A DNA stretch of 32,516 nucleotides from Spirochaetota bacterium (GTDB taxonomy: Bacteria > Spirochaetota > Spirochaetia > Treponematales > UBA12059), in the NCBI GenBank assembly GCA_029548805.1, contig JAKPMS010000016.1:1-32516 (forward strand), in the 5' to 3' direction. Shown piece by piece: positions 1 to 32,516 of this stretch (its first letter is position 1; every line of letters begins with the position of its first letter). Below the pieces are notes generated by a model. The model made no database searches and was not told the origin of the DNA. It saw only the letters and a program-made list of their open reading frames with translations. Made by a program: the position numbers and the translations under genes.

Positions 1-87
1 GAAAGCTACCAAAAAGAAAAAGGCATAGAACGCATGCCCTGGAAATTGTTTTTGGAAAAATTATGGGCTGGCGAAATAATTGCATAA
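1..87 (+). CDS. C-terminal end of an unidentified protein (partial)
   Basis: An open frame enters from the left edge and ends at a TAA at 85-87, giving 28 residues that end in KLWAGEIIA. The tail is rich in Lys, Glu and Trp. Nothing in it is diagnostic of a family, and its start lies outside the window. It is kept because the frame is open from the first base and a terminator-like hairpin follows within a few bases. Function unknown. Confidence 0.4.
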   Translation, partial: ESYQKEKGIERMPWKLFLEKLWAGEIIA

Positions 88-90
88 TAC

Positions 91-125
91 AGCCCAAAAT
101 GCCCGGGCTTTCTTCCCCTTTCTTT
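91..125 (+). terminator. Possible terminator after the partial gene
   Basis: AGCCC (91-95) can pair with GGGCT (105-109), and a pyrimidine-rich, T-containing tail follows. The stem is only 5 bp, so the call rests mainly on its position 3 nt after the stop codon. Confidence 0.35.
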
Positions 126-159
126 ATTATTGGCGGAAGAACCAATCGGCGGCCTTCTG

Positions 160-360
160 CGAACATCCGCGTTCCGGGTCTTTATGAATTAGCACGCTGA
201 TAAAGCTGATTTGGGCGGATTAACGCGGATCAAGAAGTATAAAATTTATGGGCTCTATCCGCGACCATCCGCATCATCTGTGTCATCCGCGTTCCAGTCC
301 TAAATAGCCCTCATTCCGGGTATTAAAACGCGTTCTAGCCTTAAAAACATAACGCTGATA
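160..360. repeat. Intergenic repeat cluster upstream of hsdM
   Basis: The gene-free stretch 88-493 contains short internal repeats. ATCCGCGTTCC occurs at 165-175 and again at 285-295, and CGCTGATA occurs at 195 and 353. The segment at 215-230 (GCGGATTAACGCGGAT) is the inverted counterpart of the ATCCGCG units around 257-292, so the region can form a long imperfect hairpin. No reading frame is convincing. It looks like a decayed dispersed intergenic repeat; its function is unknown. Confidence 0.5.
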
Positions 361-440
361 AACTGGATTCTGTTAAAAAGAGTTGTAAACCCAAGCTTTG
401 GGGCACTAGACTTGATTTGCGGCAAGGATGGCATCTTTTT

Positions 441-470
441 TTGACAAATGGCAAAGCGCCCGGATAGAAA
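441..470 (+). promoter_or_regulatory. Candidate promoter of the hsd operon
   Basis: A perfect -35 TTGACA (441-446) is followed after 18 bp by TAGAAA (465-470) as a weak -10. Transcription would start near 477, just before the AAGGAG ribosome binding site (478-483). This argues for translation from 494 and against the in-frame ATG at 428, which would lie upstream of the promoter. Confidence 0.45.
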
Positions 471-493
471 AAAAGCCAAGGAGAATAAAAAAA

Positions 494-3055
494 ATGAACA
501 AACAAGAGCTTGCCTCAAAAATTTGGGAGTCTGCCAACAAGATGCGCTCCAAGATCGAGGCTAACGAGTACAAGGATTATATTCTCGGGTTTATCTTCTA
601 CAAGTTCCTGTCAGATAAGGAATACGCGTATTTGCGGGCCACGGACTGGGAGGATGCGGATATAAAAAAATACCTCCATGAGAATGACCGCGAAAGCGTA
701 GAAAGCATAAAAAAAAATATAGGCTACTTTATTTCCTACGAGAACCTGTTTTCTACTTGGCTTGCGATGGGGAGCGATTTTAATGTAGGCAATGTCCGCG
801 ATGCGCTGTCGGCGTTTAATCGCTTGATCAACGACAGCCACAAAAAGGTTTTTGAAAAGATTTTTGACACCCTGCAAACCGGCCTTTCCAAGCTGGGCGA
901 CAGCTCCGGCGCTCAAACAAAGGCCATAAGCGACCTTATTCACCTGATAAAAGACATTCCCATGGATGGCCGGCAGGATTACGACGTGCTGGGCTTTATT
1001 TATGAATACCTTATTTCCAACTTTGCCGCCAACGCGGGTAAAAAAGCCGGCGAGTTTTACACGCCGCACGAGGTCTCACTTTTAATGTCGGAGATTGTGG
1101 CAAACCATCTGCATCAGCAAGAAACCATAGAAATTTACGACCCCACCAGCGGCTCCGGCTCTTTGCTTATAAACATTGGCAAAAGCATTGCAAAATATAC
1201 TGGCCAAGGGGACAGAATAAAATACTATGCGCAGGAGCTAAAAGAGAACACCTTTAACCTGACCCGCATGAACCTTGTTATGCGCGGTATTTTGCCGGAC
1301 AACATTCTGGTGCGCTGCGGCGACACGCTGGAAGATGACTGGCCGTACTTCGATGACGCTGACCCCGCAGGAACTTACCGGCCCCTGTATGTAGACGCGG
1401 TGGTATCCAATCCGCCTTATTCCCAAAACTGGAGCCCCGCGGATAAGGAGAGTGACCCCCGCTATAAGGCTTACGGCTTGGCCCCCAAGGGCAAGGCGGA
1501 TTATGCCTTTTTGCTGCATGACCTGTACCACTTAAAGCCCACAGGCATTATGACCATAGTTTTGCCCCATGGAGTACTGTTCCGGGGAGGCGAAGAAGGC
1601 GCAATCCGCAAAAACCTTATAGAGCAAAACAAGATTGACGCCATTATAGGTTTGCCCGCCAATATATTTTTTGGCACCGGCATTCCTACCATTATTATGG
1701 TGCTTAAACAAAAGCGCAGCAGCACAGATGTGCTAATTATTGATGCATCCAAAGGCTACGAGAAAGTAGGCAAGACCAACCGGCTCCGCGCCTGCGACAG
1801 CAAAAAAATTGTGGATGTTATTTCTGCAAGACCCCAAAGCGTGGAGCGCTTTGCCAGGCGGGTGGGGCGGGACGAGATCCGCAATAACGACTATAACCTG
1901 AACATTCCCCGCTATGTGGATTCTTCTGAAAAGCCGGAGAGCTGGGATATTTACGCATCCATGTTTGGCGGCATTCCCGCATCGGAGCTGGCCGAGCTTG
2001 CCCCTTATTGGGAGGCCTTTCCGGGCCTTCAGAAGGCTGTTTTTAAAGGGGGTAGCGGCAAATACCTTAGCGTCAAGTGCGCAGACATAGCTAAAACCGT
2101 TGCCGAGCACGAAAGCGTTCTCTCTTTTGCGGCGGAGTTTAAAAAAGCCTTTAAGGGCTTTGACGGCTATCTTAAAAAAAGCCTTGTAGACAACATGGAA
2201 GGCGTTATAATTTCTAAACAAGAAAATGTCTTAAGCGATTACATTTTTAAGAAGCTAGCAGGTATTCCCCTTATCGACCCTTATGAAGCCTATCAGTTGC
2301 TGGCCTCAGAATGGATTAAAGCGGCTATCGATCTGGAAATTATTCAGTCTGAGGGTTTTGAAGCCACAACTAAGGTTGAGCCCAATATGGTGCTAAAAAA
2401 GAAAGACAACAAGGAGCAGGAGCTGCAGGATGGATGGGCGGGCCGCATTCTGCCCTTTGCGTTAGTGCAAGAAGAGCTGCTGGACAAGGATTTGCACAAG
2501 CTCCGCAGCATGCAGGACAGGCTTGCAGAAATTGCTGTACAAAAAGAAGATCTGTTTGACGAGATGTCGGAAGAAGCCAAAGAAGAGGCTTTTGTAAATG
2601 AAGACAAAACTGCCTTTGTGGATGCGGAGATAAAAAAGGCGCTTAAGGACAAGGCTGCCGACGCTGAGGTACTGGCCATTCTGAAACGCTGCGATGCGCT
2701 TTCTTTAGAAGAAAAGGATTTAAACAAGCAGCTTAAGAAGGAAGAAACGGACCTGCACTTAAAAACCAAGCTTACAATAGAAGGCTTAAGCCGCGAACAG
2801 GTGCTTGCCCTTTTGCATAAAAAATGGATTAGCCCTTTGGTGGATGGCATACATGGTTTGCCCAATAGCTTGTTAAGCGCTTTTACAGCCAAGCTCAGCG
2901 CCCTTGCTGCCAAGTACCAGAGCACCTTTTCTCATGTAGAAGAGGAAATACGGGAAACAGAAATTAGCCTTTGCGCCATGCTGGGCGATCTTGGCGGCAA
3001 CGATTTTGACATGCAGGGCATTGCGGAGTTTAAAAAGCTTTTGGGGGGTGAGTAA
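494..3055 (+). CDS. hsdM: Type I restriction-modification DNA methyltransferase subunit HsdM
   Basis: This is the N6-adenine methyltransferase subunit of a type I R-M enzyme. It methylates host sites with S-adenosylmethionine and joins HsdS and HsdR in the restriction complex. The N-terminal HsdM helical domain covers about residues 1-140. The SAM-binding motif DPTSGSGSLL begins at residue 216 and the catalytic NPPY motif is at 306-309. The C-terminal 250 residues or so are charged and predicted helical, which makes the 853-residue protein longer than the classical 500-residue HsdM but typical of the long HsdM subfamily. ATG 494 was chosen because AAGGAG lies 10 bp upstream and the protein then begins MNKQELASKIWESA, as in homologues. 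The stop codon abuts the hsdS start, so the two are almost certainly cotranslated. Confidence 0.95.
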   Translation: MNKQELASKIWESANKMRSKIEANEYKDYILGFIFYKFLSDKEYAYLRATDWEDADIKKYLHENDRESVESIKKNIGYFISYENLFSTWLAMGSDFNVGNVRDALSAFNRLINDSHKKVFEKIFDTLQTGLSKLGDSSGAQTKAISDLIHLIKDIPMDGRQDYDVLGFIYEYLISNFAANAGKKAGEFYTPHEVSLLMSEIVANHLHQQETIEIYDPTSGSGSLLINIGKSIAKYTGQGDRIKYYAQELKENTFNLTRMNLVMRGILPDNILVRCGDTLEDDWPYFDDADPAGTYRPLYVDAVVSNPPYSQNWSPADKESDPRYKAYGLAPKGKADYAFLLHDLYHLKPTGIMTIVLPHGVLFRGGEEGAIRKNLIEQNKIDAIIGLPANIFFGTGIPTIIMVLKQKRSSTDVLIIDASKGYEKVGKTNRLRACDSKKIVDVISARPQSVERFARRVGRDEIRNNDYNLNIPRYVDSSEKPESWDIYASMFGGIPASELAELAPYWEAFPGLQKAVFKGGSGKYLSVKCADIAKTVAEHESVLSFAAEFKKAFKGFDGYLKKSLVDNMEGVIISKQENVLSDYIFKKLAGIPLIDPYEAYQLLASEWIKAAIDLEIIQSEGFEATTKVEPNMVLKKKDNKEQELQDGWAGRILPFALVQEELLDKDLHKLRSMQDRLAEIAVQKEDLFDEMSEEAKEEAFVNEDKTAFVDAEIKKALKDKAADAEVLAILKRCDALSLEEKDLNKQLKKEETDLHLKTKLTIEGLSREQVLALLHKKWISPLVDGIHGLPNSLLSAFTAKLSALAAKYQSTFSHVEEEIRETEISLCAMLGDLGGNDFDMQGIAEFKKLLGGE

Positions 3056-4189
3056 ATGGCCCAAAAACCAAAGAGACCGGATATTAGATTTAAGGGTTTT
3101 AGCGATGATTGGGAACAGTGTAAGTTGGGGGAATGTTTTGATGAACGCTTAGAACGCTCGGCAGAAGGCGAGTTGATTTCTGTCACTATCAACGAAGGAA
3201 TTAAAAAGTTTTCTGACCTTGGCAGACACGATAATTCCAGTGAGGATAAGTCGAATTACAAAAGAGTTGAAGCTGGAGATATAGCGTATAACTCCATGAG
3301 AATGTGGCAAGGTGCAAGTGGCTACTCCCAATATAGTGGCATTTTAAGCCCTGCATATACTGTTGCCATACCAAAAGAAGATATCGATTCACTATTCTTT
3401 TCGTATGTATTTAAGAAGCCACAAATGATACACACTTTTCAGATTCGTTCCCAAGGCATCACATCAGATACATGGAATTTGAAGTTTCCTGCATTCAGTG
3501 AAATAGAAACTATGCTTCCCAAAATTGAAGAACAAGCTCAAATCGGCAGCTTCTTTTCCACCCTCGACAATCTCATCACCCTTCATCAGCGTAAGTATGA
3601 GAAACTTCAAAACATAAAAAAATCTTGTTTGGAAAAAATGTTCCCAAAAGCCGGAAGCAATGTACCCGAACTTCGGTTTAATGGATTTAGCGATGCTTGG
3701 GAGCAGTGTAAGTTGGGGGAGATTTTAGATGTGCATAGCGGTAGAGATTATAAACACCTGCAAGAAGGGCCAATTCCCGTTTATGGCACAGGTGGATATA
3801 TGCTCAGTGTAAGCGAAGCACTTTCATATTCTGAAAATGCTATTGGGATTGGACGTAAAGGAACGATTGATAAACCATATATTTTAAAAGCACCATTTTG
3901 GACAGTAGATACTCTATTTTATGCCATTCCACAAGAAAAATATGATCTATATTTTCTGTTCGATATTTTTCAGAATATTGATTGGAAGAAAAAAGATGAG
4001 TCGACAGGAGTCCCGAGTTTATCAAAAACTGCGATAAATGATATTGAAGTTCTTGTTACAGATCTAGAAGAACAGAAACAAATCGGCACATTTTTCCGCA
4101 ACCTCGACCAGCTCATCACCCTTCATCAGCGTAAGTATGAGAAGCTTCAGAACATAAAAAAATCTTGCCTGGAAAAAATGTTTGTGTAA
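3056..4189 (+). CDS. hsdS: Type I restriction-modification specificity subunit HsdS
   Basis: This is the DNA-recognition subunit that sets the bipartite target site for HsdM and HsdR. At 377 residues it has the usual two-fold architecture. Target-recognition domain 1 covers about 1-150 and a conserved helix about 160-200. TRD2 covers about 205-340 and the second helix about 345-377. Both halves open with a near-identical segment (GFSD-WEQCKLGE) and close with the same helix (LITLHQRKYEKLQNIKKSC). Its ATG directly follows the hsdM stop codon. The DNA-level identity of the helix-coding segments would allow TRD exchange or deletion by recombination. No inverted spare hsdS cassette is visible nearby, so invertible phase variation is not supported. 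Confidence 0.95.
   Translation: MAQKPKRPDIRFKGFSDDWEQCKLGECFDERLERSAEGELISVTINEGIKKFSDLGRHDNSSEDKSNYKRVEAGDIAYNSMRMWQGASGYSQYSGILSPAYTVAIPKEDIDSLFFSYVFKKPQMIHTFQIRSQGITSDTWNLKFPAFSEIETMLPKIEEQAQIGSFFSTLDNLITLHQRKYEKLQNIKKSCLEKMFPKAGSNVPELRFNGFSDAWEQCKLGEILDVHSGRDYKHLQEGPIPVYGTGGYMLSVSEALSYSENAIGIGRKGTIDKPYILKAPFWTVDTLFYAIPQEKYDLYFLFDIFQNIDWKKKDESTGVPSLSKTAINDIEVLVTDLEEQKQIGTFFRNLDQLITLHQRKYEKLQNIKKSCLEKMFV
3541..4185 (+). repeat. Long direct repeats within hsdS
   Basis: Nucleotides 3541-3645 and 4081-4185, exactly 540 bp apart, are nearly identical in the part encoding the conserved spacer helix. The longest identical run starts near 3572/4112. A second pair, around 3101-3129 and 3689-3717, encodes the start of each half. 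Because 540 is a multiple of three, recombination between the helix repeats would leave an in-frame, single-TRD hsdS. Confidence 0.85.
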
Positions 4190-4207
4190 GGCAGAAGGGA
4201 AGGTAGT

Positions 4208-4339
4208 ATGGCATTCACAAAACCAATTTACAAAATATGCAAAAGGCAAAATCTGACAAAGTTCCGGCTAACTACAAGCTTCGATCTGAAAATAGGCCAG
4301 TTTAGCAAGATCCCGTTTGGAGGGGCTATAAATGACTAA
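4208..4339 (+). CDS. Possible 43-residue small protein between hsdS and the RhuM remnant
   Basis: An ATG at 4208, preceded by a purine-rich GGAAGG, opens a 43-codon frame that ends in TAA at 4337-4339. It overlaps the next start codon (4332) by 8 bp. The product is basic and has no recognisable motif or membrane segment. The overlap would allow translational coupling into the RhuM-like remnant, but the frame may be fortuitous. This 142-bp gap otherwise holds nothing recognisable. Confidence 0.25.
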   Translation: MAFTKPIYKICKRQNLTKFRLTTSFDLKIGQFSKIPFGGAIND

Positions 4340-4562
4340 GAAGAAAACGCCTAACGAACTGCGGATTCGCAACAGCACTGCGGAATTTCTGACCTTCGTT
4401 TATTCAGTTACCGAGGAATTCTCGGTAACTGCAAAAATTGCCAAGGACTACGCTGAAAGCGAGTTTGAAAAGTACCGCACTATCCAGGACAGGCTGTTTC
4501 AAAGCGACTTTGACCGATTCGTGGAGTTGGAACGGCAAGCTGACATAAAAGACCAAGAGTAA
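4332..4562 (+). CDS. Miniature RhuM-family remnant (N- and C-terminal ends joined)
   Basis: The 76-residue product begins with a stretch (NELRIRNSTAEFLTF) that resembles the N-terminus of RhuM/virulence-RhuM proteins. It ends with one (KDYAESEFEKYRTIQDRLFQ followed by SDFDRF) that resembles their C-terminus. RhuM proteins are normally about 330 residues and often lie inside type I R-M loci. The large middle part is absent, yet the frame is intact, with GGAGG upstream (4320-4324) and a 12-bp gap to the hsdR start. A perfect 11-bp inverted repeat lies at the join. The likeliest reading is an in-frame internal deletion that keeps the operon polar-neutral. The family match is from memory of homologues; whether the peptide has any function is unknown. 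Confidence 0.6.
   Translation: MTKKKTPNELRIRNSTAEFLTFVYSVTEEFSVTAKIAKDYAESEFEKYRTIQDRLFQSDFDRFVELERQADIKDQE
4405..4431. repeat. Perfect palindrome at the RhuM deletion junction
   Basis: CAGTTACCGAG (4405-4415) is followed by the loop GAATT (4416-4420) and the exact reverse complement CTCGGTAACTG (4421-4431). It encodes the repeated peptide SVTEEFSVT at the point where RhuM-like N- and C-terminal sequences meet. It may be a deletion scar or an mRNA hairpin. There is no T-tract, so it is not a terminator. Confidence 0.85.
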
Positions 4563-4574
4563 AAGGGAGTGCGC

Positions 4575-7500
4575 ATGGCATTTATAAAAGAAAGCGATTT
4601 TGAAAATGCTCTAATTAGCATGCTTACCAAGTCCTACGGCTGGGAAGCTGAGGTATTAAAGCACAAAAGCGAAAAAGAGCTCCTAAAAAACTGGGCCAAC
4701 ATACTATTTGAAAACAACCGCAGCATTGACCGCCTAAACGACTACCCTTTGACTGATGGCGAAATGCAGCAGATTATAGAGCAGATTGTAACGCTAAAGA
4801 CCCCGCTAAAGCTTAACGGCTTTATTAACGGGCGTACTGTGTCCATTACACGGGACAACCCGGATGACGCGGCGCATTTTGGCAAAGAGGTAAGCTTAAA
4901 AATTTATGACCGGCAGGAGATTGCCGCAGGCCAAAGCCGCTATCAGATTGCCCGGCAGCCAAGATTTGCCGCCCAAAGCTCCATGCTCCCGGAACGCCGC
5001 GGCGACTTTATACTGCTTATTAATGGCATGCCGGTAATACATGTGGAGCTTAAAAAAACCGGCATTCCCGTTTCTCAAGCTTATAGCCAGATAGAAAAAT
5101 ATGCGCACGAGGGGGTCTTTTCCGGCCTTTTTGCTTTGGTGCAGGTCTTTGTGGCCATGAACCCGGAAGAAGCCCTTTACTTTGCCAACCCCGGCCCGGA
5201 AGGGCGTTTTAATTCCGATTTTTACTTCCACTGGGCAGACTTTAATAACGAACCCATAAACGACTGGAAAAGGCTTGCATCCACACTGCTGTCCATTCCC
5301 ATGGCGCACCAGCTTATAGGATTTTATACCGTTGCCGACGATTCTGACGGCTCTTTAAAGGTGATGCGCTCCTATCAGTATTATGCGGCCAATAAAATAT
5401 CCGACACAGTTGCCAAAAACAAATGGGAAATAGGCAGCCAGCTTGGCGGTTATGTATGGCATACCACCGGCAGCGGAAAAACGCTAACCTCTTTTAAATC
5501 TGCCCAGCTTATTGCCAATTCCAAAGATGCGGACAAGGTGGTATTTTTAATTGACAGAATAGAACTTGGAACTCAGAGCGCCCGTGAATACCGGGGCTTT
5601 GCGGAGGAAACCGACTCCATACAGGAAACAGAAGACAGCGCTGTTCTGCTTGCCAAGTTAAAAAGCTCAAGCCCTGCAGATACCCTTATTGTTAGCTCGA
5701 TTCAGAAGATGAGCAATATAAATGACGATGCCGATGGCTGGCTTAAAAAAGAGGACATAAATACCATAAGCGCCAAGCGGGAGGTGTTTATTGTGGACGA
5801 GTGTCACCGCTCCACCTTTGGCAACATGATGCAGACAGTTAAGCAGACCTTTCCTAAAGCCCTATTCTTTGGTTTTTCCGGTACACCCATTCAGATTGAA
5901 AACAAAAAAAAGGGCAACACCACAGCCGATGTTTTTGGCAACGAGCTGCACCGCTACAGCATAGCCGACGGCATACGCGACAAAAACGTTCTTGGCTTTG
6001 ACCCGGACAAGGTGCTTACCTTTACAGAAAAGGATATGCGAAAGGCCGTAGCCCTGGATAAGGCTAACGCGGACAGTGTAGAAGCTGTTTTTGCGGACGA
6101 TAGAAAAAAAGAAATCTATTACAAGTATATGAATGATGTTCCCATGGCAGGCTATGACGACGCAGACGGAAGCTATGTTCAGGGTATAGAAGATATACTT
6201 TTGGCAAAAAAGCAATACGAGACGGAAGAGCACCAACAGATGGTGGTAAATGACATCTGTGATAACTGGATAACCATTAGTCACAACTACAAATTCCACG
6301 GCCTTTTTGCTACTTCCAGTATTCCGGAGGCTATCCGCTATTACAGGCTCTTTAAAAAAACCGCTCCCCAATTAAAGGTAAGCGCCCTGTTTGACCCAAG
6401 TATAGACAACAACGGAACCGGCATAGAAAGAGAAGATGCGCTAGTGGAAATTATTACAGATTATAACAGCCGCTACGGCCAGACTTTTACAATTCCTACT
6501 TACGGAAAGATGAAGAAGGATATCCAATACCGCCTGGCGCATAAAAGGCCTTATGAACGCATTGAGCACTCCCGTGATGAGCATATTGATCTGCTGATTG
6601 TTGTTGACCAGATGCTGACCGGCTATGATTCCAAATGGCTTAATGTTTTGTACCTAGATAAATTGATGCAGTATGAAGCCATTATACAGGCTTTTTCTCG
6701 TACCAACAGGCTTTTTGGGCAGGATAAACCCTTTGGCTCCATCAAGTATTATCGCGCCCCGTTTACTATGGATAAAAAAATTGCCGAGGCAGTTAAGCTT
6801 TACTCCGGCGACAAGCCGCTGGGAATGTTTGCAATTAAGCTGGATAAAAACCTGGAAAACATGAATGCCGTATATACGCAAATTAAGAATGTATTTGTTC
6901 AGGCAGGCATCCCCGATTTTGAAAAGCTTCCGGATGATATTTCCGAGCGGAAGAAGTTTGCCAAGCTCTTTAAGGAATTTAACGAGTATCTGGAAGCTGC
7001 CAAGGTGCAGGGTTTTGTCTGGAGCAATCAATCTTATTCCTTTACTGACGAAAAAACAAAAAATAGCTGTACGATAGAGCTTCTGCCTGAGGAAAATAGT
7101 TATTTAATTTTAACACTGCGTTATAAAGAGCTGGTCTCGGAAACGGCCGGCAGCAAAAGTGAAGATGCCCCCTATGATCTTGTAGGCTACCTTAGCACAA
7201 TTAGCACGGACGAGATTGACGCGGATTATATGAACTCCCGCTTTGAAAAATATAAAAAGACCCTTTTTGGCAGCAAGCCGGAAGAAATTCAAAACGCCAA
7301 AGCGGAGCTTCATAAGACCTTTGCGTTCCTGTCCCAGGAAGAACAGAAGTACGCCAATCTGTTTCTGCACGACATAGAAAGCGGCGATATTCGCCCGGAA
7401 GAAGGCAAAACGCTGCGGGACTATATAAGCGAATATACAGAAAAAGCCAAGAGCGACCAGATTTATCGCGTAGCATCTGCGCTTGGGCTGGACGAGAGTA

Positions 7501-7718
7501 TGCTAAGAGACATGATGGCACTAAATGTGAATGACTCCAACATAAACGAGTACGGAAGGCTGGACAAGCTTAAAGCCACGGTTGTTAGAGAAAAAGCTGC
7601 ACAATACTTTACCTCGCTGAAAAATGAACAAATCCCGCCGCACAGAGTAAGCATGAAAGTGGATGCTCTTTTGCGCAAATTCATTATTTCCGGCGGTGAT
7701 GAGATACCCTTGCCCTAA
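4575..7718 (+). CDS. hsdR: Type I restriction endonuclease subunit HsdR
   Basis: This is the ATP-dependent DNA translocase and nuclease subunit of the type I system. The N-terminal PD-(D/E)xK nuclease core is visible as D144 followed by E158-L-K160. The superfamily 2 helicase motor follows, with Walker A TTGSGKT at 297-303, DECH at 408-411 and a motif III-like FSGTP. A C-terminal helical region would contact the HsdM/HsdS core. The length of 1047 residues is normal for the family. The start at ATG 4575 has GGGAG 5 bp upstream; a GTG at 4569 in the same frame overlaps that ribosome binding site and is less likely. All catalytic residues look intact, so the locus should be restriction-competent together with hsdM and hsdS. 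Confidence 0.95.
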   Translation: MAFIKESDFENALISMLTKSYGWEAEVLKHKSEKELLKNWANILFENNRSIDRLNDYPLTDGEMQQIIEQIVTLKTPLKLNGFINGRTVSITRDNPDDAAHFGKEVSLKIYDRQEIAAGQSRYQIARQPRFAAQSSMLPERRGDFILLINGMPVIHVELKKTGIPVSQAYSQIEKYAHEGVFSGLFALVQVFVAMNPEEALYFANPGPEGRFNSDFYFHWADFNNEPINDWKRLASTLLSIPMAHQLIGFYTVADDSDGSLKVMRSYQYYAANKISDTVAKNKWEIGSQLGGYVWHTTGSGKTLTSFKSAQLIANSKDADKVVFLIDRIELGTQSAREYRGFAEETDSIQETEDSAVLLAKLKSSSPADTLIVSSIQKMSNINDDADGWLKKEDINTISAKREVFIVDECHRSTFGNMMQTVKQTFPKALFFGFSGTPIQIENKKKGNTTADVFGNELHRYSIADGIRDKNVLGFDPDKVLTFTEKDMRKAVALDKANADSVEAVFADDRKKEIYYKYMNDVPMAGYDDADGSYVQGIEDILLAKKQYETEEHQQMVVNDICDNWITISHNYKFHGLFATSSIPEAIRYYRLFKKTAPQLKVSALFDPSIDNNGTGIEREDALVEIITDYNSRYGQTFTIPTYGKMKKDIQYRLAHKRPYERIEHSRDEHIDLLIVVDQMLTGYDSKWLNVLYLDKLMQYEAIIQAFSRTNRLFGQDKPFGSIKYYRAPFTMDKKIAEAVKLYSGDKPLGMFAIKLDKNLENMNAVYTQIKNVFVQAGIPDFEKLPDDISERKKFAKLFKEFNEYLEAAKVQGFVWSNQSYSFTDEKTKNSCTIELLPEENSYLILTLRYKELVSETAGSKSEDAPYDLVGYLSTISTDEIDADYMNSRFEKYKKTLFGSKPEEIQNAKAELHKTFAFLSQEEQKYANLFLHDIESGDIRPEEGKTLRDYISEYTEKAKSDQIYRVASALGLDESMLRDMMALNVNDSNINEYGRLDKLKATVVREKAAQYFTSLKNEQIPPHRVSMKVDALLRKFIISGGDEIPLP

Positions 7719-7721
7719 GGC

Positions 7722-7845
7722 TAGTTCCCCAAAGCTTGATGTAAAATGCAATTTTACAAAAACGCTACAAGGTATTGTATAACTTTGCAAAGCATCATAC
7801 TACATATAGTAGCAATAGCTAAAAACACCAAGATTTGGGGAACTA
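7722..7845. mobile_element. Palindromic mini-element, copy A
   Basis: This is one of four related elements of 124-125 bp in the window. The left end TAGTTCCCCAAAGCTTG and the reverse complement of the right end TAGTTCCCCAAATCTTG form terminal inverted repeats of about 20 bp. The interior is AT-rich, with further imperfect pairing around GTATTGTAT. It starts 3 bp after the hsdR stop codon and ends 22 bp before the hydrogenase operon promoter. No flanking duplication is evident and it has no coding capacity. Confidence 0.85.
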
Positions 7846-7866
7846 CAAAATGGCCACATTAGCCAA

Positions 7867-7895
7867 TTGACTAAATCGATAAATATTTATACAAT
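7867..7895 (+). promoter_or_regulatory. Candidate promoter of the hydrogenase operon
   Basis: TTGACT (7867-7872) and TACAAT (7890-7895) are separated by an ideal 17-bp spacer. They lie 17 bp upstream of the first gene of the operon, which has AGGAG at 7901-7905. Confidence 0.6.
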
Positions 7896-7912
7896 AAAGC
7901 AGGAGAAAATGG

Positions 7913-8182
7913 ATGGATAGTTCAGGGCAAAATCATACTGTTGTTACCATTTGCATGGGAAGCTCATGTTTTTCTCGCGGAAACAACCTAAATGCGGAAA
8001 TAATCGAGCACTTTTTGCAAGAAAACAATTTGGGCGCCAAGGTTGAGCTGCAAGGATGCCTGTGCAACGGGCAATGCAAAACGGGCCCCAATTTGCGGAT
8101 AAATGACGAGCTTATTCAGGGAGTGGAACCAAGCATGATTGTGGATCTTTTAAAGCACAAGCTTTGCGGAGGCCAAAATTGA
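7913..8182 (+). CDS. Thioredoxin-like [2Fe-2S] ferredoxin (NuoE/HydC-like) upstream of the sensor hydrogenase
   Basis: This is a small electron-transfer protein of 89 residues with the C-x4-C ... C-x3-C arrangement of thioredoxin-fold [2Fe-2S] ferredoxins (C14 and C19, then C51 and C55, with an extra C49). In anaerobes such domains pass electrons between NAD(P)H-linked modules and [FeFe] hydrogenases. The ATG at 7913 has AGGAG 7 bp upstream. The gene ends inside the start of the sensor hydrogenase: TTG 8179-8181 overlaps TGA 8180-8182, so translation is coupled and the two proteins probably act as partners. A paralogue precedes the second hydrogenase at 11172. Confidence 0.85.
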   Translation: MDSSGQNHTVVTICMGSSCFSRGNNLNAEIIEHFLQENNLGAKVELQGCLCNGQCKTGPNLRINDELIQGVEPSMIVDLLKHKLCGGQN

Positions 8183-9924
8183 ATTATCTGAACCCCATTT
8201 ATACAGAAAAAACCCAATGCCAGGATTGCTACAAGTGCATCCGGGAGTGCCCTGTCAAGGCAATACAGGTAGAAAACGGGCATGCCACCATTATTCCGGA
8301 GCTATGTGTGCTTTGCGGTCATTGCGTTACCATTTGCCCTGCGGGCGCCAAAAAAGTCCGCGATGACCTGTCCAGGGCAAAGCAGTTGTTAAAGCTCAAA
8401 AGCAAGGTTATTCTTTCTATTGCTCCTTCTTTTGCTTCGGAATTTCCCGGAATTTCCAGCGAAGTTTTGGTGTCTGCGGCAAAGCAATTGGGTTTTTTTG
8501 GTGTTTCAGAGACAGCGATAGGTGCAGATCTCGTTTCCGCCCAGCTTGCGGAAGATTTTACAGGCTCTAAGCTTCAAAAACTGTATATTTCTTCTGCCTG
8601 TCCTTCTGCTGTTGAATATATAAAACATTATTTGAGCGAATATACTCCGTATATTACAGATCGCGCCTCACCGTTATTGGCCCACACAAGGCTGTTAAAA
8701 AATCTGTATGGAAAAGACCTGGGCATTGTTTTTGTCGGCCCCTGTATTGCAAAAAAAAGGGAGGCTGATATATGGTCGCTGCCAGACTGCGCTATCGGCT
8801 TTGCAGACTTTAAACGATGGCTTGAATCGGCTGGAATTAAGCTGGAAGCGGTCCGTAATGCCATGGGCAGCAGTAAAAAAGACAAGAAAACCGAACCTTT
8901 TATACCGTACAGGGCAGGAAAAGGGTCTTTGTACCCTGTAGACGGCGGAATGATAGCCTCTGTCAAAAAGTACGCAAAACTTGACAAGTTCGACACTATA
9001 GCGGTCGCTGGCATCAGCGAAATAGACAAGGCCTTGCGTGGCCTGGACCTGGATGCTTTGGAAACCCCGCTTTTTATGGAGCTTCTTGCCTGCCCTGGCG
9101 GCTGCATAAACGGTCCCCTGACAAGTGCTGGAGAAGCAAAGGCCCTGAAGCGCATACGGCTTCTGGATTATGCCCGAAGCACCAAGGATACCCTGGACGA
9201 AAAACGGCCAAACATGGAAGGAACCATACCGGTTTCTCCGGCAAAGCAAAAAATGCATAGCGAAGAAGAAATAACATTGGCCCTGCGGCAGGTCGGCAAA
9301 ACCGAGCCAAAGGACGAACTGAATTGCGGCAGCTGCGGATACGATACATGCAGGGCTTTTTGTGCGGCCATGCTTGACCATCGCGCAGAAAAAACAATGT
9401 GCGTTTCATATATGCGTACTTTGGCGCAACGCAAGGCAAACGGGCTTATGCAAACAATTCCGTCAGGAGTTGTTATCTGCGATTCTAGCCTTAAAATAAT
9501 CGAATGCAATGAAAACTTTGCGCGCATGATGGGCAGCGATATTTTAAGCATGTACGAGGCAAAGCCCGGAATGGAAGGGGCGGCTATAGAAAAAATAAGC
9601 AGCATCTCTGCAATCTTTCAGGACGTTTTGGCGCCTAATGGGCCGGATATTGTTGAGCATGAACATCGCGAAAAAAGAAAAGTGTTTCAAGTTTCCGTGT
9701 TTACCATAGAAAAAGGCGAAATTGCCTGCGGTGTTTTGCAGGATGTTACAGCACCCCAAATACGAAGGGACAGGGTTGTAAAGCAGGCTAAGAAGGTTAT
9801 AGAAAAGAACCTGGCCGTAGTCCAGAAGATAGCTTTCCTGCTGGGCGAAAATGCAGCAGAAACCGAGGTCACGCTCAATTCAATTATAGAATCTTTTTCC
9901 GCAGACGAGGGAGATGCGGAATGA
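8179..9924 (+). CDS. Sensor-type [FeFe] hydrogenase with Fe-S and PAS domains (HydS-like)
   Basis: This is a putative H2-sensing hydrogenase of 581 residues. Domains in order are two [4Fe-4S] clusters (C14/17/20/24 and C43/46/49/53), the H-cluster domain (about 85-345), an extra Fe-S domain (CGSCGYDTC from residue 383) and a PAS domain (about 425-540). The H-cluster ligands are present: C141, C189, C305 and C309. The first Cys of the canonical TSCCP motif is Ala140 (SSACP), so the Cys that relays protons in catalytic enzymes is missing. This substitution is known from sensory hydrogenases such as Thermotoga HydS. The start is TTG 8179, chosen because GGAGG lies 6 bp upstream and it overlaps the previous stop codon. 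It overlaps the phosphatase gene by 4 bp, which suggests redox or H2 signals pass through PAS to that phosphatase. Confidence 0.9.
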   Translation: MNYLNPIYTEKTQCQDCYKCIRECPVKAIQVENGHATIIPELCVLCGHCVTICPAGAKKVRDDLSRAKQLLKLKSKVILSIAPSFASEFPGISSEVLVSAAKQLGFFGVSETAIGADLVSAQLAEDFTGSKLQKLYISSACPSAVEYIKHYLSEYTPYITDRASPLLAHTRLLKNLYGKDLGIVFVGPCIAKKREADIWSLPDCAIGFADFKRWLESAGIKLEAVRNAMGSSKKDKKTEPFIPYRAGKGSLYPVDGGMIASVKKYAKLDKFDTIAVAGISEIDKALRGLDLDALETPLFMELLACPGGCINGPLTSAGEAKALKRIRLLDYARSTKDTLDEKRPNMEGTIPVSPAKQKMHSEEEITLALRQVGKTEPKDELNCGSCGYDTCRAFCAAMLDHRAEKTMCVSYMRTLAQRKANGLMQTIPSGVVICDSSLKIIECNENFARMMGSDILSMYEAKPGMEGAAIEKISSISAIFQDVLAPNGPDIVEHEHREKRKVFQVSVFTIEKGEIACGVLQDVTAPQIRRDRVVKQAKKVIEKNLAVVQKIAFLLGENAAETEVTLNSIIESFSADEGDAE

Positions 9925-11150
9925 GTGACACGTCAAGTACAGCTGCGTTTATAGAAGTGGGCCATTATCAGCTTTACAAGGCGGGGCAGGGCGCGGGAGG
10001 AGATACCTTCCTTTCCAGGAAAAATGAAAACGACGGGCGCGTCATTACCGTTTTGTCGGACGGGCTCGGCTCCGGCATAAAAGCGGGGGTGCTTTCGGCC
10101 TTGACCGCAACAATGGCATTAAACTTTATTTCTTCTGACATTCCCATTCAAAGAGCGGCGGAAATTATCATGGAAACGCTTCCTGTATGCAAACAGCGCG
10201 GGATAAGTTATGCAACCTTTACGCTTGTGGACATAAAACCCAACTCGATTGTAAAAATAATGGAGTATGACAATCCTGCTTTTGTATTGGTCAGGCAGGA
10301 AACCCTTGTAGAGCCCATAAAAAACTTCACGGTAATAGAACGGAAAAACAAGAAAACCGCTCCGGCAAAAAAAGCTTTGGTCTATTATTCGGATTACAAA
10401 GCAAGGCCGGGGGACAGGCTTGTGTTTTTCTCTGACGGTGTAACACAGGCGGGTATGGGCACAAAGCAGTTTCCTTTGGGCTGGGGAGCATCGCGCACCC
10501 AGGAATTTGTTCTTGACCTGATAAAAGAAAACAGGGACATAAGCGCCCGCGACCTTGCTAAAAAAATAGTTATAAAGGCCCAGCAATTTGATTGCTACCT
10601 TGCCAAAGACGATATAACCTGCGGCGTCATTTATTTCAGAAAACCGCGGGACCTTTTGATTATGACCGGCCCTCCGGTAAACCCGGAAAAGGATCCCGAA
10701 ATGGTGCGTGTATTTGTGGGCTTCAACGGAAAAAAGATTGTATCCGGTGGAACCACGACCAACATCATTTCGCGGGGCACGGGCAAAAAAGTTAAAATTT
10801 TGTTCAAGAATCTGGATCCCAAAATTCCCCCCATGTCCGAAATGGAGGGAGCGGATTTGGTAACAGAAGGAATAATTACCCTTGGCCGTGTGGCGGAAAT
10901 TCTGGAACAGGGCTCCCGCATAGCTGCTGGTTCTTTTGCAGAAAAAGACAGGGAAAACGGCGCGGGTAAAATTGTGGAACTTCTGCTGGACAGCGACCGC
11001 ATCAACTTTATTGTCGGGACCCGCATAAACGATTCACACCAGGATCCCAATATGCCTGTAGAGCTGGAAATAAGGCGAAACATTGTAAAACGCATCGAAT
11101 CGCTCCTTGTGGAGCATTATCTTAAAGAAGTACATATCCGCTATATTTGA
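9921..11150 (+). CDS. SpoIIE/PP2C-family serine phosphatase coupled to the H2 sensor
   Basis: This 409-residue protein has a PP2C-type phosphatase domain in its first 235 residues or so. The metal-binding Asp residues are visible in LSDGLGSG (D47), FFSDGVTQAG (D172) and DDITCGV (D230, D231). In this family such enzymes dephosphorylate Ser/Thr on regulators, for example anti-sigma-factor antagonists. The C-terminal 170 residues form a second domain that I do not recognise; it begins around the PPVNPEKDPE segment. The ATG at 9921 overlaps the sensor stop codon (ATGA). No anti-sigma factor or STAS-domain substrate is encoded in the window, so the target is unknown. The neighbourhood implies an output step from H2 sensing. 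Confidence 0.85.
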   Translation: MSDTSSTAAFIEVGHYQLYKAGQGAGGDTFLSRKNENDGRVITVLSDGLGSGIKAGVLSALTATMALNFISSDIPIQRAAEIIMETLPVCKQRGISYATFTLVDIKPNSIVKIMEYDNPAFVLVRQETLVEPIKNFTVIERKNKKTAPAKKALVYYSDYKARPGDRLVFFSDGVTQAGMGTKQFPLGWGASRTQEFVLDLIKENRDISARDLAKKIVIKAQQFDCYLAKDDITCGVIYFRKPRDLLIMTGPPVNPEKDPEMVRVFVGFNGKKIVSGGTTTNIISRGTGKKVKILFKNLDPKIPPMSEMEGADLVTEGIITLGRVAEILEQGSRIAAGSFAEKDRENGAGKIVELLLDSDRINFIVGTRINDSHQDPNMPVELEIRRNIVKRIESLLVEHYLKEVHIRYI

Positions 11151-11171
11151 CATGCGGACATAGGAGACAAA

Positions 11172-11429
11172 ATGTCCAAAAAAATCAGGGTGCTTGTCTG
11201 TACGGGAACTGCGTGCTTTGTTATGGGAGCTTCAGACATTTTACTGCTGGAAGAAAATCTTCCGGAGGAATTAAAAAACCGTGTTGAGCTGGAAGGCGCA
11301 AGCTGCCTGGGCCATTGCAAAAACAGCAGCCATGGAAAAGCCCCCTTTGTAATGATAGACGATGAACTTGTTTCCAACGCAAGCGTTCTTTCTGTTGTTG
11401 CCAGGATCAGGGAGCTAGCTGATGCTTAA
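11172..11429 (+). CDS. Thioredoxin-like [2Fe-2S] ferredoxin (NuoE/HydC-like) upstream of the second hydrogenase
   Basis: This 85-residue protein carries the ligand set C10, C15, C45 and C49 (C-x4-C ... C-x3-C) of the thioredoxin-fold [2Fe-2S] family. It is a paralogue of the protein encoded at 7913. It begins 21 bp after the phosphatase gene with TAGGAG upstream, and it overlaps the next hydrogenase by 8 bp. The repeated arrangement of ferredoxin then hydrogenase, with overlapping frames in both cases, suggests that each hydrogenase has its own dedicated electron partner. Confidence 0.85.
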   Translation: MSKKIRVLVCTGTACFVMGASDILLLEENLPEELKNRVELEGASCLGHCKNSSHGKAPFVMIDDELVSNASVLSVVARIRELADA

Positions 11430-12867
11430 CCTTAATAACGGTGCTTCCAAAATCAAGCGCGAAATTCTTGTCCGAATAGCAGAACTCCAGCTTGCAGGAA
11501 AGCTGGAAGAAGAGCTGCACTTTATTCCCCGCAATATGGCTCCCAGGAATTCTGAGTCCTTCCGCTGCTGCATTTATCACGATCGCGAAGTTTTGAGGCT
11601 TAGGGTTATAGCCCGCTTGGGCCACAGCGTAGAAGATTATGATGATGAAAAAAGGCTGTCGGAATATGCACATGAAGCCCTGATGCGCGAAAGACCTACC
11701 GAGCCCATGCTGACCGTTCTTGATGACGCTTGCAATGCCTGTGTCCGTGCCCACTATATGGTTACCAATGCCTGCCAAGCCTGTGTTGCGCGCCCATGCA
11801 TAATGAATTGCCCCAAAAGCTGTATCGATATAAAAAATGGACGGGCATTTATAGATCCGGAAGCCTGCGTCAACTGCGGTATTTGCATGCAAAACTGTCC
11901 TTACCACGCAATTATACGCATCCCCGTCCCCTGCGAAGAAGCCTGTCCTGTAGGCGCCATCAGCAAAGACGAAAACGGAAAAGAACGCATAGATTACTCT
12001 AAATGCACCTTTTGCGGAGCCTGCATGCGCGAATGTCCTTTTGGTGCAATGATGGACAAGGGCCAGATAGTAGATGTAATCCGTAAACTAATGGAAGGCA
12101 AAAAGCTTGTGGCCTTGTATGCACCCGCCATTGCAGCCCAATTCAGGGCAGTTCCGGGCCAGCTGGAAGCAGCATTGAAACAGGCAGGATTTTACAAAGC
12201 TTTTGAAGTAGCCCATGGAGCGGATATTACCGCTGACAAGGAAGCTGCTGAATTTGAAGAGCGCATGGATGGGGGAGACGTGCTTATGACCAGCTCCTGT
12301 TGTCCCGCCTATGTAAGATCGGTAAAAATCCACGCTCCGGACCTTATCCCCTTTGTTTCTGAAACAAGGTCTCCGATGCACTACACGGCAGTTTTAGCCA
12401 AAGAAGAAAACCCCGATTATGTTACCGTCTTTATTGGCCCCTGCCTGGCCAAACGAAAAGAAGGGCTTGATGATCCCTATGTTGACTATGTTCTTTCTGC
12501 CGAAGAAATCGGGGCAATTTTTATGGCAAAACAAATAGATATAGGCAGCTGCGAAGCGCTGGAATGCAGCGAACAGCCTACTGCCACGGGACGCAATTTT
12601 GCCCAATCTGGCGGGGTCGCAGAGGCTGTGCGCATACGCCTTAAAAACCCCGAAGGTCTGCGCCCGGCAATAATTAACGGCCTGGATCTGGCCGGAATGA
12701 AACAGCTAAAAGCCTATGGAAAAGCGGCAGCCGAAGGAAAACCCTGTGATGCAAACCTTGTAGAAGTTATGGCTTGTCCAGGCGGTTGTATTGCGGGGCC
12801 TTCTGTTATTACAAACCCTAAAGTTGCCGCAGTCCAGCTTAAGAAATATGTAAGCGGAGGCAAATGA
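11422..12867 (+). CDS. [FeFe] hydrogenase, monomeric type, with multiple [4Fe-4S] clusters
   Basis: This is a catalytic hydrogenase candidate that interconverts H2 with protons and electrons, probably in the cytoplasm. An N-terminal region of about 95 residues leads into several Cys-rich ferredoxin motifs between residues 99 and 215, including CVNCGICMQNCP and CTFCGACMRECP. The H-cluster domain follows. The motifs are intact: SSCCPAY with C293 (proton relay) and C294 (ligand), GPCLAK with C341, and MACPGGC with C452 and C456. At 481 residues it is in the range of group B monomeric enzymes. The start at ATG 11422 overlaps the ferredoxin gene by 8 bp. This enzyme is the plausible catalytic counterpart of the sensor-like hydrogenase encoded upstream. 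Confidence 0.92.
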   Translation: MLNLNNGASKIKREILVRIAELQLAGKLEEELHFIPRNMAPRNSESFRCCIYHDREVLRLRVIARLGHSVEDYDDEKRLSEYAHEALMRERPTEPMLTVLDDACNACVRAHYMVTNACQACVARPCIMNCPKSCIDIKNGRAFIDPEACVNCGICMQNCPYHAIIRIPVPCEEACPVGAISKDENGKERIDYSKCTFCGACMRECPFGAMMDKGQIVDVIRKLMEGKKLVALYAPAIAAQFRAVPGQLEAALKQAGFYKAFEVAHGADITADKEAAEFEERMDGGDVLMTSSCCPAYVRSVKIHAPDLIPFVSETRSPMHYTAVLAKEENPDYVTVFIGPCLAKRKEGLDDPYVDYVLSAEEIGAIFMAKQIDIGSCEALECSEQPTATGRNFAQSGGVAEAVRIRLKNPEGLRPAIINGLDLAGMKQLKAYGKAAAEGKPCDANLVEVMACPGGCIAGPSVITNPKVAAVQLKKYVSGGK

Positions 12868-12876
12868 CTTTTGCCT
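12858..12876 (+). terminator. Weak hairpin across the end of the hydrogenase operon
   Basis: AGGCAAA (12858-12864) pairs perfectly with TTTGCCT (12870-12876). The stop codon TGA lies in the 5-nt loop and a short TTA follows. It could act as a weak terminator; the T-tract is poor. Confidence 0.35.
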
Positions 12877-12950
12877 TTATTGCAGCGGCGCAAAGGAAGC
12901 TGTGTCATGTTATTATAAATTCAGGCAAGAGCATCGTTATATACATCTGG

Positions 12951-12980
12951 CTAAGCCAGGTTTAGCCAGGTTTAGCCAGA
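12951..12980. repeat. Three tandem 10-bp units
   Basis: The unit TTTAGCCAGG occurs in three consecutive copies (the first and third each differ by one or two bases). The repeat lies at the 3' end of the beta-lactamase-family relic and contributes its stop codon. Slippage-type expansion is likely. Confidence 0.8.
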
Positions 12981-13262
12981 CAGGCATTGGCCAAGGCTAT
13001 CCTGAAGTCATTTATTATCCTGGGTTGCAGAACATTCTGGCGATTGGTCAGAATGCTTATGATGGAGCCGGATTGTATATTCAAGTACAGGTAGCTGCCG
13101 GTAAAACCGGTATGACCCCATCCTCCATGCGGGTATAGTTCTCCGCACTGCCAGCCCAAACCCCGGTTTGATCCCCAGTCCCTGAACACCTGTTCCTTAA
13201 GCGCCGGAGAGATGAACCCGGCCAACTGTGCTGGCGCTGCTGGTGGCGGTGGTGGATGAGAC
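12962..13262 (-). pseudogene. C-terminal fragment of a serine beta-lactamase/DD-peptidase family protein
   Basis: On the minus strand an open frame encodes a segment with GLGWQ, then GHTGFTGSYLYL and ISILTNRQN. This is the typical C-terminal signature of class C beta-lactamase and esterase-type serine hydrolases. The N-terminal domain with the SxxK nucleophile is absent; upstream the frame becomes a proline-rich stretch and then loses similarity. The fragment is therefore a relic. The rest of the gene-free stretch 12868-13440 holds the tandem repeat and, from 13263 to 13440, nothing I recognise. Confidence 0.7.
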
Positions 13263-13440
13263 CATCCAGATTTTCTCCGTCTACGGCCCCTAGCTCATGG
13301 ATGTGTGGCTTGATCTGTGCGGCGCTTTCGCAGGCCTTTTTACTGCTTGGCTTATTAGTCGGAATTGTAAAACCACCAGACCCCCGTTCCAGGGGATTTT
13401 GATACACGGGCGCCTATGTGCGGATCATCAAGTGCCTTCA

Positions 13441-14394
13441 CTACATAAACTTCTTGCGTTTAAAGACATACACAATCACCAGAATCACGACGACAAACAC
13501 CAGCCCAAGCGCCGGATAGGCCATGGGGTGGCTCAGCTCAGGCATGTGCTCAAAGTTCATCCCATACCAGCCCACGATGAGGGTGAGGGGCATGAAAATG
13601 GCGGTGATGACGGTGAGGATTTTCATGATACGGTTGAGGTTGTAGTTGATGACCGCGTCAAGACTTTCACGCAGGTGCACGGCGCTCTCCGCAATCATCT
13701 GGACGCTGGTGGAAATGCGCTCAGCCTTGCCGATGAAAAGCCCCAGGTGCCACAGGTTTTCCCGGTCAAAGATCTCGTTCTCGTTCTCCTCCAGCTCCTG
13801 TGCGATGTCAATGAGCTGCTCCAGGTAGTTGTACGCCAGGGACAGGCGCTGACGGCAGGCATAGATCACGCGGCTGAGCTGCCTGTCCGCATCATCCCCC
13901 AGCAGGTCCCGTTCAATCTTGAGAATCCGCTGCTCCATATCCTCCAGCATCCGGTTGCTTCCGGACAGGAGGCGCTCAAGGACGGCATAGATAAACCTCT
14001 CCAGTGTCCCGCCCCCCTGCAGGCGCTGCACCGCACCCTCAAACAGCCTCAGCACGCTGCCGTCCGCATCCTCAATCTCCGCCAGCAAAAACAGATCTTT
14101 CTTCACTACAAAGGCGATGCGGTCCTGCAGGGCGTCCATGTCGGCCATGTTGATAATATTGATGATGCCGATGCTGGCATCTGCGTACACATCGATGCTG
14201 TTCCTAAGCCGTGCCGGCTCCTGTGCAAAGTCCCGGTCCAGCTTGTCGGCAATGCCCAGGGCCGGACTGAGGACCTTGAGCTTTTCCAGACTCAGGTAGC
14301 CGACCTTCACACCCGGGCCGCTTAAGGCCTCATCTCCTGCCGCCACCATGGTCTGGGGTCCCAAAAGATAGAAATATGCCTGATCCTTCAGCAT
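13441..14394 (-). CDS. corA: CorA-family magnesium/divalent cation channel
   Basis: This is a membrane channel for Mg2+ uptake, with possible Co2+ or Ni2+ transport, of 317 residues. The large soluble N-terminal domain is mostly helical. Two C-terminal transmembrane helices follow, with the diagnostic YGMN loop near residue 278 between them and a basic end (KRKKFM). ATG 14394 was chosen because AGGAGG lies 6 bp upstream and the protein begins MLKDQAYFYLLG; the frame stays open further upstream but has no signal there. The gene and its flanks are clearly more GC-rich than the neighbours on both sides. It is framed by two relics, which suggests arrival by horizontal transfer. No partner genes are adjacent. 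Confidence 0.9.
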   Translation of the reverse strand: MLKDQAYFYLLGPQTMVAAGDEALSGPGVKVGYLSLEKLKVLSPALGIADKLDRDFAQEPARLRNSIDVYADASIGIINIINMADMDALQDRIAFVVKKDLFLLAEIEDADGSVLRLFEGAVQRLQGGGTLERFIYAVLERLLSGSNRMLEDMEQRILKIERDLLGDDADRQLSRVIYACRQRLSLAYNYLEQLIDIAQELEENENEIFDRENLWHLGLFIGKAERISTSVQMIAESAVHLRESLDAVINYNLNRIMKILTVITAIFMPLTLIVGWYGMNFEHMPELSHPMAYPALGLVFVVVILVIVYVFKRKKFM

Positions 14395-14468
14395 AGCTGC
14401 CTCCTGCACCTCTCTGATGGGATGATAGCACAGGCTTCTGAAGCCCGACAACAGCGCGGTCCATTTAT

Positions 14469-14498
14469 TTGACAAGCCGCCCGACGCACCTGTATAAT
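14469..14498 (+). promoter_or_regulatory. Consensus sigma70-type promoter facing right
   Basis: TTGACA (14469-14474) and TATAAT (14493-14498) match consensus perfectly with an 18-bp spacer. A run of nine T follows. The promoter points into the transposase relic and, beyond it, the lipoprotein gene. Perfect boxes beside a dead transposase may be a mobile-element promoter or chance. Confidence 0.55.
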
Positions 14499-14509
14499 TA
14501 TTTTTTTTT

Positions 14510-14710
14510 GGAGAGTTTGCCCGGTTCCACCCTAATTGGCATGTTCTGGTTCTGGAAGGCGGATTTACTGAGCGCGATCGCTTTGTATATTTAACCATCG
14601 GAGCAGACGAGGAGATGCTCAAAGTCTCGCAAACATCAATTTTTTCGCTGTTTCTACGCAAAACAATAGTTGACCAAACTTGTATGAACTTGCTCAAGGA
14701 CATGGATTGA
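14510..14710 (+). pseudogene. IS91-like (Y2/Transposase_32) transposase fragment
   Basis: A 66-codon open stretch starts GEFARFHPNWHVLVLEGGF and ends at TGA 14708. The HPNWH core with the following LEGGF matches the HUH-type motif region of IS91/Transposase_32 proteins (pattern FHPHxHxLV). Later residues (SLFLRKTIVD ... MNLL) resemble the next conserved helix. There is no start codon, and neither the N-terminal zinc-binding part nor the catalytic Tyr region is present, so it is a dead fragment. From 14711 to 14881 I see nothing beyond the leader of the next gene. Confidence 0.6.
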
Positions 14711-14881
14711 CGGCAAAAATTAACTAGAACTACATTGAAAGAGTTCTGCGTTGCCAAAAATGATGATAGGATCAGTTGTTCGGAGTGCAAAAAAGTTGTG
14801 GTTCAGCGCAAAAGCCGAATTACGACGAAAAACCGCAAAAATCCCGAAATGATAGTTCCTATAAGTAGGAGAAGTTCGATT

Positions 14882-15613
14882 ATGAAAATCAATAAAATAT
14901 TTTTACTTATACTAGTATTTTTATCCCTTTTTTTATTTTCATCTTGCATGACGATAAACCAGTATGGGCAGAATACTGACAGTTTTGAAGTTCTGTATTC
15001 CGGTGGAATACAGAAATATAAAAAAAATGGAACATATACGGAACGCGATATTGTGGTGAATGATAGAGATAAATCCGGTATTGAATTTGAACGGCTTGTT
15101 TCCGGAACTGTTAGATATATGAAAATGGATGGAGCCATAAGCCTGTCTGATTCTGTATATACTATAAAAATATCTTATAAACAGGAATTTGATGATAAAG
15201 ACAGTATACATTCGGTAAGAAATATTGTCGTTGAAGGCTTACCCGCAATGTACCAGTTTACTAAATTTGATATCAGCGGTACGGCAGTATTTATAAAAAA
15301 ATACATACATGAAAAAGATATGCCTGTCGTTTTTACAAATTTTTCCATTGGCGAAAATGGTTTTTCCGTATTAGCAACGGTTATGAATGTTTTACCGTCA
15401 TTAAATGATAACATAAGTTCCTTTACCGATTTAATTCCATTAAAAGAACAAGTTTTTCAAATTGTGGAAAAAAATGGAACAATCTATGCAGAATTTTCTT
15501 ACGATTCATATAAGATTTTCTCGGTACCAGATTCCAAAATGGATGAAAAATTATTGTGGCCGTGCATTGCCGTTTTCTCAACATTACGGAATATTGTGCT
15601 GAATATAAATTAA
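14882..15613 (+). CDS. Putative lipoprotein of unknown function
   Basis: This 243-residue protein begins with a type II signal peptide. After MKINK comes a hydrophobic run of about 15 residues, then LFSSC with the lipidated Cys at residue 22. The relaxed lipobox is normal for spirochaetes. The mature part is rich in Lys, Asp, Ile, Ser and Tyr and looks mainly beta-stranded. I recognise no domain. ATG 14882 is preceded by AGGAGA and is preferred over the in-frame TTG far upstream at 14735, whose extra residues look non-coding. Codon use is AT-rich, like the metal genes downstream and unlike the corA side. It marks the start of the AT-rich island. Confidence 0.7.
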   Translation: MKINKIFLLILVFLSLFLFSSCMTINQYGQNTDSFEVLYSGGIQKYKKNGTYTERDIVVNDRDKSGIEFERLVSGTVRYMKMDGAISLSDSVYTIKISYKQEFDDKDSIHSVRNIVVEGLPAMYQFTKFDISGTAVFIKKYIHEKDMPVVFTNFSIGENGFSVLATVMNVLPSLNDNISSFTDLIPLKEQVFQIVEKNGTIYAEFSYDSYKIFSVPDSKMDEKLLWPCIAVFSTLRNIVLNIN

Positions 15614-15674
15614 CAGACGGATCAATCATTAAATGCATATTTATCGTAATACTTTTTTAGTTTTTATTGTTTTG

Positions 15675-15703
15675 TTGTCTTTTCCTAGTAGAATAGTTAT
15701 ATT
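15675..15703 (+). promoter_or_regulatory. Candidate promoter of the metal-transport operon
   Basis: TTGTCT (15675-15680) and TATATT (15698-15703) are separated by 17 bp. They lie 60 bp after the lipoprotein gene and upstream of a structured 140-nt leader. Confidence 0.5.
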
Positions 15704-15715
15704 AAAATTAAGTTA

Positions 15716-15844
15716 TGGGTACCTCTAGAAGCTCGTTTAATTTTTCGAGGCGCCTTTTTTAAATCCTTACAGTATTTACACTTACATTATGGTAGACCTC
15801 TAAAACTGAAGTTTTTAGAGGTTCCTTTATTATGGAGGTTTTTT
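15716..15844 (+). promoter_or_regulatory. Structured leader (possible attenuator) before the metal-transport genes
   Basis: Two hairpins precede the gene at 15845. The first pairs GGTACCTC (15718-15725) with GAGGCGCC (15747-15754), six of eight positions, and is followed by six T (15755-15760) like an intrinsic terminator. The second is perfect: ACCTCTAAAA (15796-15805) with TTTTAGAGGT (15813-15822). The ACCTC arm could alternatively pair with GAGGT in the ribosome binding site (15835-15839), so exclusive pairings could control translation. No known riboswitch class is recognised. Confidence 0.5.
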
Positions 15845-16138
15845 ATGAGTGAATTTGCAAAGGTATGGAAGGAACAAGAGTCTAATCTTGATATGTATGT
15901 ACCGATTGTAGCCCGCGTGCATGGTGCTAGTCATCCTGAATTTTTAGAAGTACGAAAGATTTATGATGAACTTAGGCCCTTTTTTGCAGATTCTATCTCT
16001 CATAAAGAGCAACTTAAAGATGGTTTTGGTAGACTCAAGGCTTTGACCACTGATTATACGGTGCCAAAGGATGTTTGTGAAACCTATGAGGCGGTATATG
16101 GTATGTTGCAAGCTCTTGATCAGGCTTTTGTGCAATAA
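15845..16138 (+). CDS. Truncated hemerythrin-like protein (RIC/ScdA C-terminal type)
   Basis: The 97-residue product contains VARVHGASHPEF followed by a helix and then VCETYEAVYGMLQALDQ. This is the order seen in the hemerythrin domain of RIC/ScdA/YtfE-type di-iron repair proteins (VARVHG..HPEL ... DAC.TYR.LY..L..LE.DL). The first helix with its HHxxL ligands and the last helix with H..LEN are missing, so a complete di-iron site cannot form within one chain. The ATG has GGAGG upstream, and the gene ends 15 bp before the metal ATPase, so the genes form one operon. It may be an iron-binding accessory protein or an evolutionary fragment. The family resemblance is inferred from memory of the motif. 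Confidence 0.6.
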   Translation: MSEFAKVWKEQESNLDMYVPIVARVHGASHPEFLEVRKIYDELRPFFADSISHKEQLKDGFGRLKALTTDYTVPKDVCETYEAVYGMLQALDQAFVQ

Positions 16139-16153
16139 GGTTAAGTCTAACGT

Positions 16154-18043
16154 ATGCAGCGGTTTATCTTAAAAAATAAAAATTCTTTAGCCTTAATAAG
16201 CGGGTTTTTGATCGCGTTTGCCTTTGCGATGCATCATTTTTTTTCTTTAGACTTTATTGCCGAACTTGTGCTTATCCTAGCTTCTGTTTTAGGGTTTTTT
16301 CCGATTGCAATTTTATCTTATCAGGCTTTGCGCGTTAAGGTTGTAAGTATTGATGTTTTAGTAACGATTGCGGTTTTGGGAGCCTTTGTAATTAAAAACT
16401 ATGAAGAATCTGCGATTGTAAGTTTTTTGTTTTTGTTTGGAGCCTTTTTAGAACAAAGGACTCTTAATAAAACGCGCTCGGCGATTAAAGAGCTTGTAGC
16501 TATGGCTCCAGAAACAGCACTTAAACGTATCAGCGATGACGAATTTGAAGAAATCGATATTGATGAGGTTTGTGTCGGAGATGTCTTACTTGTAAAAACA
16601 GGAGCCAAAATTCCTGTAGACGGTCGCGTTGTATCGGGCACTGGAAGCGTAAACGAAGCAAGTATAACCGGTGAACCCTTGCCAGTGGTAAAAGATGAGG
16701 ATTCTTCTGTTTTTGCAGGCACAATTTTGGATAATGGAACCTTGTACCTTATTGCCGACAGAGTGGGCGAAAACACAACCTTTGGAAAAATAATAGAACT
16801 TGTCGAAGAAGCTCAAGATTCTAAATCCGAGGCAGAGCGGTTTATCGATCGGTTTTCAAAATATTATACCCCGGCAGTTTTAGTAATTGCAATCTTGGTT
16901 TTTGTGCTTACACGCAATGTAGAACTTTCGGTAACCATTTTAGTTCTTGGTTGCCCAGGTGCCTTGGTTATTGGTGTTCCTGTTTCAAACGTTGCCGGTA
17001 TTGGCAATGGGGCTCGTCACGGCGTGTTGCTCAAAGGTAGTGAGGTTATCAATGATTTTTCTAAAACAGACACCTTTATTTTTGATAAAACAGGAACCTT
17101 AACCGAGGGCAAACCCTTTGTTCACAAACAAATTGACTATTATCCAAAGCCAGAGCTTGCTCTACGTTGTCTTGCAAGTATCGAAAAGGAATCCGATCAT
17201 CCCCTTGCAAAAGCGGTTTTGGCAAGTATTGGCGATATTCCTCTTTATAAGGTGAGCGACACTCATGTTATTAAAGGTGAGGGGCTTATTGCGCGGCTAA
17301 GTGTTGATCCACAAGATTTTTCTAAACCAGAAGTCGAAGTCGCCGTTGGAAATAGGGCACTCATGGAACGCGAAGGGGTTTTTATAAGTGAGCAAGCACG
17401 GTTTGAAATAGAAAGACTTGAACGCGAGGGTTCTTCTTTAGTACTTACCGCACTAGATCGAAAACTAGCTATAGTAATGGGTATTCGCGACCAAATTCGG
17501 TTTGGCGTAAAAGAAGAACTACAAAGACTAAAAAAACTTAGAGTAAAAAATCTCGTCATGCTCTCTGGAGATAATCAGGGAACCGTAGATCTGGTAAGTG
17601 CTGAGTTAGGCTTTACCGAAGCTCATGGCAATATGTTGCCTCAAGACAAGGCAAGGTATGTTAAAGATTTAATTAGTAAAGGTAGGCTTGTTGCCTTTGT
17701 CGGCGATGGAGTTAATGATAGCCCGTCTTTAGCCTTGGCACAGATTGGGATTTCTATGGGTTCGGGAACCGATGTCGCAATAGAAACTTCGAATGTGGTA
17801 CTTATGAACTCGGACTTTAGCCGTTTGTCTCATGCATTAGGGCTTGCCCAAGCGACCGCTCGCAATATGAAGCAAAATATAGCCATTGCGCTAGGAGTGG
17901 TTGTTCTTCTTTTAACCGGACTTATTTTTAGCGATTTGGTAAGCATGTCAGTTGGCATGTTGGTTCATGAAGGAAGTATTTTAGTGGTAATATTAAACGG
18001 GATGCGCCTGTTAGCTTATAAAGGACGACCCGAAAAAAAATAA
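16154..18043 (+). CDS. P1B-type heavy-metal-transporting ATPase with CPG motif
   Basis: This is an integral-membrane ATP-driven metal exporter of 629 residues. The phosphorylated Asp is D311 in DKTGTLTEG, the HP motif is H349-P350 and the hinge GDGVND is at 517-522. The membrane metal-binding motif is C267-P-G rather than CPC or SPC. The last membrane segment carries H605-E-G-S, as in the P1B-4 subgroup (SPC/HEGGT, exporters of Co, Fe, Ni or Zn). The N-terminus has no HMA domain, also like P1B-4. A separate HMA protein follows at 18089. The hemerythrin-like neighbour makes iron a plausible substrate, but this is inference. The start at ATG 16154 is 15 bp after the upstream stop codon, with a weak ribosome binding site, so translation may be coupled. 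Confidence 0.9.
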   Translation: MQRFILKNKNSLALISGFLIAFAFAMHHFFSLDFIAELVLILASVLGFFPIAILSYQALRVKVVSIDVLVTIAVLGAFVIKNYEESAIVSFLFLFGAFLEQRTLNKTRSAIKELVAMAPETALKRISDDEFEEIDIDEVCVGDVLLVKTGAKIPVDGRVVSGTGSVNEASITGEPLPVVKDEDSSVFAGTILDNGTLYLIADRVGENTTFGKIIELVEEAQDSKSEAERFIDRFSKYYTPAVLVIAILVFVLTRNVELSVTILVLGCPGALVIGVPVSNVAGIGNGARHGVLLKGSEVINDFSKTDTFIFDKTGTLTEGKPFVHKQIDYYPKPELALRCLASIEKESDHPLAKAVLASIGDIPLYKVSDTHVIKGEGLIARLSVDPQDFSKPEVEVAVGNRALMEREGVFISEQARFEIERLEREGSSLVLTALDRKLAIVMGIRDQIRFGVKEELQRLKKLRVKNLVMLSGDNQGTVDLVSAELGFTEAHGNMLPQDKARYVKDLISKGRLVAFVGDGVNDSPSLALAQIGISMGSGTDVAIETSNVVLMNSDFSRLSHALGLAQATARNMKQNIAIALGVVVLLLTGLIFSDLVSMSVGMLVHEGSILVVILNGMRLLAYKGRPEKK

Positions 18044-18088
18044 GGGCAGCCCTTGCTTGGACAAGAGCCCCAAAACAATGGAGGAATT

Positions 18089-18316
18089 ATGAAAAACGCA
18101 TCGATTCAACTTGAAACCTTAACCTGCCCCACCTGCATAAAAAAAATTGAGGCAGCCTTAAAAAGCTTAGATGGTATAAAACCTGAATCTACATCGGTTT
18201 CATTTAACACGAGTAAGGCAAAATTTGAGTTTGATGAAACTAAACTTTCGATAGAAGATATCGAAAAATCAATAACCAAAATTGGCTACGAAGTACTAAA
18301 GTCAAAAGTAAACTAG
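18089..18316 (+). CDS. Heavy-metal-associated (HMA) domain protein
   Basis: The 75-residue protein is a single ferredoxin-like HMA fold. The metal site is CPTC (residues 14-17, in LTCPTCIKKIEAAL) and the usual KIGYEV stretch lies near the end. Such proteins bind a soft metal, most often Cu(I) or Zn, and deliver it to a P1B ATPase. The CPTC form departs from the commoner CxxC set (CASC, CGHC). ATG 18089 has GGAGG 3-7 bp upstream and is chosen over an in-frame codon at 18053. The protein acts as a detached metal-binding domain for the ATPase encoded 45 bp upstream, which lacks one. Confidence 0.85.
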   Translation: MKNASIQLETLTCPTCIKKIEAALKSLDGIKPESTSVSFNTSKAKFEFDETKLSIEDIEKSITKIGYEVLKSKVN

Positions 18317-18398
18317 AGAGCCAATTTCAAAAGAAACCGACTTTTGACATTAATTCCTTGGTTATGATTGTACTTGATTGGTAAAGGAGAAGTCATTT

Positions 18399-18574
18399 AT
18401 GGCTTATATAGTTCCCCAAATCTTAGTGTTAGAGCCTGTTTTGCAAAAATATTGGCATATATTGTATAGGCAAAAAAGGCTTCATACAATATATGGTACC
18501 CAAAAGAGCTGACACTAATCTTCTGGGAACTACATATGGCTTACTCAATAAAGTACAAAATGCTTATTTGTTAG
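18399..18574 (+). pseudogene. Orphan gene start split by mini-element B
   Basis: AAAGGAG (18384-18390) lies 8 bp before an ATG (18399-18401), a good initiation region with TTGACA further upstream, but the frame runs straight into mini-element B and stops after 37 codons. Beyond the element the duplicated ATGGCTTA at 18536 restarts a frame that stops at 18574, inside the 3' end of cbiB. The body of the original gene is gone. Only MAYS plus a few residues survive, too little to identify it. Confidence 0.45.
18409..18532. mobile_element. Palindromic mini-element, copy B, with 9-bp target duplication
   Basis: This 124-bp element has the same ends as copies A, C and D (TAGTTCCC ... GGGAACTA). Its terminal repeats extend about 22 bp with a few mismatches. 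A perfect inner inverted repeat, CATATATTGTAT with ATACAATATATG, flanks the centre. The 9-bp sequence TATGGCTTA occurs at 18398-18406 and again at 18535-18543, separated from the repeats by TA and CA. This is strong evidence for insertion with a 9-bp target-site duplication. Confidence 0.9.
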
Positions 18575-19578
18575 AAGGTCTTTCCTACAAATAGCAGGCC
18601 AGTAAGCAAGGAGCCCAAAACAATTACAAGCAAGCTCTGGGCGTACATAAGCAAAACAGCCCTCTTTATGTCTTTTGGTATGGCGTCTTGTCCGTTAGGG
18701 TTTAGCCATGGTTTGTCCACAAGGCCTTCTGCATAAAAAGAAGGGCCGCCCAGTTTTAAACCCAGGGCGCCTGCGTAGGCGGCTTCCGGATGGCCGGAGT
18801 TGGGGCTTTCATGGGCAAGGCGGTATGCAAAAAAGCTTTTAAGCGACGCTTTTATGCTGCCTCCGGCAATGGGCGCCAAAAAGCAAGCTGCAAAGCCGGA
18901 TACGCGTGCAGCTATCCAGTTGGCAGCGTCATCGGCCCTGGCAGACAGGCGGCCAAAGTACATATACTTTTCGTCCTTGTGCCCGAACATGGAGTCCATG
19001 GTGTTTATGGCCCTGTAAACAAAGGCAGCCCATGGGCCAAGCACAAAGGCCCAGAATAACGGGGCAGCCACTGCGTCCACAGAGCTTTCTGCAACGCTTT
19101 CTATGCATGCCCGGGCTACTCCGCTGCTGTCCAGCCTTTCTGTATTGCGCCCGACCATCATGGATACTGCCAGCCTGCCTTGCAAAGGGGCTGCCTGCCT
19201 GCCTTGGGCCTGGTCCTCTTTCAGTGCCAAGTATACTCTATAGGCATGCAAGGCCAGGTCCTTTGCGGATATGGATGCCCACACAAAAAAGCTGCCCATG
19301 GCCATTCTGGGGACGGGCCCAAAAACAGAAGCCATTTTTATTGCAAGCCATGCCAGCAGCCCGGAAGAGCATGCAATAATTATCCAGCACAAGCTGCCAG
19401 CCATGGCCTCAGCCCTGGCTTTTTTAAGCGGGCTCTTAAGGAGTAATGGGCGCAGCAGCTTTTCCAGCCGGCTAGCTGCCCTGCCCAACAGTCTTACAGG
19501 ATGCATTGCAAAAACGGGGTCGCCTATCAGGCTGTCAAGCGCAAAGGCAAAGACAATTGTTATGATTCGTTCACTCAT
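18571..19578 (-). CDS. cbiB: Adenosylcobinamide-phosphate synthase CbiB
   Basis: This is an integral-membrane enzyme that attaches (R)-1-aminopropan-2-ol phosphate to adenosylcobyric acid in the lower-loop pathway of cobalamin. It has 335 residues with several hydrophobic helices. Family motifs include GDPVFAMHPVRLLGR near the N-terminus, the central VARACIESVAESSVD and NSGHPEAAYAGALGLKLGG. The start codon overlaps the stop codon of the CobD-CbiP fusion (ATGA), and it is the last gene of the riboswitch-controlled operon. The substrate is made by the upstream CobD domain, so the two work in sequence. Its stop codon sits at the edge of the AT-rich island and of the orphan gene start. Confidence 0.93.
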   Translation of the reverse strand: MSERIITIVFAFALDSLIGDPVFAMHPVRLLGRAASRLEKLLRPLLLKSPLKKARAEAMAGSLCWIIIACSSGLLAWLAIKMASVFGPVPRMAMGSFFVWASISAKDLALHAYRVYLALKEDQAQGRQAAPLQGRLAVSMMVGRNTERLDSSGVARACIESVAESSVDAVAAPLFWAFVLGPWAAFVYRAINTMDSMFGHKDEKYMYFGRLSARADDAANWIAARVSGFAACFLAPIAGGSIKASLKSFFAYRLAHESPNSGHPEAAYAGALGLKLGGPSFYAEGLVDKPWLNPNGQDAIPKDIKRAVLLMYAQSLLVIVLGSLLTGLLFVGKTF

Positions 19579-21722
19579 AAGCCGAGTGCTGCAAGGATTG
19601 CGGGCATATCCACATTGGCTTTTACTATGGCAGCCAGTCTTGAAAGCTCCGCATCCAGCTCATTGGCCGGGTTTGCGCTCTTTGCGGCCTGCTTTTCTTT
19701 TTGGGCCTGCAAAAGCCCGTCGTCCTCTTCCGGTATTGCTAAGTTTTTTATCATGGGTATGCAGCCAAGCACCGGGTGCCCAGTGCGCTCCTTTGTCATG
19801 TTGAACGCGTCTCCAAGCAGGGCGGGGTCTCCCCTGAACTTGTTTACAACAAAGCCTGCTAGCAGCTTTAATTCCATGGGCAAAAAGCAGGCTGTGTGTC
19901 CTATAAAAGACGCAAATACTCCGCCCCTGTCAATGTCGCCCACTAGCAGCACTTTGGCGTCAGCATAAATGGCGGCTCCCATGTTTACAAAGTCGCGGGC
20001 TTTAAGGTTTATTTCTGCCGGGCTTCCGGCGCCTTCCAGAATGACAAGCTCGTAGTCCGATGCAAGCGAGTCGTATGCAGCTCTGGCAGCGTCTTTCATC
20101 ATGCTGTTAAGTGCATAATAGTCCTTTGCGCCAAGGCTTGCAAAATGCTTGCCCATAAGATATACATCCGAGCTGTAGTCGCTTTTTGGTTTTAACAGCA
20201 GCGGGTTCATGCGGGCTTCCGGTTCAAGGCCGGCTGCCATGGCTTGTATAGCCTGGGCCTGGCTTATTTCCAGCCTCCCATCCAGTTTGGCAGAAAAGCC
20301 TGACATGTTCTGTGCCTTGTAAGGGGCAAGCCTAATGCCCATGTCCCGGAAGATGCGGCAAAATGCTGCTGTTATAATACTTTTACCCGCGCCGGAAGAG
20401 CAGCCCTGTATCATAAGCGCCTTGGCGCATGGTCTGGCCCTATGGCCAGCACTGGGAGGGGTTAATGGCTTTTCTTCCACCCTCTCTTCCGGCCCAAGCA
20501 GAGTCCCAAGCGCTTCCAGGATTGCGCTGTTTTCCTTTTCTGTTCTTACTGCAATTCTTATATAAGCCGAACCTAGCCCGTAAAAGTTTTCGCAGCGCCT
20601 TATGCCTATGCCCATTTCTGCCAGGCGCATGGCAAGCGAGCTTCCGCTGCCCGCTTCTTTTGCTACTTTTACCAGGTAGTAGTTGGTGTCCGAGCTTAAT
20701 GCTGTAAGCCCTTTTATTTTTGCCAATTCTGCGGCCATGCGCTTTCGCTCTTGGCTCACAAAAGACAGGGTTTGCATGCGCCGCTCTTCTGCTTTGGGGT
20801 CGGCAAAAGCCAGGCGGGCTGCGGCTTCTGCCACAGAGTTTAGCGGCCAGTTGGGCAGCTCTTCCCGCAGAGCTATGGCCAGCTCCGGAGCGGCTATGGC
20901 ATAACCAAGGCGCAGGCCTGGTATGGCCCAGAACTTGGTCATGGACCTGAGTATGATAATGTTTTTTAAGCCCTGTTTTGCAAAAAGGTCCAGGGCGGAA
21001 TTGCCCTGCCCCGGTTCTCCATTGCCTGGAGCTGTGCATAAATCTGCAAAGGCTTCGTCTACGGCTATATAATGTTCCGGAAAACTGCCGGCCAGTTTTG
21101 GCAGTATATGCGGCCAGCCCGGAGGCATTATGCCTGTGGGGTTGTTTGGCGTGCCAAGCCACAGTATGGAGCCTGTGCCCGCAGCCTGCATGGCAGAAGC
21201 CAGCCTTGTAAAAGCTTCCTGCTCAGCGAGCTCTTTTTCAGCTTTGCCTGCGCCGGGCACGCTGGGCACGCTGGCCGCTATGGAGGCCAGAGCTGCTTGG
21301 GGGATTTGCGCCTTTACGCTGATTATTTTTAAGCCGGCTAAAAGGGATGCATCCCTGTAGCTTGCGTATGAAGGCTCTTCCACTATGGCAGATGCCAGCG
21401 GCCGCCTTTTTGCAGCAAGCCTGGCCAGCGCAAACATGAGCTCGTCCGCGCCGTTGCCAAAAACAAGGCTGTCCTTGTCAACTTTAAGAAAAGAAGAGGC
21501 AATGCTTTTTAATTCCCGGTATTCCGGGTCGGGGTAGCGCCCCGAGTCCAGCCTGCCCTGCATAAAGGCCGCATCCAGCCAATCAGGAGGGCCAAGCGGG
21601 TTTATGTTTGCGCTTGCGTCTATAATGGACGCTTCCGGAAGCCCAGATGCAATGCTTATGCCGAAAAAGTCTCCGCCATGTTTGGCTGATGGCCTAGCGC
21701 CCGGCTGTTCAGCCTGCGTCAC
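19575..21722 (-). CDS. Fusion of threonine-phosphate decarboxylase (CobD) and the N-terminal domain of cobyric acid synthase (CbiP)
   Basis: The 715-residue protein has two parts. Residues 1 to about 410 are a PLP-dependent CobD: the NPLG start motif, TPNNPTG, DEAFAD and the Schiff-base lysine K263 in SMTKFWAIPGLRLGY. They convert L-threonine phosphate to aminopropanol phosphate. Residues from about 432 to 715 match the ATP-binding synthetase domain of CbiP/CobQ: GCSSGAGKS (440-448), KAQNMSGFS, MNPLLLKP and GDIDRGGVFASF. The protein ends at the PEED motif, so the GATase_3 glutaminase domain with its catalytic Cys is missing. Full CbiP is about 500 residues. It would need free ammonia or a separate amidotransferase. 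The start is GTG 21722, overlapping the btuD stop codon (GTGA). Confidence 0.88.
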   Translation of the reverse strand: MTQAEQPGARPSAKHGGDFFGISIASGLPEASIIDASANINPLGPPDWLDAAFMQGRLDSGRYPDPEYRELKSIASSFLKVDKDSLVFGNGADELMFALARLAAKRRPLASAIVEEPSYASYRDASLLAGLKIISVKAQIPQAALASIAASVPSVPGAGKAEKELAEQEAFTRLASAMQAAGTGSILWLGTPNNPTGIMPPGWPHILPKLAGSFPEHYIAVDEAFADLCTAPGNGEPGQGNSALDLFAKQGLKNIIILRSMTKFWAIPGLRLGYAIAAPELAIALREELPNWPLNSVAEAAARLAFADPKAEERRMQTLSFVSQERKRMAAELAKIKGLTALSSDTNYYLVKVAKEAGSGSSLAMRLAEMGIGIRRCENFYGLGSAYIRIAVRTEKENSAILEALGTLLGPEERVEEKPLTPPSAGHRARPCAKALMIQGCSSGAGKSIITAAFCRIFRDMGIRLAPYKAQNMSGFSAKLDGRLEISQAQAIQAMAAGLEPEARMNPLLLKPKSDYSSDVYLMGKHFASLGAKDYYALNSMMKDAARAAYDSLASDYELVILEGAGSPAEINLKARDFVNMGAAIYADAKVLLVGDIDRGGVFASFIGHTACFLPMELKLLAGFVVNKFRGDPALLGDAFNMTKERTGHPVLGCIPMIKNLAIPEEDDGLLQAQKEKQAAKSANPANELDAELSRLAAIVKANVDMPAILAALGL

Positions 21723-22561
21723 GGCCGGCCTCTTTTGCTTTTTCTGGCCAGAGGGAGCACAAACTGCCCGTAAGCCTCATGGTTTCCATGAACAAAGCTG
21801 GTGTCGTATGCTTCTTCCAGGCGTTCCTGGCTCAATACTGAATCAGGCTTGCCAAAAACGGAGGAACCGTCCCTGTTTATTAGGAGCACCCTGTCGGCAA
21901 AGCGCTTGGCAAGGTTTACGTCGTGGAGGCTTACTGCCACGCCCTTGCCGGCTGCTGCAAGATTTTTGAGGATTTCCATAAGCTCCATCTGCCTGCCGGG
22001 GTCCAGATGGGCTGCCGGTTCATCCAGTACGAGTAGCGGGGTTTCCTGGGCAAGGGCCCTGGCTATAAGCACCCGCCTGGCTTCTCCTCCGGACAAGGAT
22101 GAATATGGCCTGTCCGCAAAATCCATGCTGTCCATAAGTAAAAGGGCATGGTTCACAGCTTCCCTGTCCGTCTGGCAGTATGGCTTTATGGGTCCCAGTA
22201 TGGAATAACGGCCCTGGCTTACTATGTCCCTTGCAGTATAGGACCATGCCGAGTTGCCAAGCTGGGGGACCCAGGCTGCCAGCCTTGCCCTGGCTCCGGG
22301 TTTAAGCCCGGATACAGGCCTGCCGGACAGCATGGCTATTCCGCCAAGGGCTGGAATAAGTCCCAGGCAGGTTTTTAGCAGGGTGGTTTTGCCCGAGCCA
22401 TTGGGGCCCAGTATTACCAGTATGCTTCCATTTTGGACCTGTAAGCTGGCATCAGCTACCACTAATTTTGGTCCGTAGCCAGCTGACAGCCCTTCTGCTT
22501 CCAACAGGCTGGTAGCGGCTGGAGTGCTACTTATGGCGGGTTTATAATAGTTTTGCTTCAT
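21719..22561 (-). CDS. btuD: Corrinoid ABC transporter ATP-binding protein (BtuD-like)
   Basis: This is the cytoplasmic ATPase of a BtuCD-F type importer, 280 residues. Walker A is GPNGSGKTT at 52-60, the ABC signature is LSGGEARR near 157, Walker B is LLVLDEP near 175, and a switch His lies in SLHDVN. It overlaps btuC upstream (ATGA) and the CobD-CbiP gene downstream (GTGA). On sequence alone it could equally serve siderophores or haem; assignment to corrinoids rests on the cobalamin riboswitch and the corrinoid enzymes in the same operon. Confidence 0.88.
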   Translation of the reverse strand: MKQNYYKPAISSTPAATSLLEAEGLSAGYGPKLVVADASLQVQNGSILVILGPNGSGKTTLLKTCLGLIPALGGIAMLSGRPVSGLKPGARARLAAWVPQLGNSAWSYTARDIVSQGRYSILGPIKPYCQTDREAVNHALLLMDSMDFADRPYSSLSGGEARRVLIARALAQETPLLVLDEPAAHLDPGRQMELMEILKNLAAAGKGVAVSLHDVNLAKRFADRVLLINRDGSSVFGKPDSVLSQERLEEAYDTSFVHGNHEAYGQFVLPLARKSKRGRP

Positions 22562-23580
22562 TTTAGCCCCTCCAGCCCGCGCCGCGCTATTTTGTACATA
22601 AAGTACGGGGCTCCTATAAGCGCTGTCATGGCGCCTACCGGCAGTTCCACCGGAGCAAAAGCCGTTCGTGCAAGGGTATCCGCAAGCACCAGCAGGCTGG
22701 CACCGATAAGTGCTGATGCGGGTATCAGTCTCAGGTGTTTGGGCCCAACCAGGCGCCTTGCCAGATGGGGCGCTACCAATCCAACAAAGCCTATAGCGCC
22801 GGCCAGCGCAACAGCCGCAGATACAGACAGGGCTGTAAAACTGCCTACCAGCATTCTTACCATATCTGGCCTCATGCCGAGGCTCCTGGCTTCTTCATCT
22901 CCCACAGCCAAAAGGTCCAGCTGGCGGGAAGAAGCCATGGACAGTACAAAGCCTATAAGCATGGCAGGGGCGCTTGCTGACAGTTCCCTGTAGCCCCTGC
23001 CGGAAAAGCCGCCCAATAGCCAAAACCATGCCTGATGCAAGCTTTTGTCTTTAAGCGCAATTATTATGGATACCAAAGCGGAAAAAAGCGAACTTAAAGC
23101 CGTGCCCGCAAGCAGCAGGCTGGCCGGATCGGACTTTAGCCTTCCAAAGCCGGCTGTAATATACACCACTACTGTTGCAGCCATGCCCCCCAAAAAGGCG
23201 GCCAGGCCAATGGCAGAAAAGCCAAGCGCCCCCTGGCTCCAGCCCAGGGCTATGGCGCATACTGCTCCAAAGGCTGACCCGCCTGAAGAGCCTATTACAT
23301 AGGGGTCCGCAAGAGGGTTTCTAAAGAGGCCCTGGAACACCGCTCCCGATGCCGCAAGGGCCGCTCCGGTGCTTGCAGCCAGGCAGGCTCTTAAAAGGCG
23401 CAAATCTACTATAAGGGCTGCTACATCGTCATTCCCTTTGCCAAAAAGCGCGGCAACAGCTTTTGCCGGGCTCAACCTTATTGCTCCAAAGCCCAGTGCA
23501 GAAATAAAGGCCAGGCCCAGCATTATAAAAAGCCCCATAAAGATTCCTGGTATGGAATCTGTCTTGTGTTTTTTTGTCAC
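22558..23580 (-). CDS. btuC: Corrinoid ABC transporter permease (BtuC/FecCD family)
   Basis: This is the membrane channel subunit of the corrinoid importer. Its 340 residues hold about ten hydrophobic segments. Family hallmarks are PLADPYVIGSSGGSAFGA in the first third and GFVGLVAPHLARRLVGPKH with a following GASLLVLADTLAR in the last third. The start is GTG 23580, overlapping the btuF stop codon (GTGA); the end overlaps btuD by 4 bp. It pairs with the binding protein and ATPase encoded on either side. Confidence 0.9.
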   Translation of the reverse strand: MTKKHKTDSIPGIFMGLFIMLGLAFISALGFGAIRLSPAKAVAALFGKGNDDVAALIVDLRLLRACLAASTGAALAASGAVFQGLFRNPLADPYVIGSSGGSAFGAVCAIALGWSQGALGFSAIGLAAFLGGMAATVVVYITAGFGRLKSDPASLLLAGTALSSLFSALVSIIIALKDKSLHQAWFWLLGGFSGRGYRELSASAPAMLIGFVLSMASSRQLDLLAVGDEEARSLGMRPDMVRMLVGSFTALSVSAAVALAGAIGFVGLVAPHLARRLVGPKHLRLIPASALIGASLLVLADTLARTAFAPVELPVGAMTALIGAPYFMYKIARRGLEGLK

Positions 23581-24476
23581 TTATAAAGGTTTGGATAAAG
23601 AATTTTTGCCATGGTCTCCACAGCTTCTATAAAACGGGGGCAGGCTCTGGCTGCCAGGTCACCGTCCATAAGGTAAATTTGTTTGGCCTTTACCGCTTTT
23701 AGGGTGCCCCAACCCGGTCGCTTGGACAGTCTTTCTATAGTAAGGGCTTCTCCGTGGGTGTCCGGGGCCATTATCCAATCGGGGTTGCGGGCCAGCACTG
23801 CTTCAAAGCTTACTATGGGCCAGTCCTGGCTGGCATCATAAAAGGCGTTGCGCCCTCCGGCAGCCACAATCAGTTCGCCTGTAAAGCTTTTGGGGCCGGC
23901 ACTCATAAGGGGTTCATCCCAGGTTTCCCAGAAAACAACAGGTTTTTGGTCTTCTTTTATGCTGGAAGTTTTGGCTTTTACTGCATCAAACCTTTTTTTT
24001 AGTTCCGCATTAAGGGCTTCGGCTTTTGCCTCGTTTCCGCTTATCATGCCAAAAAGGCTTATATTGTTAAATACGGAAACAATGCCGGAGTTTTCTGCCG
24101 CAACAAACTGCAGCCCCGCCTTTTCAAATGAGGGTATCAAAAGCTGGTGGGTATTGATGTTTCCTACAATCACATCGGGCTTTAAGGCTATTATGCTTTC
24201 TATGCTGATGGTTTTGGCAGAGAAGCCGCCTATTTTTGTTATTGACAGGGCTTCTTTTGGGTAATTGCAATAAGTTGTAACCCCTACAACTGTATCCCCT
24301 GCGCCAATTGCAAAAAGTATTTCTGTAAGTTCGGGTGACAGCGACACAATTCTAGTGGCTTTGCGGGGCAGGCTTATGCTTATGCCCCTGTCATCCTTAA
24401 ACTTGATGCTGCCCTGCCCAAACAAAAGGCTTGCCGCAAGCAGCAAAAAAATGGCTGTAAATGCTTTCTTGTTCAT
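23577..24476 (-). CDS. btuF: Corrinoid-binding periplasmic protein of the ABC importer (BtuF-like)
   Basis: The 299-residue solute-binding protein has a signal peptide at its start (MNKKAFTAIFLLLAASLLFG). The class III substrate-binding fold follows: RIVSLSPELTEILFAIGAGD near residues 37-56, then ALKPDVIVGN, and DWIMAPDTHGE near the end. There is no lipobox Cys, so it would be soluble unless retained otherwise. ATG 24476 is preceded by GGGAGGAAACA. The frame stays open for a further 56 codons upstream, but those cover the riboswitch and are not translated. It is the first gene of the operon and directly follows the cobalamin riboswitch. Confidence 0.9.
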   Translation of the reverse strand: MNKKAFTAIFLLLAASLLFGQGSIKFKDDRGISISLPRKATRIVSLSPELTEILFAIGAGDTVVGVTTYCNYPKEALSITKIGGFSAKTISIESIIALKPDVIVGNINTHQLLIPSFEKAGLQFVAAENSGIVSVFNNISLFGMISGNEAKAEALNAELKKRFDAVKAKTSSIKEDQKPVVFWETWDEPLMSAGPKSFTGELIVAAGGRNAFYDASQDWPIVSFEAVLARNPDWIMAPDTHGEALTIERLSKRPGWGTLKAVKAKQIYLMDGDLAARACPRFIEAVETMAKILYPNLYK

Positions 24477-24546
24477 TGTTTCCTCCCTGGAAATCGGCAC
24501 GCTTTTTGTGCCATCCATTGAGGAACGATTCTTGATTGGCTTTGTT

Positions 24547-24577
24547 CGATATGCGCCCCTGGGCGGGCAGAATATCG
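24547..24577 (-). promoter_or_regulatory. Hairpin in the cobalamin riboswitch expression platform
   Basis: On the minus strand CGATAT pairs with ATATCG and an inner GCCC with GGGC, forming a strong stem between the aptamer and the btuF ribosome binding site. No T-tract follows, so control is more likely at translation initiation than by termination, but the partner pairing is not resolved. Confidence 0.45.
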
Positions 24578-24599
24578 CATAACGCCTGTACCGCGAAGC

Positions 24600-24715
24600 G
24601 TTCCACGAAATATGCAGTGGTTCAGGGTATTCTGGCTTGTCCATTTTTAAGGACTTACAGTTACGGGCTAGCTCCGGCTTTTTACCGGATTCCCCCTGAA
24701 CAACGGCTGAGCATG
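24600..24715 (-). ncRNA. Cobalamin riboswitch (aptamer)
   Basis: Reading the minus strand, the conserved landmarks appear in order: GGGGGAATCCGGT, then AAGCCGGAGCTAGCCCG, AACTGTAAG, CAAGCCAGAATACC and the B12 box GAACCACTGCAT (24613-24624). These match the adenosylcobalamin riboswitch consensus, including the GCCCG...ACTGT core. It lies about 125 bp upstream of btuF, and binding of adenosylcobalamin would repress the whole corrinoid uptake and lower-loop operon. A small GAGCA-TGCTC hairpin lies just 5' of the aptamer core. Confidence 0.93.
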
Positions 24716-24732
24716 ACTGCTCGGAAAAACCT

Positions 24733-24857
24733 TAGTTCCACAAAGCTTAGTGGTTTTATATTTCACTACAATTTATAGTATGCAGCTGGCTTGACTTATA
24801 CACTATATAGTATGGTTTTTGCCAAAATTATATTTACCACTAAGCTTTGTGGAACTA
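24733..24857. mobile_element. Palindromic mini-element, copy C
   Basis: This 125-bp member has the longest perfect terminal repeats of the four: TAGTTCCACAAAGCTTAGTG at the left end is matched exactly by the reverse complement of the right end, extending to 22 bp. The interior is AT-rich with ATAGTAT/ATACACTAT pairing. It sits between the divergent cobalamin riboswitch and sua5. Its left end is about 18 bp from the riboswitch, so the operon promoter must be inside the element or on its far side. No clear flanking duplication. Confidence 0.88.
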
Positions 24858-24926
24858 ATTAAGACTATAAGCCGGGCGGTATGGAATGGTCAATAGTCAG
24901 CAGAACTGACAGCTCTGCTGACGGCA

Positions 24927-24956
24927 TTGCCCTGCCTGGCCGGAAAGCTTTATACT
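24927..24956 (+). promoter_or_regulatory. Promoter of sua5, giving a leaderless or nearly leaderless transcript
   Basis: TTGCCC (24927-24932) and TATACT (24951-24956) have an 18-bp spacer. Transcription would begin near 24963, only about four bases before the ATG at 24967, and there is no ribosome binding site. Confidence 0.5.
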
Positions 24957-24966
24957 AAAAATCCTT

Positions 24967-25956
24967 ATGATAATTTTATCCACCTCGGATCAGGATTTGG
25001 ACACAGCTGCCCAAGCCATACAGAAAGGCCTACTTGTAGTAATCCCAACGGAAACAGTTTACGGACTGGGGGCCAATCTTTGGAACCGGCATGCCCTGGC
25101 AAGGGTGTTTGAAGCCAAAAAACGGCCCAGCTTTGATCCTCTTATTGTGCATATAGCAAAAACTGGCGATATGGCAGAAATAGCCGACACAAATGTTCCT
25201 CATGCTCTGCTTCTGGCGGAACGCTTCTGGCCCGGGCCTCTTACCATGGTTTTACCAAAAAAAGAAAAGGTGCCGGAGCTTGCCACTAGCGGCCTGCCCA
25301 CAGTGGCTGTACGTTGCCCCGACAATTCTGTTGCCAGGGAAATAATACGCCGCTCTGGAGTCCCTGTAGCAGCTCCCAGCGCCAATCCCTTTGGCTACCT
25401 GTCGCCTACCAGGGCAGAGCATGTAATAGCTCAGCTTGGAGGCAAAGTTGACTTTATTGTGGATGGGGGCCGCTGCAAGCTTGGGGTAGAAAGCACTGTT
25501 CTGGATCTTTCTGTAAGTCCGCCAGTTGTTTTAAGGCCTGGCGGCCTGCCAATTGAGCTGCTTGCAGAAATCATACCGGATATTCGGGCGCTTAGCCGCT
25601 CAGAGAGCAGCCTTAAGGCTCCGGGACAGCTGCCCAGTCACTATGCGCCCAGAAAAGCCTTATACCTTATTCCTCAAGGCCTCGTTTCGGAAGCCGGACC
25701 AAGGCCAGCTGCAAATTCTGCCATATTGTGTTTTGGGCAAGAATCCTCCTACAAGGCCAAGCAAACAGGGCTTTGGGCAAAGGTTTTGGATATGTCTCCG
25801 GGCATGGATAGCGTAGAAGCGGCTTCTGTTCTTTTTGAATACATGCACGAGCTGGATTCACAGGATTATACAGAAATATGGGCAGAACTTTTACCTGAAA
25901 AAGGGCTGGGTATGGCGGTCAATGACCGGCTTTACAAGGCTTCTTTTAAGGGTTAA
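24967..25956 (+). CDS. sua5: L-threonylcarbamoyladenylate synthase (Sua5/TsaC type)
   Basis: This enzyme makes threonylcarbamoyl-AMP from threonine, bicarbonate and ATP for the t6A37 modification of tRNAs that read ANN codons. The YrdC domain covers about residues 10-195, with PTETVYGLGAN (27-37), KKRPSFDPLIVHI (51-63) and a later SANPFGYLSPT. The C-terminal Sua5 domain follows, joined by the linker with the conserved SHYAP (about 217-221). At 329 residues it is the long Sua5 form rather than short TsaC. No ribosome binding site precedes the ATG and a -10 box lies 10 bp upstream, so the mRNA is probably leaderless. Its 3' end overlaps the convergent GGDEF-EAL gene by 11 bp. Confidence 0.93.
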   Translation: MIILSTSDQDLDTAAQAIQKGLLVVIPTETVYGLGANLWNRHALARVFEAKKRPSFDPLIVHIAKTGDMAEIADTNVPHALLLAERFWPGPLTMVLPKKEKVPELATSGLPTVAVRCPDNSVAREIIRRSGVPVAAPSANPFGYLSPTRAEHVIAQLGGKVDFIVDGGRCKLGVESTVLDLSVSPPVVLRPGGLPIELLAEIIPDIRALSRSESSLKAPGQLPSHYAPRKALYLIPQGLVSEAGPRPAANSAILCFGQESSYKAKQTGLWAKVLDMSPGMDSVEAASVLFEYMHELDSQDYTEIWAELLPEKGLGMAVNDRLYKASFKG

Positions 25957-28300
25957 GGGTCTGAACAAGCGGGTGCAGTATGCCCGACTGGTGCAAATAG
26001 GCTGCTTTTGCAGCAAGGCTGCCGGCAGCAATGCTGCCGTGTTTTTCTTCAGGGATGCTGCCTCTTTTTGCTTTGGCCTTGCCAGCCAGGCTTCTTATAT
26101 TGCTAAGAGTCTTGTCAAGCTCGTCATAACTAAGGGGCTTATAATGATAATAGCCCTGCATTTCCACATCATTGTAAGCTATAAAATAGTCATTCTGCAT
26201 ACGGGTTTCTATGCCTTCTACAACAATTCCAAGATCCAGGCTTTTTCCCAGGTTAAGTATGGCTTTTACAACTTTTTCGTTCTGCTTTTCGGACAGCTTT
26301 GAAACAAAGGATATGTCCACTTTAAGAAAGTCTACAGGCAAGCGTGCAAGATAAGCCAGAGAAGAATATCCTGTACCAAAATCGTCTATCATGAAGGATA
26401 TGCCAGGCAGTCTTTTTTTAATATCAAGAATGCGTTTTATGGCGCCTTCCGAATCGCTCATAATGGTTGTCTCTGTCAGTTCCAGTTTAAGCCATGATGG
26501 AGGCAGCTCCGATGCCTTTACAATGGATTCCAGCTTTTTTGGATATGCCGGCTGCATGAACTGCCTGCTGGACACATTTACGGATACATAAAGGCCTACT
26601 GCGCCTTTTTCTTTAAGCCTTCTCATGTCATAACAGGCTCTGCGCAGTACCCAGTCGCTTAACTCGGCAATGACTCCGCTTTCTTCCGCAATGGGTATGA
26701 ATACCGAAGGCGGTACCTGGCTTTTGTCCTTTTTGGTCCAACGTGCCAGGGTTTCAAAACCTCTTATCTGCCCCATAGTGTTTACTATGGGCTGATAAAC
26801 CAGGTGAAAGCTGCCTTCGTTCAGTGCCTGTTTTATTTCCTGTTCCAGGTTCCATTTTGTTATGGCTTTGTTGCTTATCTCTATGTTGTACAAGGTATAG
26901 CGGTTTTTCCCAGACTCTTTGGAATTGTACATGGCTATGTCTGCGTTTTTGGTTACTTCTTCAACGCAGTTTCCGTGTTCGGGTATGATGGCTATGCCAA
27001 TGGACACGGTAAGGCTTATCAGTTCTTCATAATTTTTGTTCTGCATTATATAAGGCTGGGCTATGCTGAACAAAATACGCTTGGCCACGGTTATGGCGTC
27101 TTCTCGGGCTTTTAAAAAGGGCAAAAATATTACAAACTCGTCGCTGCCAAAACGATATGCGCTGTCTCCGTCCCTGAGGCTCATGCGCAGCCGCTTGGCT
27201 GTTTCTACCAGAATTTCGTCGCCTATATTGTGGCCCAGAGGGTCGTTTATGTTTTTAAAGCTGTCCAGGTCAATATACATAACAGCTGCCAGTTGCAACT
27301 GGTCTATAAGCTTGTCCTTGAAAAAAGCGGAAACTTCCTCATTATACAGGTCGCGGTTTCCCAGGCCGGTGAGCTTGTCATGAAAAGCAAGGTGCTTCAT
27401 GCGCCGTTCCAGGGTTTTCCTGTAAGTGGTATCCCGGATTACGCAGCTAAGAATCCTGCCATCCCGTTCTTTGGAGCTGCCAAAGGACATTTCCATAGAA
27501 GCAATGCCCCTCTGCTTGGTTAGCCCAAGGAATTCTATTACATGCTTTAGCCCGAAGTTTTTTCTGTCCTGGTCATCAATAAACCTGTATCTTTCAAAAA
27601 GCTCTTTTTTGTTTTCATATACAGCAGGCGGAAAGAGTATGCTGAAGGGTCTGCCCAAAACTTCTTCCCGTTCCCAGCCAAAGGTAGTTTTTATGCCGGA
27701 ATTGGCAAAAATAATATTAAAATCCCTGTCCAGCCAAAGAATGGTTTCATTCAGAGCCTCTGTCAGGGCTGTATATAACTCTTTTGCACTCCTTTGGTTC
27801 TGAAAAAGGCTTTTTTCAAAACCAAGGTCCCTTATCAGTGCAATGTAAGCACTGTGGCCGTTGAACTGAATCCCAGACAGCAGGCAATAGCTGTTAAGTA
27901 TACTGCCATCTGCCTTTAAGCCGTGAAACGCCATTATGTCGTCTTGGCTGGGCAGCTTGGGCTCCATGCTGTTTTCATGCAGTTCTCTAAGCTTGGCCCT
28001 GAAAGTTTCTCTGAATTCTTCTGGCAAAAAACGGTATAAAAGCTTTCCGTAAATTTCCGGCTTGTCATAGCCAAAACTCAAAAAAAATGAATTGTTGGCC
28101 CGCAGGATTTCCGCATTGGGAGACAATATAAGAACGGAGTCAGGGGTACCATCCAGCAGGGTCTCAAGGCTTTTGTCAGACTCTTCTTTGGAATCCTCCA
28201 GCTTTATGGAATAACCTTGAATTATTCTTTCCAGAATTTGAGAAAAAATGGATCTGTCTTCTTCAACTTGTTTCTCATTTTCTGATATAACATTTTCCAT
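25946..28300 (-). CDS. PAS-PAS-GGDEF-EAL cyclic-di-GMP signalling protein
   Basis: This 784-residue soluble protein has two PAS domains (about 45-165 and 180-300), a GGDEF domain (about 305-475) and an EAL domain (about 490-740). The GGDEF signature is G385-S-D-E-F, one substitution from consensus; the metal-binding Asp and Glu are kept, so diguanylate cyclase activity is uncertain but possible. The EAL signature is E516-T-L, with later LTETTIM and IDDFGTGYSSL retained, so phosphodiesterase activity is likely. No membrane segment or signal peptide is seen; PAS domains would sense a cytoplasmic cue. The ATG lies 6 bp from a perfect TATAAT, so the gene may have its own leaderless transcript besides reading from proC 19 bp upstream. 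Confidence 0.92.
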   Translation of the reverse strand: MENVISENEKQVEEDRSIFSQILERIIQGYSIKLEDSKEESDKSLETLLDGTPDSVLILSPNAEILRANNSFFLSFGYDKPEIYGKLLYRFLPEEFRETFRAKLRELHENSMEPKLPSQDDIMAFHGLKADGSILNSYCLLSGIQFNGHSAYIALIRDLGFEKSLFQNQRSAKELYTALTEALNETILWLDRDFNIIFANSGIKTTFGWEREEVLGRPFSILFPPAVYENKKELFERYRFIDDQDRKNFGLKHVIEFLGLTKQRGIASMEMSFGSSKERDGRILSCVIRDTTYRKTLERRMKHLAFHDKLTGLGNRDLYNEEVSAFFKDKLIDQLQLAAVMYIDLDSFKNINDPLGHNIGDEILVETAKRLRMSLRDGDSAYRFGSDEFVIFLPFLKAREDAITVAKRILFSIAQPYIMQNKNYEELISLTVSIGIAIIPEHGNCVEEVTKNADIAMYNSKESGKNRYTLYNIEISNKAITKWNLEQEIKQALNEGSFHLVYQPIVNTMGQIRGFETLARWTKKDKSQVPPSVFIPIAEESGVIAELSDWVLRRACYDMRRLKEKGAVGLYVSVNVSSRQFMQPAYPKKLESIVKASELPPSWLKLELTETTIMSDSEGAIKRILDIKKRLPGISFMIDDFGTGYSSLAYLARLPVDFLKVDISFVSKLSEKQNEKVVKAILNLGKSLDLGIVVEGIETRMQNDYFIAYNDVEMQGYYHYKPLSYDELDKTLSNIRSLAGKAKAKRGSIPEEKHGSIAAGSLAAKAAYLHQSGILHPLVQTLNP

Positions 28301-28306
28301 ATTTTT

Positions 28307-28312
28307 ATTATA
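28307..28312 (-). promoter_or_regulatory. -10 box directly before the GGDEF-EAL start codon
   Basis: On the minus strand TATAAT is followed by six bases and then the ATG (28300). A transcript from this box would begin at or next to the start codon. No clear -35 and no ribosome binding site are visible. Confidence 0.4.
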
Positions 28313-28319
28313 GCAAGAA

Positions 28320-29168
28320 TTATTGTTCTAGGCCATGATTATTTGGAGCATGACCGGGTTTCTCTTTGCCCAGCTCCTGGGAGCGCTGGAAAGCGGCCCA
28401 TACAGCTCTTGAAATAGCTGTTCTGAACCCGGCTTTTTCCAGATAATACAGGGCTGCTGCAGATGTTCCTCCGGGAGAAGTAACCTGATTGCGCAGGCTG
28501 GCGGGATGGCTTTGGGCCTGTTCGTAAAATTCTATGGAACCTTTTATGGTTTGAACAACCAGCTGTTCGGCAATTCTGTGGGGAAAGCCCAGGTGTACCC
28601 CGGCATCTATAAGGGCTTCGGTAAACAAAAAAACATAGGCTGGGCCGGTGCCAGACAGGGCAGTAGCCATATCCAGATATTCTTCGTTTTCTACAAACAA
28701 TTCCAGGCCCATTGCGCCCAGGATGGTACGGGCAAGAGCCTGCTGGGAGGTATTTACTTCTTGTGATGCAGTCCAGACGGTAATGCCTTTGCCTATGCGG
28801 CCGGGGCTGTTGGGCATGGAGCGGACTATGGCTTTGTGTTTGAGCCCGGAGCTTATACTTTTTATGCTGGCACCGGCTATTATGGAAATAATCAGGGTTT
28901 CCGGCTTTAAACCTTTAAGGCTTTTTATTACTTCACTTAAGCGCTGGGGTTTTACAGCCAGCACAAGCACATCCGCATTGTGAACAGCAGCAGAATTGTC
29001 TGAAAAGGTGTTTATCCCGTATTTGTTTTTCAATTCCAGAAGCCGTTCGGGACTGGGTCCGGATGCAGCAATCGAATCGGGGCTGGATATGCGCTGTTCC
29101 AGCAAGCCGGCAATCATGGCTTCTGCCATAACTCCAGGGCCAACAAAACTGATTTTTTCCTTCAACAT
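28320..29168 (-). CDS. proC: Pyrroline-5-carboxylate reductase
   Basis: This enzyme reduces pyrroline-5-carboxylate to L-proline with NAD(P)H, the last step of proline synthesis. It has 282 residues. The Rossmann start is KISFVGPGVMAEAM, with Pro and Val in the usual GxGxM(A) loop. RSMPNSPGRIGKGIT, SGTGPAYVFLFTEAL and VTSPGGTSAAAL are the ProC signatures in order. ATG 29168 was chosen because GAGG lies 6 bp upstream; an in-frame ATG at 29180 has no ribosome binding site. The groEL terminator lies upstream, so it is probably the first gene of a unit that continues into the GGDEF-EAL gene. Confidence 0.92.
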   Translation of the reverse strand: MLKEKISFVGPGVMAEAMIAGLLEQRISSPDSIAASGPSPERLLELKNKYGINTFSDNSAAVHNADVLVLAVKPQRLSEVIKSLKGLKPETLIISIIAGASIKSISSGLKHKAIVRSMPNSPGRIGKGITVWTASQEVNTSQQALARTILGAMGLELFVENEEYLDMATALSGTGPAYVFLFTEALIDAGVHLGFPHRIAEQLVVQTIKGSIEFYEQAQSHPASLRNQVTSPGGTSAAALYYLEKAGFRTAISRAVWAAFQRSQELGKEKPGHAPNNHGLEQ

Positions 29169-29229
29169 ACCTTGCCTCATAAAGGGTCGATGGCAAAGGC
29201 ATGACAGCTTTTACCATCAGCTGCTTAAC

Positions 29230-29259
29230 AAAAGGCAGCCCAAAAATGAGCTGCCTTTT
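29230..29259 (-). terminator. Intrinsic terminator of groEL
   Basis: AAAAGGCAGC (29230-29239) and GCTGCCTTTT (29250-29259) form a perfect 10-bp stem around a 10-nt loop, 26 bp past the groEL stop codon. On the minus strand the stem ends in a T-run; the symmetry could terminate on either strand. Confidence 0.8.
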
Positions 29260-29284
29260 ATCAAGCTTGGTTTTACATGGGCTG

Positions 29285-31059
<1,775 letters not shown>

Positions 31060-31160
31060 GATAGGGAAGATACTAAAAACCTTGCTTGGTCGGCAAGAGG
31101 CAAAGCGGAGGCAAAACAGCTTTTTTTGTCTTGATGGTTCCTTTTACAGCTACAAAACAG

Positions 31161-31166
31161 TATAAT
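31161..31166 (+). promoter_or_regulatory. -10 box directly before the pseudouridine synthase gene
   Basis: TATAAT at 31161-31166 lies 8 bp before the ATG at 31175, so transcription would begin at or within two bases of the start codon. No ribosome binding site and no clear -35 are seen. Confidence 0.4.
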
Positions 31167-31174
31167 TGCTGCCT

Positions 31175-31888
31175 ATGAACAAAGAAATAGAGCTTCTTTA
31201 TAAAGATGAATACCTGTTGGCAGCCAACAAGCCCAGCGGCATTTTATCCGCTCCCGACCGCTATGATCCAAATGTCATACTTGCCCAACATGAGCTAAGC
31301 ATGGAGTACGGGCAGCTTTGGCCTGTTCACAGGCTGGACAAGGACAGTTCGGGCGTCATGCTTTTTGCCAGAGACAGCGAAACCCACAGGCTTATATCCA
31401 TGGCGTTTGAAGAGCAGAGGATAGACAAGATATATCATGCAATTGTGTCCGGCAGGCCTGTATGGACCGAAACGAGCTGTGATCTTTCTCTTAGCCCTGA
31501 CGGAGACAGAATGCACAGAACCATAATAGACGGCTCGGGGAAGCCTTCCAGGACCGACTTTTTGGTATTGGGCTGCCATTCCAGAATGGCCATACTGGAA
31601 GCCAGGCCAAGGACGGGCAGGACCCACCAGATAAGGGTGCACCTGGCAGCTTTGGGGCATCCCATTTTGTGCGATCCGCTATACGGCGACGGCAAAGCTG
31701 TATATCTTTCTGCTTTCAAAAAAAAGTGGAAGGGCGATGCATATACAGAACGCCCTCTGATAAACCGTACAGCCCTTCATGCTTTGTCCTTGAGTTTTGG
31801 GCATCCGCACAGCGGGGAAAAAATCGTTATAGAAGCGCCTTATCCCAAGGACTTTAAGGCCATGCTTAGGCAGTTGGAAAAAATGTAG
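31175..31888 (+). CDS. RluA-family pseudouridine synthase
   Basis: This enzyme isomerises uridine to pseudouridine in rRNA or tRNA; the site cannot be told from the sequence. Its 237 residues begin NKPSGILSAP, and the catalytic Asp is D55 in HRLDKDSSG. RTGRTHQIRVHLAALGHPI and DPLYGDG are the other family motifs. There is no S4 RNA-binding domain, so it is a short RluA type. ATG 31175 is chosen over an in-frame TTG at 31166 that would sit inside the -10 box. The stop codon TAG (31886-31888) is the first three bases of mini-element D, so the natural C-terminus may have been altered by the insertion. Confidence 0.9.
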   Translation: MNKEIELLYKDEYLLAANKPSGILSAPDRYDPNVILAQHELSMEYGQLWPVHRLDKDSSGVMLFARDSETHRLISMAFEEQRIDKIYHAIVSGRPVWTETSCDLSLSPDGDRMHRTIIDGSGKPSRTDFLVLGCHSRMAILEARPRTGRTHQIRVHLAALGHPILCDPLYGDGKAVYLSAFKKKWKGDAYTERPLINRTALHALSLSFGHPHSGEKIVIEAPYPKDFKAMLRQLEKM

Positions 31889-32009
31889 TTCCTTGAAGAT
31901 TCGTGACAAATGCAAATTTGCCCAAAACCATACAATGTATTGTATATGCTTAGCGGCTTCATACAATAAAAGGTATAGAATTGGATAATAACTAAGCTTC
32001 GTGGAACTA
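31886..32009. mobile_element. Palindromic mini-element, copy D
   Basis: This 124-bp member has left end TAGTTCCTTGAAGATT and right end complementary to TAGTTCCACGAAGCTT, the most diverged pair of the four. The inner inverted repeat TATTGTAT with ATACAATA is shared in position and sequence with copy B. Its first three bases serve as the stop codon of the pseudouridine synthase. It ends 75 bp before the acyl-CoA synthetase start. No clear flanking duplication. Confidence 0.83.
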
Positions 32010-32084
32010 TATATAAATAGCTTTTTTTGTTGACCAAAGCGCTTTGTTGGCCAAAACTTGTAGAATAATTACTGGAGGGTATAT

Positions 32085-32516
32085 ATGAAAACTGTAATTG
32101 AGTTGCTGCATTTTGCTGCCGGGCGCTATGGAGACAAAGCCTATCTTGCGCAAAAGCAGGAAGGCCGCTGGATAACAACCAGTTACAAGGAAGCGGACAA
32201 AATATCTGATTCATTTGCTGTTGCCATGCTGGTACACGGAATAGGCCGGGGAGAAAACTATGCCATTTTGGCAGAAGGCCAGTCATCATGGGTGCTTGGC
32301 GAGTTTGGGCTTCTGAAGGCTGGCTGCGTGGCAGTGCCCCTGTCAACCAAGCTGAGCCCGGAAGAAATTTATTTCAGGCTGGATCATTCAGAAGCCAAAG
32401 CCATACTGGTATCAGAAAACAATTTTTCCAAAGTGGCGGAAATACTTCCCAAACTGGAAAAAAAACCTCTTTTTATAATTATTTCCGACAAAAATGACCA
32501 TATGGAAAAAAATGCC
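32085..32516 (+). CDS. AMP-dependent acyl-CoA synthetase/ligase, N-terminal part
   Basis: The frame runs to the right edge without a stop codon, giving 144 residues. The start TVIELLHFAAGRYGDKAYL, then WITTSYKEADKISD and LGEFGLLKAGCVAVPL, match the N-terminus of long-chain fatty acid CoA ligases of the AMP-binding superfamily. The catalytic ATP and CoA motifs lie beyond the window, so the substrate cannot be told. ATG 32085 has GGAGG 7 bp upstream, unlike the preceding genes that lack one. A TAGAAT box at 32061 is a possible -10. Confidence 0.85.
   Translation, partial: MKTVIELLHFAAGRYGDKAYLAQKQEGRWITTSYKEADKISDSFAVAMLVHGIGRGENYAILAEGQSSWVLGEFGLLKAGCVAVPLSTKLSPEEIYFRLDHSEAKAILVSENNFSKVAEILPKLEKKPLFIIISDKNDHMEKNA

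Follow-up and report, generated by a model that had tools for sequence, protein, structure and literature searches.

Organization of the operon

The window analysed here is a contig (C21) of 32,516 nucleotides, belonging to a spirochete genome of 2.39 Mb in 215 contigs. Between positions 7913 and 12,867, it carries five tightly packed, co-directional genes in the order Fd1-HydS-PP2C-Fd2-HydB, all of which are present as open reading frames (Table 1). Fd1 and HydS overlap by 4 bp, with HydS starting at TTG 8179, and Fd2 and HydB overlap by 8 bp. The overlap of HydS with the SpoIIE-type phosphatase gene, already reported in a preliminary description of this DNA, was found again as the 4 bp ATGA at 9921-9924. 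The sole intergenic gap in the operon measures 21 bp. No Rex-like operator was found upstream of the operon. A type I restriction-modification set is located just upstream of it.

The preliminary description assigned each hydrogenase its own ferredoxin. A small Fe-S protein gene does stand before each hydrogenase gene. The nature of the proteins had to be revised, as Fd1 and Fd2 are single-domain PF01257 proteins of the thioredoxin-like [2Fe-2S] type and not 2[4Fe-4S] ferredoxins.

Table 1 Features of the operon and its upstream region (positions in the window)
Feature	Position	Strand	Evidence or remark
Possible sigma-70-type promoter, TTGACT-17-TACAAT, 10/12, upstream of the operon	7867..7895	+	Weak: number of such sites about that expected by chance
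Fd1, thioredoxin-like [2Fe-2S] protein, NuoE C-terminal-domain type, 89 aa	7913..8182	+	PF01257, E=5.7e-08; same place in relatives
HydS, sensory-type (group C) [FeFe] hydrogenase, 581 aa from TTG 8179	8179..9924	+	Start as in relatives
SpoIIE-type PP2C phosphatase, 409 aa; catalytic domain at about residues 10-240	9921..11150	+	SpoIIE domain, metal-binding Asp
Phosphatase C-terminal domain, residues 240-409	10638..11147	+	Conserved motifs; outside Pfam; alone in L055-L057
Fd2, thioredoxin-like [2Fe-2S] protein, 85 aa	11172..11429	+	PF01257, E=7.6e-09
HydB, monomeric group B [FeFe] hydrogenase, predicted catalytic, 481 aa	11422..12867	+	TIGR04105, 535.8 bits (cut-off 450)

The two hydrogenases

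The H-domain of HydS (Fe_hyd_lg_C, PF02906, E=3e-40) is preceded by two N-terminal 4Fe-4S motifs and followed by a C-terminal FeS domain, a PAS domain and a C-terminal helix. The Fe-S and PAS domains noted earlier from the letters were thus recovered by profile searches: PF04060 (residues 386-414) and PF13188 (428-462; both numbered from 8164) score above their cut-offs, the PAS match barely so. For all other residues, the start at TTG 8179 is used, which the relatives favour over 8164. With this start, the four H-cluster cysteines are kept (Cys 141, 189, 305 and 309), and Ala140 replaces the relay cysteine, both as first described. Further changes were read by motif alignment to the group A and group B enzymes of the same genome, and they affect second-sphere and relay positions (CpI numbering): E279 to L, E282 to D, S319 to T, M353 to G and M497 to L.

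The alanine had been taken as an established sign of sensory hydrogenases. This sign is weaker than first stated: among sensory sequences, about 43% carry an alanine in place of the relay residue and 17% a cysteine (PMC10055695). Moreover, HydS of Thermotoga maritima (TmHydS), which carries Ala131, still turns over H2, and the A131C exchange lowers its activity (PMC10055695). As the relay alanine is not definitive, membership of the sensory class rests on the whole architecture. On that basis, HydS is assigned to the sensory group C [FeFe] hydrogenases, and H2 sensing is predicted for it. It resembles TmHydS in the Ala at the relay position, the altered second-sphere residues and the PAS domain, and differs from it at the M497 position, where TmHydS has Ser267 and the spirochete protein has Leu. 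H2 fails to reduce the C-terminal cluster of the group D homologue TamHydS (PMC13104023), which counts against the signalling proposed below.

Unlike HydS, HydB keeps the relay cysteine (Cys293) and both glutamates at the E279 and E282 positions. Its SCCP motif is intact, and the H-cluster cysteines are Cys 294, 341, 452 and 456. Together with a score above the cut-off for the monomeric group B family (Table 1), this agrees with the earlier reading of the downstream gene as an intact monomeric hydrogenase.

The phosphatase and its C-terminal domain

The phosphatase contains a SpoIIE domain (PF07228, E=1.4e-14, residues 38-237), and an alignment of 14 sequences shows no variation in the PP2C metal-binding acids D28, D47, D172 and D230/D231. 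The protein lacks an N-terminal sensor domain. Since it opens with its catalytic domain, a signal must enter from another chain or via the C-terminal domain. An AlphaFold2 model built from the 14-sequence alignment was good (pLDDT 84, pTM 0.82); the single-sequence model (pLDDT 35) was useless. In Foldseek searches with the full-length model, the best matches in the PDB were SpoIIE (5mqh, E=1.8e-12) and 3pu9. The PDB matches listed were phosphatases, and those in the viral set were phosphatases and noise.

The C-terminal domain of about 165 residues was described as unrecognised, and profile searches confirmed that it falls in no Pfam family: none of the Pfam matches was credible, the best having E-values of 0.08-0.13. 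It is nevertheless well conserved, with the motifs GPP, GGTT, G-D-L-V-T-E-G and VGT-N-AHQDP. An SIS (phosphosugar-binding) identity was considered and not supported, as the PDB profile gave E=0.8 with phosphoheptose isomerase only, and hhalign a probability of 0.3% in a comparison that used a mixed, non-ideal SIS alignment. Perhaps the domain is a ligand-binding alpha/beta domain.

In one genus (g36, L055-L057), the C-terminal domain is a protein in its own right (189-210 aa), and its gene immediately precedes those for subunits of a bifurcating hydrogenase. In these genomes, the full-length phosphatase query matched only that domain. In L070, the phosphatase has lost its metal-binding acids (D28S, D47N, D172N, and D230/D231 to GG) and the C-terminal domain is intact; this case comes from one genome, which is 79% complete. 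The lone copies and the retention on a dead phosphatase suggest a function of its own. The preliminary description saw in this domain a candidate for the signalling interface. It remains a good candidate for something important; its occurrence without the phosphatase suggests more than a plain interface between phosphatase and HydS. The domain might be a signalling module of [FeFe] hydrogenase systems that is separable, has so far gone unrecognised and could act alone in hydrogenase control, a possible reading rather than the expected one. Part of what is new at this locus, judged from sequence comparison, is this conserved domain, found either alone beside bifurcating-hydrogenase genes or kept on a phosphatase that appears catalytically dead. 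Its lone occurrence offers a concrete handle, because its ligand or partner may link the sensory hydrogenase to the output.

Conservation in relatives

A search of genome contigs yielded 14 relatives, mostly spirochete MAGs, which makes a spirochete host very probable. The order Fd1-HydS-PP2C-Fd2-HydB is repeated in L007, L008, L010-L014, L069, L072 and L074. The loci L006, L009, L015 (Chitinispirillales) and L017 end at contig edges and agree with the five-gene order up to there. The operon is not a chance arrangement, because the same gene order is found in other species.

Of 244 genomes of the taxonomic order, 46 have an orthologue of the phosphatase (at least about 44% identity) and 10 a member of a distant subfamily (30-37% identity); in six, all of one genus, the C-terminal domain stands by itself. 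HydS and the phosphatase gene are adjacent in nearly all examined loci having both; in L058, HydB lies between them. The other neighbours vary. The accompanying hydrogenase is mostly of group B and is a bifurcating enzyme in L018, L062, L068 and L070, and two same-genus relatives (L065, L066) have the pair without an adjacent catalytic hydrogenase. In the distant subfamily (L058, L060, L061), the set is preceded by genes for AdhE and a small APH/RIO-like kinase. The adjacency of HydS and the phosphatase gene persists despite a changed or absent hydrogenase partner in L018, L062, L063, L065, L066, L068, L070 and L071. A fusion of the two genes in L068 was considered and dismissed, the overlapping open frames being two separate ORFs. 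No homologue of the AdhE-linked kinase of L058 was found in the genome of the window by a search run without a positive control.

Relation to known systems

Several described systems combine the same elements. The group C3 of HydDB comprises phosphatase-linked, putatively sensory [FeFe] hydrogenases (PMC5037454). Its defining feature, a group C hydrogenase gene encoded directly with a Ser/Thr phosphatase gene, is present here as a 4-bp overlap whose linkage is kept in relatives, and no difference from C3 was seen. In the hfsABCD operon of Thermoanaerobacterium, HfsB is a HydS homologue, HfsC a serine phosphatase and HfsD a catalytic [FeFe] hydrogenase (PMC11837493). A PAS-bearing sensory hydrogenase, a serine phosphatase and a ferredoxin-linked catalytic hydrogenase thus follow one another in the same order as in the spirochete. 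The spirochete operon differs in having a small [2Fe-2S] protein gene before each hydrogenase. The first genes differ as well, HfsA being described as a partial match to [FeFe] hydrogenase large subunits. Deletion of hfsB increased adhE expression and ethanol yield (PMC5707799).

In Ruminococcus albus, a sensory hydrogenase, a phosphatase and a fermentative hydrogenase are likewise clustered (HydS/HydA2/adhE), and expression tracks H2: the cluster of group C hydrogenase, phosphatase, adhE and hydrogenase was 111-fold down in co-culture, when H2 was low (PMC6776011). The R. albus cluster is also proposed to include a neighbouring Ser/Thr kinase (PMC5707799). The window has neither adhE nor such a kinase; the distant spirochete subfamily, with its adhE and APH/RIO-like kinase gene, is similar to R. 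albus in both respects. By gene linkage and architecture, we place the operon among the known phosphatase-linked sensory [FeFe] hydrogenase systems (C3 by gene linkage; hfs-type), as a representative from spirochetes and not as a new system. It represents a compact, widely conserved form of the phosphatase-linked sensor. How anaerobes measure H2 and switch their fermentation matters for gut ecology and for biofuel strains.

Proposed signalling and alternative explanations

The predicted first step is slow binding of H2 to a detuned H-cluster in HydS. The redox state or conformation of HydS would then be signalled to the phosphatase of the overlapping gene by way of the C-terminal FeS domain, the PAS domain and the C-terminal helix, and the two proteins probably form a complex. 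The phosphatase would then dephosphorylate a regulator, presumably one phosphorylated on Ser/Thr. As an outcome, fermentative electron disposal would be adjusted, and this might extend to the operon's own group B hydrogenase. The architecture, the conserved linkage and the intact catalytic residues support this scheme. Taken as a whole, the assignment to a known phosphatase-linked sensory system and the signalling from HydS to the phosphatase are likely to be correct.

A loop from H2 through PAS and phosphatase back to the hydrogenase had been predicted from the gene layout. The idea comes close to the hypothesis published for group C3, HfsB-HfsC and HydS, and it fits both the genetics of Thermoanaerobacterium and the transcriptomics of R. 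albus. A loop from H2 to phosphatase to gene expression is plausible. The weaker part is the adjacent hydrogenase as the target: pairs of HydS and phosphatase without an adjacent catalytic hydrogenase (L065, L066) indicate that it is not an obligatory one. The neighbours range from group B or bifurcating hydrogenases to AdhE with a kinase-like gene or no hydrogenase, and no gene for a sigma factor, repressor or phosphatase substrate was found linked to the operon. The literature searched contained no experiment showing that a group C [FeFe] hydrogenase signals to a phosphatase.

What HydS senses could be read differently. Electrons from the [2Fe-2S] partner might set the state of the H-cluster, so that HydS would report on the ferredoxin or electron pool and H2 would be a mere proxy. 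The thioredoxin-like [2Fe-2S] partner gene that each hydrogenase possesses is in line with such a redox sensor, as is the description of HfsB as possibly responsive to cellular redox potential (PMC11837493). We hold this reading to be rather unlikely, given that HydS has kept all H-cluster ligands, which a pure redox sensor would not need. It is also conceivable that HydS is a slow catalytic hydrogenase with a structural PAS domain, and that the phosphatase regulates hydrogenases or ferredoxin proteins post-translationally instead of acting on a transcription regulator. TmHydS is measurably active despite its Ala131 (PMC10055695), and the lone C-terminal phosphatase domain lies beside bifurcating hydrogenase genes in L055-L057. 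The altered adhE expression after hfsB deletion in Thermoanaerobacterium (PMC5707799) indicates gene regulation, however, and makes this second reading improbable.

As to the partner of the phosphatase, the preliminary description suggested looking for an anti-sigma/STAS pair elsewhere in the genome. The genome encodes five SpoIIE-domain proteins, two STAS proteins and many HATPases. Neither an anti-sigma kinase gene nor a STAS gene is linked to the operon; both STAS genes are on other contigs, one within its own canonical RsbW-STAS-SpoIIE set, the other encoding a zinc-ribbon-like tail. Another contig (C122) carries an operon of three genes: the first, which we take to be "DRTGG", an RsbW-like kinase gene and HydS2, a second sensory-type hydrogenase that is short, without PAS and group D-like. 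In favour of a partner switch between the phosphatase and this kinase, the kinase is of the right family and its gene adjoins that of a sensory-type hydrogenase. Among the 244 genomes of the taxonomic order, 25 have both the phosphatase and the DRTGG module, 21 the phosphatase only, 80 the module only and 118 neither, a co-occurrence that is not significant (Fisher one-sided p=0.06). The kinase was rejected as an obligate partner on this ground. With the canonical RsbW-STAS-SpoIIE set elsewhere in the genome also speaking against it, the partner switch is the least probable of the alternatives weighed here.

Origin of the operon

The operon proteins cluster with homologues from other spirochetes, including family f3, and are set apart from those of the same genus; for HydS, this grouping is strongly supported. 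Mis-binning of the contig was considered as a cause of this foreign affinity and rejected: two other genes of the window have their best matches in same-genus genomes (57-62% identity), which favours transfer of the operon. Judging by these affinities, the operon was probably acquired by transfer between spirochete families. HydB, for instance, is 85% identical to its counterpart in G194, compared with 45% in the same-genus genome G042.

Operon origin and relatives

The hydrogenase operon at window 7913-12867 was probably acquired by horizontal transfer, since it is phylogenetically nearer to other spirochetes, including another family (f3), than to its homologues in the same genus. Directly upstream lies a type I restriction-modification set (hsdM, hsdS and hsdR; 428-7718).

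The C-terminal domain of the phosphatase also occurs as a separate gene. In one genus, this free-standing gene precedes bifurcating-hydrogenase genes. In the single genome represented by L070, the phosphatase homologue adjoins an intact HydS and retains the C-terminal domain, and its metal-binding acids are gone; judged by its residues, its product is a pseudophosphatase. In a distant operon subfamily, the [2Fe-2S] protein and HydS genes are preceded by genes for AdhE and an APH/RIO-like kinase, and this kinase is a candidate for the counterpart opposing the phosphatase.

The window's own genome encodes a second sensory-type hydrogenase, which has SACPA and FeS-type C-terminal cysteines and lacks PAS. 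Orthologues of the accompanying DRTGG-like protein were found in 105 of the 244 genomes of the order.

Locations of the compared features
Feature	Location
Phosphatase C-terminal domain	window 10638-11147
Stand-alone C-terminal domain gene	L055:4787-5353
Stand-alone C-terminal domain gene	L056:4020-4649
Stand-alone C-terminal domain gene	L057:3110-3676
Phosphatase homologue without metal-binding acids	L070:4423-5592
AdhE and APH/RIO-like kinase gene	L058:79-3443
AdhE and APH/RIO-like kinase gene	L060:9295-12658
AdhE and APH/RIO-like kinase gene	L061:3-3430
DRTGG-like protein, RsbW-like kinase and second sensory-type hydrogenase operon	L032:176-2264 (G000:C122)

Other features of the window

An apparently degenerate stretch (12900-13440) contains short repeats (tttagccag) and a minus-strand open frame resembling a serine-hydrolase fragment. 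Within a cobalamin gene cluster, a CbiA/CobQ-type domain is fused to an aminotransferase (19578-21722), with CobD and an FecCD transporter encoded nearby.
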